Of a stretch of DNA of 64,000 nucleotides, positions 1 through 64,000 are shown in pieces. The notes beneath the pieces were generated by a model. That model worked only from the letters and a program-made list of their open reading frames with translations, was not told the DNA's origin and ran no database searches. The translations under genes and the position numbers were made by a program. This DNA is from Candidatus Zhuqueibacterota bacterium (GTDB taxonomy: Bacteria; BS750m-G25), in assembly GCA_016783505.1 (NCBI GenBank), contig JADHWK010000002.1:1-64000 (forward strand). The letters are read 5' to 3'. Within the stretch, counting starts at the first letter, position 1, and each line of letters opens with the position of its first letter.

Positions 1-111
1 TTCCATCTCTATCTGAAAGAAATCGAGTGGAGATTCAATCACAGAGATGAAAACTTGCTAAAAATCTTAAGAAAATACTTGAATCAGCCAGTTATCAAAG
101 AACAATTTTAG
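1..111 (+). CDS. IS1595-family transposase, C-terminal end (partial)
   Basis: An open frame enters from the left edge and ends at a TAG at 109-111 (36 residues visible). It begins FHLYLKEIEWRFNHR, which matches the conserved end of the DDE domain of IS1595/ISSpo3-type transposases (typically YLKEFxxRFNxR), followed by a short Lys/Leu-rich tail. The catalytic residues lie outside the window, so I cannot tell whether the element is intact. No terminal inverted repeat was recognised in the 290 bases that follow. Confidence 0.7.
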   Translation, partial: FHLYLKEIEWRFNHRDENLLKILRKYLNQPVIKEQF

Positions 112-403
112 TGCAACTTTAGTGGTCAATTACCAAAAAGATCAATACTAACACTGTATTTGAAGCTGTCTTTAATGCTTCAAGGTGCAACCTGGAAGCA
201 ACAGAATTCGAGTTTATGTTTATATAAACCCCGAGGTTTCGGGGTAACTCCGCTTGGAGTGAATTGTAGACCGATACTACACCCTACGGGTGTATTGCTA
301 ATACTTGATACCTCAAATTACGGCGTATCATTAACCCCCCTGTTACAAACAGTGTGAGAGCGCTTCTTGGAAGTCAAAAGGATAATTTTGCACCAAAAAC
401 CAA
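112..403. other. Intergenic region after the transposase
   Basis: No convincing gene. A perfect 6-bp stem (CCCCGA / TCGGGG, GGTT loop) lies at 229-244 but is not followed by a T-run, so it is more likely a dispersed hairpin than a terminator. A short plus-strand open frame at 160-357 has no recognisable features. Confidence 0.4.
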
Positions 404-1759
404 TTAGAACTCTGTAGTGCTGGAGAATGTAAATTGACTTATTTTCATGGCGGGCACCACGAACCCGCCCCCGAAGAAGGCAGAGGTAAAAACTCGCTCC
501 CTGGAGATTAATTCTACCCTGCCCAAGGCTTTTAGAACACTTTCAGTAAACCGAAGATTTTTCAGTGGGTAGGCGATCTCCCCGTGTTTAATCCAGAAGG
601 TCCCGTCCCGGGTCATCCCCGTCAGCACCATTTTTTTTGGGTCAATGACATTGGTGTAATGAAAATGAGTCACCAAAATACCTTTATCAGTAGAAGCGAT
701 CATTTCTTCAAGGGAGGAAGTCCCTGCCGAGAGGACCAGATTCAGGGGGATGGGGCCCATGGTATTAGGCTGGGGCAGGGCGTGGCCGGTGGAATCCATC
801 CCCGCCTTCTGGCCCGTGATCCGGTCGTGGACGACTCCCCTGGCCGTCCCTTTTTCCACCAGCACCACTGGCTGGCGGGGCAGACCCTCAAAATCAAAGG
901 CCAATCCGGGGTTCAGGGGATTGTAGGCGTCATCCACGATGGTGATCTTCTCGTCAAAGAGTTTCTCCCCAAATCGGTCTGAAAAGCAGCTCCGGCCCTC
1001 AACAAAGTTTAGCCCGCCGAAGGCTTCCCAGGCCATAAAGAGGAGAAATTCGGCCACCGCCGCCGGTTCCAAAACCACGGTATAGTCCCCAGGTTTTCTG
1101 TCCCTGGGACCTTGACTCTTTTCCGCCTTCTCAAGGGCCGTTTTACTTAATCGAGGGACGTCAATCTGGTTTACGTCTTTGTCCGTTCCCTCCGCCCAAC
1201 CCGACCCGTCCCCGGCGGTCACCGTGGCGCTGAAGGTGGCACCTGTCAGCTTTTGGAAGGCAAAAACGCCCTTTGAATTAGCCAGCCCCACTGCCTCTTC
1301 CCCATTAGAAAAGATACCAGCCGCCTGGAATTTTTTCCGTCGGCACCCCTCGGCAAGAAAGGCGATGCAGACAGCCCTCTCCTTGGGCCCCATAAGGGCT
1401 GTTTCGCCCACATGGGTTTGGACCGGTCGGTAGCTCTGTGAACCGATCAACGGTAAAAGTTCAAGATCCCGCTTTTGACAACGAGCCATCCTCTGGGCCG
1501 CGTCTACGATGGCTTTCAGGGAGTCGTCGTCGAATTTATTGGTTGTTGCCCGGCCTGCCCTTTTCCCTGTGATAGCCCGAATCGTAACGACACTGTTTTT
1601 CTGGGCCACGTTCTGGGTAATCACATTGTTGGAAAACCGGGTTATGGCCCCATCGGTTGCCGATAGGATGACCTCGGTTTCATCGGCATTTGAAAAGCCG
1701 AAAATTCGCTCGGCGATATGCTCAAATGTTTCTTCAGAAATCATAGTCGAAGTTTTCAA
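404..1759 (-). CDS. TldD/PmbA-family protein, TldE-like subunit
   Basis: About 451 residues, the usual length for TldD/PmbA proteins. The N-terminal substrate domain (SATDGAITRFSNNVI) is followed by the C-terminal domain with EAFGGLNFVEGRS, an FDFEG segment, and GTARGVVHDRITGQKAG. The HExxxH zinc motif of catalytic TldD is absent, so this is the non-metal TldE/PmbA type, which works with TldD to cleave unfolded or modified peptides in the cytoplasm. No TldD partner is in the window; it could lie beyond the left edge or elsewhere. The longest frame starts with TTG at 1759; an ATG at 1744 is equally plausible, and neither has a strong ribosome site. Confidence 0.85.
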   Translation of the reverse strand: MKTSTMISEETFEHIAERIFGFSNADETEVILSATDGAITRFSNNVITQNVAQKNSVVTIRAITGKRAGRATTNKFDDDSLKAIVDAAQRMARCQKRDLELLPLIGSQSYRPVQTHVGETALMGPKERAVCIAFLAEGCRRKKFQAAGIFSNGEEAVGLANSKGVFAFQKLTGATFSATVTAGDGSGWAEGTDKDVNQIDVPRLSKTALEKAEKSQGPRDRKPGDYTVVLEPAAVAEFLLFMAWEAFGGLNFVEGRSCFSDRFGEKLFDEKITIVDDAYNPLNPGLAFDFEGLPRQPVVLVEKGTARGVVHDRITGQKAGMDSTGHALPQPNTMGPIPLNLVLSAGTSSLEEMIASTDKGILVTHFHYTNVIDPKKMVLTGMTRDGTFWIKHGEIAYPLKNLRFTESVLKALGRVELISRERVFTSAFFGGGFVVPAMKISQFTFSSTTEF

Positions 1760-1883
1760 CTTTACTTAATATAGATTTGCTTACCCAAAAGCCAATATAA
1801 CCCACCTGCCAAGCAACCTCATAACCCTCTTACAAGTTATAAGAAGTGATATTCTTTGAATTTACTATTCTGCCTGACATCAA

Positions 1884-1959
1884 GAGATTCTTCCCCCGAA
1901 ACTTCGGGGTCAGAATGACAATATTGGGAAGTGTCATTCTTAACGCAGTGAAGAATCTC
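1884..1959. repeat. Dispersed GAATCTC-type inverted repeat, copy 1
   Basis: The arms GAGATTCTTC and GAAGAATCTC bracket internal TCAGAATGACA and TGTCATTCT arms, giving a nested hairpin. It contains the AACGCAGTGAAGAATCTC block that recurs at 3891-3946. A partial third copy (GAGATTCTTCAGAATGATA) sits at about 1986-2004. The rest of 1760-2061 shows no gene. Confidence 0.7.
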
Positions 1960-2057
1960 ATTAGTTTCTTGATATTTTTCCAAATGAGATTCTTCAGAAT
2001 GATAGGTGAGTATCATTCGAAAGAGTATCGGCTTAGCCATATGAAGTTGACCACAAA

Positions 2058-2078
2058 TCGGTCAGGCGCTCGGCTGAT
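2058..2078. repeat. REP-like palindrome at the 3' end of the symporter gene
   Basis: TCGGTCAGG followed by CGCTCGGCTGA, within a longer CCACAAATC / GATTTGTGG stem (2051-2083). The same imperfect palindrome occurs at 7576, 18213, 52904, 54120 and 55376. It supplies the last codons and stop of the symporter gene. It may serve as its transcription end, but no T-run follows. Confidence 0.55.
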
Positions 2079-3504
2079 TTGTGGGCTGCTTCCAGCGGTT
2101 TTTTATCAAACTGACCCCGATGATGGCGAAAAGCGAAAGGAAAAACCCGGGGATTAACTCATAGAGGCTATTTTTCAAAACGGGAACATTATACCAGACC
2201 AAGACGGTGAGGGTGCCGGTGATCATCCCCGCCATAACCCCTTCCTTGGTGACTTTCTTCCACCATAGAGAAAGTAGGAGAGCCGGTCCGAAGCTGGCCC
2301 CCAGCCCGGCCCAGGCGTACAGCACCAACCAGTATACCAGCGATTCGGCCATCAGGGCTAAGATAAAGGCCACTATCCCGATGATGACCGTTGCCACTCT
2401 GCTGATGAGGACCAGCCTTTCCTGGGCGGCTCCCTTATTTATCATCTGCCGGTAGATGTCCTCGGAGATGGCCGAGGTGGTCACCAACAACTGGGAATCA
2501 GCGGTGGACATCATGGCGGCGATGGCCCCGGCAATAAGAATCCCCGCTATTCCCGAAGGAAGGAGATAGTTGGCCATGTAGGGCATAATCTGCTCCTGGT
2601 CCTGCACCACCTGTCCTAAAAGACCCAACCCAACGATCCCGATAAACACCGCTCCCCAGAAGGCCAGGATGGCCCAGCCCACGGCGATCAGGGTGCCCTG
2701 CCTTAAGCGTTGGGGATCCCGGATGGCCATGAACCGGGTCACCAGATGGGGCTGGCCCATATAACCCAATCCAATTCCCAATCCACCGATGACCGTCGCC
2801 AGCATCGGCCAGCCGCTCTGGCCCCCACCCACCAGAAGTAGGTCAGGATTGAGGGAGTTTAACGACTGGGCCAGTTTTCCCACCCCCCCCATTTCGATGA
2901 GACCGACGACGGGCAACAGCACTAATGTAAACACCATGAGCGACCCCTGGACTAAGTCGGTCCAAGCCACGGCAAAGAACCCCCCCATGATGGTATAAAA
3001 CAGGATAATACAGGCGCCGATCACCATCCCCCAGAACTGGCTAATACCAAAGGTGGCGTTTAAAACCTTCCCCGCCCCTAAGAACTGAGCCGCTACATAG
3101 AGGGCAAAGAAAAAGACAATGATGACAGTGGAAAGAATGCGCAAGGTGTGGGAGGAATCTTTAAACCGGGCCTCAAAGAAGTCGGGCAGCGTCAATGCGT
3201 TCAATCTGGCGCTCTGTAGCCTCAGCCGCTTGGCGATGAAGGTCCACGAGAAGAAGATGCCGAAGGTGCATCCCACCGCCGGCCAGATGGCCGAGAACCC
3301 CGAGGCCCAGGCCAGACCCGGCAGCCCGATCAAGAGCCAGGCACTCTCTCCCGAAGCCCGCTCGGAGAAAGCGACCACCCAATGGCCCAGCCTTCTCCCC
3401 GCCAGGATAAAATCCGCCAGGGTCCGGGTGAGCCTGAAGGTGAGGAAGCCGACCACTAAAACCAGGATTAAATACACGATAAAGCCGATGAGGGTCGCAT
3501 CCAT
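2062..3504 (-). CDS. putP: Sodium:solute symporter, PutP-like (sodium/proline type)
   Basis: 480 residues with about 13 hydrophobic segments, the normal size of the SSF family. The SERASGESAWLLIGLPG stretch near residues 48-64 is the signature of PutP-type sodium/proline symporters in the inner membrane. Later segments (FAVAWTDLVQGSLM, AGAIAAMMSTADSQLLV) also match the family. It is the last gene of a three-gene minus-strand operon: its ATG overlaps the TAA of the preceding small membrane protein (TAATG), which implies translational coupling. Proline specificity is inferred from family resemblance. Confidence 0.85.
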   Translation of the reverse strand: MDATLIGFIVYLILVLVVGFLTFRLTRTLADFILAGRRLGHWVVAFSERASGESAWLLIGLPGLAWASGFSAIWPAVGCTFGIFFSWTFIAKRLRLQSARLNALTLPDFFEARFKDSSHTLRILSTVIIVFFFALYVAAQFLGAGKVLNATFGISQFWGMVIGACIILFYTIMGGFFAVAWTDLVQGSLMVFTLVLLPVVGLIEMGGVGKLAQSLNSLNPDLLLVGGGQSGWPMLATVIGGLGIGLGYMGQPHLVTRFMAIRDPQRLRQGTLIAVGWAILAFWGAVFIGIVGLGLLGQVVQDQEQIMPYMANYLLPSGIAGILIAGAIAAMMSTADSQLLVTTSAISEDIYRQMINKGAAQERLVLISRVATVIIGIVAFILALMAESLVYWLVLYAWAGLGASFGPALLLSLWWKKVTKEGVMAGMITGTLTVLVWYNVPVLKNSLYELIPGFFLSLFAIIGVSLIKNRWKQPTNQPSA

Positions 3505-3608
3505 TATTGCTCCACCCTGGAATTATCGGTAAAAATATATATGCCGATAGTGAGAACCAACAATACCACAGTCGGCACCACCACCCAGAAAATGGTCCAA
3601 AAAGGCAT
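3504..3608 (-). CDS. Symporter small accessory protein (34 aa)
   Basis: A 34-residue frame starting MPFWTIFWVVVPT, essentially one transmembrane helix followed by a short polar tail ending RVEQ. Its stop overlaps the start of the PutP-like symporter by one base. This matches the tiny single-helix proteins found directly upstream of many SSF symporters and annotated as symporter small accessory proteins; the function is thought to be support of the transporter but is not established. It is too short for routine gene callers. Confidence 0.75.
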   Translation of the reverse strand: MPFWTIFWVVVPTVVLLVLTIGIYIFTDNSRVEQ

Positions 3609-3619
3609 GGCTCACCCTT

Positions 3620-3820
3620 CTATTTATACGTCTGAATAAACCTTGAAAACGACCTATCAAACGTCCTTTCCACATCATCTGGGAAAAAGCAGGCCGGCAG
3701 TTCTCTGGAGCGGAGATGATACTGGACGCATAAGCAGCAATTCCCCTTCTTATCACAACCGGGGTAAGAACAGTTGCAGAAATCCAGATTCTTATTTAGG
3801 TATTCACATTCTACCGCCAT
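3620..3820 (-). CDS. DUF6485 family cysteine-rich protein
   Basis: 66 residues with a metal-site-like cysteine pattern: CEYLNKNLDFCNCSYPGC, then KKGNCCLCVQYH, then LPACFFP and a C-terminal TFDRSFSRFIQTY. This matches the DUF6485 family, whose seven or so conserved cysteines suggest zinc or iron-sulfur binding. It is the first gene of an operon with the symporter small subunit and the PutP-like symporter (11-bp gap). The function is unknown; the linkage suggests a role in symporter assembly or regulation. Confidence 0.8.
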   Translation of the reverse strand: MAVECEYLNKNLDFCNCSYPGCDKKGNCCLCVQYHLRSRELPACFFPDDVERTFDRSFSRFIQTYK

Positions 3821-3890
3821 ATCCCTCCTCCTTTCGATTTCAAAACGTCACTTCCCTATACTCTGCAAACGTAAATCTATGAGCGACAGG

Positions 3891-3946
3891 GATTCTTCAG
3901 AATGACAATATCGTGAGATGTCATTCTGAACGCAGTGAAGAATCTC
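3891..3946. repeat. Dispersed GAATCTC-type inverted repeat, copy 2
   Basis: GATTCTTCAGAATGACA pairs with TGTCATTCTGAA...GAAGAATC, the same element as at 1884-1959 in a shorter form. It sits between convergent-like gene ends in the gap 3821-3982. Confidence 0.7.
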
Positions 3947-3982
3947 TTTTCTCAAACCTCCACCCTCTGAATCGTAAAGTAT

Positions 3983-4816
3983 TCAAAACCACAGCCGGGT
4001 TCCCAGCATTAGGCTATTCAGACTATGATGGGGCGACCTAAGGGTTCGGAACCCCAGCCTGAATCCAGTTCTCCCATACAGGATTCCCACCCCCCCTTCC
4101 AGTTCCAAGAGCAACTTTTCGTTCAGAGAGGCAAATTGAACGCTCGCATCAATCATCCACGGGGGAACCGGGAAAACCTCCCCCGAAAAACCAAAGTCGG
4201 CCCCCACAAAATTCTCTTCCCCAGACAGCGTCTTGAATCCCATCTGGACATCAATCAAGACCGGTTCCCGGATCAGAAGGCTGTAGAGGAAATGACCCGA
4301 CAAAATTTGCATGCGGTCTTTATCCCCGTTCAACTGTTCAATGTACTGGTCAAAAGTGAAATCCACCCCGAACCGGGAGAGGAATTTGGCTTTACCGGCA
4401 AGAGAATATCCCATCAGGGAACGGGAAAGATACTGGTAATCGCCCCCAAATGTGAAGAAATAAGATTTATCCCGATAAAAGTCTAGTCGCGTGGCGAAAT
4501 TGTAACCGCCATCATAAGGATACGATAAGTAGTACCAACCCCTGTTGGAAGAATCCAGGGCAGATATTATTCCATAAAAGTTCTGTACCATAAAATCAGC
4601 GATTAAATCGGAAATCCAACCGTTATCTTCCTCCTCTTCATCCTCTTCACTCTTCTTTTTTCCCTTTTCCTTATCCTTAAAGTCTTTCTGAAATTCCCCC
4701 AACTTGCCCTTTTTTTCTTTTTCCTTTTTTGACTCATCCTCCTCCTGTGCCCACCCTACCCAAAGAGGAAACCAAAGAAATAGAAGGATTATGGTCAATA
4801 TTTTTGAGAAAGACAT
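3983..4816 (-). CDS. Exported protein with predicted C-terminal beta-barrel
   Basis: 277 residues. Residues 1-23 form a signal peptide (hydrophobic core, cleavage near VGWAQ). Residues 24-66 are a highly charged Lys/Glu linker. The remainder is rich in alternating aromatic and polar residues (GWYYLSYPYDGGYNFATRL, YFFTFGGDYQYL) and ends in TRLWF, with the terminal aromatic typical of outer-membrane barrels inserted by BamA. I do not recognise a named family. It stands alone, about 50 bp downstream of nadA on the same strand. Confidence 0.6.
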   Translation of the reverse strand: MSFSKILTIILLFLWFPLWVGWAQEEDESKKEKEKKGKLGEFQKDFKDKEKGKKKSEEDEEEEDNGWISDLIADFMVQNFYGIISALDSSNRGWYYLSYPYDGGYNFATRLDFYRDKSYFFTFGGDYQYLSRSLMGYSLAGKAKFLSRFGVDFTFDQYIEQLNGDKDRMQILSGHFLYSLLIREPVLIDVQMGFKTLSGEENFVGADFGFSGEVFPVPPWMIDASVQFASLNEKLLLELEGGVGILYGRTGFRLGFRTLRSPHHSLNSLMLGTRLWF

Positions 4817-4863
4817 TTACACCCCCTTAAATTTCATTCTCTTCCAAACAAATTATTCGAGCT

Positions 4864-5763
4864 TTAAACATATTTCAGCATCGCCTCTAATGCCCTTTGA
4901 GCAGACTTAATGATCCCCTCTGGCAGTTCGATGGCGTAGCGTTCCTCCTTCAGAGCGAGGTATACATCATTCAAGGTGGTTAGCTTCATATTTCGGCAGA
5001 TTTTGGCTGTACCGGCTGTATAAAACTCCTTCCCCGGATTCTCCTTCTTTAACCGATAGATGAGCCCTTCCTCTGTCCCTATGAGAAATCTCTTTTTATC
5101 CGATTCTTTTGCAAAGCTCACCATACCACTGGTTGACAGCACCTCATCGGCAAGGTCAATAACAGATGGATTACACTCTGGATGAACAAGAAGAAGGGCG
5201 TCGGGAAACCTTTCCTTTGCCAGAAGAACCTCTTCCTTTGTTATCCTTTCGTGGACATAGCAGAAGCCATTCCAGGGGATTATCTCTTTATTTACAAATC
5301 TCTGACAGTATGCAGCAAGATTCTTATCCGGGGTAAAAATAACCCTCTCTGCATCAATGTTTTTCACCACCTCTTTTGCATTTGCCGATGTGCAGCAGAC
5401 ATCAGATTCAGCCTTCACATCCGCATTAGTATTTACATAGGAGATCACCTTGGCTTCGGGATATTTTTCTTTCAGTGCCTTTAACTCCTCGCGGGTTATC
5501 ATATCCGCCATGGGACATCCTGCCTCCTTTCTTGGAAGGAGAACCCCCTTATCAGGTGAAAGTATCTTCGCAGTCTCCGCCATAAATTGAACACCACAGA
5601 AGACTATTATCTGGGCGTCAGTTTTTGCCGCCTTTTTTGCCAGTCCCAGGGAATCACCCAGGAAATCCGCGATATCCTGGACCTCCGGTCTCTGATAATT
5701 GTGGACCAGGATGACGGCATTTTTTTCTCTCTTCAGTCTGGCAATCTCTTCTACTATACTCAT
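4864..5763 (-). CDS. nadA: Quinolinate synthase NadA
   Basis: 299 residues, the length of the short NadA form. The enzyme condenses iminoaspartate with dihydroxyacetone phosphate to quinolinate in de novo NAD synthesis. The three cysteines expected to hold the [4Fe-4S] cluster are visible: Cys83 (GCPMAD), Cys168 (NGFCYVHERI) and Cys256 (ICRNMK). Substrate motifs YVNTNADVKAESD, HPECNP and STSGM are intact. The ATG at 5763 overlaps the stop of the upstream AIR-synthase-like gene (ATGA) and has an AAGGAGG site. NadB and NadC are not nearby. Confidence 0.96.
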   Translation of the reverse strand: MSIVEEIARLKREKNAVILVHNYQRPEVQDIADFLGDSLGLAKKAAKTDAQIIVFCGVQFMAETAKILSPDKGVLLPRKEAGCPMADMITREELKALKEKYPEAKVISYVNTNADVKAESDVCCTSANAKEVVKNIDAERVIFTPDKNLAAYCQRFVNKEIIPWNGFCYVHERITKEEVLLAKERFPDALLLVHPECNPSVIDLADEVLSTSGMVSFAKESDKKRFLIGTEEGLIYRLKKENPGKEFYTAGTAKICRNMKLTTLNDVYLALKEERYAIELPEGIIKSAQRALEAMLKYV

Positions 5764-6839
5764 TTTCCCTCCTTGGGGAACCTATATTTCTCAAGGGAAC
5801 CATAGAAGGCCTTCCAGAAGGGGTCAACTATAGGGTGCTCGAGTTTCCTCTCTCTTCCTCCATCCACCAGGACTATTCCCCCCTCGGGTTCTGTCATCTC
5901 CCCGACGATGGAGGACCTAATGGACTTTTGAGATAGGGCCTCAACCACTCCCTGGGCTTTGTGCTCACGACAGAGGATGATTAACGTTCCTTCGCTGATA
6001 GAGGCGTAGGGGTCAATACCAAAATATTGGCATATTTCAGTTACACAGTCTTCCACTACGATCTTATCCTTCTCTATCCTTGCTCCTAAGCCAGCAGCCT
6101 GAGCAAGCTCATGTAAGCCACCCCAGATTCCACACTCGGTGGCATCATGCATGGCACTAACCCCTTCTTCTCTCACTCCTACATCTACCGCGGTCAAGGC
6201 GTCCTCCACCACTGACATCATGTAAAATATTCGCTGGGCCTTCTGGCTGAAATCAGGATTAAACCTCTCTTCAATAAGATGGGGAAACATTGCGGAGAAA
6301 ATACCCACTGCTTCTATAGCAGGACCCTTAGTTATTATTATCTTGTCCCCAATTTTAGCAAATTTTGGGGTGACATATCCATTTTTGTGGCCCACAGCTA
6401 TTACTGTTGCCCCTCCGACCATAGGATAATGACAGTTTTCATACCTTGCAGTATGGCCACATATAACAGATATGCCTAACTTTTCACATTCAAGATGAAT
6501 AGTTTTCCAGACTATTTCCAATTCCTCTTTAGTCATCTCCATGGGAAGGTTCAGGTCTATGGAGAGGAATTTGGGGGCAAGTCCAGAAGTCACAACATCG
6601 GAAACTAAGATATGCAAAGCAAACCAGGCGGCTTTTTCCCACCCATATTCAGGAACAATAAATACCGGGTCTGTGGTCAATGCTACTGCTTTATCTCCTA
6701 TCTCCACAATTCCCACATCTACACCATGTTGAGGCCCAACCAATATTTTATCACTCTTTGCTCCAAGACGGGGAAAAATCAACTCGTTAAATATCCCTAG
6801 AGAAATTTTTCCTATGTCAGGAAGTTCCGCTTCTAACAT
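5760..6839 (-). CDS. AIR synthase-related protein (PurM/HypE/SelD superfamily)
   Basis: 359 residues from the ATG at 6839, chosen because GGAGG lies 5 bases upstream; a longer frame to 6878 lacks this. The two-domain AIR-synthase fold is recognisable from GVDVGIVEIGDKAVALTTDPVF near the N terminus, AWFALHILVSDVVTSG, GHTARYENC and the C-terminal GIWGGLHELAQA / ISEGTLIILC blocks. The family binds ATP and activates carboxylates or amides, but this subgroup has no assigned substrate. It overlaps nadA. Directly upstream lies a decayed corrinoid-protein gene, suggesting the protein once belonged to a corrinoid methyltransferase cluster. Confidence 0.8.
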   Translation of the reverse strand: MLEAELPDIGKISLGIFNELIFPRLGAKSDKILVGPQHGVDVGIVEIGDKAVALTTDPVFIVPEYGWEKAAWFALHILVSDVVTSGLAPKFLSIDLNLPMEMTKEELEIVWKTIHLECEKLGISVICGHTARYENCHYPMVGGATVIAVGHKNGYVTPKFAKIGDKIIITKGPAIEAVGIFSAMFPHLIEERFNPDFSQKAQRIFYMMSVVEDALTAVDVGVREEGVSAMHDATECGIWGGLHELAQAAGLGARIEKDKIVVEDCVTEICQYFGIDPYASISEGTLIILCREHKAQGVVEALSQKSIRSSIVGEMTEPEGGIVLVDGGRERKLEHPIVDPFWKAFYGSLEKYRFPKEGK

Positions 6840-6887
6840 GATACCCTCCAAATTTAACAGAATATAGAAAATTTCCAAATATAAGTT

Positions 6888-7077
6888 TCCTTACCACCTC
6901 TACGGCACCCATGGCATCATCGGCATATCCATCTGCGCCTATCTTTTTGGCAAATTTATGACTCTCTGGGCATCGCCAACGAAAACCTTCATCCCGTCTC
7001 TCTGAGGGCCTTAACAGATTTATCTGGTGATACATCTGCCCCTAGATTGATTATCTTAAGACACTTGATAAACCTTA
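6888..7077 (-). pseudogene. Corrinoid (B12-binding) protein relic
   Basis: Reading the minus strand through three frames gives KIINLGADVSPDKSVKAL, then MKVFVGDAQRV, then KFAKKIGADGYADDAMGAVE. These align in order with the C-terminal B12-binding domain of MtaC/MttC-like corrinoid proteins (VIDLGVDVxPEKFVE ... VKVIVGGAPV ... FADEIGADGYAPDA). About 25 residues between the first two blocks are missing, and there are at least two frame changes, so the gene is dead. It ends about 50 bp upstream of the AIR-synthase-like gene. Confidence 0.65.
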
Positions 7078-7089
7078 CCAGTTTATCAC

Positions 7090-7283
7090 TTATCTAATAA
7101 AAACTGAAAAAACACCAATCACAGGAATTAAAGAAATCAGAATAGTAATTAGACTTTTCCACAATCTAACAGGAGTATAAAAACCACACCTGACAGCAGC
7201 CCTTCCTTATCTGCCGCAATCTCTTCTGTTGTCTTTCTCGGACTGGTAATAAATTTCCAAACATACAAAATAACTTTCTTCAT
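7090..7283 (-). pseudogene. Relic of a short membrane protein (Yip1-like?)
   Basis: ATG at 7283 opens a frame beginning MKKVILYVWKFITSPRKTTE and running into a hydrophobic stretch before a stop; shifting frame continues with SLITILISLIPVIGVFSVF and stops at 7090. The WKFITSPRKxxEEIA start resembles Yip1-domain membrane proteins. The frameshift and truncation argue for a relic. The assignment is tentative. Confidence 0.35.
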
Positions 7284-7409
7284 TATATTTTTTTTTAGAA
7301 CATTACTTTGTTTTTTTTATGGATTCATCTCTCCATTGGATTTGGATATTAAATATAACTCCTCTTTCAAGCTGGGTTCGGAATTTCATAACGTTCGAGC
7401 ATCAAAAAG

Positions 7410-7625
7410 TCCCGATTTGTCGGGATTTGAGTGAGTCCCAATAAAACCAGGACAAATCTTCTATGTTGCACCAGCTTTATTAAACGCTGGTCAACTAATT
7501 TAATTCAAAGAGCAACCGACCTGTCAGTGACCCATCTTGGGACCGGTCAGGAAAAATTTTGCCTTTTTCGAGAAATCGGTCAGGCGTCAGTTAGGCACCT
7601 GACTAACCCGACTGAAAAGTGTTAG
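7410..7625. repeat. Composite intergenic repeat, copy A
   Basis: Begins with a perfect hairpin TCCCGATTTGTCGGGA (7410-7425). From 7501 it contains AATTCAAAGAGC, CTGTCAGTGACCCATCTTGG and a GGTCAGGAAAAATTTTGCC block, then a REP-like TCGGTCAGGCG palindrome (7576-7615). The same order of blocks recurs at 14819-14905 and 18123-18235. No gene is visible between 7284 and 7640. Confidence 0.55.
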
Positions 7626-7640
7626 GCAAATATTTCATAC

Positions 7641-7988
7641 TTATAGAGATCTCCTTATTTCTTCGAGAGTCACTTTTGCCTCAGGGGTTTGAATATACTC
7701 CATAAGCTTATCGAGTTTTTCGCAAGGATACTCGTCACAATAAGCGCAGTTTTCGACATTCTTCTCAAACCCGCAACGTCTTACCTCACAAACTTCACAA
7801 AACTTGATTAATCTCTCCCCAACGGCGAGACATCCATCACAGTTAATATCCCCTGGCTTGAGTATTTCCTTCTCTGTTGACCAAGATTCAGCAACCTTTT
7901 TCCTCTCCTCGTCATCGTTTTTCTGCGTTGCAATAAATGCAGGGCAATCAGTACATATAATTCCACAAAAAGCAATCATCTTTTTCAT
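7641..7988 (-). CDS. DUF3795 domain-containing protein
   Basis: 115 residues with the DUF3795 cysteine layout: FCGIICTDCPAF at the start, then INCDGCLAVGERL, CEVCEVRRCGFEK and ENCAYCDEYPCEKL. The pattern suggests binding of a zinc or iron-sulfur centre in a small cytoplasmic protein of unknown function. The ATG at 7988 is preceded by GGTGA. It stands alone between a repeat region and the C45 hydrolase cluster. Confidence 0.85.
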   Translation of the reverse strand: MKKMIAFCGIICTDCPAFIATQKNDDEERKKVAESWSTEKEILKPGDINCDGCLAVGERLIKFCEVCEVRRCGFEKNVENCAYCDEYPCEKLDKLMEYIQTPEAKVTLEEIRRSL

Positions 7989-8020
7989 GATTTCACCTCA
8001 TTTAAAAATGTTAATGGTTA

Positions 8021-9679
8021 CTACTCACTAAATAATTCTTCCCACTTGTAAGACGTCCACTGGCACAGGGGAGCTTCCCGAATCCTGTGAGCCAGATCCT
8101 CATAAGCCACATCAATAGTCATCTGATTAGGCTGAAAAATGATGCTGTGTTCGGTCCTGCGGCTGCCTGATGTCTGCAAAAGGTCAATCATCTCTTGCCT
8201 CCCGATGGTTCGACTGTAAGCAGCGAAACTGGTAAGTTTGTCTATCAAGTCGTGGTAGCGTCGTCCCCACTGGGCAGGCTGAGGTGAGGCGACCTGGTAC
8301 TTCAGAAAAGTATTGCAACAGACCAGGCAGTGCGGATCCGTGGGGGAAATTTCACCGGGATAGCGAATCACACTGCCGTAGTAATCATCCTCAAAAATCG
8401 CTGCAGGATAAGATTGACCCTGATAAGGGGAAACTACGTGAAGAATATTTCCCACACCCAAGGCGCCACCCGCTGGGGTGTTAAAAGAACGGATGATTTT
8501 TTCCGCTTCCACGATGGCATTCTCACCACTCACGGTCTCCAGAATCTCACGGACAATGAGGGACTTGGGCGTCAGGCCGGTTACGCCGGGGTCAGAGTCG
8601 GTATTGCCTTTGTGGGTAAAAACGCCGACACCAGACTCACTTATCCCGGAATAGGTGCCGATAAATCCGGGCCACATCACCGAAACCCACTTCTTTTTGT
8701 CAGGTGAAGAGGGTTCAATGGCAATGATCAACACTGAAAGCACGGTGGTTTTTCTGAGGTCAATTTCACCGTCCATGTCTCTGCCGAGGATCAGCCCACC
8801 TTTTAACTCATCATTCTGCGTCAAGGGCCCCCAGGCTGAGACGCTGGAACAGGACAGGGACAGCCATTCGCCATAGCAGTTGAGGGCCTTCAGGTCACTC
8901 TGCTTGACCTCCCTTCCTAGCGCCTCGATAATCATATCACAACCGGAGTCGCGCATCCCATGTAGCATCCCATCTAGTTCATCAATATCTGATGGCGAAA
9001 AGATAAAATTGGACTCAACGAAGGGAATGACCGTATTCTCATAATACGTAGCAGAGCGAGCACCAAACTCCACGCTAAAAAATTCGACCATATCCCTTAT
9101 CTGAGGACCCACGAGATACCCTTGGGCATATCCCTTTTCTCTGGGGGTGCCCCACAGATGCAGCATCTTCTTACCTTTGATGCTCTTAAGACAACCGTGC
9201 TCTATTCTCTTTTCTTCTTCGGGAAAAGGGGTGGGCTTCTTTAAAACTATGTTGATATTCTGCAGGTCATGTCCATTGGACATGGTCACGGGATCCAGTC
9301 CGCCACGGTCGGCGGAATACCAGCCTGTGGGTTCCGGGATATGGTAATCCACGACGCCGTTTCGATTCACATCCATCCAGATCCAGAGATAGTATGTGGA
9401 ATCGGCTATGTTGGATAACGTGTAGGGACCAAGCTCTTTTTGCTCAATTGTAGGGAAAGTAGTAAAGGGTTCCAATGCCCAAATATCAGGTAGTCTTTGA
9501 GCCTCCTTGGGCCAGGGGAAGGCTTTGACATAGATGGGGGCTCTTTCCGAACCCTGGTAGGATATCGTCCCTGAGATGGAACCCGCTTTGGTTGCTTTTT
9601 TTTGACATGATGAGTAAAAAACCACAGAGACTACTAAGGTTGCGGTTACAAAAAACAACTTCCCGACAGTCCTTTTCAT
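8021..9679 (-). CDS. Exported C45-type Ntn hydrolase with N-terminal regulatory-like domain (copy 1)
   Basis: 552 residues. A signal segment ends at FYSSCQKK, where Cys25 could be a lipoprotein anchor. Residues about 34-145 form a beta-sandwich-like domain (GSISGTISYQGS ... WIWMDVNRNGVVDY). The catalytic part resembles the peptidase C45 / acyl-transferase / phospholipase-B-like Ntn family: Cys277 in SCSSVSAWG is the likely nucleophile, followed by GGLILGRDMDGEIDLRKTT and, later, TEHSIIF. Such enzymes cleave amide or ester bonds after self-processing; the substrate is unknown. It is the last of three tandem paralogues. The start has a GGGGTGGG ribosome site. Confidence 0.75.
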   Translation of the reverse strand: MKRTVGKLFFVTATLVVSVVFYSSCQKKATKAGSISGTISYQGSERAPIYVKAFPWPKEAQRLPDIWALEPFTTFPTIEQKELGPYTLSNIADSTYYLWIWMDVNRNGVVDYHIPEPTGWYSADRGGLDPVTMSNGHDLQNINIVLKKPTPFPEEEKRIEHGCLKSIKGKKMLHLWGTPREKGYAQGYLVGPQIRDMVEFFSVEFGARSATYYENTVIPFVESNFIFSPSDIDELDGMLHGMRDSGCDMIIEALGREVKQSDLKALNCYGEWLSLSCSSVSAWGPLTQNDELKGGLILGRDMDGEIDLRKTTVLSVLIIAIEPSSPDKKKWVSVMWPGFIGTYSGISESGVGVFTHKGNTDSDPGVTGLTPKSLIVREILETVSGENAIVEAEKIIRSFNTPAGGALGVGNILHVVSPYQGQSYPAAIFEDDYYGSVIRYPGEISPTDPHCLVCCNTFLKYQVASPQPAQWGRRYHDLIDKLTSFAAYSRTIGRQEMIDLLQTSGSRRTEHSIIFQPNQMTIDVAYEDLAHRIREAPLCQWTSYKWEELFSE

Positions 9680-9714
9680 TTTCCCACCCCTAACTGATTG
9701 GTCATCAGTCTACT

Positions 9715-11367
9715 TTATTCAAACAATTCCTCCCACCGGTAGCTCGTCCATTCACACAAAGCCGCCTCGCGAATGTCGTATACCAGGTTTTCGTAAGCCA
9801 GATCAATAGTCATCTGATTCGGTCGGAAAATAATACTGTGTTCGGTGGTTCGGTTGCCGGAGACTTGAATAAGTTCGATAATCTCTGGAGTCCCAATACT
9901 TTTGCCATAAACCTTAAACGCAACCAACCGATCGGCCAGGTCCGCATACCTACGGCAGAATCGCACCGCATGGTTTGGAGAAACCCTATATTTCAGGTAA
10001 GTATTGGTACAGACAAGGTTGTAGGAGCAGGTAGGGCGCGCCTCATCCGGATAGCGCATGACACCGCCCTCCATATCTACTTCATAGATGGCGGCCGGGA
10101 CCTTCTGTCCAACGTATGGCGAAACAATGAACAAAATCTCCCCGCTGTTAAATGGCCCCCCTTTGGGTCCACGAAATGTCATCATGGCCTTCTCGGCCTC
10201 ACTAACGGTGTTTTTAGCACCTACTGTCTCCAGCACATCCCGCATAATTAGGGTGCCTGGCCGATAACCCGCGATCGCAGGATCCGATTTGCCGTTGCCG
10301 CTATGATCAAAAATCCCTACACCTTCCTCGTTCATCCCGGAGTAGGTACCTATAAAACCCGGCCACATAACTGAAACCCATTTTTTCTTCTTGGGTGAAG
10401 CTGGTTCAACGGCAAATATCAACACGGAAATGATGGTAGTTTTTCTCAAATCGATCTCGCCGTCCATATCTCGACCAATAATCAGTCCGTCTTTGAGCTC
10501 GTCATTTTCGGTGGCTTTTCCCCAGGCAGAGACACTGGAACATGATAAATCCTCCCCCCACCATTCTCCATAGGCATTAAGGGCATAAAGGTCACCCCGA
10601 ATCACTTCCCGACCCAATGCATCAATAAACATATTGGAACCGGAATCGCGCATCCCCTTTAGCATGGCATCCAGCTCTTCATTATCTTCTTCAGTAAAGA
10701 CGGACCTAGATTCGACAAAGGGAATGACGCTTTTTTCATAATAGGAAGCTGAACGAGCGACAAACTCCACATTGAAGAATTCGATCATGTCCCGAATTTG
10801 AGGGCCAACTAAAAATCCTTGGGCATAACCCCTCTCGGCTGGTTTTCCCCAGAGATGCAGCACCTTTTTATCCTTGATAGTCCTCAGGCTGCCGTGTTCG
10901 ATTCTTTTATCCTCTGTGGGAAAGGGTGTGGGACGTTTTAGGATGATGTTTATATTTTGTACTTGACTATCTTCGTTTATAGTAACCTCATCCAGCGAGC
11001 CGTTGTCAGCTGTATACCAACCCGTAGGTTCGGGAATATCATAATCTACTTCTCCGTTGCCGTTTATATCCATCCAGGCCCAAAGGGTGTAATTGGAGTC
11101 GGGTAAATCGGAAATGGTATACGGGCCTAGGCTGTGGGTGCGTACAGATGAGAAAGTGATAAGAGGCTCGTGCTCCCAGATGTAGCGATGTCTACGCAAA
11201 CCTTTAGGTACCGGATAGGCTCTCACATAAATGGCACCTCTTTGGCGACCTTTGTAGGTTACTTTGCCTGCAATGGAGCCAGCTAAGCTTGAGTTTACCC
11301 CGGTAACCGCTAGGGTGAATACCAGCAAAATTGCGGTAAATGTCAAATATCGCAAAAGGGTTCTCAT
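9715..11367 (-). CDS. Exported C45-type Ntn hydrolase with N-terminal regulatory-like domain (copy 2)
   Basis: About 550 residues from the ATG at 11367, which has AGGAG eight bases upstream and begins a signal peptide ending around NSSLAGS; a longer frame to 11391 adds eight residues. The layout is the same as the neighbouring paralogues: beta-sandwich domain (GKVTYKGRQRGAIYVRAYP ... WAWMDINGNGEVDY), then the Ntn domain with nucleophile Cys in LSCSSVSAWG, GLIIGRDMDGEIDLRKTT and TEHSIIFRPNQMTIDLAYE. It is clearly closest to copy 1. It lacks the lipobox cysteine of copy 1, so it is probably periplasmic or secreted. Confidence 0.75.
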   Translation of the reverse strand: MRTLLRYLTFTAILLVFTLAVTGVNSSLAGSIAGKVTYKGRQRGAIYVRAYPVPKGLRRHRYIWEHEPLITFSSVRTHSLGPYTISDLPDSNYTLWAWMDINGNGEVDYDIPEPTGWYTADNGSLDEVTINEDSQVQNINIILKRPTPFPTEDKRIEHGSLRTIKDKKVLHLWGKPAERGYAQGFLVGPQIRDMIEFFNVEFVARSASYYEKSVIPFVESRSVFTEEDNEELDAMLKGMRDSGSNMFIDALGREVIRGDLYALNAYGEWWGEDLSCSSVSAWGKATENDELKDGLIIGRDMDGEIDLRKTTIISVLIFAVEPASPKKKKWVSVMWPGFIGTYSGMNEEGVGIFDHSGNGKSDPAIAGYRPGTLIMRDVLETVGAKNTVSEAEKAMMTFRGPKGGPFNSGEILFIVSPYVGQKVPAAIYEVDMEGGVMRYPDEARPTCSYNLVCTNTYLKYRVSPNHAVRFCRRYADLADRLVAFKVYGKSIGTPEIIELIQVSGNRTTEHSIIFRPNQMTIDLAYENLVYDIREAALCEWTSYRWEELFE

Positions 11368-11438
11368 CTCCTTATCTCCTGAAATATTCATAAAGATTAA
11401 ACCGCAAATAGACCAACAGAATAAATGGCTCTGACAAA

Positions 11439-13133
11439 TTACTTCCCCTTGCCGAATATCTCATCAAAATGAAACGTTGTCCATTTAAGAAACGGGGCAT
11501 CCCATTTGTCAAACTTCAGATCATCATTAGCCACATCGAACGTCATTTCATTGGGACGGAAAATAATGCTGTGTTCGGTGGTGCCATGGGCCACGCTTTG
11601 CAACAAATTGATCACCTCTTTAGTGCCAACAGGTTTATTCGTGCGAGCCCAGGCTTCGGCCTTGTTAATGGCAACGGTGACTCGCCATTGTGTGGAATAA
11701 TATGGTATCTGGCCAAATACTTTACCCAGTTTATCGGGCGAAACACCAAATTTAAAAAAGTGATTGGAGCCGACAATATTAAACGGACTGCTGGTCGGTG
11801 GTTCATCTGGATAGCGTACCTTACCACCAAACCGGTTGCCTTCATAAACCACAGCCGGATATTCTTGCCCCCTATAAGGAGCAGCGATAAACATAACGGT
11901 CGGTGCACCACAGGATCCACCGCCGCTGGATCGGTAGTGATCGATCACCTTCACCGCATCCTCTACCATGTTCTCCGGTCCTACTTCTTCCAGAATGGCT
12001 CGCATAATGAAGGTAACCGGTGTGTGATTCACGGTGATGGGCCCCGGTTTCTTACTGCCATAATTCAGCATGCAGTAAACACCGTCTTCATTAATGCCGG
12101 AATAGGTACCGATAAAGCCAGGCCATTTGAACGAAATCCATTTCTTTTTGCCCATAGGTTCAAAGGCAAAGATCAAAAAATCAATGACCGTAGTTTTTCG
12201 GATGTCACATTCACCGTCCATATTTCTTCCGGTAATGAGACCGCCCTCAAGTTCGCTATTTTCGGTCGCTTTTCCCCAGAAGGCACACTGAGTACAGGCC
12301 AGGCGGGACATCCAGAATTCTCCATAGGCATTGATCGCCAGCAAATCTATCCAGTCAATCTCTCTACTCAAGGGTTCGATGTACAAATCCGTACCACTAT
12401 CACGCATACCCTGAATCATGGCATCCAGTTCAGCCCTCAGATCCTTGGTTAACGTGATACGGGATTTAAGCACAGGAATAATTTTTTCTTTGTATTTGGT
12501 GGCTGAACCTACTTCATCTTCCAAGGTGAAAAATTCAAAGAAGTCCATTATTTGAGGGGCGATCAAATAGCCATGGGCATAACCCATCTCCACCGGCGTA
12601 CCCCAGAGGTGAAGCACCGGATACCCTCTTATCCTTTTGAGTGCCCCGTGTTCCGTTTTTAATTCTCTGTCAGGAAAAGGTCTTACCTCCCGCAGAATAA
12701 TGTTCGCTACTTGGGTATTTTCTTCCTGGGTTAGCGTTATCGGTTCCATTCTACCGTAATCCGAGCTATACCACCCGATGGGTTCCGGGGGATCAAAATT
12801 GACATGTTCGTTGTCATCCACATCCATCCAACCGTAGATGGCATATTGGGCATCGGGGAGGTCAGTTATGGTAAAATCTCCGGGATTGGTGAGTTTAATA
12901 AGCTTGAAATAGTCGTGCATCCAAATATCAGGCCTTTGGAATTTCGCTTCTGTACCGGGTGCGGGCAATTGGGATTGAAAAACACGGAGATAGACGGCAC
13001 CCTTTTTTGCCCCTTTATAAATAACCTTGCCGGAAATGGTACCTGCATGAAGAGAGGATAGGAGGATAAAAGTGGAAAGCACTATCAAAAACATCGAATG
13101 GATAAACATGAATTTAGTTGAAAGTTTCCGCAC
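11439..13133 (-). CDS. Exported C45-type Ntn hydrolase with N-terminal regulatory-like domain (copy 3)
   Basis: 564 residues from a GTG at 13133 with AAGGAG upstream. The signal peptide ends near SSLHAG. It is the most diverged paralogue: the sandwich domain (GKVIYKGAKKGAVYLRVF ... GWMDVDDNEHVNFD) is followed by the Ntn core with CTQCAFWG (the first Cys is the likely nucleophile), GGLITGRNMDGECDIRKTT and TEHSIIFRPNEMTFDV. As first gene of the tandem set it probably carries the promoter; the gaps of 71 and 35 bp suggest cotranscription. The exported glutamate-racemase-like gene lies just upstream. Confidence 0.75.
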   Translation of the reverse strand: MRKLSTKFMFIHSMFLIVLSTFILLSSLHAGTISGKVIYKGAKKGAVYLRVFQSQLPAPGTEAKFQRPDIWMHDYFKLIKLTNPGDFTITDLPDAQYAIYGWMDVDDNEHVNFDPPEPIGWYSSDYGRMEPITLTQEENTQVANIILREVRPFPDRELKTEHGALKRIRGYPVLHLWGTPVEMGYAHGYLIAPQIMDFFEFFTLEDEVGSATKYKEKIIPVLKSRITLTKDLRAELDAMIQGMRDSGTDLYIEPLSREIDWIDLLAINAYGEFWMSRLACTQCAFWGKATENSELEGGLITGRNMDGECDIRKTTVIDFLIFAFEPMGKKKWISFKWPGFIGTYSGINEDGVYCMLNYGSKKPGPITVNHTPVTFIMRAILEEVGPENMVEDAVKVIDHYRSSGGGSCGAPTVMFIAAPYRGQEYPAVVYEGNRFGGKVRYPDEPPTSSPFNIVGSNHFFKFGVSPDKLGKVFGQIPYYSTQWRVTVAINKAEAWARTNKPVGTKEVINLLQSVAHGTTEHSIIFRPNEMTFDVANDDLKFDKWDAPFLKWTTFHFDEIFGKGK

Positions 13134-13263
13134 GTTTAACTCCTTACTATTTTAATTCTAACTATAAACAAATGGTTTAAGAGGTTCAAACCCCTTTGAG
13201 ATCCCCATACTGTCGAATTTATCTGACTATTTCTCTGGGATTATAAGCCAACACCCGGAAGCC

Positions 13264-14793
13264 TTAAATTCTTTCATTTTCTTGCAAAAAGACTGTCTTT
13301 GAATTGTTATAATTAAAATTCCTGATTAATTCAAAGACCGAAGGAACCTTTTCCGATAACCTTTGAATAACCTCTATGGATATAGATTTTTTACTAAAGG
13401 GTACTCTTTTGACGTACTCCTGCATGAAACCCTCATTCCTGCCATATTTATATTCATATGTAAAGTCTCCTGATGAATCCACCTGAATATGGCTGTTCAA
13501 TTTATTTGGCACACTCACATAAAATTCACTTTTGTAAAAATTTTCGTCATTAAATAAATCAATTTCCACCAGATATTCATAAAGCTCCTTTGTTGTATTA
13601 ACTGCCGGATCAACTAATTCAATATGTCTGGCCATGAAAGGCCGGTATAAGTATTCACCATTTTCACGATAATTATAGAGTTCCTCAAGCTTCTTTTGAA
13701 AAGTTTCTCTATAAAAGGGATAATGGGTACATCCTAAGATGATGACTTTCAAGGGTTTTGCCCTGTGTGTTTTTCGTATTTCTTCCAGGAGGGAAACCAG
13801 GTGATAGGAGATGTAATTTTTGACGGAATTAATCTGTAGATCCTCTGGGTTCCCGACGTCACCCTTAAAAAGCATTTTATTTTTTTTCCATTCAAAACCG
13901 TACCTCTGCAATATTGACTGGTCTATCCTGGCATCGGGATTTTTTTCTAATGGTCCTCTATATTCCCTTCTCGGTAGGGTGGCATCAGGGGCAATATATT
14001 CATGAGAGCCGTCAATGGCCCCGGCCAGGCCGACCCCGGCCTGCTGAAAAACTGCAATGTCACCGGTGTAATTCATGGTAACCCTCTGGGCATTTAGCGA
14101 TTTCACATATCCTAAAGAGGCAACCGTGCCCGCCGTGGCCATGATGCCGATGCTCCCGTCCTCATCCTTCTGGAAGAGTGATAACGCTGCCCTAACCCCG
14201 GCGCCGATAACACCTATCACTTTAATCTCAATGCCCGCCTTGTCCATAAATTTCTCAATATCCGCTTTTCCATAGGCTGTTGCGGTGTTGCAGGCAATGA
14301 CAATGGCCTTTACCGGCACCTTATAAGTTTTGTACACCCTTGCATCCCCGGAGGGATAATATTTGTTACCCAGTAAAAACTGTATGTCCTTGATCACATG
14401 TTCCTTTAACAGGTTAGTTTTGTTTTCCCGGGGATAATTGCCGTAAGGCATGTTGGCCTGATCGCCAAGATAGATAAAATATTCTTCTTGGAAATCCCTG
14501 AGGCCGTCACCGCCTTTTTTAAAGGAATGACTTTTATTATCATATTGATCGAGGTTGATAATGGCATCCAGAACCGTGAGGCCGCCGGTTCCCGAATCGA
14601 ACACCCCGATGGGCAACCTTTCATTAAGCTCTGGATAATTCTCGGTATCCAGATAAAAAAAACTCTCCTTCTCATTTAATATGGCGTCAACGATATTGGT
14701 TTCTTTAATATGCGAATTTGTCTGACATTGGATAAAAGGGATGATGGCAAGAAGGGTGATCACCCAGCAGCTTGATTTTTTCAATACGACCAT
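13264..14793 (-). CDS. Exported lipoprotein with glutamate/aspartate racemase domain (MurI-like)
   Basis: 509 residues from the ATG at 14793, chosen for its AAGGAAGG site. The first 25 residues are a lipoprotein-type signal (LLAIIPFIQCQTN). The body is a MurI-like racemase: IGVFDSGTGGLTVLDAI, then ACNTATAYG and GCTHYPFY, which carry the two catalytic cysteines. It is almost twice the length of MurI (about 265 aa), with insertions before ACNT (FIYLGDQANMPYGNYP is still typical) and a C-terminal extension of about 100 residues. Cytoplasmic MurI makes D-glutamate for the wall; an exported form is unusual and more likely catabolic. It precedes three exported C45 hydrolases. Confidence 0.75.
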   Translation of the reverse strand: MVVLKKSSCWVITLLAIIPFIQCQTNSHIKETNIVDAILNEKESFFYLDTENYPELNERLPIGVFDSGTGGLTVLDAIINLDQYDNKSHSFKKGGDGLRDFQEEYFIYLGDQANMPYGNYPRENKTNLLKEHVIKDIQFLLGNKYYPSGDARVYKTYKVPVKAIVIACNTATAYGKADIEKFMDKAGIEIKVIGVIGAGVRAALSLFQKDEDGSIGIMATAGTVASLGYVKSLNAQRVTMNYTGDIAVFQQAGVGLAGAIDGSHEYIAPDATLPRREYRGPLEKNPDARIDQSILQRYGFEWKKNKMLFKGDVGNPEDLQINSVKNYISYHLVSLLEEIRKTHRAKPLKVIILGCTHYPFYRETFQKKLEELYNYRENGEYLYRPFMARHIELVDPAVNTTKELYEYLVEIDLFNDENFYKSEFYVSVPNKLNSHIQVDSSGDFTYEYKYGRNEGFMQEYVKRVPFSKKSISIEVIQRLSEKVPSVFELIRNFNYNNSKTVFLQENERI

Positions 14794-14818
14794 AATATTA
14801 CCTTCCTTAAGAATTGCT

Positions 14819-14985
14819 TTATAATTCAAAGAACGTCCGATCTGTCAGTGACCCGTCTTGGAATCAGCCAGGAAATAATCTGCCATTTCTCGGGAGAATG
14901 GATATATTTATCATGCTGAAGCGTAGTGGAAGTCCCGACCCATCGGGAACTTTGGTCTTCAAAAGGTGTCCTCTGATAATGGTGA
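14819..14985. repeat. Composite intergenic repeat, copy B
   Basis: Shares AATTCAAAGAACG, CTGTCAGTGACCCGTCTTGG and GCCATTTCTCGGG with the elements at 7501 and 18123. It continues with CTGAAGCGTAGTGGAAGTCC and a hairpin TCCCGACCCATCGGGA at about 14933-14948. No gene lies in 14830-15017. Confidence 0.55.
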
Positions 14986-15017
14986 AGGATACACCTTTTA
15001 AAGACGATATTAAAATT

Positions 15018-15725
15018 TTATTTCAATTTTAACTTCCAAAGATAATGATAAAAAGGGGAAACGAGACCAAAGCCAAACATTAAATCGCCAACCAACTCCC
15101 TGCTGAAAAGACAGTTATCAATCTTTCTATTACAAACCAAATAGAGATTTCTTCTTTGATACCAATTTTGGATTTCTTCAGGTTTATTGTCATCTAGTAT
15201 CCTTCTATATTTCTCCCCTTCTACTACAAAAACCCGTTGTTTCGAATAGAACGAAATTGCCTTTAGAAATTCTTTTGGTTTCTTGTCAATCATCTCTCGG
15301 AATCTATCCATGGTATCTTTTGAAGCACTGTAAAATCCCATCCCATAGCGGTATGAATCTGGGGAAATTTCAAAGAAATAAGCTGGAGCATCCTTCCAGT
15401 CTTTATTTGGCCTTTTAAAAGTTATCCACATTGTAGTTTTGTAAAGGGATTTTTGTTTAGAAAATCTTGTATCACGATAAATCCTAGATATTGTCTTATT
15501 CACCGCAGGACTTATCTCAAAATACGGGTCAATGGTCAGCATAAATTCACCTATATCCACAACTAAATTTCGTAAGGGTTCCAATAAATATTTTTGATAA
15601 TTCTGCCTGTGTGATTCAAACCAAACCTTGTTGTTATTTACTTTCAGGTTCTTTAAGAAATCCGATGTCTTTGGTGAGAAGCCATAGAACATGCATGCTT
15701 TTTTATTGTCCATCTTTATATCCAT
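15018..15725 (-). CDS. DUF2461 domain-containing protein
   Basis: About 235 residues. The N-terminal FLKNLKVNNNKVWFESHR motif, ISRIYRDTRFSKQKSLYKT, and FFEISPDSYRYGMGFY are hallmarks of the DUF2461 family (also known as a TIGR conserved hypothetical), a soluble protein of unknown function. The start is unclear: TTG at 15743 and ATGs at 15725 and 15713 are in frame, and none has a strong ribosome site. It is first in a run of small minus-strand genes separated by short gaps. Confidence 0.85.
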   Translation of the reverse strand: MDIKMDNKKACMFYGFSPKTSDFLKNLKVNNNKVWFESHRQNYQKYLLEPLRNLVVDIGEFMLTIDPYFEISPAVNKTISRIYRDTRFSKQKSLYKTTMWITFKRPNKDWKDAPAYFFEISPDSYRYGMGFYSASKDTMDRFREMIDKKPKEFLKAISFYSKQRVFVVEGEKYRRILDDNKPEEIQNWYQRRNLYLVCNRKIDNCLFSRELVGDLMFGFGLVSPFYHYLWKLKLK

Positions 15726-15804
15726 ATGTGATGAATTGATCAAAAATTAGATTCTGTCAGGTTTTAAAGATTATCCTTCCTGCTCGCTTTTCTCTCCTTT
15801 TGAG

Positions 15805-16419
15805 TCATTCTCTTACAGGCACAACATCTAAGCTTCTCCAAAGATACCAGGTAGCCACTGAACAATAAGGTTCCCATTTCTTAGCAAGCATCCTTAACTT
15901 GCTTTCGGAACGGAAATTTTCTATACCATAATGCCGCTGAACCGCTTTCTGGAACCCGAGATCATCAACAGGTAATACATTGGGTCTGCCCAGAGAAAAG
16001 ATCAAAAACATCTCTGCAGTCCAGCGACCAATACCTTTCACTTTTGTCAGATGCTCGATAATCTCTTCATCTGACATATCGGGAAATTTGGATGGTGTAA
16101 CAATACCATCTAGAAATTTATGTGAAAGGTCCTTTAAATATCGCGCCTTCTGGTTTGATATACCAACCTCCCGTAATTTTCCATCCGGTGTACTGAGTAC
16201 GTCTTTCGGGTCTGGAAAAGAGTAATTTGGGTAAATAGCCGTAAAGCGCTTCGCGATAGTACCAGCGGCCTTTATAGATAGCTGCTGATAGATTATTGAC
16301 TCTGTTAGTGCCTTAAAGGCATCCTGTTCGAGTTCGAGCGTACATGTCCCCACCCTATTGATGACTTCACGAAGTATCGGGTCCTTTGTTTTTAATACCG
16401 CTACTGCTTTTTCAAACAA
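15805..16419 (-). CDS. DNA-3-methyladenine glycosylase II-like (HhH-GPD, AlkA-type)
   Basis: 204 residues. The helix-hairpin-helix and GPD motif is visible as LTKVKGIGRWTAEMFLIFS, with the catalytic Asp in LPVDDLGFQKAV. SIIYQQLSIKAAGTIAKRF is typical of AlkA-like base-excision glycosylases, which remove alkylated purines. The start is a TTG at 16419, directly after the TAA of the tfoX-like gene, with GGAGG seven bases upstream; no ATG is suitably placed. The two genes are thus translationally coupled. Confidence 0.88.
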   Translation of the reverse strand: MFEKAVAVLKTKDPILREVINRVGTCTLELEQDAFKALTESIIYQQLSIKAAGTIAKRFTAIYPNYSFPDPKDVLSTPDGKLREVGISNQKARYLKDLSHKFLDGIVTPSKFPDMSDEEIIEHLTKVKGIGRWTAEMFLIFSLGRPNVLPVDDLGFQKAVQRHYGIENFRSESKLRMLAKKWEPYCSVATWYLWRSLDVVPVRE

Positions 16420-16773
16420 TTATTTGCCTCCTTTTTTCTTGCCAACGGGTAACTTCCGTCTCGCTACCGCTAATGCCTTTTTTGCCCACAGCGGCAGTGA
16501 TTGGTGATTTTCCAATACCTCAACTGGGACTTCGTAGTACTGCATCGCATAGGACATATCACCATAGGGCTTAAATGGTCCCATACCAGCCGCTTCGTAA
16601 TCTGGCCGATTTGAGTCATCAACCTTGAAATACAAAGTATCGTTAGCAATCAATCCAAAGAACAATCCATCAAAATAGAGTCCAACTCCACCGAACATGC
16701 TTTTTGCGGTGACTTGCCCCATACATCCAAGTTGTTCCAGTACGTAGTCCCGAAAACTTTCACTGACTGACAT
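16420..16773 (-). CDS. TfoX/Sxy family N-terminal-domain protein
   Basis: 117 residues from the ATG at 16773 (AAGGA nine bases upstream; an in-frame TTG at 16782 sits too close to that site). The sequence contains VTAKSMFGGVGLYFDGLFFGLI and TLYFKVDDSNRPDYEAAGM, characteristic of TfoX N-terminal domains, followed by a basic KKKGGK tail. In proteobacteria TfoX controls competence, but stand-alone N-domain proteins are widespread and not characterised. It is followed immediately by the AlkA-like glycosylase gene. Confidence 0.88.
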   Translation of the reverse strand: MSVSESFRDYVLEQLGCMGQVTAKSMFGGVGLYFDGLFFGLIANDTLYFKVDDSNRPDYEAAGMGPFKPYGDMSYAMQYYEVPVEVLENHQSLPLWAKKALAVARRKLPVGKKKGGK

Positions 16774-16785
16774 TGCGTTCAATCC

Positions 16786-17136
16786 TTATTGTGTGGTTAC
16801 TGACACTGAACGATAACGGTCTCGGTCGGAAAAATAATCAACTGCTCGGAAACCAGGGTAGATTCGCGCACAATGGACAGTTCCAGCCGGAATGAAATAG
16901 GTATCACCACGGCTGTACGTCCGAGTTTGCTCCCCAATTGTCAGTTCAATCTTTCCATCAATCACCACGCCCCACTGGTCTCCATGTGAGTGTTCAGGTA
17001 CGGGCGCCTCAATGTCCGATTCGATAAATAAAATTTGTCCTGATTCACTTTCAAGAAGCAAGCCACGAGTACCTACGAAGGGTAAATCGGCTTCAGAAAG
17101 ATTTTGCACAAAGGCTGGAAACTCGGATGAACTCAT
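16786..17136 (-). CDS. Cupin domain protein
   Basis: 116 residues. A single cupin barrel: motif 1 is PEHSHGDQWGVVIDGKIEL and motif 2 is RGDTYFIPAGTVHCA, giving His/Glu-type metal ligands (His in EHSHG, His in TVHC). AAGGAG precedes the ATG. Small cupins of this kind are often sensors or isomerases; no substrate can be inferred. It lies 12 bp upstream of the TfoX-like gene in the same run. Confidence 0.82.
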   Translation of the reverse strand: MSSSEFPAFVQNLSEADLPFVGTRGLLLESESGQILFIESDIEAPVPEHSHGDQWGVVIDGKIELTIGEQTRTYSRGDTYFIPAGTVHCARIYPGFRAVDYFSDRDRYRSVSVTTQ

Positions 17137-17300
17137 GATTTCTCTCCTTATACCTTATCTATTCTAGAATCTCCCATAGGCTTTGCATCCTTCATCTTTT
17201 ATTCTATTTTCCAAGCCAACTGCATATAAAGTTTTTATATGACGTTGTCCATATATTATATTTTCCTAATTTTATTCATGAGCTATTCTTTGCTAACCTT

Positions 17301-18089
17301 TTACAATTTCCTAACCCTCTTTGCGATCTTTTTCTTTATTTTCTCATAAGACGGGGGTGGCCCAGTTCTCACCTCTTTATCGTCAATATACAAAGCATCT
17401 GCAATTCCCCATTCCAAAAGGACCTCCCTGTCAAACGTGTTTATCCCGCGAAATACTACCTTATCCCCAAATTCTGAGGCGGCTCTTTTAGCCCTTTCAA
17501 AGACCAGATTTTGAGCTGGGCACCATCCGTTCAGGAAGGCTGTCACTGTTACCTTGCCTGGTGACGTTTCTGGTTTTTTCTTTTCTTTTATCCACTTGGG
17601 AGGGATAGCATCGTCGGTGGTAGGTTTCCATAAGAGAACCTGTCCCAAAATCCCCTGTTTATCCACCTTGGTGTATCCTTGCTTTTTGAACCACGATGCC
17701 TTCATCCAGAACGGCAAGGGAATTCCCCAGGCCGCCATACCCTTTGCGCCTTTGGATTTTGCATCAGTCTCAGCAGCCTGAAGCAATGCCTTGCCCATGC
17801 CTTTCTTCTGGAAGTTCCCCCTTCCCTTTTTATACCCATGAACCCAGATACAATTGATGAAATATAGGCCACTACCTTCAGCAAAAGATTGCTCTATGGG
17901 GACATATTGAATCATTCCTCCAACTTGTCCAATATCATCAACCGCCAGTTTCACCCTGAGGCCTTTATCCTCCATTTTATTGTACCAGACCTCTTTGTGG
18001 TTCCCCGCCTCTTTGATCTCTTCTGACCAATCTTCGAGACAAAGGAAATATAATTTCTTGTATTCATCTGTTAGATCAACAATTTTCAT
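17301..18089 (-). CDS. GNAT acetyltransferase with C-terminal YoaP-like domain
   Basis: 262 residues. Residues 1-150 form a GNAT domain with the acetyl-CoA loop at about 97-102 (KKGMGKALLQAAE, after a KKGRGNFQ stretch) and AAWGIPLPFWMKASWFKKQGY. Residues about 178-262 form a thioredoxin-like YoaP-type domain with NGWCPAQNLVFERAK, where the Cys resembles a redox site, and GINTFDREVLLEWGI. YoaP-type fusions are conserved but the acceptor is unknown. The start has GGAGG upstream. Confidence 0.82.
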   Translation of the reverse strand: MKIVDLTDEYKKLYFLCLEDWSEEIKEAGNHKEVWYNKMEDKGLRVKLAVDDIGQVGGMIQYVPIEQSFAEGSGLYFINCIWVHGYKKGRGNFQKKGMGKALLQAAETDAKSKGAKGMAAWGIPLPFWMKASWFKKQGYTKVDKQGILGQVLLWKPTTDDAIPPKWIKEKKKPETSPGKVTVTAFLNGWCPAQNLVFERAKRAASEFGDKVVFRGINTFDREVLLEWGIADALYIDDKEVRTGPPPSYEKIKKKIAKRVRKL

Positions 18090-18122
18090 TTTAATGCCTC
18101 CGAATGTTCATAGTACCTTGAG

Positions 18123-18320
18123 AATAGACGTCAATCAGTTAACCATCTAGGATCGGTGAGAAAAAATTTTGCCATTTTCGGGAAATCAGCCAAGCTAGTC
18201 AGCTTAGCCAAGTCGGTCGGGCGCCTGACATATGCCTAACTAATGTATGATTGATAGGATATTCTTTTTCCTGCTAAGCGTAGCGGAAATCCCCATCCAT
18301 TGAGGACCTTGTCCTTTTTA
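18123..18320. repeat. Composite intergenic repeat, copy C
   Basis: Contains the GAGAAAAAATTTTGCC and TTTCGGGAAATC blocks seen at 7501 and 14819, a GCTAGTCAGCTTAGC hairpin, a TCGGTCGGGCGCCTGA palindrome (18213-18230) and a CTAAGCGTAGCGGAAATCCC block like that in copy B. No gene is visible in 18090-18338. Confidence 0.5.
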
Positions 18321-18338
18321 AAGGGGTGATATACGAAG

Positions 18339-19034
18339 TCAATCATCCGTTTCAATAGTTACACGGGGGATAATCTCGCAAAACAGGCTTGATTCATCCA
18401 CCTCTACAATCCGTGCATCTACGTTTAATTCCGCGGTCAATGATAGGAATCGGTGTGGCTGCACTGTTGTTGCTGTGAAGCCGTCCTTGCATACAATCAA
18501 ACCGCGGCGCGTCTTTTTGCGGTCAATTTCTCCCAGGAGCCCGGCTTCCGACTGCAGTTGAAACCATTCCAATCGATCTTTCCAGAATTTATCGGAATAG
18601 CTTGAAAAGAGGACGGTTCCTCCAGGTTTGGCCACGCGAATGCTTTCCCGGATTAAGTCTTGTTGATTCACATGGAATGCCGATATTCCGTTCTGGATGC
18701 AGATGACCCGGTCGAAAATACGGTCGCGGAAGGCAAGTTGAACCGCACTCATATTAAGCAGATGGAATTTTGAAACAATGTGGTACATTCCCCGTCCGAG
18801 TAGCAAACTGGCAAGAGAAGTATCAATTCCAATAACCCATCCGGATTTTTGGGCGAGGCGGGAGAGTATTCGCCCATAACCACAGCCCAGTTCCAGAACC
18901 ATGTCGCCGGGGCGGATTTTTCGGAGAACATAGTTCACCTCCGCCTTCAGGTATTGCCGAACCCGCGGAGGGGCGATTTCGTAGCAACGCTTTAGCCGTT
19001 CGGCCGAGAGTTTATCATTGTAATAGCCGATCAC
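18339..19034 (-). CDS. Class I SAM-dependent methyltransferase
   Basis: 231 residues starting from GTG at 19034. The SAM-binding motif I is MVLELGCGYGRILSRLA, followed by GWVIGIDTSLASLLLG and VAKPGGTVLFSSYS. These identify a Rossmann-fold methyltransferase but not its substrate. It sits 130 bp downstream of the reductive-dehalogenase-like gene on the same strand, so it might be cotranscribed. Confidence 0.85.
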   Translation of the reverse strand: MIGYYNDKLSAERLKRCYEIAPPRVRQYLKAEVNYVLRKIRPGDMVLELGCGYGRILSRLAQKSGWVIGIDTSLASLLLGRGMYHIVSKFHLLNMSAVQLAFRDRIFDRVICIQNGISAFHVNQQDLIRESIRVAKPGGTVLFSSYSDKFWKDRLEWFQLQSEAGLLGEIDRKKTRRGLIVCKDGFTATTVQPHRFLSLTAELNVDARIVEVDESSLFCEIIPRVTIETDD

Positions 19035-19163
19035 ATTCCCATTCTCTAGTGATGATTGGAATATCCGAGGGGTCTACCTCCAGTAAGCTTAGGCCAGGTT
19101 TCAACGCTCATTTCAGATAGTTCACATAAAACTTCTTTGGAGATTCTGCCTGCACTCTTAAAT

Positions 19164-20498
19164 CTACAACCGATAATAATTTACCTTCTTACCGTAAAAC
19201 AATTCATCGCCGTAGGCGGATACCGTACGGGCGAATGCTGAGCGATCGATGCCGGCTCTAACCAAGTTGTGTACAAATGTTGGGGGGTGGCTAAACGGGC
19301 AAACCTTCATGCATAAGCCGCAATCAGTACCGACCGCACGCCAGTAGAGGATACATTTCTCCGCATCCAGTGGCCATTTCTCCACGCCCCTGACGACAGT
19401 TTTGCTTCCTTTTTCTATGGCCCCTGTGGGACAATTCGTCGCGCACTTTAAGCACTTTTCGCAGAAATCCTGAACGCCGAATGATATCGGTTTATCAGGT
19501 ACGAGTGGTAGATCGGTTGTGATGGCGCCCAGTCGGACTCTGGCACCAAACTTCGGTGAAATCAGATAGCCGCACCGTCCAAGTTCGCCCAGACCAGCGT
19601 CGTGAGCCACCGGTGTGAGCATAATCTGGTAATTGCTGCCGGAGATATGTGACCGAGCTGGGTATCCCAGGGCTCGAATATATTGCGCAAGAGAAATTGA
19701 AATCTGCGCCCCTCTTAAATATTGCAACACCGATTCCTCTGTTATGGGCAAATCTGGCGCTGCTTCAACATGGGCATAATCCATCTCGAGAGAATAGGCG
19801 ATAGCAAACTGATGATTGTTCTCGATCGGCGCGCCCCAATTCTCAGGTCCGCGACCGACATGGGAATAAACATACATTGGGTTAAGCTCGGCTATGCCAA
19901 CTGCATCTGCGCCAAGACGACGAACCAATTCCTTTACCTTACCGCTCATTTCAGCCGGATCAATTTCTATACGGGTTTGGCTGACTTCTCCGTCAACCCT
20001 TGTCGTCCAATCTTTAATCATCGTAAATATTGATCGTATATTATGTGACCGTTCCGGGTCATAGTAAAGACCGCCGAGTTCCAGTAACTCCGGTAGTTTA
20101 CGTATTTCATCATCAATCGTTTTGTATTCGGGCCGCATAGTATAATATTTCTCATATTTTTCAATGCCGGAAAAGTATTCTTCCCTGGCAAAGATAGTAT
20201 CGCGCTCGTCAACTTTTAAATCAATTTTTCCGATATATAGAGATTTATGTGAGCCAACCGGGCCAAAAAAAAGTATAGCCAATACAGCGATCGTTACTAA
20301 TGGAAAGGCCAGAACATAGCCAGAGGGTAGAAACAAAAAGTATCCCCCGAACCATGCTAGACTAACGACAATAAGTGTTGCTGCGCTGATCGCAATTGCT
20401 CGAGGTTTTCGTTCACAGATAGAGCTGACAGTAAATAGTCCGAAAAAAATGCAAATCACTCCGCCGGTACATAGAAAAATTAAACAAAAAATATCCAT
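19164..20498 (-). CDS. Membrane-anchored reductive-dehalogenase-like protein (corrinoid/2x[4Fe-4S])
   Basis: 444 residues. Three hydrophobic segments fill residues 1-92; there is no Tat signal. The C-terminal part matches the reductive dehalogenase / epoxyqueuosine-reductase fold: cluster 1 cysteines 346, 349, 352 and 356 (CEKCLKCATNCPTGAI), cluster 2 cysteines 382, 393, 396 and 400 (DCGLCMKVCPF). LGELGRCGYLISPKFGARVRLG is typical of RdhA. Such enzymes use cobalamin and two iron-sulfur clusters to remove halogens. No RdhB-type anchor gene is seen, and the built-in helices may replace it. The halogenated substrate is not deducible. GGTGAG precedes the ATG. Confidence 0.78.
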   Translation of the reverse strand: MDIFCLIFLCTGGVICIFFGLFTVSSICERKPRAIAISAATLIVVSLAWFGGYFLFLPSGYVLAFPLVTIAVLAILFFGPVGSHKSLYIGKIDLKVDERDTIFAREEYFSGIEKYEKYYTMRPEYKTIDDEIRKLPELLELGGLYYDPERSHNIRSIFTMIKDWTTRVDGEVSQTRIEIDPAEMSGKVKELVRRLGADAVGIAELNPMYVYSHVGRGPENWGAPIENNHQFAIAYSLEMDYAHVEAAPDLPITEESVLQYLRGAQISISLAQYIRALGYPARSHISGSNYQIMLTPVAHDAGLGELGRCGYLISPKFGARVRLGAITTDLPLVPDKPISFGVQDFCEKCLKCATNCPTGAIEKGSKTVVRGVEKWPLDAEKCILYWRAVGTDCGLCMKVCPFSHPPTFVHNLVRAGIDRSAFARTVSAYGDELFYGKKVNYYRL

Positions 20499-20738
20499 CG
20501 CTCACCGAACTTGAAAATAATACCCAAAGTTGTCCTCAAACCCAACTTTTTATAAACAGGAGGAATTCTTGAATCGAAATATTTCAATTATCCTTAAGCC
20601 TTGATAGCCTCTTCTAGCGACTAACGCAACAGAGCCAGCCATCCTCCAGTGTTTTCTGCATAATAATTTTATTTTCCATCGGGTATCAACTCGGCATGAA
20701 CGTTTCCCGTCCCCCAATTTTTTGAAATAGCCCATATA

Positions 20739-20897
20739 CTATTTCTCTTTTTCTACCTCAAGGCAGCGTTGATAGATCACCTCCTGTCCCGAAGGGATCT
20801 TAATGGAAAAGCCATTCCCCAGGGTATTGTGCACCTTCATGGCACAACCGATGATTTTATTAGTTAAAATATCATCAATTTTTTCTTCTAAAAACAC
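20739..20897 (-). pseudogene. GxxExxY-family protein remnant
   Basis: The minus strand reads KIIGCAMKVHNTLGNGF, a short insertion, then GQEVIYQRCLEVEKEK and a stop. This matches the N-terminal core of GxxExxY proteins (IGxAxxVHxxLGxGFxExxYQxxLxxE), a PD-(D/E)XK-like family. The insertion splits the GF-E-Y motif, there is no suitable start, and the C-terminal nuclease-like half (20560-20735) is only faintly recognisable and interrupted. It is best read as a decayed gene. Confidence 0.55.
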
Positions 20898-20916
20898 CTT
20901 TCTTGGTTTGGTTTTA

Positions 20917-21125
20917 GGTCACCCCCACCTTCACCCCGTTAGATTAAGTAAACTATCTAACGGGGCAAGCCCTCCCCTTTCAAGGGGGAGGGAATTCCAT
21001 TGTTTTTTTTGCAAAATTCTGGGATGGTCTAAAAAAAATATTGAGAATTAAGTTAAACCTCTTTTTTCATTAATCAATAAGCATTGGTTCCCCTCCCTTG
21101 ATGGGAGGGGTCAGGGGTGGGTGAT
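20917..21125. repeat. Dispersed GGTCACCCCCACC-type repeats, inverted pair
   Basis: GGTCACCCCCACCTTCACCC followed by an AACGGGG / CCCCGTT inverted pair and CCTCCCCTTTCAAGGGGGAGG (20917-20993) faces CCCCTCCCTTGATGGGAGGGG plus TCAGGGGTGGGTGATG (21081-21124). The two ends are complementary, so the block could fold into a long hairpin. The remainder of 20499-21229 carries only the gene remnant above. Confidence 0.5.
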
Positions 21126-21229
21126 GTAACCTATTTCTCACAATACTCAAGTGGATTTTTGTGTTCCTTTGTGGCCGATTTTGGACATGGAGGTTTCATC
21201 TTATCTGTCTTTTTATCATGGACATTCTA

Positions 21230-22960
21230 TCATCCTGTAAATCCTGGTCCAGAAATCCTTTCCAATTGCTTCTTATAGGGGATATGTTCCCGGGAAAAAT
21301 AATCTTTGGTGAGATGAGCGGTGGTTTTGGAAAGGGCGATCAGGGCGATCAAATTAGGAATGGCCATCAGTCCCAGGGCGGCATCCCCGAAGCCCCACAC
21401 CACCTCTAAGGAAAACATTGCTCCCAGGAAATGCACGATGCAATAGACCAACTTGTAAGGCTTGATGGCCCTTGAACCCAGCAGGTACTGGATACTGCGG
21501 TCGCCGTAATAGGACCAGGAGATGGCGGTGGACAGGGCAAAGAGAAACACGGCCAAGGTAACAATGTAATTTCCAAAATTGCCCAATATGGGCTTAAGAC
21601 CCAGTTGAAAGGACCAGGCCGTCAAGGGGGAGGAATGCTGGGGCATCCGTCCCCGAATTTCCACCAAGCTGTTGCTGACCCCCAGGCCGTTCTGATCGAA
21701 AATGCTGATGGTGCCTTCTTCATCCACGGAAAATGACCCGGTGAAGGGTTGATCATCCAGCAGGATTTCATCCTCCTCGATGCCCCCGTCCCTGCGGACG
21801 AAGACTACCCCTTGGGCTTGACCTTCCTCTACTGGGAAGGTGCCCACGAAACGGTCCTCATCGTCAATAAAGGCATCCATTTCCACCCGGCCCTCTTCTT
21901 TCAGAACCAGAATGGCATTCTTGGCCTCGAAATTGACCGTCTCGGTCCTCTTCTGATTCCAGGTCCCCATGATGATGATTACCAGTCCTGTCATGGTGCA
22001 GACGACGAGGGTATCAATGAAGGGGCCGATCATAGCCACCGTCCCCTCCCGGACCGACCACTTCGTCTTCGCCGCTGCGTGGGCGATGGGCGCTGACCCC
22101 TGTCCCGCCTCATTGGAGAACAGCCCCCTCTTGACCCCCCACATCAGCGTCCACACTAAGGTGGCTCCGGCGAACCCCCCGATCCCCGCCGTCGGGGTAA
22201 AGGCGTGCTTAAAGATCAGGACAAAGGTTCCCGGAACTTTTTCAATGTTCAGCAAAAGGATGATCACCGCCCCGGTTACGTAGACGATCATCATACCCGG
22301 GGCCAGCTTAGAGGCCACCTTCCCGATCCGTTTGATCCCCCCGATGATCACCAGGGCCACTAAGGAGGACATGATAAGACCGGTAACCCACTGGGGGATG
22401 CCCAGGTCGGCACGGAAGGAATCGGCCACCGTAAACGCCTGGATAGCGTTACCCTGGCCAAAAGAGCTAATCACCGCACAGGCGGCGAAGAGAATAGCTA
22501 TCGGTTTCCACCGGCGCCCCAACCCTTTTTCGATGTAATACATCGGTCCCCCCGAGGCGGAGCCGTCGGGGTTGATTTTGCGGTAAAAGTGTGAAAGGGT
22601 GCATTCGGTATATTTCAATGCCATTCCAAATATGGCGGTGACCCACATCCAGAACAGCGCTCCCGGCCCCCCGTAGTGGATGGCGGTAGCCACCCCGGCG
22701 ATGTTGCCAATACCCACCGTGGCTGAAAGGGCTGCCGATAGGGCCTGAAAATGGGTAATGTCCCCCTCGTCGGCCGGGTCGTCGTAGCGACCGGAGATAA
22801 CCCCCAAAGAGTGTTTGAACTTCCGTATCTGCACCCAGCCCATCCGGAAGGTGATGAACACCCCCGTTCCCACCAGCAGCACCACCAAAAAGGGAAGCTG
22901 GGGGGGATATTCCCAGATAAAACTCTTAGCCGCATCCACCAGGTTCTTCAGCGTCTCCAT
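21230..22960 (-). CDS. Alanine/glycine:cation symporter (AGCS family) with extra soluble insert
   Basis: 576 residues, about 100 longer than usual. The family signature GGPGALFWMWVTAIFGMALKY lies near residues 97-117 and GLFSNEAGQGSAPIAHAAA near 279-297. These transporters import alanine or glycine with sodium. Between TLVVCTMTGLVIIIMG (about 317-332) and LTAWSFQLGL (about 446) is a charged insert of roughly 105 residues rich in Asp/Glu with beta-like repeats (FVGTFPVEEG, FTGSFSVDEEG), absent from ordinary AGCS proteins and probably outside the membrane. A strong sigma-70-type promoter lies at 23007-23035. Confidence 0.88.
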   Translation of the reverse strand: METLKNLVDAAKSFIWEYPPQLPFLVVLLVGTGVFITFRMGWVQIRKFKHSLGVISGRYDDPADEGDITHFQALSAALSATVGIGNIAGVATAIHYGGPGALFWMWVTAIFGMALKYTECTLSHFYRKINPDGSASGGPMYYIEKGLGRRWKPIAILFAACAVISSFGQGNAIQAFTVADSFRADLGIPQWVTGLIMSSLVALVIIGGIKRIGKVASKLAPGMMIVYVTGAVIILLLNIEKVPGTFVLIFKHAFTPTAGIGGFAGATLVWTLMWGVKRGLFSNEAGQGSAPIAHAAAKTKWSVREGTVAMIGPFIDTLVVCTMTGLVIIIMGTWNQKRTETVNFEAKNAILVLKEEGRVEMDAFIDDEDRFVGTFPVEEGQAQGVVFVRRDGGIEEDEILLDDQPFTGSFSVDEEGTISIFDQNGLGVSNSLVEIRGRMPQHSSPLTAWSFQLGLKPILGNFGNYIVTLAVFLFALSTAISWSYYGDRSIQYLLGSRAIKPYKLVYCIVHFLGAMFSLEVVWGFGDAALGLMAIPNLIALIALSKTTAHLTKDYFSREHIPYKKQLERISGPGFTG

Positions 22961-23006
22961 AACCGATTAATCCTCCTCCATTTTCGAGACAGTTCTGTTT
23001 GTGGAA

Positions 23007-23035
23007 AGTATAAGGAAAAAATTGTAAATTGTCAA
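23007..23035 (-). promoter_or_regulatory. Sigma-70-type promoter for the AGCS symporter
   Basis: On the minus strand TTGACA (23030-23035) and TATACT (23007-23012) are separated by exactly 17 bases, 47 bases before the symporter start. The element is nearly identical to the promoter at 24191-24219. Confidence 0.75.
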
Positions 23036-23116
23036 CAAAAAAATCAGCAGGGCTACATTTAATTGCCCGAACAAATTTTCACCTTAACAATTTGCTATTT
23101 TCTATCAAAGTCAGGT

Positions 23117-23590
23117 TCACGGCTTTAAAATATCCAAAATCTTGTATCTAATCTTTCCGGTAGAAGTCCCGATTTCGAACACATCCCCTACCGATTTCCC
23201 CACCAGTGTTTTGCCCACCGGGGATCCCAATGATACCATGTTCATGTCAAAATCAACATCAGTTGTTGAGACAAGGACATACTCTAATTTCTCGTCAGTA
23301 TCGAGGTCTAACAGAACCACCTTATTGCCCAGATACACTTTATCAGTGGGAACCTCCTTGTTATCGAAGATCCTTGCCCTGGCCAAAAGGTCTTCTAACT
23401 TAAGAATCTTGCTTTCCAGAAGGGATTGATCTTCTTTTGCCGCATCATATCCGGCGTTTTCCCGCAGGTCTCCCTGTTCCCTGGCCTCAGCAACACTCCT
23501 TATAACCTTAGGTCGTTCAACCCTTTTTAAATGGTCAAGCTCCCTCTCCAGCTTCTGGTATTCATCTTTGGTAAGGTAGATAAACTTCAT
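23117..23590 (-). CDS. greA: Transcription elongation factor GreA
   Basis: 157 residues, the exact family length. The N-terminal coiled coil (LTKDEYQKLERELDHLKRV) carries the acidic tip in ENAGYDAAKEDQ, which stimulates RNA polymerase to cleave backtracked transcripts. The C-terminal FKBP-like domain has VSLGSPVGKTLVGKSVGD. GGGAGGGAG precedes the ATG. It has its own region between the symporter and the DUF192 gene. Confidence 0.96.
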   Translation of the reverse strand: MKFIYLTKDEYQKLERELDHLKRVERPKVIRSVAEAREQGDLRENAGYDAAKEDQSLLESKILKLEDLLARARIFDNKEVPTDKVYLGNKVVLLDLDTDEKLEYVLVSTTDVDFDMNMVSLGSPVGKTLVGKSVGDVFEIGTSTGKIRYKILDILKP

Positions 23591-23690
23591 CTGTTCTCCC
23601 TCCCATAAATCTCATTTAATCTTGTCCGGCAACAGTTCAGGACTAAACCATTTTACCAATAACCCGAAACCAATTTATTATGCTTAAGGT

Positions 23691-24149
23691 CTAAAATTCA
23701 ACCTTATCCCCCACTCGAATTCCGTTTTCCTCAAACCATCCCTGGTTCATCTCGAGGGCATATAGAATTGGTGTTGGGGGGACATAAACCTTTGTATCGT
23801 CCAAGGGCTCCATTCGTTGGATATCTACAATTTCACCCTTAATGTTGATAAAAGCGATATCCAGTTGGATAAAGGTATTTTTCATCCAGAAGGAATGAAG
23901 CCCTTCATATTCAAAGACAAAAAGCATGCCCTCATTGGGGGGGAGATATTGGCGAAACATCAATCCTCGTCGCCTTGCCTCAGGGGTCTGGGCAATCTCC
24001 ACCCCGATGGAAATTCTGCCGACTTTTAAGGGCACCAAATCATCTTTTTGCCCTTGAATATAACCATTCTCCCCCTCTTCACGGAAAAACACAATAATGA
24101 GTATAACGGAAAACCCTAAGATGAGGGGAAGAAGGATCTTCTTACCCAA
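23691..24149 (-). CDS. DUF192 domain-containing exported protein
   Basis: 152 residues from a TTG at 24149, selected because GGAGGG lies six bases upstream (an earlier TTG at 24155 abuts the site). Residues 1-22 form a membrane anchor or signal. The DUF192 core is evident: AQTPEARRRGLMFRQYLPPNEGMLFVFE, FWMKNTFIQLDIAFI and LEMNQGWFEENGIRVGD. The family (InterPro DUF192) is small and extracytoplasmic, of unknown role. A strong promoter sits at 24191-24219. Confidence 0.9.
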   Translation of the reverse strand: MGKKILLPLILGFSVILIIVFFREEGENGYIQGQKDDLVPLKVGRISIGVEIAQTPEARRRGLMFRQYLPPNEGMLFVFEYEGLHSFWMKNTFIQLDIAFINIKGEIVDIQRMEPLDDTKVYVPPTPILYALEMNQGWFEENGIRVGDKVEF

Positions 24150-24190
24150 AACCAACCCTCCAAAAATCCTATATCATTATTCCTCAAAAA

Positions 24191-24219
24191 AGTATAAGGA
24201 AAAAATAGTAATTTGTCAA
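24191..24219 (-). promoter_or_regulatory. Sigma-70-type promoter for the DUF192 gene
   Basis: On the minus strand TTGACA (24214-24219) and TATACT (24191-24196) have a 17-base spacer, about 40 bases upstream of the TTG start. Spacer, flanks and the upstream AAAATT...TCACCTTG block closely match the promoter at 23007-23035. Confidence 0.75.
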
Positions 24220-24268
24220 CAAAAAAATTTGACCAGGCTGAATTAAAATGCCCATCCCAATTTTCACC

Positions 24269-24297
24269 TTGACATTTTTCCCGAAATATCTTATATT
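24269..24297 (+). promoter_or_regulatory. Divergent sigma-70-type promoter
   Basis: TTGACA at 24269-24274 and TATATT at 24292-24297 with a 17-base spacer on the plus strand. It points towards the methyltransferase gene at 24453, although a stem-loop site lies between. Confidence 0.55.
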
Positions 24298-24307
24298 TAT
24301 CAAAAGA

Positions 24308-24420
24308 CATAAACGAACCAAAGGTCTGTGAAACATGCCCATCAGTCGAGATTCTAGAAAGATGTGGAAAACAACACGCAATAGTTCGTTTATAAATTGT
24401 TAGGTGCAATGATTTAAACT
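24308..24420 (+). repeat. attC-like stem-loop site 1
   Basis: A perfect 10-bp inverted repeat, ATAAACGAAC (24308-24317) and GTTCGTTTAT (24386-24395), is followed after five bases by GTTAGGTGCAATG. The loop contains GTGAAACATGCCC, a block also found at 29821. The layout (imperfect stem ending in GTTAGG-like box just before an AT-rich gene) resembles integron cassette recombination sites, but no integrase is in the window. Confidence 0.35.
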
Positions 24421-24452
24421 GTTTCGCCAACCATCAGTGGTCGGCTAAGAAT

Positions 24453-25132
24453 ATGTATACATTTGGTGATGAATTGAATATATTGGAAATAAAGGATAAT
24501 TGTAGGGCCAATTTCAACAAATACACTAGAAAAGCATTTGAATCTATCCCGAAAATTGAAAATCCAAATATTCTAGATCTTGGTTGTGGGACTGGCGTAC
24601 CAACCATTGAAATAGCAAATTTGTCTAATGGAAATATACTTGCTATTGATTCAGACAAGGAGTGTCTAGATTGGCTTAAGCAAAAGATTAAGATATTAAA
24701 CTATGGTGAAAGAATTTCAATTATTCATGATTCCATTTTTACAGTGAATCTTCCTGAAAATAATTATGATATAATTCTTGCAGAAGGATTATTTAATATT
24801 ATTGGTTTTGAAAAAGGCCTATTGGGCTTTTCTAAGTTTTTGAAAACGAATGGCTATTTCATAATTCATGATGAATTTCAAAATAGAGAAAAAAATTACA
24901 TATTATTGAAGAATATCAATATGAGTTAGTGAAATCCTTCATTTTAGATGAAAAGATTTGGTGGAATGAATACTATAGTTGTCTAGAAAAAAAGATGATG
25001 GATTTTAAGAAAGAAATTGCTAATAACATAAATTCAAAGAATGTATTTAAACGAGAAAGATCTGAAATAGATATGTATAAGAAAAATCCATTGAAATTTA
25101 GATCAATATATTATGTTCTTAAAAAAATATGA
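24453..25132 (+). pseudogene. SAM-dependent methyltransferase with a single-base frameshift
   Basis: The first frame (24453-24929) has the SAM motif NILDLGCGTGVPTIEIA, ILAIDSDKE and NNYDIILAEGL, then runs into an early stop. Inserting one A in the run of seven A at 24889-24895 restores a continuous frame (REKKLHIIEEYQYELVKS...) that joins the second frame and ends at 25132 in KFRSIYYVLKKI, giving about 226 residues. It may be a real mutation, a slippage-prone site or a sequencing error. Base composition is much more AT-rich than the upstream genes, and stem-loop sites flank it, suggesting transfer as a cassette. The substrate is unknown. Confidence 0.7.
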
Positions 25133-25164
25133 AAAAATTGCTTTGCCTTCGCCGTCCTGGCTTC

Positions 25165-25270
25165 GGCAAGAAATAATAAATGGCATATGCACTGCACCTT
25201 ACACGGCATATCCAAAATTACTCCCTTTGGTCGCAACTTCGGATTATGCAGGTACCGTTAGCTGAAATAA
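25165..25270 (+). repeat. attC-like stem-loop site 2
   Basis: GGCATATCC and GGATTATGC form a stem with one bulged base (about 25204-25260), followed by AGGTACC and GTTAGCTGAAATAAG. The bulge and the terminal GTTAG box resemble site 1 at 24308-24420. The remainder of 25133-25574 has no gene. Confidence 0.35.
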
Positions 25271-25574
25271 GCCCAATTTTATCAGCGGTAAAAAGATAGC
25301 CGTGAATATGGATATTATATTATTGAGATCCTTATGAGCATTTGTCTAGCGAAAGTGGATGAACATAGATCTAGGATTTAAGGCGTAAGCCTTTTATAAA
25401 ATCCTTATGGATTAAATCCGTTCAAGTCGTGATGAACTTTTCAAAAACAATTAGACAATAGAACAATTTTAGAGTATAACATTTGTTTTACTCATCTCTA
25501 ATTCTCGAATTGCTACGGTAATTAGTATAAAAGCCAAGATGAACAAAAATTGAAAGGAAAATAAAGAGTAAAAG

Positions 25575-28145
25575 ATGTTCAAAATCCAATGTTATTTTAT
25601 ATTGTTTTTAATATTTTTCTGGCAAACGTTTGTTTTTGCAGAAGAACACTCTATCCCGACCATCAACGCCGTTCGAACAGAAGAAGAGATCATTATTGAC
25701 GGGCTTTTGAATGAATCTATATGGCAGGGAGAAGGGTATTCCGACCTGATTCAAAAAAATCCCATTGAAGGGGCACCCCCTACGGAAAAAACTTCCGTTC
25801 ATATTGCCTATAATGATCAAGGGTTGTATATCGGGGCTCGTTGCTATCATAGCGGGAGCGATTCCATTCAGGGCGGGCTTGCCAGAAGAGATAAATCGGT
25901 TCAGTCAGATTGGTTCTGGTTCTGGATAGATCCCGATAAGAACGGGCATAACGGATTTGGTTTTGCTGTCAATCCAGACGGTTCCATTATTGACAGGAAG
26001 CTCTTCCAGGATATTCATTATGATAATGACTGGGATGGAGTCTGGGAAGCTGCTGCCAAAAAACATGAAAATGTTTGGACAGTGGAAATGTTAATACCCT
26101 ACAATCAACTCCGATTCGATAAAAAAGATGAATATGTTATGGGAATAAATTTTATGCGCTATATTCTTAAAAACGCCGAATATGATTATTTTGTAATGGT
26201 ACCCAAAAAGGAAACCGGTTTTGTTTCCAAATTTGGATTGCTAAAAGGAATCAAAGGGATTGAACCCCCATCGAGGTTTCAAATTATGCCCTATACAATG
26301 GCAAAAGCCTATGATTTATCTGAAGATAAAGACAGCCCCTTTTATGATGATAACAAATACATGCAGAATATTGGGATTGATTTGAAATATGGAATAACTG
26401 GAAATTTGACCTTAGATTTGACCATGAATCCTGATTTTGGCCAGGCGGAAGTAGACCCGGCCCAGATTAACCTCTCTGCTTTCGAAACCTATTATTCTGA
26501 AAAAAGAACTTTTTTTATTGAAGGTTCGGAAATATTCTCTTTTGGGGACAATCCAGCCGGGGGATTGTGGGGATGTTACTGGGCTGAGCCGGATATTTTT
26601 TACAGCAGAAGGATCGGAAGAAATCCTAAAGGGGAGGCCTCTCATGAGGGATTTGAAGACAGACCGGAACAAACCACTATTTTGGGGGCGGCAAAAATAA
26701 CCGGCAGGATAGGAGACTGGTCGGTCGGTAGTGTCAGTGCGGTCACCGATAGAGAATTTGCCAGAGTTGATTCTTCAGGAATACGATTCAAAGAGGAAAT
26801 AGAACCCCGTTCTTATTATGGAGTTTTAAGAAGCAGTAAAGAATTCAGTAAAGGAAATCAGGGGCTGGGGTTTATTATGACAGGGGTGACAAGGGATTTG
26901 AGAACCCAAGGGCTAAAACAGATTTATAACCGGAATGCGTTCGTATATGGAATGGATGGTTGGTCGTTTCTGGACAAAGCGAGGGAATGGGCGTTTATAG
27001 GAAAATTTGCCCATTCATATGCGGATGGGACCAAGGAGAGAATTCTGGACCTACAGCAGGAGTCAGGGCATTATTATCAAAGACCTGATTTTGACTATAT
27101 ATCTCTGGATTCAAACCGAACTTCATTGTCCGGAAGCATGGCAAGGTTTGGTCTATTAAAAACAAAGGGGAATGTATCATTTCAATCAGCGCTGGGAATT
27201 ATCTCTCCCGGTTTTGATACAAATGATCTGGGATTTAGCTGGTTTACAAATGTGATCAATATGCATGTTGTTGGAGGATATAGCTGGTTCCAACCCACTA
27301 ATTGGTTCAGAAGATCCAGTATTAATTTGATGATTTCAAGAAATTATGATTTCGACGGGAATAAATTGTTTCAACAGTACTATTTTACGGGACATATTAC
27401 CTTTCTTAATTACTGGGGCATTCATTCGTCCCTACAAATCACCCCGGATGGATTGGATTTATTTGATACCCGGGGTGGACCGGCTATTGCATATCACGGA
27501 TATCAGTATATGAACCTGGGATTTTATTCAGACGACAGAAAAAAAGTGAGGGTTTATGGAAGTATGAGTTATCGGGCTGTGAATGATGGGGCATATAGTA
27601 GAGATTTTGATATTGATTTTGTTTATAATCCCTCCCCTTCAATAAAGTTGACCCTTTCCGCAAACCTTTACAAAGAACTTGACCATCAGCAATGGGTGGA
27701 TAACATTGCCGATTCCTCTGCGGTTTCTACTTATGATACAAAATATATTTTTTCAGATTTAGACGAAACAATAAGATCGGGCACAATCCGACTGGATTGG
27801 GGATTCACGCCCAGACTATCATTTCAAATGTATATTCAGCCCTATATTGCAGTGGGACATTACTCTCATTTCAAGGAATTAATGGAGGGGGGCACCTATC
27901 ATTTTAAAGAATATGATTATCAGGAATCTAATCCGGATTTTAATTATAAATCTTTCAAAGCGAATATGGTTTTACGTTGGGAATATCGTCCCGGCTCTTT
28001 GATCTATTTGGTATGGACACAAAACCGGGAAAATGATGACAGACCCGGAGTTTATAATTTAAAGGATGATATCCAATCTCTTAGGGATGAAGATTCTGAC
28101 AACATATTCCTGGTTAAATTAAACTATTTATTCACTGTTCGTTGA
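25575..28145 (+). CDS. DUF5916 outer-membrane protein with N-terminal CBM9-like domain
   Basis: 856 residues with a signal peptide (cleavage near VFAEE). Residues about 30-220 are a carbohydrate-binding family 9-like domain (IIIDGLLNESIWQGEGY, FFWFWIDPDKNGHNGFGFAVNPDG is characteristic). The rest is DUF5916: NPDFGQAEVDPAQINLSAFE, YYSEKRTFFIEGSEIFSFG, and many beta-strands ending with LVKLNYLFTVR, consistent with an outer-membrane barrel. The family is common in FCB bacteria and its role is not known, perhaps in glycan or peptide handling at the surface. An upstream AAAGGAAA may be the ribosome site. Confidence 0.88.
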   Translation: MFKIQCYFILFLIFFWQTFVFAEEHSIPTINAVRTEEEIIIDGLLNESIWQGEGYSDLIQKNPIEGAPPTEKTSVHIAYNDQGLYIGARCYHSGSDSIQGGLARRDKSVQSDWFWFWIDPDKNGHNGFGFAVNPDGSIIDRKLFQDIHYDNDWDGVWEAAAKKHENVWTVEMLIPYNQLRFDKKDEYVMGINFMRYILKNAEYDYFVMVPKKETGFVSKFGLLKGIKGIEPPSRFQIMPYTMAKAYDLSEDKDSPFYDDNKYMQNIGIDLKYGITGNLTLDLTMNPDFGQAEVDPAQINLSAFETYYSEKRTFFIEGSEIFSFGDNPAGGLWGCYWAEPDIFYSRRIGRNPKGEASHEGFEDRPEQTTILGAAKITGRIGDWSVGSVSAVTDREFARVDSSGIRFKEEIEPRSYYGVLRSSKEFSKGNQGLGFIMTGVTRDLRTQGLKQIYNRNAFVYGMDGWSFLDKAREWAFIGKFAHSYADGTKERILDLQQESGHYYQRPDFDYISLDSNRTSLSGSMARFGLLKTKGNVSFQSALGIISPGFDTNDLGFSWFTNVINMHVVGGYSWFQPTNWFRRSSINLMISRNYDFDGNKLFQQYYFTGHITFLNYWGIHSSLQITPDGLDLFDTRGGPAIAYHGYQYMNLGFYSDDRKKVRVYGSMSYRAVNDGAYSRDFDIDFVYNPSPSIKLTLSANLYKELDHQQWVDNIADSSAVSTYDTKYIFSDLDETIRSGTIRLDWGFTPRLSFQMYIQPYIAVGHYSHFKELMEGGTYHFKEYDYQESNPDFNYKSFKANMVLRWEYRPGSLIYLVWTQNRENDDRPGVYNLKDDIQSLRDEDSDNIFLVKLNYLFTVR

Positions 28146-28188
28146 TGTTATTAATAACCATCCCCATACAATTAAAGGATCACAATCC

Positions 28189-28626
28189 TTGATTCCAGTT
28201 CTTTTAACTTGTAACATGCTTACACACAAAATTAAAATGAATAAACAAACTTCAGCAAATGACATCCCCTCTGTAAACGAAACTTTTACCTTTATAATCC
28301 CTTATCATACCCTTCAAGTTACCCCTCAAGTCACCGAGCAAGTCACCGAGCAAGTCACCGAACAAGTCACCGAACAAGTCACCGGACAAGTCACCGGACA
28401 AGTCGAAATGATGGATAGAATTGCTTCCACGTTAAAACACTGTGAAACACCGAGGTCTCTAAGAGAGATCATGACGTTTTTAAAGCTGAAACATAGAGAG
28501 ACCTTTATGGAAAAAGTGCTACATCCACTCTTAGAGAAAGGCTACTTAAGAAGGACAATCCCAGATAAACCGAGAAGTAGATTTCAGAGGTATGTAGCAG
28601 TAAAGGAAAAGAAAAATGAGCAATAA
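28189..28626 (+). CDS. Winged-helix fragment with QVTE tandem repeat (truncated ATP-binding/Fic-type protein)
   Basis: Up to 145 residues; an in-frame ATG at 28237 (MNKQTSAND) is an alternative start. A Gln-Val-Thr-Glu repeat encoded by 12-bp units (28315-28404) precedes a winged-helix region (RSLREIMTFLKLKHRETF ... VLHPLLEKGYLRRTIPDKP). This arrangement is the C-terminal end of longer AlbA_2/divergent-AAA or Fic-like proteins, whose N-terminal catalytic domains are missing here. Its last codons overlap the start of the HsdS fragment, as in type I restriction operons. It is probably a remnant, possibly still translated. Confidence 0.5.
   Translation: MIPVLLTCNMLTHKIKMNKQTSANDIPSVNETFTFIIPYHTLQVTPQVTEQVTEQVTEQVTEQVTGQVTGQVEMMDRIASTLKHCETPRSLREIMTFLKLKHRETFMEKVLHPLLEKGYLRRTIPDKPRSRFQRYVAVKEKKNEQ
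28315..28404 (+). repeat. 12-bp tandem repeat (QVTE units)
   Basis: Seven consecutive units of CAAGTCACCGAR-like sequence plus a half unit; the units drift in pairs (GAG GAG, GAA GAA, GGA GGA). This suggests stepwise duplication. The frame is kept throughout. Confidence 0.85.
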
Positions 28627-28744
28627 TCCAAAACCCGGCTACAAACTCACCGAACTAGGTGAAATACCAGAAGAGTGGCAAGTGGTAAGGTTTGGGGAGG
28701 TCATTTTGGTAAAACTCAGGTATAAAGGAGTCAATAATAGATAA
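28616..28744 (+). pseudogene. HsdS N-terminal fragment 1
   Basis: 42 residues beginning MSNNPKPGYKLTELGEIPEE and continuing with WQVVRFGEV. This is the conserved start of type I restriction specificity subunits, truncated within the first target-recognition domain. Its ATG overlaps the end of the preceding winged-helix frame by 11 bases. Confidence 0.75.
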
Positions 28745-28751
28745 TCAAGCA

Positions 28752-29258
28752 ATGGTTCCAATAGAAATAATTGAGAAGCGAATTTATTTGCTCCGTGGAA
28801 AGAAGGTTATGATTGATTCGCATTTGGCAGAATTATATGGAGTAGAAACAAAACAATTAAAAAGACAAGTTAGAAGAAATGTAGAAAGATTTCCTGATGA
28901 TTTCATGTTTGAGTTAACACAAGAAGAATATCAGGATTTTTTAAGGCGCCAATTTGGCACCTTAAAGAGAGGCAAATATTCAAAATATATTCCATACGCA
29001 TTCACAGAACAGGGTATAGCTATGCTTTCCAGTGTGCTGAATAGCAAACGAGCTATACAGGTTAATATCCAGGTTATGCGAGCTTTTGTAAAACTCCGTG
29101 AGATGCTTACTACACACAAAGAACTTGCTCGCAAATTAGAACAATTGGAAAAGAAATATGATGCACAGTTCAAAATAGTATTTGATGCAATCCACCAGCT
29201 TATGGCACCACCCAAAAAGCCACACCGAAAGATTGGGTTTCATAGAGAGGGGAAATAA
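28752..29258 (+). CDS. ORF6N domain-containing protein
   Basis: 168 residues. The N-terminal ORF6N domain is clear: IYLLRGKKVMIDSHLAELYG, then KQLKRQVRRNVERFPDDFMF and YAFTEQGIAMLSSVL; the C terminus is a coiled coil (LARKLEQLEKKYDAQFKIVF). These DNA-binding proteins are common in phages and inside type I restriction operons, where their role is unclear. It lies between two HsdS fragments and its TAA overlaps the ATG of the second (TAATG), reproducing the normal operon order. It appears intact. Confidence 0.9.
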   Translation: MVPIEIIEKRIYLLRGKKVMIDSHLAELYGVETKQLKRQVRRNVERFPDDFMFELTQEEYQDFLRRQFGTLKRGKYSKYIPYAFTEQGIAMLSSVLNSKRAIQVNIQVMRAFVKLREMLTTHKELARKLEQLEKKYDAQFKIVFDAIHQLMAPPKKPHRKIGFHREGK

Positions 29259-29326
29259 TGAATAAATACAATAAGTTTAAACAAACAAAAATCGGCGAAA
29301 TACCTGAGGAGTGGAAGAATGTTTGA
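29258..29326 (+). pseudogene. HsdS N-terminal fragment 2
   Basis: 22 residues: MNKYNKFKQTKIGEIPEEW followed by KNV and a stop. It repeats the HsdS start motif (ET/K-IGEIPEEW) of fragment 1. The start overlaps the stop of the ORF6N gene. Confidence 0.7.
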
Positions 29327-29373
29327 ACCAAATTTCCGCTACAGTCATAAGATTGTTAAAAATCTCACGCTAA

Positions 29374-29604
29374 TTAAGCAAAGATATCAAGATTCTTAAA
29401 GAGAGGGGACAAATTGCATTAACTGAGAGGCAGATGAAGATTGTGGAATGGATATTACAAAATGGCAAGATAACAAATAAAGATGTAAGAGAGATGTTTA
29501 AAATTTCAGATCGAGCAGCCTTGAAGGAAATAAGAAAATTGGTGGATTCAGAAGTGGTTAAATCAGAAGGTAAAGGAAGAAGCCTGTATTATATTCTGGA
29601 ATAA
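29374..29604 (+). pseudogene. C-terminal winged-helix remnant
   Basis: An open frame without an early start reads KDIKILKERGQIALTERQMK, then a helix-turn-helix with KITNKDVREMFKISDRAALKE and ends GRSLYYILE. This matches the C-terminal wHTH of AlbA_2/divergent-AAA-type ATP-binding proteins. An internal ATG at 29434 would give 56 residues. The N-terminal part is missing. Confidence 0.5.
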
Positions 29605-29614
29605 TGCGGTATAT

Positions 29615-29662
29615 GGTTCGGGATTAGGTTCGGGATTAGGTTGGCGATTAGGTTGGCGATTA
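29615..29662 (+). repeat. 12-bp tandem repeat (GSGL/GWRL units)
   Basis: Two copies of GGTTCGGGATTA followed by two copies of GGTTGGCGATTA. In one frame they would encode Gly-Ser-Gly-Leu and Gly-Trp-Arg-Leu. Length and pairwise drift are like the repeat at 28315-28404. Confidence 0.75.
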
Positions 29663-29706
29663 CTAGTTGGGAAAGACAAAAATTAACAATAGCCTAAGCC
29701 CTGACT

Positions 29707-29824
29707 AAAAACTCACCGAATTTGGAAAGACACCAGAAGAGTGGTTAGGCTGGGTGATATACTTTCATTTAAGGGTTGCCAAAAAGAAGAGACCCAAAAA
29801 TATAAACCAACTAAGAGATCGTGA
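29707..29824 (+). pseudogene. HsdS N-terminal fragment 3, frameshifted
   Basis: KLTEFGKTPEEW in one frame continues, after a small deletion, as VVRLGDILSFKGCQKEETQK and then YKPTKRS in another frame, ending at TGA 29822-29824. This reproduces the HsdS start, extending further into the first recognition domain than fragments 1 and 2. Confidence 0.7.
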
Positions 29825-29890
29825 AACATGCCAATAAGGGATGTTATTCAAAATGCTTCGCTTATACATAGTTATCTGACATTGCCCGCC
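29821..29890 (+). repeat. attC-like site 3 (boundary candidate)
   Basis: Begins GTGAAACATGCC, the block also found inside site 1 (24328 region), and ends with ATAGTTATCTGACATTG, comparable to GTTAGCTGAAATAAG of site 2. It marks the change from restriction-locus debris to the AT-rich DUF3883 gene. I see no strong stem. Confidence 0.25.
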
Positions 29891-29901
29891 CTGGAAAGTT
29901 G

Positions 29902-30063
29902 ATGTCAATGAAAACTGATAAAGAAATATCTCCAAATGTTAGCATCCACCACCGAATTAAAGCTACTAGAAGCGTGGGTATGTGCCACTGGGAGGTACAA
30001 AACAAAAGAACATATAATAAGAGAAATGTTTTATCAAATCTGGAATACTCGGGGGTGAGATGA
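29902..30063 (+). CDS. Possible small ORF coupled to the DUF3883 gene
   Basis: A 53-residue frame starting MSMKTDKEISPNVSI and ending NLEYSGVR. Its TGA overlaps the ATG of the following 1504-residue gene, an arrangement typical of coupled genes, and GGAAAG lies just upstream. It has no recognised domain and its composition is unremarkable, so it could equally be chance. Confidence 0.25.
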   Translation: MSMKTDKEISPNVSIHHRIKATRSVGMCHWEVQNKRTYNKRNVLSNLEYSGVR

Positions 30064-33000
30064 TGGCCATTAAAATCAAATGGGACCACGAATTTATTAA
30101 ACAAGTTGCAGCTCAAAATGAGAAATATAAAGATGATCCACTAGTAGAAAAATTAACGGATTTTATTGCTAAGAGTGTCTACTCATCCCCATCTCATTTT
30201 GCATTAGAAATGATCCAAAATGCTGACGACGAAAAATCTACTGAGATAAAATTTTATTTTGAAAAGAATAATAAAATCATAGTTACTAATAATGGTAAAA
30301 AATTTTCAAAAGATGATGTCAGGACAATTTGTTACGCAGGGCATAGCCTAAAGAAAAACAAAAAGGGATTTTTCGGAATAGGATTTAAATCGGTTAAAAG
30401 GATAACAGATACTCCTCAAATTATATCTAGCAATTACAATTTCGTTATCCATAAATATTATCACCCAGAACCATGCAAAGAGATCCCAGAAGATATAACA
30501 TTCAACCCTCAAAAAGGTGCAATTTTTATTTTGCCTTTGAAATCTAAAAAAGAATATAACAACATTTTCAAAAATTTTATGGAAGAAACCAATGAGAATC
30601 TATTATTGTTTCTTGATTATATTAAGAAAATTTATATTATCGACAGGAGGAAAAAAGAAGAAAAGACTCATGTTTTGTCTTATGACCGTAAATATGGAAT
30701 TTTAGAAAATTCATATACGGGTAATAAATCGTTTTGGAAAGTATTTAAGAAGATAATCTATGTACCCAAACGTATTCGTAAACCAATGGGAAAAGAAAGG
30801 GTAAGAAAAACTGAGATGGCTTTAGCATTTCCAGCAGATATAAAGGATACCCCAGATCCCCAAAAACTATTTTGTTATCTGCCGACAGAGCGTTTCACCG
30901 GTTACCCCTTTATAGTTCAGGGCGACTTTTTACCCATATTAGGCAGGAGCAACATAGACGAAGAAGATCCTTGGAATAAACACCTATTAAACCAATTGTC
31001 AGAATTAATTGCAGACGCCTTTGAAAATCTAAGAAACTATCCCAATTTTAGATTGCGAATACTTTCATTTCTTCCACTAAAGGAAGAATGTCATGATGAG
31101 TTATTTATTAAGTATATAGACGCTATCTATACGGAATTAAAGAACAGAGAGATTGCATTCACACGAGATATATGTTTTAAAAAACCGACAGATTCTATCG
31201 ATCTTTCCCGCGATCTATGGGAGCTCTTTAGCAATGATGATTTACAAGAGATTTACAAAAATGAAAAATTTGTGATATCGGACGGGTATAATGACCATGA
31301 AAGGAAGATTTTATCTCTGTTGGGCATGGAAACGTTCGGATTAGATAATATAATCTCATTCTTCAAAAATAATAAGGGTATAAGGAAGAAAGTTGTGGAT
31401 CCAAATTGGTTTGTTTCTATTTATGCATACATAAATGACGATTTTGACGACTATGAGAAAGATGATTTGAGGAATGTTCCATTTCTCTTATCTGAAACAG
31501 AGGAGCTTATTTACTCAGAAGATCCAAAAAAAATGGATAAACCAAGGCTAATTGCCAATCAGTATATGAACAAGGAAACCTCATTTTTTTCTGAATTGTT
31601 CAATAAAGATAAACTAATATTCCTCCATAAGAGATTTAGAATATCTAGAAATCAAAAGAAGAATAAAAATTACGATCGCCGACTCGATAAGGTTCATCAG
31701 TTATTTGAATTTCTTGGTGTAATTAGAATGGTTGAGGCGCATCATATTATTACACAACTCATATTACCAAAATTTCAGGAAACGCGAAACGGGAAACGTC
31801 TAGGTCATAAAAAAGCCATTTTATTCACAAATTTTATTCTTGAAAATTTGTCATATTACCGTAAAATATACGGAAGCCGTACAAAAACTGATGATTGGGA
31901 AATTTTCTCAGACATTAGGTCAAAAATCCTAGTACTTGCAGAAAAGAGGGATTCTACTAGTAAGAAAAGATATGTCTTTTTATCCCCAACGGAGGTTTAT
32001 AGACGTGGTGAGGGAAAGAAACTACTCCCTGAAAAATATTTTAGGGGTTTGACTGAGGTACCATTTATCTCCAGAAAATATTTTTCCAAAAAGATCTTAG
32101 GTAGTTTTACTAGCATACCGATTACGCAAGCAAGTAAAAGACGTAAGATATATTCTTGGGATGCTTTCTTCCATTTGATGGGGGGTTGGGAAATCCCAAG
32201 AGTAATACCAATTAGTCGGAGTTATTCTCGATACGACTCAAGACTAAAAGATGATTTCCCAAATGTCGATTGGGACTATGAATATGATTCTACAACAGGA
32301 TACGAAATTAAAGATTGGATAATGCCAGAGTTAACTGATACCATTCGAAAGTACATCAACACAAAGGTTAAAGTTGAAAAAGACCGATTGAAACATCGGT
32401 TAGTTTATATTAGAGAAAGCGTTGCAAAAAATTGGAAAAAATACAAAGATTATAAAAAAGCAGAAGCCTCATATTTTTATTATTCAGATGGGGATATCAA
32501 AGTAGGTTCAACTTTTTATCAACAGCTAAAAAAACCTTGGTTTCCAAGATCTACCGACGGAAAATTAATAATACCTTCAAAAAATTACAAAGATACAATT
32601 GATAATAGATATTTAGCGCCCAAAGGCTCTGATTTTATAGATATACCCCCAGGGTCGAAAGAATTTTATAAGGAAATAGGGGTAATTGAAGATCCTGATC
32701 CAAAGGATGTGCTTGAAAGATTGCAGAAGATAAAAGCACATTGGGATAAAGTTAACAAGATACCCCTAGATAGCTTTAAGAAAATGGAGGCTTATTATAA
32801 GTATTTAGTTGATAAAAGTAAAACAAATCCTGATTTAAAAGATGCAATCGAAAGTATATTTTCAAAAAAGTATGTAATATTTCTTCCTACAAAAGTCCGT
32901 GGTAAAACGAAAATATGGTGGCATAGAGACCAAGTATTTGCAATAGAAACTTTGGATCATTCCCTTACACCATTTTTTCAATCGTTATTTCAGGAAGGAG

Positions 33001-34574
33001 CATACAGCATAGAACTAGAAGAGACATTTATTTCCCTAGGCGTTAGAATTAGTCCGAGCTTTAGAGACTACAAAGAAACCTTTCAACACATTATGAAGGA
33101 GTGGGGAAAAGCCTCAACAAACAAAAGATTGGAACTTAAGGGAAAAATTAGTTATGCTTTAGAAGGGCTAAGTACATTGATCGAAAGCGAATCGGTAGAC
33201 GATGATGAAAAAATTAGGAAACTATTCGATGAAAATATTTTCTTAACCGATCAGAATGAATTTTTAACACCCAATGAAATATATTTGAAAGACGATTACG
33301 AAATCTATGAGGTATTTCAAGATTGTATTCCCACATTGTGGTACAACGGTGAAATAGCATCTATTTCATCATCATTGATAAGGATAGGTTTCAACTCGTT
33401 AAAAGATTATAAAGACAAAAGAAAAGCAAGGTTTATTGATAAAGAATTTATTCATAAAGATGATCTTCCAAAAATGATAGAATTTTGTGAAGTTATTGAG
33501 GCCTTCATAGAAAATAGATTCAGTACATTATATGATAAGCAAAGGGAGAATATCGCTAGATCTAAAGATTTACAAATTTATACAGCAAAAAATATAAAAG
33601 TTACTTACTTCTTAGAGGGCAAAAAGCGAATAAAAAATAATGTGCCCATTTACTTATCGAAAAATGAACTTGTGATATCTACCGCCGAAAACGATCCATG
33701 GTTAGAAGTAATCAGAGATGACTTTTCAAAATGTTTGTCCTCAATTTTTGGAGATTTAGGTCCTCATTTGAGACCTTTGATCAATGATTTGCATCAAAAC
33801 CCAGAAGACATTAACGTTGTCATTCAAAAGTGGGGGTTAGAAAGGGGACGTGTATTTAAAAAATATGTTGAGGAGGAAAGCCAAGTAATCAAGATGCCTT
33901 TGGCTCAAGCGAAAAAAGAACTTGAGACCTTTGGAGAAGAGGTCGAAGAAGAACCAATAACCCAAGTAGTTGATATCACAACCACACCAACCCAAACACC
34001 ACAACCCAAGAGCAAGGATGAGGAAGTTTTCCCGTTAGAAACAATCAACGGTTTTATTATAAAAAACATTAAAACAGGCGAAGTGACTACATTACCACTC
34101 AAAAGAAGAAAGATAAGAAAAAGTAAATTGCCAAAAAAGAAGGGAATTTCTAAAACTTATACCCCATTTTCATCTCAAATGACGGAGGATATAGCTGTAG
34201 AAATCGTAAAAAAGTTTGAAGAATCTCAAGATCGAGTGGATATAAAAGATGTGAGAGATGATGAAGATGAGGGTTGTGACTTAATTTCATCTGGGAGGGG
34301 TGGGAATCGTCTGATAGAAATAAAAGCTTCCAAGGGTAAAAGACCGCAAATTAAACTTCGGCCATCTCAATATAAAAGAGCAAAACAAGATAAAGAGAAG
34401 TATTACATTTACAAAGTAGAAAACATAGAGAAAGGAAAATTACCACATATCGAAATAGTTCAGAATCCGATAGAGAATCCAAAGATTAGAATTGTTCATT
34501 TAGGAGAAGTTAAAATAGAAGGATGGGAAAACTCGGATAAAATCTCAATCGATGTAAGGATTGAAGAAAATTAG
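30060..34574 (+). CDS. Giant GHKL ATPase / DUF3883 protein (sacsin-like, candidate defence protein)
   Basis: 1504 residues. The N-terminal domain is an Hsp90/sacsin-type GHKL ATPase: N-box ALEMIQNADD (Glu50, Asn54, Asp56), a VTNNGKKFS strand, and a glycine lid GFFGIGFKSVKRI (103-115). The long middle (about 250-1300) has no domain I recognise and is rich in Lys, Tyr, Asp and Phe. A Pro/Thr linker near 1310-1330 precedes a C-terminal DUF3883 domain (about 1374-1480) with a PD-(D/E)XK-like pattern: Asp1407 in GCDLISS, Glu1420 and Lys1422 in LIEIKAS. ATPase plus nuclease-like ends, AT-rich composition and restriction-locus debris upstream suggest a defence role. Start ATGATG with GGGGGTGAG upstream; the second ATG is possible. 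Confidence 0.8.
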   Translation: MMAIKIKWDHEFIKQVAAQNEKYKDDPLVEKLTDFIAKSVYSSPSHFALEMIQNADDEKSTEIKFYFEKNNKIIVTNNGKKFSKDDVRTICYAGHSLKKNKKGFFGIGFKSVKRITDTPQIISSNYNFVIHKYYHPEPCKEIPEDITFNPQKGAIFILPLKSKKEYNNIFKNFMEETNENLLLFLDYIKKIYIIDRRKKEEKTHVLSYDRKYGILENSYTGNKSFWKVFKKIIYVPKRIRKPMGKERVRKTEMALAFPADIKDTPDPQKLFCYLPTERFTGYPFIVQGDFLPILGRSNIDEEDPWNKHLLNQLSELIADAFENLRNYPNFRLRILSFLPLKEECHDELFIKYIDAIYTELKNREIAFTRDICFKKPTDSIDLSRDLWELFSNDDLQEIYKNEKFVISDGYNDHERKILSLLGMETFGLDNIISFFKNNKGIRKKVVDPNWFVSIYAYINDDFDDYEKDDLRNVPFLLSETEELIYSEDPKKMDKPRLIANQYMNKETSFFSELFNKDKLIFLHKRFRISRNQKKNKNYDRRLDKVHQLFEFLGVIRMVEAHHIITQLILPKFQETRNGKRLGHKKAILFTNFILENLSYYRKIYGSRTKTDDWEIFSDIRSKILVLAEKRDSTSKKRYVFLSPTEVYRRGEGKKLLPEKYFRGLTEVPFISRKYFSKKILGSFTSIPITQASKRRKIYSWDAFFHLMGGWEIPRVIPISRSYSRYDSRLKDDFPNVDWDYEYDSTTGYEIKDWIMPELTDTIRKYINTKVKVEKDRLKHRLVYIRESVAKNWKKYKDYKKAEASYFYYSDGDIKVGSTFYQQLKKPWFPRSTDGKLIIPSKNYKDTIDNRYLAPKGSDFIDIPPGSKEFYKEIGVIEDPDPKDVLERLQKIKAHWDKVNKIPLDSFKKMEAYYKYLVDKSKTNPDLKDAIESIFSKKYVIFLPTKVRGKTKIWWHRDQVFAIETLDHSLTPFFQSLFQEGAYSIELEETFISLGVRISPSFRDYKETFQHIMKEWGKASTNKRLELKGKISYALEGLSTLIESESVDDDEKIRKLFDENIFLTDQNEFLTPNEIYLKDDYEIYEVFQDCIPTLWYNGEIASISSSLIRIGFNSLKDYKDKRKARFIDKEFIHKDDLPKMIEFCEVIEAFIENRFSTLYDKQRENIARSKDLQIYTAKNIKVTYFLEGKKRIKNNVPIYLSKNELVISTAENDPWLEVIRDDFSKCLSSIFGDLGPHLRPLINDLHQNPEDINVVIQKWGLERGRVFKKYVEEESQVIKMPLAQAKKELETFGEEVEEEPITQVVDITTTPTQTPQPKSKDEEVFPLETINGFIIKNIKTGEVTTLPLKRRKIRKSKLPKKKGISKTYTPFSSQMTEDIAVEIVKKFEESQDRVDIKDVRDDEDEGCDLISSGRGGNRLIEIKASKGKRPQIKLRPSQYKRAKQDKEKYYIYKVENIEKGKLPHIEIVQNPIENPKIRIVHLGEVKIEGWENSDKISIDVRIEEN

Positions 34575-34609
34575 CAAATAATAAACACACAATCCGAAAG
34601 AAATATTTG

Positions 34610-34745
34610 CACCTCCCACATATAACCGAGAGGCGGGCAACATCAGATAACACAGCATATACACTTCGGGCTTACGCCTTTGCCCTTTGGGACATTTTGC
34701 TATCGCAAAACGTCGTATATGCTGGAAACGTCATACGCCATGCAG
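34610..34745 (+). repeat. attC-like stem-loop site 4
   Basis: GATAACACAGCATATAC and GTATATGCTGGAAACGTCAT form a perfect 10-bp stem (CAGCATATAC / GTATATGCTG, about 34653-34732) around a GC-rich loop with TTCGGGCTTACGCC and GCCCTTTGGGAC. The ends ATAAC and GTCAT are nearly complementary. This is the clearest of the four sites and closes the AT-rich DUF3883 segment. Confidence 0.4.
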
Positions 34746-34774
34746 TGCCTGAAAAAGAATAAGGAGACTTATAG

Positions 34775-34927
34775 AGAAAAAAAGCCGAACAGCAAGTTAA
34801 AGAGACTGGCTTTCAGAAATGGCGTCATCCAGGTGGTAAACTTAGGGAACTTGGTATTGAGTCAATTTTAAATAATAAAACCCGAATAAATTCAAAGCGT
34901 CTACTTTGGTCAGAAATTACAAAATAA
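34775..34927 (+). pseudogene. C-terminal gene fragment of unknown family
   Basis: A frame with no start codon reads KKAEQQVKETGFQKW, then RHPGGKLRELGIESILNNKT and ends SEITK at 34927, 13 bases before the C1-peptidase start. The composition looks protein-like, but I do not recognise the family. It is probably the tail of a gene whose front was replaced by the accessory segment. Confidence 0.3.
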
Positions 34928-34940
34928 AAGGAGGTTTAAA

Positions 34941-36221
34941 ATGAAGAGATTTTTAAGTATCCTGTTTGCTTTGTGCTTGAGCGGACTTTTGGCTTCCGCA
35001 CCCTTGGCACAAACCAACAAGGTCAAGTACATCAAAAAGTACTATGACCCGGTTCTCGAGGAGATGAGGGAAAAAGCCAAAAAGGAAAAAGAGGAAAGCG
35101 ATTCCTTAACCACCGAGATCCGTGACCGACAGAAGGAACGGAAGGAAGAAGAACGAAAAGAGAAGGAGATCATCCGTTTCAATTTTGTCAAGGTCAAAAA
35201 ACCCGCTTCTCCCGAGGTTTTTAAATCAGCATTCCACTTCTCCCCCATGCCCCAATTCCGCACCGGCACCTGCTGGAGCTTCTCCACCACCTCTTTCCTG
35301 GAATCGGAAGTAACCCGCCTGACCGGGCAAAAAATAAAACTCTCGGAAATGCATACGGTTTACTACGAATACCTGGAAAAGGTGCGCCGCTACGTTCAGG
35401 AACGGGGCGACTCCGAGATGGGTCAGGGTTCCGAGGCCAACGCGGTCACCCGTATCATCAAGAAATATGGCATGGTGCCGCGGGAGGTTTACCCCAGCCT
35501 GATGGATGAAGATGATCGCTACGAGCACACCCGACTCGCCAAGGAGATAAAAAACTACCTGCGCTGGGTGGATAAGCACGGCTACTGGGACGAGGAGGGG
35601 GTTATCGCCGCGGTTAAGGCTATCCTGAACAGATACATGGGAGCCCCACCCATCTCCTTTGAATACAACGGGGAGACGATGACCCCCCTGGAGTTCCTGC
35701 AGGACATCCTCAAACTGAACTCCGACGATTACGTGGGCGTGATGTCCACCCTCTCGCTCCCCTTTTACACCCAGGGCGAGTTCAAGGTGCCCGATAACTG
35801 GTGGCACAGCAAAGACTACTACAACGTTCCTTTAAAGGAGTGGTACGGCATCATCAAGAGTGCGGTGAAAAAGGGCTACACCCTTACCATTGGCGGGGAC
35901 GTGAGCGAGCCGGGCTACAACGGCTTTGAGGACGCTGCCATCGTTCCGGATTTTGACATCCCCCAGAAATATATCAATCAGGACTCACGGGAGTTCCGCT
36001 TCTACAACAAGACCAGCACCGATGACCACGGTATTCACCTGATCGGTTATGCTAAGGTCGGCGGCCGCGATTGGTTCCTGATCAAAGACTCAGCCCGCAG
36101 CTCCCGCCACGGCAAATTTAAGGGCTACTATTTCTACCGAGATGATTACATCAAGCTGAAGATGCTGACCTTCATGGTACACAAAGACGCCATGAAGGAC
36201 ATCCTGAAAAAGTTCAATTAA
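34941..36221 (+). CDS. Exported C1-family cysteine peptidase (bleomycin-hydrolase-like)
   Basis: 426 residues with a signal peptide (cleavage near PLAQT) and a charged coiled stretch (about 45-80). The papain-like domain has the catalytic Cys in FRTGTCWSFSTTSFLESE, a His in STDDHGIHLIGYAK and IKDSARSSRHGKFKGYYFY, where Asp replaces the usual active-site Asn. This form is familiar in aminopeptidase C-like proteins of FCB bacteria, in which it probably degrades peptides in the periplasm. A strong AAAGGAGG site precedes the ATG. GC content returns to the level of the backbone. Confidence 0.85.
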   Translation: MKRFLSILFALCLSGLLASAPLAQTNKVKYIKKYYDPVLEEMREKAKKEKEESDSLTTEIRDRQKERKEEERKEKEIIRFNFVKVKKPASPEVFKSAFHFSPMPQFRTGTCWSFSTTSFLESEVTRLTGQKIKLSEMHTVYYEYLEKVRRYVQERGDSEMGQGSEANAVTRIIKKYGMVPREVYPSLMDEDDRYEHTRLAKEIKNYLRWVDKHGYWDEEGVIAAVKAILNRYMGAPPISFEYNGETMTPLEFLQDILKLNSDDYVGVMSTLSLPFYTQGEFKVPDNWWHSKDYYNVPLKEWYGIIKSAVKKGYTLTIGGDVSEPGYNGFEDAAIVPDFDIPQKYINQDSREFRFYNKTSTDDHGIHLIGYAKVGGRDWFLIKDSARSSRHGKFKGYYFYRDDYIKLKMLTFMVHKDAMKDILKKFN

Positions 36222-36357
36222 GCTTTGATGCAATTGATTTTTTCATGCCGCCGATTTCGGTATATGCGGATTGCACCATAGTGTTCACCAACATCCTCCT
36301 TCGGCGGGGATACACTCGATACGTTATGGGAAATCGCGTGTATAGAGGGGTAAAATC

Positions 36358-36843
36358 ATGTCTGAAATAAGGTACAAGCCAATAGGAATCATTCATTCTC
36401 CGTTCAAAGAACCTTATGGTACACCTATACAATCAGCAGGGGCGCGGGGGATTGAAGGAGTCGTTGAGATATTTCCTGAGTATGCCGAAGGCCTCAAAGA
36501 TATTGAAGGATTTTCGCATATTATTTTGATATACCATTTTCATCTATCCAAGGGGTTTTCCTTAAGGGTGAAGCCATATCTGGATGACCAGTTGCACGGA
36601 GTTTTTGTTACACGGGCACCGGCGCGACCGAACCCAATCGGCATATCAATAGTGCGCCTCGTCAGGATCGAAGGTGTAAAACTCTATATTCAGGATGTAG
36701 ATATCGTAGATGGCACGCCCCTTTTGGACATTAAGCCTTATGTTCCAGAGTTTGATATACGAGAAGTAGATAATATAGGATGGCTTGAAAAAAATGTGAA
36801 TAAGCTTCATAAGACAAAGGATGATGGGAGGTTTAAAAATTGA
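36358..36843 (+). CDS. trmO: tRNA (N6-threonylcarbamoyladenosine(37)-N6)-methyltransferase TrmO
   Basis: 161 residues. The TsaA/TrmO beta-barrel is evident from YKPIGIIHSPFKEPYGTPIQ, EGLKDIEGFSHIILIYHFH, and VTRAPARPNPIGISIVRL, followed by DIVDGTPLLDIKPYVPEFD. The enzyme uses SAM to methylate t6A37 in some tRNAs. GAGGGG precedes the ATG. It stands alone. Archaeal-type and bacterial forms are similar at this length. Confidence 0.93.
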   Translation: MSEIRYKPIGIIHSPFKEPYGTPIQSAGARGIEGVVEIFPEYAEGLKDIEGFSHIILIYHFHLSKGFSLRVKPYLDDQLHGVFVTRAPARPNPIGISIVRLVRIEGVKLYIQDVDIVDGTPLLDIKPYVPEFDIREVDNIGWLEKNVNKLHKTKDDGRFKN

Positions 36844-36943
36844 TTTATGCGACTTCCGATAACAACGGCAGAGGGCTCCCCCGATAGCTCGGGGTCGCTC
36901 GAATTTGCCCCCGACAAATTTCATATACTCACAGAGATCGGGG

Positions 36944-37138
36944 ACGAAGCTCCTTTTAGAAATTGAACGGAAGGCAAGGGAGACTGGTAATAACAAAATC
37001 ATCTTAGATGTAGAAACGAGTGACCAAAAAGCGGTTAAATTTTATTAGAGACATGGATATATTATAGAAAAGGAAACGCCAACTTTTGAAATTAACGGAA
37101 AAATTTTTAAATTTTTTAGACTGTGTAAGATATTATAA
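36944..37138 (+). pseudogene. GNAT acetyltransferase C-terminal remnant
   Basis: One frame reads TKLLLEIERKARETGNNKII, then LDVETSDQKAVKFY, an in-frame TAG, and RHGYIIEKETPTFEINGK to a TAA. LDVxxxNxxAxxFYxxxGF is the conserved end of GNAT enzymes. The stop codon and missing N-terminal half show it is inactive. A short GC-rich repeat (CCCCGATAGCTCGGGG) lies at about 36879-36894. Confidence 0.65.
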
Positions 37139-37157
37139 TATAAAGAGGTAATGGGCA

Positions 37158-37715
37158 ATGCCCTGGATCAGTATCAAAGATGAGGGGAAAGCTACCGGAC
37201 AGTTAAAGGAAATTTACGAAGAGCTTAAAGGAAAACGCGGCAAGATTTCAAATATTATGAGGGTTCAGAGTTTGAATCCCGGAGCTATGAAAGCCCATCT
37301 GAATCTTTATATTAACCTGATGTTCGGGCAATCGGGGTTATCCCGCGAGGACCGTGAAATGATCGCTGTTGTTGTTTCCGCCGCAAATGGCTGTGAATAT
37401 TGTGTGAACCATCATGCAGAGTCTTTAAATCATTACTGGAAAGATAGTGAAAGAATACAGCAGTTTATAAAGGACTTCAACCCCCTTGAACTGGCTGAAA
37501 GGACGTCCCAAATGCTTAATTATGCGGTTAAATTGACTAAGACTCCAAAAGGGGTCCATCGGTCTGATATTTATGCTTTACGTGAATGCGGTTTTTCAGA
37601 TGAGGATATCTTGAACATAAATTTGATAGTTAGTTATTTCAACTTTGTAAATCGGATTGCGAATGGTCTTGGGGTGGAATTCACGCCGGAAGAGGTACAA
37701 GGGTATAAACTATAA
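37158..37715 (+). CDS. Peroxidase-related enzyme, carboxymuconolactone decarboxylase / AhpD-like
   Basis: 185 residues. The AhpD-type core is visible as GLSREDREMIAVVVSAANGCEYCVNHH, with the redox CxxC (Cys-Glu-Tyr-Cys) and downstream His pair. The N-terminal WISIKDEGKATGQLKEIYEE is typical of the peroxidase-related branch. Such proteins reduce peroxides using the cysteine pair. It is followed 14 bp later by a second, shorter family member with an AAAGGAG site, so the two probably form an operon. Confidence 0.88.
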   Translation: MPWISIKDEGKATGQLKEIYEELKGKRGKISNIMRVQSLNPGAMKAHLNLYINLMFGQSGLSREDREMIAVVVSAANGCEYCVNHHAESLNHYWKDSERIQQFIKDFNPLELAERTSQMLNYAVKLTKTPKGVHRSDIYALRECGFSDEDILNINLIVSYFNFVNRIANGLGVEFTPEEVQGYKL

Positions 37716-37729
37716 AGGAGATAAAAGCA

Positions 37730-38080
37730 ATGGGTGAGAGAGAGATTGAACAATTCAAAGCGGAGCGAGCAAAACTGAACCAGATCGTGATGAAATACAG
37801 CGGCAGGAATATCAAGAGGTTCTACAGTCTCGATTCCCAGGTATTTAGTGAGGGCGTTCTTCCAAAGAAGATGAAGGAGTTGTTAGGTCTCGTTGCTTCG
37901 CTGGTACTGCGATGTGACGATTGTATTACGCATCACATCATTCGGTGTTATGAAGAGGGCGTGAAGGATGATGAACTTGAGGAGGCAGTTGCTATCGCCC
38001 TTATGGTAGGGGGATCAATTACTATTCCACATCTCAGGAGAGCCCTCCAGACATGGGATCAATTGAAAGGGCAGGAATAG
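37730..38080 (+). CDS. Carboxymuconolactone decarboxylase / AhpD-like protein (short)
   Basis: 116 residues with the sequence LPKKMKELLGLVASLVLRCDDCITHH, placing the CxxC redox pair (Cys-Asp-Asp-Cys) and following His as in the family. ELEEAVAIALMVGGSITIPH is also typical. It is likely a homotrimer or hexamer with disulfide activity. It partly overlaps the longest frame of the next gene, whose real start is at 38101, 21 bp downstream. Confidence 0.88.
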   Translation: MGEREIEQFKAERAKLNQIVMKYSGRNIKRFYSLDSQVFSEGVLPKKMKELLGLVASLVLRCDDCITHHIIRCYEEGVKDDELEEAVAIALMVGGSITIPHLRRALQTWDQLKGQE

Positions 38081-38100
38081 TCCCCAAGAAAGGTGAGCTA

Positions 38101-38568
38101 ATGAGGGATAAAACGAAGTTGTTCCATTCTCTTCTCAATAGTGTGACAGAAACTGTGAATGGCCCACGGGATAAAAACGAAAAACTTAATGTTATCTGCA
38201 AATTGCTAAAGGATAAGGTTCCCTATTATGATTGGGTGGGATTCTATTTAGTTTGCGAATCAAAAAGGGAACTTATTCTTGGCCCTTTTGCGGGAGAACC
38301 GACAGAACACGTTCGGATACCCTTCGGTGATGGTATTTGCGGCCAGGCAGCGGAGAGAAAAAAGCCGTTTATTGTACAGGATGTTTCAAAAGAGATAAAC
38401 TATCTTGCGTGCAGTGTAAAAGTCAAATCTGAAATAGTGATTCCTATTTTCAAAAATGAAGGGATTATAGGGGAACTGGACATAGACTCCCACACCCTAT
38501 CACCTTTTACTGAAGAAGACAGAAGATTCCTTGAAAATGTGTGTAAAATGGTATCTGAGCTGTTCTAG
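38101..38568 (+). CDS. GAF domain protein, free methionine-(R)-sulfoxide reductase-like
   Basis: 155 residues from the ATG at 38101, which has AAAGGTGA upstream; a longer frame from 38053 would overlap the previous gene. The GAF fold shows YDWVGFYLV, LILGPFAGEPTEHVRIPFG, GICGQAAERKKPFIVQDVS, NYLACSVKVKSEIVIPI and GELDIDSH. Cys in GICG and in YLACS correspond to the redox cysteines of fRMsr (YebR) enzymes that reduce free methionine-R-sulfoxide. Together with two AhpD-like genes upstream it would form an oxidative-stress trio. Confidence 0.78.
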   Translation: MRDKTKLFHSLLNSVTETVNGPRDKNEKLNVICKLLKDKVPYYDWVGFYLVCESKRELILGPFAGEPTEHVRIPFGDGICGQAAERKKPFIVQDVSKEINYLACSVKVKSEIVIPIFKNEGIIGELDIDSHTLSPFTEEDRRFLENVCKMVSELF

Positions 38569-38953
38569 ATGTCTTCATTATCTAAGATTTTAAAGTTTAT
38601 GTCAAGTTTTTGCGCTGAAATCAAACTGTGCCACTTTGAAATTCGATCCCGAAAGTTAGGAACAAATCTTCAAAACCTGTTCCTGACAGGTTCAGGAATT
38701 CAAAATAACTCAAGGCTGAGTTGCTCTAGGCAAAGACTTTTTGGTTTGGAACATTAGGATTTTGGTCATTGGAATTTGTTTCGGCCTATGGCTCGTAGAG
38801 CCAACAGCTCTGAGAGGTTTCGATATTCGTCCGCCGTAGGCGGATTCTTACTCACTTCGTGCCTCGTCTGTTTGCCTGCCAGGTCCGTAGGAAGCTACGC
38901 TCCCAAGGAGGCGATGCTTCGCTAGAGGAGTAAGAGCTGGCATTAGGGGTCAA
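38569..38953. other. Repeat-rich intergenic region
   Basis: No convincing gene. Several hairpins are visible: ACCTGTTCCTGACAGGT (about 38677-38693), GTCCGCCGTAGGCGGA (about 38830-38845) and GGCTCGTAGAGCC. The text TTTTGGTTTGGAACATTAGG followed by TTTGGAATTTG resembles the AT-rich intergenic repeats scattered through many uncultivated bacterial genomes. Confidence 0.4.
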
Positions 38954-39613
38954 ATGAGCACATATATCCTGATGAAGATATTGGAATCCGCCCCGAGCAG
39001 GTATGACCGGGGCATTCGAATTCTTACGCTGGGAAGATTGGATAAAGTTTATGATCGTTTAACGTCCCATATAAAAAGCGGGGAAAGGGTCCTTGACATT
39101 GGCTGTGGCACCGGAGCACTGTCACTTCGGGCGGCCCAGAAAGGCGCTAAAGTGAAAGGAATTGACGTCAATTCCCAGATGTTAGAAATCACCCAAAAGC
39201 GGGCAATGGAGGCGAATCTTACTCAGAATATGGAATTATGTGAGATGGGTGTTGCTGAGCTGGGAAGCGACGAATCTGAAAGCTACGACGCGGTGATGAG
39301 TGGTCTTTGTTTTTCTGAGTTGACGGAAGATGAATTAGCTTATTCCCTGAAAGAGCTGAGAAGAATATTGAAGCCGGGAGGCCTTCTGCTCATTGCTGAT
39401 GAAGTAAGACCTAAAAGAATTTTAAAGAAGATGGTGAACTGGCTGATAAGGTTTCCCCTTGTCATCATTACTTACCTTATCACCCAAACGACTACAAAAG
39501 CTGTAAAGGAACTGCCTAAAAAGATAGAAGAATCAGGCTTTCTCATAGAATCGGTCACATTAAACAGAATGGGGAATTTTATCGAGTTAGTAACAAAAAG
39601 GCCTGAGAAATGA
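38954..39613 (+). CDS. Corrinoid-protein-associated methyltransferase (CpaM-like)
   Basis: 219 residues. The start MSTYILMKILESAPSRYDRG followed by IRILTLGRLDKVYDRL is characteristic of the CpaM family, and RVLDIGCGTGALSLRAAQKG is SAM motif I. CpaM methyltransferases occur next to HgcA-like corrinoid proteins. Here the gene overlaps the HgcAB-like fusion by four bases (ATGA), which strongly supports joint function. By family it uses SAM; the acceptor (corrinoid or a small molecule) is not established. Confidence 0.82.
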   Translation: MSTYILMKILESAPSRYDRGIRILTLGRLDKVYDRLTSHIKSGERVLDIGCGTGALSLRAAQKGAKVKGIDVNSQMLEITQKRAMEANLTQNMELCEMGVAELGSDESESYDAVMSGLCFSELTEDELAYSLKELRRILKPGGLLLIADEVRPKRILKKMVNWLIRFPLVIITYLITQTTTKAVKELPKKIEESGFLIESVTLNRMGNFIELVTKRPEK

Positions 39614-40755
39614 ATCCCTTTAGTTATATTGTTGTGAATGTAGTTGAAATCTTGCTGAGGGTTGTTCCTCTTCCCTGCAGGGCAGGTTTGGTTAAAATAG
39701 GGAATCCGGAGCGGCACTCGCCTGTTTTCTTAACCTGCAATTATCATCTGACTGTAGAGAGGGTAAAAAGAGCATTGAAGGGGGTTGATTGTTATCTTCT
39801 TGTTGCTAATAGCCGGGGAATCAACGTGTGGTGTGCGGCGGCCGATGGCCATTTCACCAATCACGATGTTATCTCAGTTCTTAAAACCAGTGGAATTGAA
39901 GAACTGGTAGATCACAGAAATGTGATAATGCCCCAACTGGCTGCCACCGGTGTTGAGGCCAAAATTATTCATAAGAAATCAGGATGGAAGACTATCTGGG
40001 GGCCGGTTTATGCCAAAGATATTCCCCTTTTCATACAAAACAATCTCAAGAAAACCCCGGAAATACGGGAAGTTGAGTTTCCTCTGACCCAACGTATTGA
40101 ATTAGCTGCCAGTTGGGCATTTCCGATTTCCATATTCTTAGCTCTCATCATAATTCCATTTTGGCCTGAAGCGATTTTCCCCATCATTCTTATGATTTGG
40201 GGGTTGTCCTTCTTAATCTTCATGTCTTTTCCCCTTTATAGCCGGTGGCTAAGTTCTGAGGGAAAGAGGATTGGCCTTATCTTCTTCGATTTTGGGCGAG
40301 GAGGATTTCAACTAATCCTATGGTGTTTACTTATTATTGGGATTATTGCTTATAGTCATTTATTTGTAGAGTTTAGTTGGGGATTTATTTTTCGCTGGGG
40401 TTTTATTTCATTCATTGTTGTTCTCGTGCTAAGCCTTGATCTAATGGGCAGTACCCCTGTATATCATAGCGGCTTACATGAAGATAGATTGCTAAAAGTC
40501 ATTCTTGATGAGAAGAAATGCAGGGGGGCTGGTTTTTGCGAGCAGGTTTGCCCCAGGAATTGCTATGGGGTGGATAGCAACCGGCATATGGCGGCAATGC
40601 CGAAAACCGAACGCTGTGTTCAATGCGGGGCCTGTATCGTCCAATGCCCCTTCAATGCCTTGTATTTTAAAAATCCCAAGGGGGAAATAATACTCCCGGA
40701 TACCATCAGAAAATTTAAGTTAAACCTTTTAGGCAAGCGTCTAAGGGAGAAATGA
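39610..40755 (+). CDS. HgcAB-like fusion protein (corrinoid-binding domain, TM helices, 2x[4Fe-4S] ferredoxin)
   Basis: 381 residues. Residues about 36-160 form the HgcA-like corrinoid domain with cap-helix motif INVWCAAADGHF (Cys75), VSVLKTSGIEELVDHRNVIM and PQLAATGVEA; true HgcA has N(V/I)WCA(A/G)GK, so Gly-Lys is replaced by Ala-Asp. Hydrophobic segments lie at about 169-208, 230-252 and 258-278. The C-terminal ferredoxin has Cys304, 310, 314, 318 and Cys336, 339, 342, 346 (CVQCGACIVQCP), replacing separate HgcB. HgcAB methylates mercury; fused relatives are known whose function is uncertain. It overlaps the CpaM-like gene. Confidence 0.82.
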   Translation: MNPFSYIVVNVVEILLRVVPLPCRAGLVKIGNPERHSPVFLTCNYHLTVERVKRALKGVDCYLLVANSRGINVWCAAADGHFTNHDVISVLKTSGIEELVDHRNVIMPQLAATGVEAKIIHKKSGWKTIWGPVYAKDIPLFIQNNLKKTPEIREVEFPLTQRIELAASWAFPISIFLALIIIPFWPEAIFPIILMIWGLSFLIFMSFPLYSRWLSSEGKRIGLIFFDFGRGGFQLILWCLLIIGIIAYSHLFVEFSWGFIFRWGFISFIVVLVLSLDLMGSTPVYHSGLHEDRLLKVILDEKKCRGAGFCEQVCPRNCYGVDSNRHMAAMPKTERCVQCGACIVQCPFNALYFKNPKGEIILPDTIRKFKLNLLGKRLREK

Positions 40756-40757
40756 GA

Positions 40758-40780
40758 AAAGCCGGGCTTGACCCGGCTTT
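40758..40780 (+). terminator. Rho-independent terminator after the HgcAB-like gene
   Basis: AAAGCCGGG (40758-40766) pairs with CCCGGCTTT (40772-40780) around a CTTGA loop; the run of T is short. It begins three bases after the stop codon of the fusion gene. Confidence 0.8.
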
Positions 40781-40904
40781 GTTGTCTCTGGAGTTGGGCT
40801 TACATCATTTCAAAACGGAGAAATGTTGATAATAATGTCCATCTGTTGGAAGCGGGGTCTTACCTGTTTAAAGGTATTTAGTTGAAGTGAAGAATGTTGG
40901 GGGG

Positions 40905-41585
40905 TTAAAACACCCATTCAGCAACTAAAATCCCTGTCGCTCCGTGATGGAAAGAATGGACTTTCAGTTCAGATAGATCAAATTTGGAAATTACCCCCCT
41001 TAATCCCCCCTCCCCCATGAATTGCTTAAAGTTCCTGAAGTGATCCCCGCCAGCCTTCCTTTCAACGGCTCTCTGGACCAAAGCTATCATCTTAGAAATC
41101 GGGGTTGTGGGAACGACATAGTCAGCGATGAGGAGCTTACCTCCCGATGTGGTAACTCTATGGGCTTCTCCTAAAACCCGTTTTCTATCATCCGGGGTTT
41201 TTTCGTGCAGGGCAAAGGATAAAATTACGCAGTCAAAGGTTCGGTCCTCAAAGTGCAGATGCCTCGCATCTTCCCTGAAATAATGAATGCCGCCCGGACT
41301 ACTTTCCCTGGCCATCCGGATCATCGCTTCGGAAGAATCAACCCCTGAGACCCGGAACCCTTTATTATGAAGAAGAATGCACTGCGCCCCCGTTCCACAG
41401 CATAAATCAAGGATATTCTGAAAGCTAAATCTTTCTGCAATGGCAACTATCTCCTTCTTTATAGACCTTAACACGGGCTCAAGGAGGTAACCATAAACCC
41501 ATGTTGAATATTCGTAATCAGCTTTCGGCTTGGTTACCGCCTCAGGTACGCTTCGCACTATGATTGTAGATGTTTCCGTATTCAT
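40905..41585 (-). CDS. Class I SAM-dependent methyltransferase (UbiE/ArsM-like fold)
   Basis: 226 residues from the ATG at 41585, which overlaps the TGA of the upstream permease (ATGA); a longer frame to 41882 is an antisense-like shadow of the permease with Gly/Arg/His-rich text and is not the start. SAM motif NILDLCCGTGAQCILLH, then FRVSGVDSSEAMIRMA, YFREDARHLHF and RVTTSGGKLLIADYV. The substrate is not clear. The tight coupling to a permease suggests that product and transport go together. Confidence 0.85.
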   Translation of the reverse strand: MNTETSTIIVRSVPEAVTKPKADYEYSTWVYGYLLEPVLRSIKKEIVAIAERFSFQNILDLCCGTGAQCILLHNKGFRVSGVDSSEAMIRMARESSPGGIHYFREDARHLHFEDRTFDCVILSFALHEKTPDDRKRVLGEAHRVTTSGGKLLIADYVVPTTPISKMIALVQRAVERKAGGDHFRNFKQFMGEGGLRGVISKFDLSELKVHSFHHGATGILVAEWVF

Positions 41586-42118
41586 AGGACAGTGCGGGAA
41601 AAGAACATCTGGGCGATTATTCCGGCGATGGGGGGAAAGATGAAGGTGCAGGCCAGGCGGATGGCGGTAAACTTCCAGCCCAGGATTCCCACCTCCATGG
41701 GCAACCGAGCGATGGCCCACAGGGACCATCCGGTCAGGAAGGCCACCATGGTCCCCACCCCGGCCCCGGACTTTAACAACCCGGCCACGATGGGCAGGCT
41801 CACATAGGGCCCCCCTGGGGATATTCCCCCGGCTATGGTTCCCAAAATAATCCCCCTTAAGCCCGATCCCGCCCCCACCCATTTTGACAAAAATTCCTGG
41901 GGGAGAAGGACCCGAATCATTCCGGCCACGATAAGGGCGAAAACCAGTAGGGGCAGCATTTGAACGATCATGCCCGCTGCGGATTTCAATCCAACAACGT
42001 GCTGGCCTCCACCCTTGGTGTAGCCCAAAAAGAATAAAACCGCTGCCAGGACTCCCATGATAATCGTCGGTATCAGCATATTTGCGTTCCTCTTTTGTTT
42101 TTTATTTTTATCGTTCAT
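41582..42118 (-). CDS. Permease of the ArsP/DUF318 type
   Basis: 178 residues with about five transmembrane segments. PLLVFALIVAGMIRVLLPQE, then GLRGIILGTIAGGISPGGPY and AFLTGWSLWAIARLPMEVGI are typical of the permease/DUF318 family (ArsP-like). At half the usual length it resembles the short subfamily that dimerises. ATG 42118 is preferred to an in-frame TTG at 42127. Some ArsP members export organoarsenicals, but this substrate is not shown. It overlaps the downstream methyltransferase gene. Confidence 0.78.
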   Translation of the reverse strand: MNDKNKKQKRNANMLIPTIIMGVLAAVLFFLGYTKGGGQHVVGLKSAAGMIVQMLPLLVFALIVAGMIRVLLPQEFLSKWVGAGSGLRGIILGTIAGGISPGGPYVSLPIVAGLLKSGAGVGTMVAFLTGWSLWAIARLPMEVGILGWKFTAIRLACTFIFPPIAGIIAQMFFSRTVL

Positions 42119-42232
42119 TGATCCCAACCAGAGTAGATTCCGGCGGATGACCCACCACTAAAAATTGGCAGGCAGGCAACATCTAACACAGGCAAAAATA
42201 ACACATTTATTTAAAAAATGCAATTGAAAAAT

Positions 42233-42268
42233 AAAAAAGCGATACCCTTGGGTACGGCTTTTTTTGCT
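42233..42268 (-). terminator. Rho-independent terminator
   Basis: AAAAAAGC-GATACCC / GGGTAC-GGCTTTTTTT forms a mostly complementary stem with A- and T-runs on both sides. It lies downstream of the lipoprotein gene at 42354 and can act on either strand. Confidence 0.65.
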
Positions 42269-42353
42269 TTTTGAATTTTATGGCAATTTACAAGCTCTAA
42301 CGTAGGTGTCCCCAATTGATCCTATCCATCGCACCTTTTTTCAACTGATCTTC

Positions 42354-43193
42354 TCATTTTAACTCTTTCAATTCCGGGGCTGATGCCAACTGGGTTTTCA
42401 CCCAGATCTCCTGTTTTTTGGGCGGTTGCATGCGGGAACCACCCCTAGAGCCACCACTGCCACTACCACCGCGTCGGCCGCCCCCCATGCCACCCCTACC
42501 ACCACCGCGTTGGCGATCACCCATCCTGATGCCGCCCCACTCCAATCCGAGACTGATGGTTTGTCCCGGCTCCGCACCGATGCCATAATCGAAAACATCG
42601 CTTTTCTTCAGCGGAACTCTGAATTCATACGTGTAGATATCTTGGGGAGTGGCAAAGCTAACAGCCGGGCCGCTGGAACCATCAGCGGGAATGTTTATCG
42701 CTTGATCCCCTTTTTTGAGGATAACGGTGATTTGATCGGCTCTGGCCCTCCGCTGCATGAGACGCTCTCTCTGTTCCGGGGTCAGGCTCTCCCAGAATCC
42801 GCCCTCGCCAGTCATTCCCGGCCTTTGCATTTGCAAAAGAGGGGGTCCGCCGGTGTAGCGGATGCCGAAATCCTTCTTCTTTTTCCCGGAATTGTCCAAC
42901 CACAGGGTCAGGCCGCCCATGCGGATGGCCCGCGCCCATTTAGGGTCGTTGAAACGAAAAAGTACGTAGAGGTTTTCGCTATCATTGCACAAACCCAGTA
43001 GCACGCCGCTGTCCTCAAAATAGGTAGTGGGCACACCTTCCCATTCCGGCATTTTACCATCTACCAGCACCGGCTCCGCCGACCAGTGGGTCTGCACCTC
43101 CTGGCTTTTGCAACCCGCTAACAGGATTGAGCCAGCGAATATTAATGTGAGGAGTGCTTTTGCACTCAACGATGTAAAATCCTTGTAAACCAT
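42354..43193 (-). CDS. Lipoprotein with CBM9/DOMON-like domain and Gly/Arg-rich tail
   Basis: 279 residues from the ATG at 43193, which has GGGGTGA upstream (a frame to 43256 is longer but poorer). The lipobox is ILLAGCKSQ. A beta-sandwich domain follows (VDGKMPEWEG, LYVLFRFNDPKWARAIRMGG, LWLDNSGKKKKDFG), typical of carbohydrate-binding family 9-like modules. The tail is an RGGGRGGMGGG-type low-complexity region before QEIWVKTQLAS. It is the last gene of the putative ECF train (93 bp after the previous gene). The function is unknown. Confidence 0.68.
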   Translation of the reverse strand: MVYKDFTSLSAKALLTLIFAGSILLAGCKSQEVQTHWSAEPVLVDGKMPEWEGVPTTYFEDSGVLLGLCNDSENLYVLFRFNDPKWARAIRMGGLTLWLDNSGKKKKDFGIRYTGGPPLLQMQRPGMTGEGGFWESLTPEQRERLMQRRARADQITVILKKGDQAINIPADGSSGPAVSFATPQDIYTYEFRVPLKKSDVFDYGIGAEPGQTISLGLEWGGIRMGDRQRGGGRGGMGGGRRGGSGSGGSRGGSRMQPPKKQEIWVKTQLASAPELKELK

Positions 43194-43286
43194 TTTTTCA
43201 CCCCATTCATGACTGATTGAAAAACGGGGGTGACCGGAACGATTGTTCACCCCCACCGAATGGATACAATTCTTAGAAGCTCCATT

Positions 43287-44069
43287 TTATTTAAGCAAGA
43301 CCATCCGCTTGGTTAGTGCTTGGGGCCCTGCTTCGATGCGATAGAAATATATCCCACTGGCTAGTTGGACTCCATTCACATCACGGCCATCCCAGAGCAG
43401 GTTGTAACTGCCCGGTGCCTGGTATCCCATCTCATAGGTGCGAATTGTCTGTCCTTTCATATTATAGATCAAAACCCGCACCCTTTCCCCGGTTTGCAGG
43501 GTATAGTTAATCTGGGTCTCGGGGTTGGCGGGATTGGGATGGTTGGATACCCTGATGATAGTCTTTTTATCCCCCCAACGACCTTGGCCCATTCGCCTAC
43601 CGCGGCGCCAGCTGCCCGGATCGCGCCACCACAGACCATTTATCTCGTAAACCACAATCACATCCGGGTCTGGACTCGTCATCAACCCACCGGTAATCGT
43701 CAGCTCCTCACCTTCTGCAGGGCGAGCAGCCCCGTTTCCGGGATCATACCAGGGTGGTCCAAAGGCCAGGCGATAATCAGCAGCACCATCGCCATCTTCG
43801 TCTAAATAATAGCAAACCCGCACCGTACTGGAATCACCAAGGGTATCCAGGATTGTGATGCCAGAAACCGTGATCGTTTGTAGCGAATCGGGACGATGCC
43901 AATGTCCATGATGACCGCCATGTCCGGGGCCGTGTCCGCTACCATGGCCACCCCCATGTCCACCTGGGCCACCCCCGTGCTGGGCTAAAACGATGTCGCT
44001 CATTCCAGATATGAGAAACACGGAAAGCAATGTTACCAGGATCATGATCGGCACTCGAAATCGCTTCAT
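43287..44069 (-). CDS. Secreted protein with His/Gly-rich N-terminus and C-terminal FlgD-like/T9SS-type domain
   Basis: 260 residues. After the signal peptide (cleavage near VLAQH) comes a stretch of Gly, His and Pro (HGGGPGGHGGGHGSG, residues about 31-58) that could bind metal ions. A middle domain includes YYLDEDGDGAADY. The C terminus (about 175-260) is a FlgD-like / Por-secretion domain: SNHPNPANPETQINYTL, VRVLIYNMKGQ, LLWDGRDVNGVQLASGIYFY and RMVLLK. This is the typical sorting tail of FCB bacteria, so the protein is likely secreted or surface-attached. AGGAGG precedes the ATG. Confidence 0.82.
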   Translation of the reverse strand: MKRFRVPIMILVTLLSVFLISGMSDIVLAQHGGGPGGHGGGHGSGHGPGHGGHHGHWHRPDSLQTITVSGITILDTLGDSSTVRVCYYLDEDGDGAADYRLAFGPPWYDPGNGAARPAEGEELTITGGLMTSPDPDVIVVYEINGLWWRDPGSWRRGRRMGQGRWGDKKTIIRVSNHPNPANPETQINYTLQTGERVRVLIYNMKGQTIRTYEMGYQAPGSYNLLWDGRDVNGVQLASGIYFYRIEAGPQALTKRMVLLK

Positions 44070-44079
44070 GGTAGACCTC

Positions 44080-44316
44080 CTATTTTGTTGAAATCATCTT
44101 TTTTAAATTCCGCACCTCATTGTAGAACTGGATAAACTCGCTGTTGATGAACTCTACCTTCAGTTGATCAGTATTCCCATCACACTCGAAAGTAAAGTAA
44201 GCCTTTGATTTTTTCTGATCTGATTTGATCAAGCGGTGTCCCTTCATCTTCAGATAGGCTGAAAACGGAAGGTCATCGGTGGTGATGTGATTGTTTTTGA
44301 TTTTATTTGATCTCAT
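44080..44316 (-). CDS. DUF5659 domain-containing protein
   Basis: 78 residues: TTDDLPFSAYLKMKGHRLIK, then KKSKAYFTFE and LKVEFINSEFIQFYNEVRNL. This fits the small DUF5659 family (DDLxLAAYLxxxGHxL ... FF/Fxx F). Cytoplasmic, no signal. It lies 11 bp upstream of the His/Gly-rich secreted-protein gene and may link the ECF operon to it. Confidence 0.72.
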   Translation of the reverse strand: MRSNKIKNNHITTDDLPFSAYLKMKGHRLIKSDQKKSKAYFTFECDGNTDQLKVEFINSEFIQFYNEVRNLKKMISTK

Positions 44317-44436
44317 TGTTATTAACCTCTTTTAACTTGCAGGACAGAGGTCCTTCTCCGTTTCCCATTCCAAGATCTTTCAACACTTCCCGGCGGGCTT
44401 GTATAATTTGACGTCATCTGGTATAGAAGTGGTCTA

Positions 44437-44919
44437 TTACCACCTCCCACCGCCCACGCGACCATGTCGCCCATCAGGTCCGGGTCGACCCCGATGTCCC
44501 AAGCCGAAGCCCTTGCTGTCGAAATAAACCCGCTGTTCTTCGGTTAAGATCCTGCGGACGGCCTGGTGGTGAGCCACCTTTTTCTTCATCATCCTGGTCC
44601 GCAGCCTGCTGATGTCGTCAATGAGTTTGTTGATGGCCTTCTCATCGGTTTTATTGGCGGTCATCAGGGTCCTGAGCCGAGCCCGCTTTTCCCCGATTTC
44701 ATTCTTCAGGGGCAAACCTTCTTTCATAAAGTCCACCCTCATTCCCCGGATCTTGGCCTCTTGTTCTTCCGTCAGGTCGGGGATATTCATCCGATCCCAA
44801 CTCGGGCGTGGACCCAAACCCATTCCACAGGGGCCTTTTCCCAGCCCCTGGGCCAAAACCGGCCCTACGGCCAACGTCAACACCAGCAACCCTGCCAGCA
44901 TTCCCATGGACTTTTTCAT
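44437..44919 (-). CDS. Spy/CpxP-family periplasmic protein (metal/envelope stress)
   Basis: 160 residues with a signal peptide (cleavage near VLAQG). The LTEEQEAKIRGMRVDFMKE, ARLRTLMTANKTDE and RRILTEEQRVYFDSKG sequence follows the LTxxQ helical pattern of Spy/CpxP chaperones. The C terminus is Gly/Arg/His-rich (GHRGRPGPDGRHGRVG). AGGAGGAAGG precedes the ATG. Family members bind unfolded periplasmic proteins or heavy metals; it follows a second such protein and the anti-sigma factor. Confidence 0.82.
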   Translation of the reverse strand: MKKSMGMLAGLLVLTLAVGPVLAQGLGKGPCGMGLGPRPSWDRMNIPDLTEEQEAKIRGMRVDFMKEGLPLKNEIGEKRARLRTLMTANKTDEKAINKLIDDISRLRTRMMKKKVAHHQAVRRILTEEQRVYFDSKGFGLGHRGRPGPDGRHGRVGGGRW

Positions 44920-44977
44920 TTTACCTTCCTCCTTTCAGGTTTAATGTAAAATTTTGGTAAAAATGTGAACTAAAGAT

Positions 44978-45505
44978 TTACCATGGAGAGTTATATTCTT
45001 TAGGTGGTGGATACCCTCTACCCATCCGGCCCGGTCCCCGACCCCGGCGGTGGGGCATCATCCGGCCATGACGGAAGCGATCTTTAAACAGGGTAAAGAA
45101 CTCCTCCCGCTGCTGGGGGGTGAGGATATTTCTCATTTTTACGGTTTTTCTGATAGCCCTTTTTTCCAACTTTGCCTGAAGGGCGGCGATCTCATCCAGT
45201 TTCCGGTCTATTGTTAATGAATCGGATTCCGCATTTCTCAGAAGGTCAATCAGTTCTCCTCGCTTCTGATGAAGTTGATCCCGCAGCCCGGATAAATCAG
45301 CCCGAAAAGTCCCCCACATATCTTCCATCCGGGCGATCTGGGAATCAGTCAGTTTCAGCGGACCGCGCTCCCAGCCCCGCCCCCAGAAGGGGCGTTTTAC
45401 CCTTGGTCGGGATTCCCTCCACCAATGGTAACCAATAGTGCCAACAGCGGCCAGGTTGACAGCCAGCGAAAAGATCAACACGATCAAAAGCCAATTTTTC
45501 TTCAT
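44978..45505 (-). CDS. Periplasmic heavy-metal sensor-like protein (Spy/CpxP superfamily)
   Basis: 175 residues. An N-terminal anchor helix (LLIVLIFSLAVNLAAVGTIG) is followed by a periplasmic helical region with LTDSQIARMEDMWGTFRADL, KLDEIAALQAKLEKRAI and ILTPQQREEFFTLFKDRF, i.e. the LTxxQ repeats of Spy/CpxP and CnrX-type sensors. The tail is rich in Arg, Gly, His and Met (HGRMMPHRRGRGP). It sits 9 bp downstream of the anti-sigma gene. It may modulate the anti-sigma factor in response to metals. Confidence 0.8.
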   Translation of the reverse strand: MKKNWLLIVLIFSLAVNLAAVGTIGYHWWRESRPRVKRPFWGRGWERGPLKLTDSQIARMEDMWGTFRADLSGLRDQLHQKRGELIDLLRNAESDSLTIDRKLDEIAALQAKLEKRAIRKTVKMRNILTPQQREEFFTLFKDRFRHGRMMPHRRGRGPGRMGRGYPPPKEYNSPW

Positions 45506-45514
45506 GTTCTTCCT

Positions 45515-45991
45515 CTATTGTTGATTCGTTTGGGTTAAGGCAAGCAGTGTTTCCCCTAAGGATCCTTCAGGAATATCATCCAGGGTACCCAGCCCCAGGA
45601 CGTTGACAAATTCCACCTCAGGACTTTCCAGCACCCGGGACTCAAAAGCGGTGGAATACAACCTATTACCAAAATGAATTCCGATGACTAACCCCACGAT
45701 TAAAACGGCGGTAACCGCCGCCGGTACAACATACCGATCAATTAACCCTTCCCAAAAAGGCACAGGACTGGGTTTTTCTGCAACCCTTTTTCGGACCTTT
45801 TCCCAGAGAAAAGGGGTGGGTTCTACCCGCTCCCACGTTCCCAGAAGGTCCCAGACCCCCTGAAGCTCCTGGACCTCGGCAGCGCATCGGGGACAGAACT
45901 TGAGGTGATCCGAAATCCTTTTACCCTCCTCTTCGGGCAACTCACCGTCCAAGTAAGCGGACAGCCTCTTTTTGATAAATCGGCACTTCAT
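45515..45991 (-). CDS. Anti-sigma factor with N-terminal zinc finger (zf-HC2)
   Basis: 158 residues. The N-terminal zinc-finger is visible as AYLDGELPEEEGKRISDHL followed by KFCPRCA, giving the HxxxCxxC anti-sigma motif. One membrane helix (VVPAAVTAVLIVGLVIGI, about 89-106) places the N terminus in the cytoplasm, and a periplasmic tail ends TQTNQQ. It lies 55 bp downstream of the ECF sigma gene, its likely partner. Confidence 0.85.
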   Translation of the reverse strand: MKCRFIKKRLSAYLDGELPEEEGKRISDHLKFCPRCAAEVQELQGVWDLLGTWERVEPTPFLWEKVRKRVAEKPSPVPFWEGLIDRYVVPAAVTAVLIVGLVIGIHFGNRLYSTAFESRVLESPEVEFVNVLGLGTLDDIPEGSLGETLLALTQTNQQ

Positions 45992-46045
45992 GGGTTTTTT
46001 CCTCTTTCTGTTAACTTAGACACAGTAGATGCCAAAAACTTTCGT

Positions 46046-46612
46046 TTATGTCAATAGTGGGGACAGTTTTTTCCTGAGGTTCAGTTTGGCCCGGTGAATC
46101 AGGGACTCTACTGCTGAAAGAGAGGTATTCATCACCCCGGCGATTTCTTTGTAGGACAAACCCTCGTAACGGTGCAGGATGATAGCAGTTCGCTGCTTCT
46201 TGGGTAAAGCGTGCAGGGCTTTCTTTACGCTCTCCTCTTTTTCCTTCTTCATAAGTTGGGCATCCGGTTCGCCGTCCGAAGGAGCGGGGAAGTCGTTAAG
46301 TTGGGATTCTTTAGTGGAAACACAATCCAGGGGAAAAAATAACCGGGTCCGCTTGCGTAAGACGTTTAACGAAAGATTAATGGCAATACGATAGAGCCAG
46401 GTGGAAACTTTGGCCTCGTGTCTGAAGCTGCCGGCGGAGTGATAGGCTTTGATGAAAACATCCTGGGTAATGTCCTCAGCATCATGGCGACTTTCCAGCA
46501 TTCGATAGGCTACATTAAACACCATAGACTGATATTTCCGTACCAAATCCTGGAAAGCAGTTTGATCCCCGGCGGCGATCCGGGTTAGATATTCCGATTC
46601 AATCCCTGACAT
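46046..46612 (-). CDS. ECF sigma factor (RpoE-type)
   Basis: 188 residues. Region 2 reads YQSMVFNVAYRMLESRHDAED, then ITQDVFIKAYHS and WLYRIAINLSLNVLRKR; region 4 reads LPKKQRTAIILHRYEGLSYK followed by EIAGVMNTSLSAVESLIHRA. There is no sigma region 1 or 3, as in ECF factors. It heads a train of anti-sigma, two Spy/CpxP-like proteins and secreted proteins, which suggests that it responds to envelope or metal stress and that the genes are its regulon. Confidence 0.9.
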   Translation of the reverse strand: MSGIESEYLTRIAAGDQTAFQDLVRKYQSMVFNVAYRMLESRHDAEDITQDVFIKAYHSAGSFRHEAKVSTWLYRIAINLSLNVLRKRTRLFFPLDCVSTKESQLNDFPAPSDGEPDAQLMKKEKEESVKKALHALPKKQRTAIILHRYEGLSYKEIAGVMNTSLSAVESLIHRAKLNLRKKLSPLLT

Positions 46613-47068
46613 TAAAATAGGTCCTGCACCCCATATGTAAATGAGACAAACGAATCCTCGTTAGGTTTAATTAACTATAAAAGCCCAAATTGGTAAGGAT
46701 TGCCATATGGTATTATACCAAAAAGGGGAAAGTGAGTTAATTTGGGGTATCCTAAGGATTAGACAAGGAAAGGGGCCAAAACTTTCGGATGGTGATCGAG
46801 AACACTGAGGTGTGAACAAATTATGCTTTTTATCGTTTAATCCAGGGAAACAGGGCAGCGCTATCCTTACCGGTCCCTTTGTGGGTCTTTGATAGGTGAC
46901 CCCCCAATTCCTAAAATCTTATTGAGCAAGACGTCCTGTAAAAAAGGCGACTAACTTGAAATGTCAATCGCTTTTTTTGGTTATTCACTGCCTGATATAA
47001 CCTTCAATTGGTACAGAACCGACTTTATCTTATTAGCATCATTATTAGTATATTTGGCTAAATCACCA
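46613..47068. other. Intergenic region upstream of the ECF sigma gene
   Basis: The sigma promoter should lie here. A possible ECF-like pair on the minus strand, AACCT and GTCTC about 15 bases apart (near 46640-46665), is suggestive only. A plus-strand open frame at 46961-47188 mostly overlaps the receptor gene and is not credible. The region ends with the terminator at 46940-46978. Confidence 0.35.
46940..46978 (-). terminator. Rho-independent terminator after the TonB receptor gene
   Basis: On the minus strand GCGATTGAC and GTTAGTCGC form a stem with two imperfect pairs around ATTTCAA and are followed by six T. It lies 90 bp past the stop of the receptor gene. Confidence 0.6.
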
Positions 47069-49471
47069 TTAAAACTCGAAACTGACCCCACCGACCGGCA
47101 GAATGCTAAACTGATAGACGGTATTCCGGGCCCCATCAACATTGTATTCATAAAAGGCTATGTTACGGCGATTGTAAGCGTTTTCTAAGTCCAAATAAAC
47201 TACAATGTTCCAGTTTTTGAAATGGTAACGGTTATCGAACCGGATGTCCAACCGGTGATAGGGTGGGTAGCGCTGGGAGTTTATTTCTCCGTCAACCCAG
47301 ACGGAGTCACGGGTTACCGGGTCAAATTCCCAATCTTTAGGGGTATAGGGCAGTCCCCCCAGGTATCGCCAGCGGAAGGCCAGCTCCAGTTCGTCCCCCC
47401 CAATGGGAAGCACGTGGGTCAGGAATCCCAGGGGAGAACTCTGCCATTTCTTATACCAATCGAATCTTTTAAAACAGGTTTTGACCCCAAATATATAGGT
47501 GAACACATGGCGGAAATCGTAATCCCAATTGAATTCTCTTACCTGCGCATCTTCCCGGGGGTCCTGGGCCCGTGATATACCGTAGGAATAACTAATAGTC
47601 CCATAATAATTTTTAACCAATTTCTGCTGCAAGAAGAACTCTATTCCCCGGGAGAATCCCTCTCCCTCATTCACCAATTTCCAGGAGCGAAAGGTATCGT
47701 CCGAACTTAAAAACTGCTCCCCTATCAGAATATCATTGTAGAGCTTCCAATAAGCCTCGATGCTTCCCAATAGTCCCTCGCCCAGCAGATGTTCAAACCC
47801 GAGGACAAAATGCCGACAATGGTGGTTTTTGACGGTGCGGTTTCCCCCATTTGGATCCTGGGTGTAATAATAGTAGGGGGGAGTCTGATAAAACTCCCCG
47901 TAGACTGCATTTATGCTTGTCAAGTTTGAAAGATGATAGGTTAATCCCAGTCGGGGGCTTAAGTTTTTTCTCCGGCTGTAATCGAAATAATCATGTCGTA
48001 ACCCCAGGTTGAGCATTAGCTTTTCCACCGGCCTCCACTTAAACTGGATGTAGACAGCGGATTTGAAGGATTTTATTCGGTCGTTGGTATCGTGGGCGGG
48101 GGTAATTACCGTGGTATCAGCGTTAGTGTTGCCGCTAAAATAATATTCAGTGGTATCAGCTCCCCACCAGATTTCATGATCGAACCGAACGGGTTTATAA
48201 GATATGCCCCATCCCATTTCATTGCGTCTGGAGAATTGGTAGGTAAAATCAGCCTTGGCGGTATATTCTATTTCGATTGATTTGTTGTCATAAACGACCG
48301 TTCCATCCTCCTCATCGACCATAGTGTCCCAGAAGTTGAGGGATTTGGAAATGGTGAACAGGGAATATCCCTTTTTGCTCCACAGGGACTTCCAGGTCAG
48401 CCCCAAGGCGTATTGATGTGAACGGGCCTCCACCCTGTTGGCCCCACGGGAGTAGGCCCCTTCCTCTTCAATTTTTATATAGTCGCTACCGTAAATACCG
48501 TTGAATATTAGCCAATTTCTGGGCCCCAGATCGTAGACGGCCTTTCCCTGGGTATCCCAGTAGTGGGGCACGGCGGTCAACCCGATGGGGCTTAAGATCA
48601 GGTCCAAGTAGCTCTTGCGGGCTGAGAAAAGCCACGAGCCTCTGCCGTTAGCTAAAGGCCCTTCAAAGGTTCCTCCGGCCCCAGCCATGCTCAGGTTCAG
48701 ATCCCCCACCAGCCGCTCCCGGTTACCCTCCCTCAGGGAAATATCCAATACCGAGGAGAGTTTGTCCCCGTACTTAGCGGGAAACCCCCCGGTAATAAAA
48801 TCTATCTCCTGGATGAAATCGGTGTTAATCATGTTGATGGGACCCCCGGTGCCCCCCTGGTATCCAAAGTGATTGGAATTGGGAATTTCGATATTATCCA
48901 GCAGGGTCAGATTCTCAATGGGGCTGCCCCCCCGGACGATGATTTCGTTGTTCTGATCGTTGGAGTTGGCCACGCTGGGCAGGGCCTGGATCACCCGCTG
49001 CACATCCTCAGCGGCCCCGGGGGCGCGGCGAATCTCCTCATAGTTGAGACTGCGGCTGGAAGTAAAGGCATCATTGGTCTTGGAAAAATAATTGGCGGTA
49101 ATGGTGACCTCTTCCCCCCTTAAAATCTCCCCGGCCATCTGGACAACCAGCGTGGTGGCCCTATTAGGATTAACGATGACGTCGGTCTTGACCACGGGAC
49201 GATAACCCATCATCATCACTTTCACGTTGTAGCTTCCCGCGGGAACGTTTTCAACCACAAACTTTCCGTCCGGCCCCGTGGCCGCCCCCATGGGGGTGTC
49301 CATCAAGATCACGTTGGCAAAGGGCAGGGGCTGCTGGGTGGATCGGTCCCTGATGATCCCTTTAAGGGACCCCACAGGCCTTTCCTCTTCCTGACCAAAA
49401 GCCGGATTAAGGAGAAAAATGATGGCCATAGCTAACGAAAAAAAAGAATGTGAGTTTTTCATCATCTTCAC
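47069..49471 (-). CDS. TonB-dependent receptor with carboxypeptidase-regulatory-like domain
   Basis: 800 residues. Signal peptide (cleavage near AFGQE), then a CarboxypepD_reg-like domain at about 30-120 (GSLKGIIRDRSTQQPLPFAN, GKFVVENVPAGSYNVKV). The plug follows: EDVQRVIQALPSVANSNDQN and IIVRGGSPIENLTLLDNIEI. The beta-barrel ends with VGGVSFEF, a C-terminal Phe as expected. It is a SusC-like outer-membrane importer of a large ligand, not specified. The start lies 11 bp after the rnr stop, so the two may be cotranscribed. Confidence 0.9.
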   Translation of the reverse strand: MKMMKNSHSFFSLAMAIIFLLNPAFGQEEERPVGSLKGIIRDRSTQQPLPFANVILMDTPMGAATGPDGKFVVENVPAGSYNVKVMMMGYRPVVKTDVIVNPNRATTLVVQMAGEILRGEEVTITANYFSKTNDAFTSSRSLNYEEIRRAPGAAEDVQRVIQALPSVANSNDQNNEIIVRGGSPIENLTLLDNIEIPNSNHFGYQGGTGGPINMINTDFIQEIDFITGGFPAKYGDKLSSVLDISLREGNRERLVGDLNLSMAGAGGTFEGPLANGRGSWLFSARKSYLDLILSPIGLTAVPHYWDTQGKAVYDLGPRNWLIFNGIYGSDYIKIEEEGAYSRGANRVEARSHQYALGLTWKSLWSKKGYSLFTISKSLNFWDTMVDEEDGTVVYDNKSIEIEYTAKADFTYQFSRRNEMGWGISYKPVRFDHEIWWGADTTEYYFSGNTNADTTVITPAHDTNDRIKSFKSAVYIQFKWRPVEKLMLNLGLRHDYFDYSRRKNLSPRLGLTYHLSNLTSINAVYGEFYQTPPYYYYTQDPNGGNRTVKNHHCRHFVLGFEHLLGEGLLGSIEAYWKLYNDILIGEQFLSSDDTFRSWKLVNEGEGFSRGIEFFLQQKLVKNYYGTISYSYGISRAQDPREDAQVREFNWDYDFRHVFTYIFGVKTCFKRFDWYKKWQSSPLGFLTHVLPIGGDELELAFRWRYLGGLPYTPKDWEFDPVTRDSVWVDGEINSQRYPPYHRLDIRFDNRYHFKNWNIVVYLDLENAYNRRNIAFYEYNVDGARNTVYQFSILPVGGVSFEF

Positions 49472-49482
49472 CCCTCATTACT

Positions 49483-51621
49483 CTATTCCGATAGTGCAAA
49501 ATCCACCGTGCGGGTATTCTTATCCACCCGCACCACCCTGACTTTCACGTGATCCCCCAGCCGATAGCGGTTCCCGAATGTCCTTCCCACCAGCGTTAAT
49601 CGCTTCTCATCAAAGACGTAATAATCATCTTTCAGGTCGGTGATGTGTACCAACCCTTCGACTAAAAGTTCCGTGATCTCCACAAAGATGCCGAATGCCA
49701 CCACCCCGGAGATAATCCCTTTGTATACTTCACCGATGTGATCTTTGAGGTATTCAATCTGTTTCAATTTTATGGACATCCTTTCTGCTTCCACAGCTCG
49801 GATCTCCATCTCCGTTGAGTGGTTGCAGATGGGCTTTAGGCTCTGTCCGATGGCTCTTTTTCGTTCCGGTTGGACGGGGTTTTCATATTGGGCCAGCAGC
49901 CGGTGGACCATTAGATCGGGATAGCGCCTGATGGGGGAGGTAAAATGGGTATAGTGCTTGAAGGCGAGCCCAAAGTGCCCGCTGTTTTTGGGGCTGTAGA
50001 TGGCTTTCATCATGGACCGGAGGGCCACCTCCTCAATGACCACTTTCTCCTCGGTGCGCTTTATTTTCCGCAGGAATTGCTGAAAGTCCATCGGGGTGAC
50101 CGGGTCTTTATGGTTAAAGGTGTAACCCATTGCCCGCACGAACGCTGAGAACTGCTCCAATTTTTTGTCACTCGGCCGTTCGTGCACCCGGTAGACAAAG
50201 GGAAGGCGTTCATTTCTGCGCTTTCGGGCGATGTATTCGGTTACCGTGCGGTTGGCCAGCAGCATAAACTCCTCGATCAGCCGGTGACTCTCCAGCCGCT
50301 CCCTGTGCCTGATTTCTGTCGGTCTCCCATTCCCATCCAGGGTGATCTTCACCTCAGGAAGGTCAAAGTCCATGCTGCCCCGGTAAACCCGCTTCTTCAA
50401 GAGCGTCTGACTTAGCTGATACATCCTTCGGATCGCTTCATAAAATTCTCGGTCTGGATCCCCCTGTGATGGTCCTTCGCCCCTTTTAACCGCATCAATA
50501 ATCTTCTGCACCTCCTCATAGGTGAACCTCCTCCGGCTGCGGATGACCGATTTACGGATCGCATAATCCAGCAGGTCTCCTTCGGTATTTAGCTTCATGA
50601 TAACCGAATAGGTGAGTCGTTTCTCGTTGGGTTTAAGACTGCATAGCTCATTAGAGAGCCTCTCCGGCAGCATAGGGACCACCCCATCAACCAAGTAGAC
50701 GCTGGTGCCCCGCTTAAGCGCCTCCTGATCTACAACGTTCCCTGCCAGCACGTAATGGCCCACGTCGGCAATGTGGGCACCCAGTTCGATCTCACCATTC
50801 CCCAGTCTCTCTATCGAGACGGCATCGTCGAAGTCCCGGGCGTCCTCGGGGTCAATGGTGAAGATTACCTTATCGGTCAGATCCAGCCTGCCGGCCGCTC
50901 CCGGGTCCTCCACCAGCCCATCGCCCATCATGTCCACCTCCTGGAGAACATCAGGGGGAAAGGTAGTGGGAATGGCAAAATGGCGGATGACCACTTGAAA
51001 GTCCAGGGCCGGGTCATCGGCCTCACCTAAGACTTCTGTCACCTCCCCCTGGAGTGGCCTGTGGGATGACCCCCAGTCCACCACCTTCACCACCACCCGC
51101 TGACCGGTCTCTGCTCCGGCGGATTTCCCCTCTGGGATGAAGATGTCCGGGCACTTTATATTGTCCGGAAAAAACAGCCCAAAGTTTCCTTCCTTCCGAT
51201 ATATGCCCACAAACTCCATGCGGGTTCGTTCCATCACCTGAACAACCTTACCCTCGGGAGCCTGGCCCTGCCGGCGGGCGAAGAGGGCCACCTGAACCCG
51301 ATCCTCGGGAAAGGCACCCCCGAGATTTCGTCGGGGTATGAATACGTCCTCGCCCCCGTCGTCCCGGATCAAAAACCCATAGCCCTGGGTTTTCAAGTGG
51401 ACCTTGCCGGTCACCAAATTGACCCGCTGGGAGAGGCCGTACCTTCCCCCCCGAAACCGCAACACCCGGCCCTCCCCCTCCAGTCCGGCCAGGGCATCCC
51501 GAAAATCGGCATATTGCCCAGGGTTCAGTTTCAATTCCCGGAACAGATCCCGTTTACGGAAGGTGCGATCAGGATGGAGTTTTAAAAATTTGACGATTTT
51601 TTCTTTCAATGCCACCTTCAA
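49483..51621 (-). CDS. rnr: Ribonuclease R (RNase II family)
   Basis: 712 residues, typical of RNase R. Order: N-terminal winged helix (RTFRKRDLFRELKL), cold-shock domains (GYGFLIRDDGGEDVFI), RNB catalytic domain with TIDPEDARDFDDAVSIE (the clustered Asp residues bind the two metal ions), then GHFGLAFKHYTHFTSPIRRY and PDLMVHRLL, and a C-terminal S1 domain (VYKGIISGVVAFGIFVEI). It degrades structured RNA 3' to 5'. The longest frame starts with TTG at 51621; the ribosome site AAGGAG is too far for comfort, and TTG 51606 is an alternative. Confidence 0.94.
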   Translation of the reverse strand: MKVALKEKIVKFLKLHPDRTFRKRDLFRELKLNPGQYADFRDALAGLEGEGRVLRFRGGRYGLSQRVNLVTGKVHLKTQGYGFLIRDDGGEDVFIPRRNLGGAFPEDRVQVALFARRQGQAPEGKVVQVMERTRMEFVGIYRKEGNFGLFFPDNIKCPDIFIPEGKSAGAETGQRVVVKVVDWGSSHRPLQGEVTEVLGEADDPALDFQVVIRHFAIPTTFPPDVLQEVDMMGDGLVEDPGAAGRLDLTDKVIFTIDPEDARDFDDAVSIERLGNGEIELGAHIADVGHYVLAGNVVDQEALKRGTSVYLVDGVVPMLPERLSNELCSLKPNEKRLTYSVIMKLNTEGDLLDYAIRKSVIRSRRRFTYEEVQKIIDAVKRGEGPSQGDPDREFYEAIRRMYQLSQTLLKKRVYRGSMDFDLPEVKITLDGNGRPTEIRHRERLESHRLIEEFMLLANRTVTEYIARKRRNERLPFVYRVHERPSDKKLEQFSAFVRAMGYTFNHKDPVTPMDFQQFLRKIKRTEEKVVIEEVALRSMMKAIYSPKNSGHFGLAFKHYTHFTSPIRRYPDLMVHRLLAQYENPVQPERKRAIGQSLKPICNHSTEMEIRAVEAERMSIKLKQIEYLKDHIGEVYKGIISGVVAFGIFVEITELLVEGLVHITDLKDDYYVFDEKRLTLVGRTFGNRYRLGDHVKVRVVRVDKNTRTVDFALSE

Positions 51622-51896
51622 AAAAAGAACAGAACTCCTTAAGGACTACTGAAATATTGGTCAACAGCCTGAAATAAAAGTCAAAACAATAGATGCATAA
51701 GTGATCTATCTTTCGCCATATTCCATTTCAAGCAACAATGCCAATGTCCTCGTTCCAAAACTCTGTTTTGGAACGAAATTGTAAAGAAACTTTGTTTCGT
51801 TTTTCGGTTTAACTTGCGAAACATGGTTTCACATGCATGTCTGTTCCCAAACTGGAGTTTGGGAACAAGAAGAAAATTCGGAAAGAACCAAGAAAA
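51622..51896. repeat. Palindromic intergenic repeats
   Basis: Two inverted repeats: CGTTCCAAAACTCTGTTTTG-type stem (51752-51776) and GTTCCCAAACTGGAGTTTGG-type stem (51842-51866). They resemble each other (GTTCC-AAA...TTT-GGAAC) and are probably copies of one dispersed palindrome. A further AACGAAA / TTTCGTT pair lies between. No gene. Confidence 0.6.
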
Positions 51897-52787
51897 TTAT
51901 CGAAGTCGCCCCACGATCACCCGGTCATGGCCGGTGTAATCTTGATAGACCCTTATCCCCCCGAATCTATCTTTCATCATCTCCCGAACCCGCGGGGCCT
52001 GGCCGATTCCGATCTCTAGAAACAGCCACCCCTCTGATTTTAGCAGGGAGGGAGACAGGTCTGCGATTCTTTTAAAAAACAAAAGCCCGTCCCCCCCGGC
52101 CACCAGCGCCCCCTTCGGTTCGTAGTCCCTAATTTCAGGGGATAAGGTTTTGTACTCCCCCTCAGTAACATAGGGGGGATTGGAAACGATAAGATCAAAT
52201 AGACCGGGAAGCCGGGAGATGTCCCTTTCATTAAAGATATTCCATCGCTTGAAATGAACCTTAGCTACCGTGCCATTCAACCGGCTGTTCTTCCGGGCAA
52301 ACCTAAGGGCTGTTCGGTAAATATCAACCGCAAGGACCTGAACCCGATCCAGGTTTTTGGCCAGCGAGATGGTGATGTTTCCGCAGCCGGAGCCAATGTC
52401 TAAGATGGAAAGGTTCCCATCGCCCTGAGCACAATGGAGACCCTGAGCATATTCAACGACCTTCTCCACCAGAATCTCGGTGTCCGGACGAGGGATCAAC
52501 ACTCCTTCACCCACCTTAAAAGGCAGCGAGAAGAATTCTGTTTCCCCTAAGATATACTGCAGGGGCCGATGGGCCAACCGCTGGCTAACCCCTTTGTTCA
52601 ACTTGCGGATCTCTTTGGCTTTCAAAGTGCGATTGAAATTCAGGTAGAGATCGGCCCTCTTCATCTTAAGAACGTAGCCCATAAGCCTTTCGGCGTTTCC
52701 CCTGGGGTTGGGGATGCCCGCCCTTTCCAGCCTTTTGACAGTATCATTCAGGGCTCCCGAAAGCCTGATTAAGGGTTTTTTAGCCAT
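51897..52787 (-). CDS. prmC: Peptide chain release factor N5-glutamine methyltransferase PrmC
   Basis: 296 residues from the ATG at 52787 (a TTG at 52838 gives a longer frame; neither has a clear ribosome site). N-terminal helical domain (LAHRPLQYILGETEFFSLPF), then the SAM motif ILDIGSGCGNITISLAKNL and the NPPY methyl-acceptor motif in LIVSNPPYVTEG, which marks Gln N5-methylation. It modifies the GGQ of the release factor encoded by prfA, directly upstream, as in many bacteria. Confidence 0.93.
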   Translation of the reverse strand: MAKKPLIRLSGALNDTVKRLERAGIPNPRGNAERLMGYVLKMKRADLYLNFNRTLKAKEIRKLNKGVSQRLAHRPLQYILGETEFFSLPFKVGEGVLIPRPDTEILVEKVVEYAQGLHCAQGDGNLSILDIGSGCGNITISLAKNLDRVQVLAVDIYRTALRFARKNSRLNGTVAKVHFKRWNIFNERDISRLPGLFDLIVSNPPYVTEGEYKTLSPEIRDYEPKGALVAGGDGLLFFKRIADLSPSLLKSEGWLFLEIGIGQAPRVREMMKDRFGGIRVYQDYTGHDRVIVGRLR

Positions 52788-52903
52788 TCGGATATTAAGA
52801 TAAAAGCGGATGCCATCACCCGCTTTTGTTACTAACAACTAAGCTTTGGCAAAATGATCAAAATTTATAAATCATAAGCTCCAAATCCCAAATTACAAAC
52901 AAA

Positions 52904-52923
52904 TCGGTCAGGAGCCGGACTGA
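52904..52923. repeat. REP-like palindrome at the 3' end of prfA
   Basis: TCGGTCAGGAGCCGGACTGA, an imperfect palindrome like that at 2058-2078 and 54120-54139. It covers the last codons and the stop of prfA. Confidence 0.6.
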
Positions 52924-54020
52924 TGGTTATTGGAATTTACGGCCCAGGCTGGAGAGAAAGCCTCTTTCATCCGATCTTCCTGATCAGCCAGTTGCAATTT
53001 TTCGATCAACTCGTCCAGTTCCCCGGCCAAAATTTCCTCCAACCGGTAGAGTGTCAGGTTAATCCGGTGGTCGGTCACCCTCCCCTGGGGAAAGTTGTAG
53101 GTACGGATCTTGGCACTCCGGTCTCCGCTGCCCACCTGAAGTCGGCGGCTCTCGGCAATTTTGGCTTCTTCCTCCCTTCTCTTCATATCGTAGAGCCGGG
53201 CTCGCAGAACCTTAAGGGCTTTCGCCTTGTTCTTATGCTGGGATTTCTCATCCTGACAGCTAACCACCAATCCACTGGGAAGGTGGGTGACCCGCACCGC
53301 CGAATCGGTAGTGTTTACGCTCTGGCCCCCGGGTCCGGTGGAACGAAAGACATCAATGCGCAGCTCCTCGGGGTTAATCTTGATATCTATATCCTCGGCC
53401 TCGGGCAGCACCGCCACCGAAGCTGCTGAAGTGTGAATGCGACCACTGGATTCAGTCATTGGCACCCGCTGCACCCGGTGAACACCGCTCTCAAACTTAA
53501 GCTTCCTGAATACGTCTTCCCCCTTCACCGAAAAGATGATCTCCTTAAACCCCCCAATACCGGTGGGATTAGAGTTCAAAACCTCCGGTTTCCAGCCCTG
53601 GTTCTCCGCATATTTGGCGTACATTTTGTAAAGGTCACTGGCAAACAGGGCTGCTTCCCCTCCCCCAGTCCCCGCCCGGATCTCCATGATAATGTCCTTA
53701 GGATCATCGGGATGACTGGGGAGAAGTAACAACTTCATCTCTTTGATTATCCTTTCCTCCTCTACCTTCAACTCCTCCAATTCCATCAGGGCGATCTCCT
53801 TTAACTCCTGATCCCCCGAGTTCTTCACCAAGTCCTCATCTTCAGCCAAACTTTTTTTAACCTGCTGATACCGCTGGTACTTCTCCACGATTTTTTCCAG
53901 TCTATTCCGTTCCTTAGCCAGGGCCCTGAACTTAGGATAATCGTGAATCACCCCGGGGTCGCTAAGCTGCTCGCCCAGTTCATCATAACGTTTTTTGATC
54001 TGTTCTAATTTTTCTACCAT
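52908..54020 (-). CDS. prfA: Peptide chain release factor 1
   Basis: 370 residues. The GGQ motif lies in [20 protein letters not shown] and the RF1-specific codon-recognition segment is [16 protein letters not shown], a P-x-T tripeptide (PMT instead of PAT/PVT) that reads UAA and UAG. The last residues, NHQSGS and the stop, lie within the REP-like palindrome at 52904-52923. AGGATTT precedes the ATG. Downstream is prmC, upstream the DUF1385 gene. Confidence 0.96.
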
Positions 54021-54334
54021 ATAAATCCTGTTTTTCTAAGCCGCAGTTCAGCCCTTCAAGACACTAAGATTAGAATTTAACCCCTTCGGAGCGACCGGCC
54101 AATTTCTGGGACATTCAGTTCGGTCAGGAGCCCGACTGATACGTCAAATTGTTGTCCCGAAAATTCGGGAAAGTTTCGGTATTTCGTCTATCGTCAATCG
54201 GTCTTCTGCCGACGGCACGCAACCGTTTGCCGTTTTCCCGAAACTTCGGGACAACCGAAAGACGTTTCACGCAACCTAATAATCTTATTAAAGTCAATTC
54301 TTAGAAATTCCGAGATGTCTTGGTGGCTGAAATG
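54021..54334. repeat. Repeat-filled gap between prfA and the DUF1385 gene
   Basis: Contains a REP-like TCGGTCAGGAGCCCGACTGA (54120-54139), a CCCGAAAATTCGGG hairpin (about 54157-54170) and CCCGAAACTTCGGG (about 54237-54250). No gene is seen. Confidence 0.55.
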
Positions 54335-55273
54335 TTATTTTTCCAATACGGCATTCAAGGCCGCCAGGGCCACTTCAAGCTGTTCCTCATCCGGCTCCAG
54401 GGTGGTGATCTTCTGCAACCAGAGCCCTGGCTGGCTTAGCAAGGCTACCAACCTGGATTTTCTCTTCTCCCCGGACAGCTTCAATATTTCATAAGAGATC
54501 CCCGCCACCAGCGGGATCAAGGGTAGGTGAACCAGAAACCTCACCCCCACGTTTGGATAATCCCCAGCTACGGAAACCACTACCGAATCGAATAAGGCAA
54601 AGAACAGAATGGCCAATACGGCCACGATGAGGATAAAGCTGGTTCCACAGCGGGGATGATGGGTCCCATACTTGGCTACGCTTTGGGGGGACAGATTTTC
54701 ACCGGCTTCCAGGGCAAAGATGGACTTATGCTCGGCCCCGTGGTATTCGAAAATGCGGCGGATCTCCTTCCAGCGGGAGATAAGGTAAAGATAGCCCAGA
54801 AAGAAAAGCATTCGAATAGCCCCTGCGATCAGATGAAAGACAAACTGGTTCTGGCCTACCTCCTTTAAGGCACGGGATAGCCAGTAGGGAATATACATAA
54901 AAATGATCAATCCCAAGGCAAAGGCAAAAACGGTCATCAGTCCCGTGCCCAGCTTCGCCCAGTCTTCTCCTGTCTTTTCCCCATGTTTCCGGTCCCTTTT
55001 TTCCCTCCCCTCTTCCATCGCTATCTCAGCCGACCAGTTCAAGGCCCTGATCCCGATGATCAAGGCCTCCACCAGTACCACCGCCCCCCGCACCAGGGGC
55101 CAGCCCCAAAAGCCTCCTTTCGCTGTAAGCGAAGAAAGTTCCTCTCTTTTCAGGGAAATCCCTCCCTGGTGGTTCCTGACTGCAATAGCCATTCTCTGGG
55201 GCGAACGCATCATCACCCCCTCGATCACTGCCTGGCCGCCGATATGTAAATCCCTATTCATGGGTTGGTTCAT
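54335..55273 (-). CDS. DUF1385 domain-containing membrane protein
   Basis: 312 residues. GGQAVIEGVMMRSPQRMAIA near the N terminus and AEHKSIFALEAGENLSPQSV / HHPRCGTSFILIVAVLAILF are the DUF1385 signatures, with about four membrane helices. The gene neighbours prfA, rpmE and rho in many bacteria but its function is unknown. Start at ATG 55273 or at the second ATG 55261 (MNRDLHIGG). Confidence 0.92.
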   Translation of the reverse strand: MNQPMNRDLHIGGQAVIEGVMMRSPQRMAIAVRNHQGGISLKREELSSLTAKGGFWGWPLVRGAVVLVEALIIGIRALNWSAEIAMEEGREKRDRKHGEKTGEDWAKLGTGLMTVFAFALGLIIFMYIPYWLSRALKEVGQNQFVFHLIAGAIRMLFFLGYLYLISRWKEIRRIFEYHGAEHKSIFALEAGENLSPQSVAKYGTHHPRCGTSFILIVAVLAILFFALFDSVVVSVAGDYPNVGVRFLVHLPLIPLVAGISYEILKLSGEKRKSRLVALLSQPGLWLQKITTLEPDEEQLEVALAALNAVLEK

Positions 55274-55375
55274 GGGACTAACCTAGATTCATAAAATCGT
55301 GATTGTTTAGCAATCCGAAGTTAAAAAGTAGCAGAGGGGTGGGGGAGCAGGGGAGAAAAAAACCCTATCTCCTTT

Positions 55376-55394
55376 TAGTCGGGCACCTGACCGA
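55376..55394. repeat. REP-like palindrome in the DUF1385-thyX gap
   Basis: TAGTCGGGCACCTGACCGA, the reverse orientation of the element found at 2058, 52904 and 54120. Confidence 0.55.
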
Positions 55395-55493
55395 TTCCCC
55401 CTTGCTCCCCTGCACCCCTGCTCTTCCATTCTGAGACTTTCCCTTTCGTTGTCAACTTCACATAGCTAAACTGATACGTTATATCTTTAGGGA

Positions 55494-56192
55494 CTATTTC
55501 CGGTGAACAACTCCGGGAACAAGCAGGTTTTTAATCTTTTTGCCGCAGTACTTAAGTTCCGGGCAGTAACCGATGTGCTCGCATTTGGGTTCTAAGAAGC
55601 GGGCGAAAAAGGGTGCCGCCTTTCTGACCTCCCGTTTGATCAGGGTGAACAATTGGATAATTTCCCACTGGGCGTTCAGACACAACCTTTCCCCGCTGGC
55701 GTGAAAAAGTTCCCTTAGGTTCATACTCATGACCAAATTGGTTTTCAGGGCGTTGGGGAAGAGGTAGCGGGCATCCTCGGGGGGGATGCCATCCTGAACG
55801 AATTCTCGATAGGTATCGAAAAGCTGCCCCATTAATTTATCGAATTTTTCACGTTTCTCATAATCCCCCTTGACTTTGGGGGGAACAACATATTGGGGGC
55901 GACTATACTCCACAAACCGCTGGCTCTGTTGGCTGTAAGATGCGATCCGGTGGCGCACCAACTGATGGGAACAAACCCGGGAGATCCCTTCGATGGCGAA
56001 GGTGAAACACACGTGTTCGAAGATGGAGTGATGACCGGCTCGAAAGGTCTTTTTCACTAACGCCATCATCTTATCTTTATCATATTGACCCTCTGAAATG
56101 GCTATAGGCGTCGTCTCGGAATAGCAGGTGCGAGCGGCGGTAAACACTACCTTGAGCGGATCCTGCGTATATTGAACCAGCCTGACTCTCAA
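55494..56192 (-). CDS. thyX: FAD-dependent thymidylate synthase ThyX
   Basis: 232 residues. The ThyX signature RHRxxSxxxxSxR appears as LVRHRIASYSQQSQRFVEYS. It makes dTMP from dUMP using methylene-THF and reduced FAD. Start is a TTG at 56192 with GGGAG seven bases upstream, only 2 bp after the stop of the HEPN gene, so the HEPN/MNT pair and thyX are probably cotranslated. No thyA is present here. Confidence 0.95.
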   Translation of the reverse strand: MRVRLVQYTQDPLKVVFTAARTCYSETTPIAISEGQYDKDKMMALVKKTFRAGHHSIFEHVCFTFAIEGISRVCSHQLVRHRIASYSQQSQRFVEYSRPQYVVPPKVKGDYEKREKFDKLMGQLFDTYREFVQDGIPPEDARYLFPNALKTNLVMSMNLRELFHASGERLCLNAQWEIIQLFTLIKREVRKAAPFFARFLEPKCEHIGYCPELKYCGKKIKNLLVPGVVHRK

Positions 56193-56194
56193 GC

Positions 56195-56611
56195 CTATAC
56201 TCCCTTATCTTTGAAAATTCTCTCCACGAGACTAACAACAAAACCAGCACTCTGTAAAGCCTCCTTGGCATCATCTCTCTCGAAAAGGTTCACTGCTAAC
56301 TCTTCTTCTGATCCGTAAAATGATATTTCCCTATCAATGGCTAATTGATCAGAAATGTCCGCCAATTTTCCAAGTGTATCAGAATCTATCTCATATTTAA
56401 GATTTGAATCCAATAGAATCTTTCCCAGGCGATGGGATTTTGGGTATTCAACCCCCAAAAATCTCAGCAGTCCTTTCAGGGCTAACTCTGAAGCCTCCTG
56501 GCATTTCCGCACTGTGCGATGGTAATGTTTCTTGGCTAGGGACTCCTTAGCCTCGTCGAAAATTATCTTTGCATCACCAAGATAGCCCCTAGCAATCTCG
56601 GTGTTTTTCAT
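56195..56611 (-). CDS. HEPN domain protein
   Basis: 138 residues. The helical core ARGYLGDAKIIFDEAKESLA followed by HRTVRKCQEASELALKGLLR and YPKSHRLGKILLDS matches the HEPN family that pairs with MNT nucleotidyltransferases. I do not find a canonical Rx4-6H ribonuclease motif, so toxicity is uncertain. Its ATG overlaps the stop of the MNT gene (ATGA) and its stop lies 2 bp before thyX. Such pairs are toxin-antitoxin-like or act in nucleotide signalling. Confidence 0.82.
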   Translation of the reverse strand: MKNTEIARGYLGDAKIIFDEAKESLAKKHYHRTVRKCQEASELALKGLLRFLGVEYPKSHRLGKILLDSNLKYEIDSDTLGKLADISDQLAIDREISFYGSEEELAVNLFERDDAKEALQSAGFVVSLVERIFKDKGV

Positions 56612-57108
56612 AGGGTAAAAACCTCTCCGAGTTTAATATCTGGCTTCAGATTCCAATACCAACTTCCATCATCCAAATAGATCTTTTTAGACCCCAGCGC
56701 CTTCATCCTTTCTTTGATCTCCTCCAACTTTTTCCCAAAAGTCCCATCATCCAAGAGAATAATTCCATCATCAATCATATCCAGAAAAATGGGTTTAGTA
56801 TCCCTTATCTCGTTCTTAGTAAATAACAGGGGTGAAATCTCAGGGTAATAACCGCTATTATAAAGCTCGATATAGGAATCCTTATCTCTCATTTCCTTTA
56901 ATAAAGGAAAAATGATCTTAACCCTTTTGTACCGACTTTTAGGCAGAGCGTTCATGACGACGCACACATCCACATCACTGGATGGGCTAAGCTGTCCTCG
57001 TGCTGCTGACCCATAGAGAACGACAGAGACAAGATTGTCCTTAAAATGTTTCTGTAACAGTTTAACAAAATCGGTCATTAACTGCATCAACAAGGGGTAA
57101 ACTTTCAT
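56608..57108 (-). CDS. Nucleotidyltransferase (MNT domain)
   Basis: 166 residues from the ATG at 57108, with AGGAA six bases upstream; a frame to 57174 adds residues with no support. The NTase core is VVLYGSAARGQLSPSSDVDV, giving the G-S-x-A-R-G-x..-S-D-x-D motif that binds NTP and metal. This type often acts as the antitoxin of HEPN proteins by AMPylation. It is directly upstream of, and overlaps, the HEPN gene. Confidence 0.82.
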   Translation of the reverse strand: MKVYPLLMQLMTDFVKLLQKHFKDNLVSVVLYGSAARGQLSPSSDVDVCVVMNALPKSRYKRVKIIFPLLKEMRDKDSYIELYNSGYYPEISPLLFTKNEIRDTKPIFLDMIDDGIILLDDGTFGKKLEEIKERMKALGSKKIYLDDGSWYWNLKPDIKLGEVFTL

Positions 57109-57242
57109 CTCTATTCCTGGGCATTTACAAAAAACGGAATGCCAAGGCATCCCGTTAATTCTTCTGACTTCCAATTTTTTTCAGAGAAAAGCTTTCCTTC
57201 GCATTTATCCCTTTCAATAAAAAATATGAAAATTTTCCGCTG

Positions 57243-57455
57243 CTATTGATCTTTGGCCTTTATTTTGTACCGACGGTAGTACTTCTCCACCCTTCCCGCC
57301 GTGTCCACCAGCTTCTGCTTGCCGGTGAAGAAGGGATGGCATTGGGAACAGATTTCGATCCTTAAGTCGCCCACCGTGGTCCGGGTCTGAAAGGTGTTGC
57401 CGCAGGCGCATTTTACGGTGGCAATCTCATATTTGGGATGAATATCTTTTTTCAT
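57243..57455 (-). CDS. rpmE: 50S ribosomal protein L31
   Basis: 70 residues: [20 protein letters not shown] and [20 protein letters not shown]. The cysteines (CACG and CSQCH) make this the zinc-binding C+ form. AGGAGTGG precedes the ATG. It sits between rho and prfA as in many bacterial genomes. Confidence 0.95.
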
Positions 57456-57559
57456 TCCACTCCTATTCTTGTATCCAACCTAAATATAACAATTTTTTAA
57501 AGGAAATGCAACTGAAAATAAAATTTAAAAAGAGCTAATCTTTAGCGTCACTTTCTGGA

Positions 57560-58168
57560 TTATGGAAACTGTTTCCACTTAATATTTTCCTTTGGATTTA
57601 ACCCATAATTGGTAATGACTAATGAATCCGTGTATTCCCAAATGCAAGTATCCCCCAAACTCTCCTCTACTACACCTTCCTCTATGGTCTTTATGACTTT
57701 GATAAAAGTAGAATCAACGGGTAATTTAATTGTTCTATTGAAGGATTTAATATAGATGTCTAACGAGACTGTATTAATTGTATCAATCCCGGAAACAGAA
57801 GCTGCCCAATTCAAATAATCTGGTATGAAATATACGGGATTTAATTTAACCAAGGCTCCACCTGCTCCTGCCAAAGGAAAGAAAATATGTTTCATCCCAA
57901 AAACCATCTGCAAATCGTTATTTATTGGAAATTGAGGGCTACGCCAGTATTCAAGGGCTTTTGTATCATGGTTATAATCGTAATCGGTACCAGTATGTGG
58001 ATCATCACCTATAGCACAATGACCTTCTAGCTCTCTAGCTGAAGAAAATATTAGCATTTCAATAAAGATATAATCTCCTTCTATTTCGTTTGACGAAGTA
58101 GTATTTTTCTCACAGGAGTATATAAGAAACATAATCAGTGCAAAAAAAAGGCAAATATTTCTTCTCAT
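57560..58168 (-). CDS. Predicted lipoprotein of unknown function
   Basis: 202 residues. The signal ends in a lipobox, MFLIYSCEKN (Cys19). The remainder includes AIGDDPHTGTDYDYNHDTKA, VYFIPDYLNWAASVSGI and SLDIYIKSFNRTIKLP, a beta-rich domain I do not recognise. It lies between rho and rpmE, with lower GC than its neighbours, and is probably a later insertion. Confidence 0.55.
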   Translation of the reverse strand: MRRNICLFFALIMFLIYSCEKNTTSSNEIEGDYIFIEMLIFSSARELEGHCAIGDDPHTGTDYDYNHDTKALEYWRSPQFPINNDLQMVFGMKHIFFPLAGAGGALVKLNPVYFIPDYLNWAASVSGIDTINTVSLDIYIKSFNRTIKLPVDSTFIKVIKTIEEGVVEESLGDTCIWEYTDSLVITNYGLNPKENIKWKQFP

Positions 58169-58547
58169 TGGTTAATTCCTCAACTATTTGGCCTCCTCCT
58201 CAAAGACCTCAACTCCTACCAATGGTTTTGAATCGGGAAAAGGGGTTCATCTAATTCATTAACTTCTGACAATCCCTGAAATAGGATCATTAGTTAAGCA
58301 CAACAAGGACTAAAATTAAAGTCTATTAAAAATGGTTTGTTCCCTTTTTAACCTTTTTATGGTAAAACCATTTTAAAAAAAATCGAAGTAACAGTTCATC
58401 ACGCCTGCCACAGGCAGGGAACTATACAGAAGCGACCAACAGTCATAATTAGCAATTAACAATCAGCAATCAGCTTTTAGCGTTAAACCTTATTTAAGTC
58501 TCTTATCTATCTTAGTGCCTTGATGGCTGAGCTGTTACAAATCGAAT
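58169..58547. other. Intergenic region downstream of rho
   Basis: No gene. A GCCTGCCACAGGCAGG hairpin (about 58402-58419) and several direct repeats of AATTAGCAATTAACAATCAG-type AT-rich text are present. It probably holds the promoter of the lipoprotein gene, which I cannot place. Confidence 0.35.
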
Positions 58548-59795
58548 TTATCTAGTCATCATCTTAAAAAATTCCCGGTTGGATTTGGTATCGGCCATCT
58601 TTTCCAGCACGAATTTCATCGCTTCCACTGAATTCATATCCGAGAGCAGGTTGCGGAGAATCCACATCCGGTTGAGTTCGTTTTTGCTCAGCAGCAATTC
58701 TTCTTTACGGGTCCCTGACCGGTTGATGTCCATGGCCGGGAAGATGCGACGGTCTGATAGCTTGCGATCCAGAACCATTTCCATATTTCCGGTGCCTTTA
58801 AACTCCTCGAAGATCACCTCGTCCATCCTGCTTCCGGTCTCGATCAGGGCGGTGGCAATGATAGTGAGACTGCCTTCCTCCTCGGTATTCCGGGCCGCTC
58901 CGAAAAAACCCTTGGGCTCATAAAGGGCATTAGCGTCTACCCCACCCGAGAGCACCCGACCTGAAGGGGGAGTCACCGAATTGTGGGCCCGCGCCAGCCT
59001 GGTAATAGAATCCAAAAGGATCACCACATCTTTCCCGTACTCCACCATACGTTTTGACTTCCCCAGCACCATCTGGGATACCTGAACGTGTCGCTCGGGT
59101 TTCTCGTCAAAGGTGGAACTCACCACCTCAGCATCAACATTGCGGGCCATTTCGGTAACCTCCTCGGGCCGCTCGTCAATAAGAAGAACAATGGTATAAA
59201 TTTCCGGATGATTGGCAACGATGGAATTGGCGATCTTCTGAAGCAGGATGGTCTTGCCCGCCTTGGGGGGCGAGACGATCAGCCCCCGCTGCCCCTTCCC
59301 GATAGGGGTAAAGATGTCCATAATCCTGGTGGAATGGTCGTTGGGATTCGATTCCAGCCGAATCTTTTCAGTGGGGTGAAGGGGGGTCAGATTGTCGAAC
59401 AGGATCTTCTCCCGTACTTCCTCCGGGTTCTCAAAGTTGACAGCTTCTACCTTCAACAGGGCGAAGAAACGCTCTTCATCCTTGGGCGGCCTCATCTGAC
59501 CGCTGACGATATTGCCCCGCCTCAGGCTGAATCGTTTGATCTGGGACGGGGAGATGTAGATGTCGTCGGGCCCAGGCAAGTAGCTGGCATGCCTGGATCT
59601 TAAAAATCCGTAGCCCTCGGGTAGAATATCCAGCACCCCTTCGGCGTAGAACAACCCGTTCTTTTCAGTCTGTTTCTGCAGAATCTTGAAGATAAGATCC
59701 TGCTTCCGCATGCCGCTGAAACCGGTGATCTCCAATTCCTTGGCCATGTCACCCAACTCGGAAATCCTCATGGCTTTTAATTCTGTTAAATCCAT
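58548..59795 (-). CDS. rho: Transcription termination factor Rho
   Basis: 415 residues. Rho N-terminal domain ([20 protein letters not shown]), RNA-binding cold-shock-like domain ([15 protein letters not shown]), then the ATPase: Walker A in [17 protein letters not shown], Walker B in [15 protein letters not shown] and the Q/R-loop. It acts as a hexamer that ends transcription. ATAGGAGC precedes the ATG. A promoter candidate is at 60202-60230, implying a leader of several hundred bases, as is common for rho. Confidence 0.97.
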
Positions 59796-60265
59796 AAAAC
59801 GCTCCTATTCCATATCAGTAGGTCATATTAAGAAGCTTGTAAATTGCCAAAATTTCAAGAATTGCTGTAATTTAGTCTGATTTCTTAGAAGTGCTATGTT
59901 CGGTAATTCGATAGCGAGTTTAATAATCTGAACTGCAAACCGTTTAGTTCGCTTTTCAAGCTTTTTGCCTTTTATCTTTTAAATTTAGGCAATCTTTGCC
60001 CCGATGCTTCGGGGGAAATTTAGGCAATTCGACATGGTTTTGCCTGATTGTGGGATACTGACATAAGCGCCCTAAAAAGCGTTTAAGTCTTGACTTACAG
60101 GTATCAAACAAGGTTTCTCAGCAAGTAAGAAATGGCAAGATAAGGGAGGATGAAAATAGGTTTGATATAGGAAGAAGTGAGATTCAGATTAATTTCAGTT
60201 AAATTTAAAACATTTTTTTTATTTTGTCAAGCTTTTTCTTGGTCACCGGGACAATAATACTGACA
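59796..60265. other. Long gap upstream of rho
   Basis: No protein-coding gene. Contains CCCCGATGCTTCGGGG (59999-60014) and AT-rich text. This may be a rho leader; Rho is often autoregulated there, but no sequence evidence decides it. Confidence 0.4.
60202..60230 (-). promoter_or_regulatory. Candidate sigma-70-type promoter upstream of rho
   Basis: On the minus strand TTGACA (60225-60230) and TAAATT (60202-60207) with a 17-base A-rich spacer. The -10 is weaker than those at 23007 and 24191. Confidence 0.45.
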
Positions 60266-61462
60266 TTACAAATTACCTGAATTTATCCGTGCAATGATCG
60301 CATCTGTCATCTGTTTGGTGCTTGAAGCCCCCTGGCTCAAAACCCCGGGACCGCCGGGCAGTCTGAGCATATCATAACTTCGGACGTTACCCTCTTCTAT
60401 AACAGCAGCAATTGAATTCCTTATTCTGTTGGCTCTCTCTACCTCACCTAAGTAGTCCAGCATCATACATGAACTTAAGATCATAGCAATTGGGTTAACG
60501 ATTGAGGGCTTTAGATCGGCATACTTGGGGGCGGAGCCGTGGGTAGGCTCAAAGACAGCACAATCTTTCCCAATATTGCCACTGCAGGCAAATCCAAGCC
60601 CACCCACGAGCCCCGCAAATCCATCAGAGACAATATCGCCAAACATATTGCCCGCCACAATAACACCATAATCTTCAGGGTTCTTGGTAAGCCACATCAT
60701 TTGGGCGTCAATGTTAGTAAACCAGAGCTGGATGTCTGGAAATCCGGGTGCAATCTTCTCTGCCTCTTCCCCCATCATGCCCGATGTTTCCCGGATAACG
60801 TTTGGTTTTTCACAAATTGTCACCGATTTGTAACCGAATTTCTTAGCATATATGAACGCCTCCTTGACTATACGATGGCAGGCGGGGCGGCTGAAGATTC
60901 GGCAGGAAATGGCCAAGTCTGCCCCCGGCACATCTTTAAACCTGGCCATTTTAGGATGAGTTTCCAGGGCCGAGCGCACCCCCGGCGGCGGATTGGTCCA
61001 TTCTACCCCTGAATACAGCCCTTCTGTGTTTTGACGGAAGATAACCACATCCACCCCGGGCTCTTCAAAACCATCCCCTCTGCGGCGGATAAAGTTCAAC
61101 GGATTCCCCTTGAACGAACGGCAGGGACGGATACATATATCCAGATTAAAGTGCTGACGGAGTCCTACGATGGGACTGTAGTAAACATATCCTTTACCTT
61201 GAAGTTCCGGCGAGATTTCACCGGCGGCCTGGGCCTTCGGCTTGGAAGTAATGGCACCAAAAAGACCTATCCTATGCTCTTCGAGAAGGTCTAAGGTGCG
61301 CTGTGGTAATGCATTCCCCTCCTTGACCCAAAATTCCCATCCAATATCCTCCTCAATATAATTCGCCTTAAATCCAACGGCGTCCAGAACCCGAATGGCC
61401 TCTGGAAGGACAATCTTGCCAATACCATCACCGGGCATGATTACGATGCTCTTATTACCCAT
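60266..61462 (-). CDS. Isocitrate/isopropylmalate dehydrogenase family protein
   Basis: 398 residues. The family core: IVIMPGDGIGKIVLPEAIRV, LGAITSKP-like FGAITSKPKAQ, VGLRQHFNLDICIRPCR, FRQNTEGLYSGVEW, VTICEKPNVIRETSGMM, and metal/NAD motif GNMFGDIVSDGFAGLVGGLG with VFEPTHGSAP. It most likely oxidatively decarboxylates isocitrate or a homologue with NAD+; substrate cannot be fixed. GGGAG precedes the ATG. Confidence 0.88.
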   Translation of the reverse strand: MGNKSIVIMPGDGIGKIVLPEAIRVLDAVGFKANYIEEDIGWEFWVKEGNALPQRTLDLLEEHRIGLFGAITSKPKAQAAGEISPELQGKGYVYYSPIVGLRQHFNLDICIRPCRSFKGNPLNFIRRRGDGFEEPGVDVVIFRQNTEGLYSGVEWTNPPPGVRSALETHPKMARFKDVPGADLAISCRIFSRPACHRIVKEAFIYAKKFGYKSVTICEKPNVIRETSGMMGEEAEKIAPGFPDIQLWFTNIDAQMMWLTKNPEDYGVIVAGNMFGDIVSDGFAGLVGGLGFACSGNIGKDCAVFEPTHGSAPKYADLKPSIVNPIAMILSSCMMLDYLGEVERANRIRNSIAAVIEEGNVRSYDMLRLPGGPGVLSQGASSTKQMTDAIIARINSGNL

Positions 61463-61546
61463 GAATTAACTCCCAAATTTTAAGCTATTAATCTTTTTAA
61501 GACCCCTAAATATTTTTCACTGACTTTTAGTACAATTTCAGTTATC

Positions 61547-62854
61547 CTACGGACATTTTATTCCTATGACCTGCAAGGCCTCGCCCACAGTGAAATGAGA
61601 CCCGGTTACACACACCAGATCATCCTTTGAAGCCAATCCCAGGGCATAGCTGAAGCCCTTAGCCACCCCTTTAAAAGGTGAAACCTTAAGGGTGCATTTT
61701 GAAAACTCCCGGGCCAGTTCAGTCGAAGGCAAGGCCCCTTTTCTTTGGGGCTCCACGGGGATAACATGGTCGCAGATAGGCGCCATTTCCCGGATCATTC
61801 CCCGATAATCTTTATGCTTGAGAACCCCGAAAACGAGAATAAGTTTATTGTAAGAGAACAATTGGATAAGATTTTCCCTGAGGGCTTTTATCCCGCCGGG
61901 GTTATGGGCAACGTCGAGGAGAATCAGCGGGTTCTCTCCCACCAACTGCATCCGACCCGGCCATCTTACCTTCTTAAGGCCCTCTATAATATGATCAATT
62001 TTGATATTAAAATGCTTAAATTTCAGCCGTTCACAAGCGGACAAAACCAACCTGACGTTCGCCATCTGATGGGTGCCCGGTAAAGTCAGCTTCACCAAGG
62101 GGAACTTCCCAAAACCCCTTAGGGGAGTTGGTGTTGTGTTGGATCTTTTAGGATAAAACGACGTAAAACGACGGTAAAACCGGGGGACCCCCAGATCCCA
62201 TGTGCTTGAGCTGTCAACAAAGGGGGCCTGGACCTGACGACAGATTTCTTTCAGGACATCGGCTGTCTGGGGTTGGGACCCATCGGTCACCAGTTCCACT
62301 CCTTTTTTAATAATTCCCCCTTTTTCTCTGGCAATGGAGATCAAATCCCGACCTAAATGCTCAGAATGATCATAATCAATGGGGGTAATGATGGTCAGCA
62401 GGGGCTTGACAACGTTGGTGGCATCCAGCCGACCCCCCATCCCCACCTCCACGACGGCCAGATCTATCCCCTGCTCGGCAAAATACAGAAACCCCAAGGC
62501 GGTGACCGATTCGAAAAAAGTGCATTTCAGTTCGATCACGGCTGGCTTGATCATTTCCACGTATTGGACGACCCGAGCTTTCGGAATCTTCTTCCCACCG
62601 ATGCAAATCCTCTCCCGGAAGTCCACCAGATGGGGGGAGGTGTAAAGCCCGACTTTATACCCGGCTGCGGTGAGCGTGGAGCCCAGCATGGCGGCCGTTG
62701 ACCCCTTTCCGTTGGTGCCAGCGATGTGGATGGCCGGGAAGGCCAGATGGGGATCTCCCACCCGACCCAAAAGTCTGGTAACATTATCCAGGCCCAGTTT
62801 TATACCAAATCCCTCCAGGTCATAGAGGAATTTTACAGCTTCACCGTAGGTCAT
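61547..62854 (-). CDS. folC: Folylpolyglutamate synthase / dihydrofolate synthase FolC
   Basis: 435 residues. The Mur-ligase-like P-loop lies in IHIAGTNGKGSTAAMLGSTL, with the folate motif TSPHLVDFRERI and the Mg/ATP site in VVEVGMGGRLDATNVV and ITPIDYDHSEHLG. LLDVAHNPGGIKALRE is in the C-terminal domain. It adds glutamate to folates. The ATG at 62854 lacks a clear ribosome site. It lies about 265 bp after the amidase gene. Confidence 0.94.
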   Translation of the reverse strand: MTYGEAVKFLYDLEGFGIKLGLDNVTRLLGRVGDPHLAFPAIHIAGTNGKGSTAAMLGSTLTAAGYKVGLYTSPHLVDFRERICIGGKKIPKARVVQYVEMIKPAVIELKCTFFESVTALGFLYFAEQGIDLAVVEVGMGGRLDATNVVKPLLTIITPIDYDHSEHLGRDLISIAREKGGIIKKGVELVTDGSQPQTADVLKEICRQVQAPFVDSSSTWDLGVPRFYRRFTSFYPKRSNTTPTPLRGFGKFPLVKLTLPGTHQMANVRLVLSACERLKFKHFNIKIDHIIEGLKKVRWPGRMQLVGENPLILLDVAHNPGGIKALRENLIQLFSYNKLILVFGVLKHKDYRGMIREMAPICDHVIPVEPQRKGALPSTELAREFSKCTLKVSPFKGVAKGFSYALGLASKDDLVCVTGSHFTVGEALQVIGIKCP

Positions 62855-62970
62855 AAGTCAAACGCATCAGTTAAGCTATGTGAAGTTAATAATAGATAGA
62901 AAGGTATCAGAATGGAAGATCAGTGGAGCATGGGATAGTGGAGAAATGGGTAATTGGTCAAGTATCCTAC

Positions 62971-62984
62971 AGACGCCCGACTGA
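62971..62984. repeat. Partial REP-like element
   Basis: AGACGCCCGACTGA, matching the right half of the elements at 54120 and 52904, within the folC-amidase gap (62855-63118). Nothing else is visible there. Confidence 0.35.
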
Positions 62985-63118
62985 AAGGAAATAGGGATTT
63001 TTTCTCTCCTCTACCCCCCCAGGCCCTCCCTGGCCGTTCCCGGCTACAGGCAGGCTGCTCCTCTGCCGGTTTTCAATTTCAGACAACTAAACACCTACAT
63101 CTTTTTTTTGTGTTTACC

Positions 63119-64000
63119 TCACATCTTTTCATGTTTCTTTTTGAACTCCACGATGCTTTCATAAAGCCCCTCCGCTATTTTCTGACGAAGCTTTTTCGTC
63201 CTCAGCAGCTTCTCCTCGTGGGGATTGGAGATAAAGGCGGTTTCCACCAGAACAGATGGCATGGAGGCCCCCATAAGCACATAGAACCCAGCCTGGTCAA
63301 CCCCCCGGTTTTTGAGATTAATCCTTCGGTCCACCTTCTGCTGAATGATCGCCGCCAAGTCCTCGCTTTCCCTGACAAAACTGGCCTGGGCCATGGCCAA
63401 CAGGATAAAGTTTTCATCGGTTAGATCAGGATACTTGTGGGTCTCCTCTTCGTATTTGATCACCGAGTTCTCTCGCATGGCCACCTCCATGGCCTCATCG
63501 TTTCGAGCCGGGGATAGGAAGTAGGTTTCAAATCCACCCGCATAGCGGCTCAATGAGGCATTACAATGAATGCTAATGAAAAGCTTTCCCCCTTTTTGAT
63601 TGGCCAGTTTGGGGCGGTCGGCCAGAGGAATAAAGGTATCGTCATCCCGGGTTAGGATTACCCGTAGATCAGTGCGCCGACGGAGTAGCCTGGCCAACCT
63701 TTTAGCGATATCTAAGGTGGCGGTTTTTTCTTGATACCCCGACTTCCCAATGGCTCCCGGGTCCTTCCCGCCGTGTCCGGGATCAATAACGATGCAATCA
63801 ATAGCCCACTTGGCCCGTTCCTTCTCCAGGTTATCCTTCAAGCTTTTAGGGGTAGCAGTTCGGGAAGGGCCCACTTCGGTGGAGGTGACCAGGGAGATGG
63901 TGATCGCTCGATCACTTACTTCCTTGATCTTTTCTTTGACTTTACCTTTAAGGAGGAAGGAAATTTGGGCGGACTCGGGAAGCTGAAAGGGAAGGATTTT
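63119..64000 (-). CDS. N-acetylmuramoyl-L-alanine amidase (Amidase_3, AmiC-like), N-terminus missing
   Basis: At least 294 residues; the frame is open to the right edge, so the N terminus lies beyond the window. Residues from the edge (KILPFQLPESAQISFLLKGK) look like the end of an AMIN domain. The Amidase_3 core has the zinc motifs VIDPGHGGKDPGAIGKSG, the Glu in YQEK, and HCNAS in FISIHCNAS, plus VLVETAFISNPHEE with the catalytic Glu. It cuts the amide between MurNAc and the stem peptide during cell separation. A possible internal GTG start at 63874 would drop the AMIN part and is unlikely. Confidence 0.93.
   Translation of the reverse strand, partial: KILPFQLPESAQISFLLKGKVKEKIKEVSDRAITISLVTSTEVGPSRTATPKSLKDNLEKERAKWAIDCIVIDPGHGGKDPGAIGKSGYQEKTATLDIAKRLARLLRRRTDLRVILTRDDDTFIPLADRPKLANQKGGKLFISIHCNASLSRYAGGFETYFLSPARNDEAMEVAMRENSVIKYEEETHKYPDLTDENFILLAMAQASFVRESEDLAAIIQQKVDRRINLKNRGVDQAGFYVLMGASMPSVLVETAFISNPHEEKLLRTKKLRQKIAEGLYESIVEFKKKHEKM

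Follow-up and report, generated by a model that had tools for sequence, protein, structure and literature searches.

A divergent member of the Tiamat family, and a probable ATP-gated nuclease, from an uncultured bacterial lineage

Introduction

What is the role of a 1504-residue protein that begins with a sacsin-type ATPase, ends with a nuclease-like domain, and is encoded by a solitary gene in Candidatus Zhuqueibacterota? The gene lies on the + strand at positions 30060..34574 of a stretch of DNA of 64,000 nucleotides, referred to here as the window. An initial annotation, made from the sequence, read the product as a GHKL ATPase joined to DUF3883 and as a candidate for a role in defense, and did not recognize its architecture as that of a named system. 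The domain reading is borne out by profile matches and by the predicted fold, and both a full-length match to TmtA and the defense neighbors of relatives speak for the proposed role. On the architecture the annotation was wrong.

Tiamat (TmtA) is a named single-gene system in PADLOC and DefenseFinder, and it was reportedly described as a defense system by Millman et al. in 2022. It is recurrent in Pseudomonas defense hotspots. Its mechanism is given as unknown in a 2026 review (PMC12926258). The value of the present finding lies in a domain map, consisting of a GHKL domain, an Hsp90 middle domain, a repeat body and an exchangeable nuclease, and in the exchange of effectors, which together make the mechanism of Tiamat testable through residues E50, R296, D1407, E1420 and K1422. 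The map also ties immunity in prokaryotes to the ATPases of the sacsin/Hsp90 line. We put at roughly 0.6 the probability that this is a single-gene anti-phage protein of the Tiamat family, working as a switch of the Hsp90 kind that is driven by ATP and bears a nuclease at its end.

Membership in the Tiamat Family

The open reading frame is intact, with an ATG start preceded by a ribosome-binding-like GGGGTG, 1504 codons and no internal stop. The PADLOC model for TmtA (PDLC03972) matches residues 11-1472 of 1504 over positions 5-1286 of 1302 in the model, with E=3.8e-93. The initial annotation had proposed an HMM search with each third of the protein. When it was split into three parts, residues 1-430 (E=7e-61), 431-1290 (3.8e-19) and 1291-1504 (3e-16) matched PADLOC TmtA models separately, so the match is not carried by the ATPase alone, and the end-to-end and part-wise matches rule out an unnamed architecture. 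The GHKL N-terminus with intact motifs, which membership in Tiamat requires, is present, and the order of sacsin-type ATPase, long body and NOV_C tail is that of Tiamat. As expected of a single-gene system, no partner gene adjoins the gene within the window; upstream there is non-coding debris over about 0.8 kb, and downstream an unrelated C1-like peptidase gene. Judged by its sequence, the protein is a divergent member of the named Tiamat (TmtA) family. It differs from other members in its divergence, being about 26% identical to the next full-length relative (L060), and in its origin in an uncultured candidate lineage.

Short matches to the TmtA profile are found in many genomes and in control genomes such as that of E. 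coli; since most of them span no more than a single GHKL or DUF3883 domain, they were left out of the TmtA count. Plant-derived "Tiamat" calls have been reported in one metagenome study, and Tiamat profiles appear also to catch related eukaryotic (sacsin/NO VEIN-like) proteins. An origin as a phage-encoded gene was rejected, there being no match among 50,697 phage records and no PHROG match.

A single-sequence pattern scan of the genome contigs found no relatives; they were recovered from these contigs with an N-terminal alignment. Their C-termini were aligned domain by domain; a global MAFFT alignment of the mixed homologs misaligned them.

The ATPase Clamp and the Repeat Body

The sacsin/GHKL (Hsp90 N-type) ATP-binding region occupies residues 30-130 (30147..30449, + strand), where Pfam PF25794 (SACS) matches with E=1.3e-13 and PF02518 stays below threshold. 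The NCBIfam model of the sacsin N-terminal domain (NF047352) matches with E=1.9e-19, and a sequence search of the PDB returned sacsin crystal structures at E=8e-4 (about 1e-3). The N-box, E50-x3-N54-x2-D57 (30207..30230, +), is invariant in 13/13 and 25/25 homologs. Glu50 and Asn54 had been named correctly at the outset; the Asp had been placed at residue 56, and alignment of homologs shows that the invariant one is D57. The ATP lid GFFGIGFKS, residues 103-111 (30366..30392, +), was correctly recognized, and in the homolog alignments G103, G106 and G108 of its G-x-x-G-x-G motif, together with F109 and K110, are invariant.

The roughly 1000 residues between the two ends had been said to hold no recognizable domain. 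This does not stand for residues ~225-426 (30732..31337, +), whose model resembles an Hsp90 middle domain. In VIA-align, Hsp90-family middle domains aligned in a single register take up nearly all of the top 50 rows for this region, with MORC3 rows also among the matches; the best Z of 6.8 is weak to modest, yet the rows agree. The model of residues 225-1295 has a pLDDT of 83.7 and a pTM of 0.54, because of which the packing of its domains is uncertain. R296 and N306, both within the middle-domain-like region, are invariant in homologs, and R296 may by analogy be the counterpart of the ATP-contacting arginine of the Hsp90 middle domain. Homology and the model indicate that the GHKL and middle domains would form an ATPase clamp. 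A GHKL N domain followed by an Hsp90-type middle domain is shared with the sacsin, Hsp90 and MORC ATPases, from which the present protein differs in carrying a nuclease-like tail; the HEPN or DnaJ part that enters into this comparison was not seen in it. In the structure comparison of the 225-1295 model, no match to the Hsp90 C-terminal dimerization domain was listed beyond residue ~426.

The body that follows, residues ~430-1290 (31347..33929, +), is modeled as diverged alpha/beta-hairpin units. Windows within residues 430-1160 are mutually alike in profile comparison, with a probability of up to 87% compared to at most 0.8% in 55 shuffled-column control comparisons, and the body is therefore taken to be a diverged repeat array. 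No confident PDB fold was found for it, importin-like Foldseek rows having a TM of about 0.1; this lack of a match does not show that the fold is new. A Pro/Thr/Lys-rich linker, evident from the sequence and from the low pLDDT of the last part of the body model, occupies residues ~1291-1370 (33930..34169, +).

The C-terminal Nuclease-like Domain

Residues 1376-1459 (34185..34436, +) match PF13020 (NOV_C, that is DUF3883) with E=7.8e-9. An AlphaFold2 model of this domain reaches a pLDDT of 83; it was built on 41 window and locus sequences. Foldseek and VIA-align place PD-(D/E)XK nucleases at the top, namely Hjc resolvases, the SPARDA nuclease, NhoI, DpnI, I-Ssp6803I and RecU, with Z up to 10.6; tRNA-splicing endonucleases appear in a few of the lower rows. 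The conserved columns of the domain are exactly the putative metal ligand D1407 (34278..34280, +), present in 42 of 43 homologs, and the E1420-x-K1422 of the PD-(D/E)XK motif (34317..34325, +), in which both residues are kept in 43/43. The helix-1 Glu found in some PD-(D/E)XK enzymes is not uniform among NOV_C homologs. In Hjc the corresponding residues are D42, E55 and K57, and their D-x12-E-x-K spacing equals that found here. The PD-(D/E)XK-like spacing noted initially is thus matched by near-complete conservation, and in the predicted structure, a check that had been proposed along with it, the residues fit a nuclease site. The domain is predicted to have a PD-(D/E)XK fold with a D/E/K motif, by which it would cut DNA. 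Fold and motif are shared with DUF3883 helicases, Hjc and the SPARDA nuclease; the DUF3883 domain of the TmtA-like protein is fused to a GHKL ATPase, not to an SNF2 helicase, and has no Argonaute as partner. The proposal of nuclease activity for DUF3883 is not new, since a 2013 paper (PMC3710099) had already described it as a novel REase domain.

Exchange of C-terminal Modules

About 125 homologs are free of truncation at the edge of a contig. Of these, 46 have a NOV_C tail (the query included), 8 a NucS-type tail and 28 another or no recognized tail; 44 fall in a Zn/HNH class, which rests mainly on an iterated profile built here and not every member of which is shown to be a nuclease. A separate Pfam tally (n=117) gave 44 NOV_C, 6 NucS_C and 4 HNH_2. 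At least 12 changes of module occur on a tree built from the N-terminal region. Sister proteins with different tails include L066 (NOV_C) and L068 (Zn/HNH), and L099 (NucS) and L120 (Zn/HNH), while L040 (NucS-type) adjoins L075 and L081 (NOV_C). Giant ATPase relatives of 2450-2985 aa with other tails (L046, L084, L108, L114 and L133) form one well-supported group of the tree.

The best match to the protein in the window is L059, a 1277-aa protein from a MAG of candidate division CSSED10-310, with 58% identity over residues 1-1268. Its gene (380-4213) stops just short of the linker and DUF3883, with the end of the contig about 80 bases further on. The missing nuclease domain could represent a real loss, degradation or the edge of the MAG.

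The exchange of tails, seen at the level of sequence, is what one would expect if a sensor or motor were conserved and its effectors could be interchanged. The initial annotation had proposed that the ATPase detects a phage product and that the nuclease acts. The effector half of this proposal is made more plausible by the exchange of the C-terminal module; the sensor half is one that we infer. On a broader view, to which we give even odds, TmtA-type proteins are a modular class with an Hsp90-like N and M domain clamp, a repeat body as sensor and repeatedly swapped nuclease tails, Tiamat being an ATP-gated nuclease whose specificity would reside in the body. No description of such a sensor-effector account was found in the literature searched.

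Proposed Mechanism

The divergent Tiamat protein is probably an ATP-gated nuclease, and its action may be pictured as follows. The GHKL N domain and the Hsp90-type middle domain would form the clamp, as homology and the model indicate. The body of ~860 residues would bind a protein or nucleic-acid structure made by the phage, or else would keep the protein inactive. Ligand and ATP would then close or dimerize the clamp, in keeping with the behavior of Hsp90, MutL and MORC. Closure would unite or free the C-terminal PD-(D/E)XK domain, and DNA of the phage, and perhaps of the host, would be cut by way of D1407, E1420 and K1422, of which fold and motif are predicted. The tail would be a swappable effector, replaced in relatives by NucS-type or Zn/HNH-type domains.

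A protein of the same family could instead use a tail that binds DNA, or could end without cutting, and an ATP-driven clamp or chaperone would then block phage replication in the manner of MORC or Wadjet. The Hsp90/MORC-type N and M domains, with MORC3 rows among the structural matches, are in keeping with this, as are the closest relative, L059, which lacks the nuclease domain, and the helicase-like or unassigned tails of some homologs. Retention of D/E/K in 42-43 of 43 NOV_C copies and the replacement of NOV_C by other nuclease domains favor catalysis, and we consider a clamp that does not cut unlikely.

The Locus in the Window

The GC content is 32-35% over the TmtA-like gene and, with the 23-35 kb stretch left aside, mostly 40-53% in the rest of the window, in agreement with the initial description of the gene as AT-rich. 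Upstream debris on the + strand (28616..29326), recognized from its sequence and from profile matches, consists of two HsdS-start-like peptides around an ORF6N gene. The short peptides, YKLTELGEIPEEWQVVRFGE and FKQTKIGEIPEEW, look like HsdS starts, and an HMM search with both gave no match; the restriction-locus debris described initially is thus upheld by appearance and not by profile. The ORF6N gene (28752-29258, within the + strand debris) matches ORF6N with E=4e-33 and the PADLOC candidate PDC-S05 with E=5.7e-59. Similar genes are found on Bacteroidales plasmids. Of a further gene, only a C-terminal Fic-like_C fragment is present, at 28189-28626, and it contains a series of QVTEQVT repeats. 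Apart from the debris and the ORF6N candidate, no other complete defense system lies beside the TmtA-like gene in the window.

The "stem-loop sites" said to bound the gene correspond to two features. The gene is enclosed by the arms of a 20-bp imperfect inverted repeat (29871..29890 and 34632..34651, both +), which are 90% complementary; 0.02 chance matches are expected per window, and the genome has only two copies. Downstream is an attC-like palindrome, AGCATATAC...GTATATGCT (34654..34723), with perfect 9-bp arms. This copy looks degenerate. The only other copy found, on contig C82 at 10385-10433 (L179, L183), ends in GTTAGGC, which fits the integron attC core. A C-terminal integron-integrase-like fragment lies about 1.5 kb from that site (C82 11931-12194; L193 5902-6321); its match to TIGR02249, 85 bits across 85 positions, falls short of the curated cut-off. 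The TmtA-like locus gave no match in an Rfam scan. The gene may have arrived by an integron-like or other mobile route, a lead rather than a result.

In such a setting the gene could be decaying within a degraded mobile island, its reading frame intact and its function or expression gone. The restriction-locus debris upstream, the inverted repeats with the degenerate palindrome, and a sister copy (L059) without a tail are what decay might leave. The absence of a stop in 1504 codons, the retention of all ATPase and nuclease motifs and the GGGGTG ahead of the ATG speak for a working gene, and decay appears improbable.

Distribution and Neighborhoods of Relatives

Full-length relatives of ~1390-1620 aa, with the same domain order and roughly 20-27% identity, are found in Methanomassiliicoccales, cyanobacteria, Leptospiraceae and Caldiserica, among other lineages. 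The distribution is patchy (2/59 sampled genomes, its own included). Relatives are carried by five plasmids, on one of which the relative directly precedes QatABCD, and by 24 viral-contig loci.

Genes beside the long relatives matched 213 PADLOC families at E<=1e-10. Genes beside 13 TmtA-family loci matched 82, compared to 18 for an equal number of control genes from distant contig stretches of the same 13 genomes; only the direction of these differences is usable, because PADLOC counts are of redundant profiles and not of genes. Relatives adjoin known defense genes more often than control regions do. The neighbors of long relatives include UvrD/PD-(D/E)XK, NERD and SNF2 helicases, as well as unrelated genes. 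A sacsin-like chaperone of protein quality control, with a housekeeping or stress role, would account for the sacsin-type N domain and the Hsp90 middle domain, but is made very improbable by this wealth of defense genes, the patchy distribution, the copies on plasmids and viral contigs, and the nuclease tail together with the full TmtA match.

Much of the 82-family set is supplied by six SNF2 helicases (matching HmaA, DrmD and others), which in the loci looked at mostly adjoin short relatives of ~1000 aa. These short relatives with their helicases may be a separate, Hma-like system in the PADLOC sense. Such loci share with the TmtA-like gene a homologous N-terminal ATPase region, and their helicase neighbors match PADLOC HmaA; their ~1000-aa proteins mostly have Zn/HNH tails and a helicase partner, whereas the TmtA-like protein is long and solitary. 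Hma calls for helicase and methylase partners. No helicase gene lies beside the TmtA-like gene, and the only gene of the methylase kind is a small methyltransferase-like one ~5 kb upstream. At two other loci (L071 6312-9668 and L072 6227-9868) the gene immediately ahead of one for a long, Zn/HNH-tailed TmtA-like protein encodes a Swt1-like HEPN fused to an SNF2 helicase, a pair that is possibly a two-gene toxin-helicase variant.

What the first reader, a model, noticed from the sequence alone, without database searches (positions are those of the whole stretch)
38954..40780. CpaM-like methyltransferase overlapping an HgcAB-like fusion
Seen: a four-base overlap (ATGA), an HgcA-like cap-helix motif with Cys75, transmembrane helices and two [4Fe-4S] ferredoxin clusters on one chain, ended by a strong terminator. 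Known: HgcA carries N(V/I)WCA(A/G)GK and works with HgcB to methylate mercury; fused HgcAB-like proteins exist, but their function is uncertain. Here Gly-Lys in the motif is Ala-Asp, so mercury methylation is doubtful. It could reveal a different corrinoid methyl-transfer pathway.
Basis: partly seen in the sequence, partly recalled or inferred. Interest (0 to 1): 0.75.

Follow-up and report, generated by a model that had tools for sequence, protein, structure and literature searches.

The report
Methyltransferase paired with mercury-methylator-like membrane protein
Two overlapping genes encode a dedicated SAM methyltransferase and a membrane vitamin-B12 protein related to the mercury-methylating enzyme; the pair is already named in databases, is found across many bacterial and archaeal phyla, very probably does not methylate mercury, and its real methyl acceptor is unknown.

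Summary
38954-39613 is CpaM (NF043040, 296 bits, cutoff 180). It overlaps by ATGA with 39610-40755, an HgcAB-like fusion (NF043039, 468 bits, cutoff 285). The protein fails the HgcA (175<275) and HgcB (43<99) cutoffs. So this is a new member of a catalogued pair of unknown function.

What I add: among 80 named relatives in at least 17 phyla, CpaM lies directly upstream in 72, and it is fused to the partner in four proteins. In 290 genomes CpaM occurs only with HgcAB-like or ferredoxin-less relatives (8 genomes) and in none of 14 canonical-HgcA-only genomes. No other neighbour is conserved. The corrinoid domain is sister to HgcA, not CdhE (100/100).

The HgcA Lys is Gly in 80/81 members; Asp79 is unique to this window. 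Stronger: HgcB's mercury-handling cysteines are absent, and two organisms with fused HgcAB made no methylmercury. 'Two [4Fe-4S]' is doubtful: cluster motif I lacks its second Cys.

Best explanation: CpaM passes SAM's methyl to the corrinoid, held by the invariant cap Cys and reduced by the built-in ferredoxin, for transfer to an unidentified non-mercury acceptor.

The parts
38954..39613 (+). cpaM: class I SAM-dependent methyltransferase, 219 aa
   Evidence: NF043040 296.1 bits vs cutoff 180; class I methyltransferase fold of the homologous domain in a natural fusion; glycine-rich SAM motif DIGCGTG and residues E11, Y17, D18, S121, E122, E127, E150 conserved in at least 70 of 73 relatives
39610..39613 (+). 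ATGA stop/start overlap of the two genes
   Evidence: sequence; 20 related loci have the same 4-base overlap
39610..40755 (+). HgcAB-like fusion protein, 381 aa
   Evidence: NF043039 467.9 bits vs cutoff 285
39667..40083 (+). corrinoid-binding domain (residues 20-158)
   Evidence: PF03599 CdhD 64 bits; structure match to CFeSP and HgcA
39823..39849 (+). cap-helix motif NVWCAAADG with Cys75 (39832-39834) and the unusual Asp79 (39844-39846)
   Evidence: Cys invariant in 81 of 81; position 79 Gly in 80, Asp only here
40084..40434 (+). membrane domain, about four transmembrane helices (residues 159-275)
   Evidence: hydropathy and helices H159-181, H186-205, H233-252, H257-275 in the model
40438..40440 (+). 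codon of Asp277 at the end of the membrane domain (motif DxxGSTP)
   Evidence: Asp in 77 of 77 HgcAB-like; Asn or Gln in 14 of 15 HgcA
40495..40674 (+). dicluster ferredoxin domain (residues 296-355); motif I lacks Cys II (Ala307), motif II complete
   Evidence: Pfam Fer4 hits; motif census; HgcB model 9a0b_B matched
40758..40780 (.). GC-rich hairpin between convergent genes

Best explanation
CpaM and the HgcAB-like protein form a self-contained, membrane-bound, SAM-driven corrinoid methyl-transfer enzyme. Inferred cycle: the C-terminal ferredoxin reduces the corrinoid in the HgcA-like domain to Co(I); CpaM delivers the methyl group of SAM to it; the methyl-Co(III) corrinoid, held by the cap-helix Cys75, then passes the methyl to an acceptor at or in the membrane that is not Hg(II). 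Shown here: the domains, the pairing, the natural fusions, the ancestry. Inferred: direction of methyl transfer, Cys-on ligation, reduction by the ferredoxin. Unknown: the acceptor (a metal, metalloid or membrane-soluble compound are the candidates).
For: CpaM is directly upstream in 72 of 80 relatives; of the other eight, L096 shows a CpaM piece at its contig edge, L057, L088 and L098 have CpaM elsewhere in their draft genomes, L060, L072 and L117 are cut by contig ends, and only L075 has full upstream sequence and no CpaM in its genome. Four natural single-chain CpaM-HgcAB fusions (L118, L119, L121, L023) and two CpaM-HgcA-like fusions without ferredoxin (L040, L162) say the two act on each other. 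CpaM occurs in 8 of 290 genomes: all 7 with HgcAB-like plus G004 with a ferredoxin-less relative, and none of 14 with only canonical HgcA (Fisher 2.5e-13 and 8.6e-6). CpaM and partner distances correlate, r=0.90 over 72 pairs, 0 of 2000 permutations as high. No other gene is conserved next to the pair, so it probably contains its own methyl donor and electron input. Purified HgcAB uses SAM as methyl donor through methylcob(III)alamin with Co-thiolate ligation (PMC11588087). Cap Cys invariant 81/81. 26 of 50 (draft) genomes show no CFeSP, so a Wood-Ljungdahl methyl supply is not a general requirement.
Against: HgcAB itself takes methyl from SAM without a separate methyltransferase (PMC11588087), so CpaM need not be the donor enzyme; it could act on the acceptor or product instead. 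No experiment on any CpaM was found in the library searched. The [3Fe-4S]-like motif I in most members is unexpected for a low-potential Co(I) reductant. One relative (L075) shows no CpaM. The natural-fusion model has pTM 0.87 but I could not read coordinates, so the distance from SAM site to corrinoid was not measured.
Confidence: 0.5

Rival explanations
1. CpaM acts on the acceptor side: it methylates, from SAM, the same small or membrane-soluble molecule that the corrinoid protein methylates or demethylates (a two-methyltransferase biosynthesis or detoxification step), without touching the cobalt.
For: CpaM's nearest characterised relatives are UbiE/MenG-type enzymes that methylate small membrane quinones (73 bits; Coq5 among the structural matches). 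HgcAB can be methylated by SAM unaided (PMC11588087).
Against: Single-chain fusions and exclusive pairing fit direct action better; UbiE similarity is far below family cutoff (73 vs 158-216 bits); no biosynthesis genes are conserved nearby.
Confidence: 0.22
2. It is a mercury methylation system like HgcAB, with fused subunits.
For: Sister clade to HgcA; same domain order and cap Cys; model matches HgcA/HgcB model 9a0b.
Against: Fails HgcA and HgcB cutoffs; the ferredoxin part has no Cys after motif II, so it lacks HgcB Cys73 and C-terminal Cys94/95, needed in vivo (PMC7305189); two organisms with fused HgcAB, P. furiosus and Methanococcoides methylutens, made no methylmercury (PMC5893877).
Confidence: 0.08
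3. It is an accessory corrinoid protein of the CODH/ACS (Wood-Ljungdahl) methyl branch.
For: Corrinoid domain matches PF03599; 24 of 50 genomes also carry CFeSP subunits.
Against: CdhE rows form a separate clade at 100/100; 26 of 50 genomes and the window's own draft genome show no CFeSP; no CODH/ACS gene is conserved nearby.
Confidence: 0.06
4. The pair maintains other corrinoid enzymes: a SAM- and ferredoxin-dependent reactivation system for oxidised corrinoid proteins such as MetH.
For: The own genome encodes a MetH with no activation domain detected (S-methyl_trans, Pterin_bind and two B12 domains only, 816 aa); Fe-S plus SAM is a usual reactivation chemistry (own knowledge).
Against: It has its own corrinoid-binding domain and membrane anchor, which reactivators do not need; no conserved linkage to corrinoid enzymes.
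Confidence: 0.07

Closest known systems
HgcAB-like fusion protein (NCBIfam NF043039) with CpaM (NF043040)
   Same: Both proteins exceed the curated cutoffs; same order, overlap and architecture as most relatives.
   Different: Asp at cap position 79 where the other 80 sequences have Gly. Otherwise an ordinary member.
HgcA/HgcB mercury methylation proteins (NF040863, NF040864)
   Same: Corrinoid domain with cap-helix NVWCA and invariant Cys, membrane domain, dicluster ferredoxin; nearest relatives in the tree.
   Different: One chain; HgcA Lys lost; Asn/Gln at the end of the membrane domain replaced by Asp277; no HgcB Cys73 or C-terminal Cys; motif I lacks Cys II; paired with CpaM, which canonical-HgcA-only genomes lack.
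Corrinoid iron-sulfur protein large subunit (CdhE/AcsC, NF003195)
   Same: Same fold of the corrinoid domain (rmsd 1.5 A).
   Different: No cap Cys in CdhE, no membrane domain; separate clade.
UbiE/MenG/Coq5 methyltransferases
   Same: Among the closest named class I methyltransferases to CpaM.
   Different: Well below their cutoffs; CpaM is tied to a corrinoid protein.

Membership tests
HgcAB-like fusion (NF043039) | score over curated cutoff 285 along the whole model | tested here: met
   467.9 bits, model 2-350 of 350
HgcAB-like fusion (NF043039) | corrinoid domain, membrane domain and ferredoxin on one chain | tested here: met
CpaM (NF043040) | score over curated cutoff 180 and adjacency to an HgcAB-like gene | tested here: met
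   296.1 bits; ATGA overlap
HgcA (mercury methylation) | curated score cutoff 275 | tested here: not met
   174.8 bits, residues 24-167 only
HgcA (mercury methylation) | cap motif N(V/I)WCA(A/G)GK | tested here: not met
   NVWCAAAD; Cys and preceding residues kept, Gly-Lys lost
HgcB (mercury methylation) | curated score cutoff 99 | tested here: not met
   42.7 bits
HgcB (mercury methylation) | two CxxCxxCxxxCP motifs | tested here: not met
   motif II complete, motif I lacks Cys II (Ala307)
HgcB (mercury methylation) | Cys about 12 residues after motif II and Cys at the C-terminus (Cys73, Cys94/95 in ND132, PMC7305189) | tested here: not met
   no Cys after residue 346
HgcAB (mercury methylation) | produces methylmercury | not testable with these tools
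   two other organisms with fused HgcAB were negative (PMC5893877)
CdhE / CFeSP | corrinoid domain placed within the CdhE clade | tested here: not met
   22 CdhE rows separate at 100/100
corrinoid proteins generally | binds a corrinoid cofactor | not testable with these tools
   fold and cap motif fit; no binding data

The most novel reading that the evidence does not exclude
CpaM plus HgcAB-like is a widespread, horizontally mobile, SAM-driven organometallic methyl-transfer enzyme whose acceptor is not mercury, and canonical HgcAB is a relative that lost the dedicated methyltransferase and acquired mercury-handling cysteines.
Probability: 0.3. Interest if true: 0.8.

Novelty: new member of a known kind. 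Interest (0 to 1): 0.42.

Why it matters
Why organisms carry HgcAB at all is open, since no benefit of mercury methylation has been shown (own knowledge). A sister family that keeps the same chemistry apparatus, adds an almost always present SAM methyltransferase and seems not to touch mercury could reveal the original substrate of this enzyme type. It also matters for surveys: fused HgcAB-like sequences counted as hgcA would overstate mercury-methylation potential.

Tried and rejected
Substrate from neighbourhood: no gene besides CpaM is conserved; TetR regulators in 7 of 80 loci and one ArsR are the only hints. ArsP_1 permease and Metal_resist operon next to the pair in the window: convergent strand, and the permease was not found beside other members, so not used as evidence. 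Compensation between loss of ferredoxin Cys II and gain of Cys318: raw Fisher p 7.6e-7 but no support once the tree is taken into account, so dropped. Asp277 as a marker of all CpaM-linked proteins: holds for 77 HgcAB-like, L040 and L025, but L162 appears by eye to have Ser there, so only claimed for HgcAB-like. Riboswitch or RNA upstream: none in Rfam. CobS in the own genome: none, but the draft is 60% complete. Literature search for CpaM found no paper on it. Co-evolution contacts between CpaM and partner: not attempted, 72 pairs are too few. The one search for related loci pattern, [NP][STA][RSN]G[IFN]NVWC, limits the census to relatives that carry it, so invariance of that stretch, including the cap Cys, is partly by selection; the positions after it are not affected.

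Full report
What is there. Window 38954-39613 (+) encodes a 219-residue class I SAM methyltransferase and 39610-40755 (+) a 381-residue protein, joined by an ATGA overlap. NCBIfam names both: CpaM, 'corrinoid protein-associated methyltransferase' (296.1 bits, cutoff 180), and 'HgcAB-like fusion protein' (467.9 bits, cutoff 285). The second protein does not reach the cutoff of HgcA (174.8 of 275) or HgcB (42.7 of 99). Its regions are a CdhD-type corrinoid domain (residues about 20-158), about four membrane helices (159-275) and a dicluster ferredoxin (296-355). The AlphaFold model (70-row alignment, mean pLDDT 89.6, pTM 0.88) matches the published HgcA model 9a0b_A first (E 3.6e-11), then the CFeSP large subunit (rmsd 1.5 A over 126 columns), and the HgcB model for the ferredoxin part.

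The host. The window lies in a draft genome of 2.5 Mb, 60% complete, the only member of its phylum in the genome set. Its only other PF03599 match is a MetH; no CFeSP or second HgcA was found, with the caveat of incompleteness.

The pair in other genomes. One profile scan gave 80 named loci in Bacteria (53) and Archaea (20; 7 unassigned) and at least 17 named phyla. CpaM lies upstream in 72. Of the eight others, L096 carries a CpaM piece at its contig edge; L057, L088 and L098 belong to genomes with CpaM elsewhere, although L098 has 929 bases upstream without it; L060, L072 and L117 are cut by contig ends; only L075 (Chromatiales) has ample upstream sequence and no CpaM over the cutoff in its draft genome, an RND transporter gene taking the place. 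The same 4-base overlap occurs in 20 loci. In four proteins (L118, L119, L121, L023) CpaM and the HgcAB-like protein are one chain of 586-592 residues; in two more (L040, L162) CpaM is fused to an HgcA-like protein without ferredoxin, and G004 has a CpaM plus a ferredoxin-less relative as two genes. Distances between CpaM and partner correlate at r = 0.90 over 72 pairs with 0 of 2000 permutations as high. In 290 genomes chosen without regard to this family, CpaM is found in 8: the 7 with HgcAB-like and G004; it is absent from the 14 with only canonical HgcA. CpaM and the corrinoid-membrane part are the constant core and the ferredoxin is the variable part. No further gene is conserved nearby; TetR-type regulators occur in 7 loci and an ArsR-type regulator in one (L024).

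Ancestry. In a tree of 122 corrinoid domains, 22 CdhE rows separate at 100/100, 15 HgcA rows group at 98/99, and the HgcAB-like rows (with L025) group at 98/93. The gene tree mixes phyla (25 label changes, least possible 16), which fits lateral spread but does not prove it.

Active-site reading. Cap Cys75 is invariant (81 of 81, partly because the search pattern includes it). The HgcA Lys position is Gly in 80 of 81 and Asp only in this window, one base from Gly, so it may be a private change or an assembly error; loss of the Lys is a family trait and not a peculiarity of this locus. Asp277 at the end of the membrane domain is invariant in 77 of 77 HgcAB-like rows where HgcA has Asn or Gln in 14 of 15. 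Ferredoxin motif I lacks Cys II in 59 of 81, including here. The resulting C-x5-C-x3-CP spacing is that of the [3Fe-4S] motif of succinate dehydrogenase and fumarate reductase iron-sulfur subunits (own knowledge), so one [4Fe-4S] plus one [3Fe-4S] or unusual cluster is more likely here than two standard [4Fe-4S]. There is no Cys after motif II, whereas HgcB needs Cys73 and at least one C-terminal Cys in vivo (PMC7305189).

How it probably works. Purified HgcAB takes its methyl from SAM through methylcob(III)alamin with Co-thiolate ligation (PMC11588087). A relative that almost always carries a dedicated SAM methyltransferase, sometimes on the same chain, most simply uses that enzyme to load the corrinoid. 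This step is inferred, not shown. The final acceptor is unknown. Mercury is unlikely: the mercury-handling cysteines are missing, and P. furiosus and Methanococcoides methylutens, both with fused HgcAB, produced no methylmercury above controls (PMC5893877). I treat those fused proteins as this family on the strength of the Thermococcaceae and Methanohalophilus relatives (L064, L086; 457-458 bits to NF043039), without having scored their own sequences. Methyl supply from the Wood-Ljungdahl pathway is not a general requirement, since 26 of 50 draft genomes lack CFeSP.

Verdict. The new content here is the strict pairing with controls, the natural fusions, the family-wide view of the cap residue, and the Fe-S correction.

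Noticed in passing
window 40905-46612 (-): Convergent gene cluster: ECF sigma factor, zf-HC2 anti-sigma factor, two Metal_resist proteins, a protein with FlgD-like tail, a 181-aa ArsP_1 permease (half the Pfam model) and a second class I methyltransferase; looks metal-responsive, and the permease was not found beside other CpaM pairs.
   Followed up: partly
window 37158-38080 (+): Two adjacent AhpD/CMD-domain genes upstream of the pair, the second weakly like arsenosugar-associated peroxidase-like proteins.
   Followed up: no
L024 (G237): HgcAB-like variant with complete CxxCxxCxxxCP motif I, Cys-rich C-terminal tail (CKCPTC, CC), an ArsR-type regulator upstream and DsbD_TM gene nearby; a canonical HgcA in L161 (G315) also sits beside a DsbD_TM gene and a Cys-rich protein.
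   Followed up: partly
L162:954-2633 and L040:772-2367: CpaM fused to HgcA-like proteins without ferredoxin (Lokiarchaeota and a Deltaproteobacterium); below the cutoffs of both HgcA and HgcAB_like, so a third, unnamed subfamily.
   Followed up: partly
L075:6958-10014: In a Chromatiales genome the HgcAB-like gene overlaps an RND (ACR_tran) transporter gene and CpaM is missing.
   Followed up: partly
L051, L023, L074, L100 and window 40908-41606: A second class I methyltransferase, not CpaM, lies within about 1.5 kb of the pair in five loci.
   Followed up: partly
G000:C89 (L002:427-2877 -): Own-genome MetH with homocysteine, pterin and B12 domains but no C-terminal activation domain detected.
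   Followed up: no
window 8021-13133 (-): Three adjacent paralogous genes of 552-564 aa, not identified.
   Followed up: no
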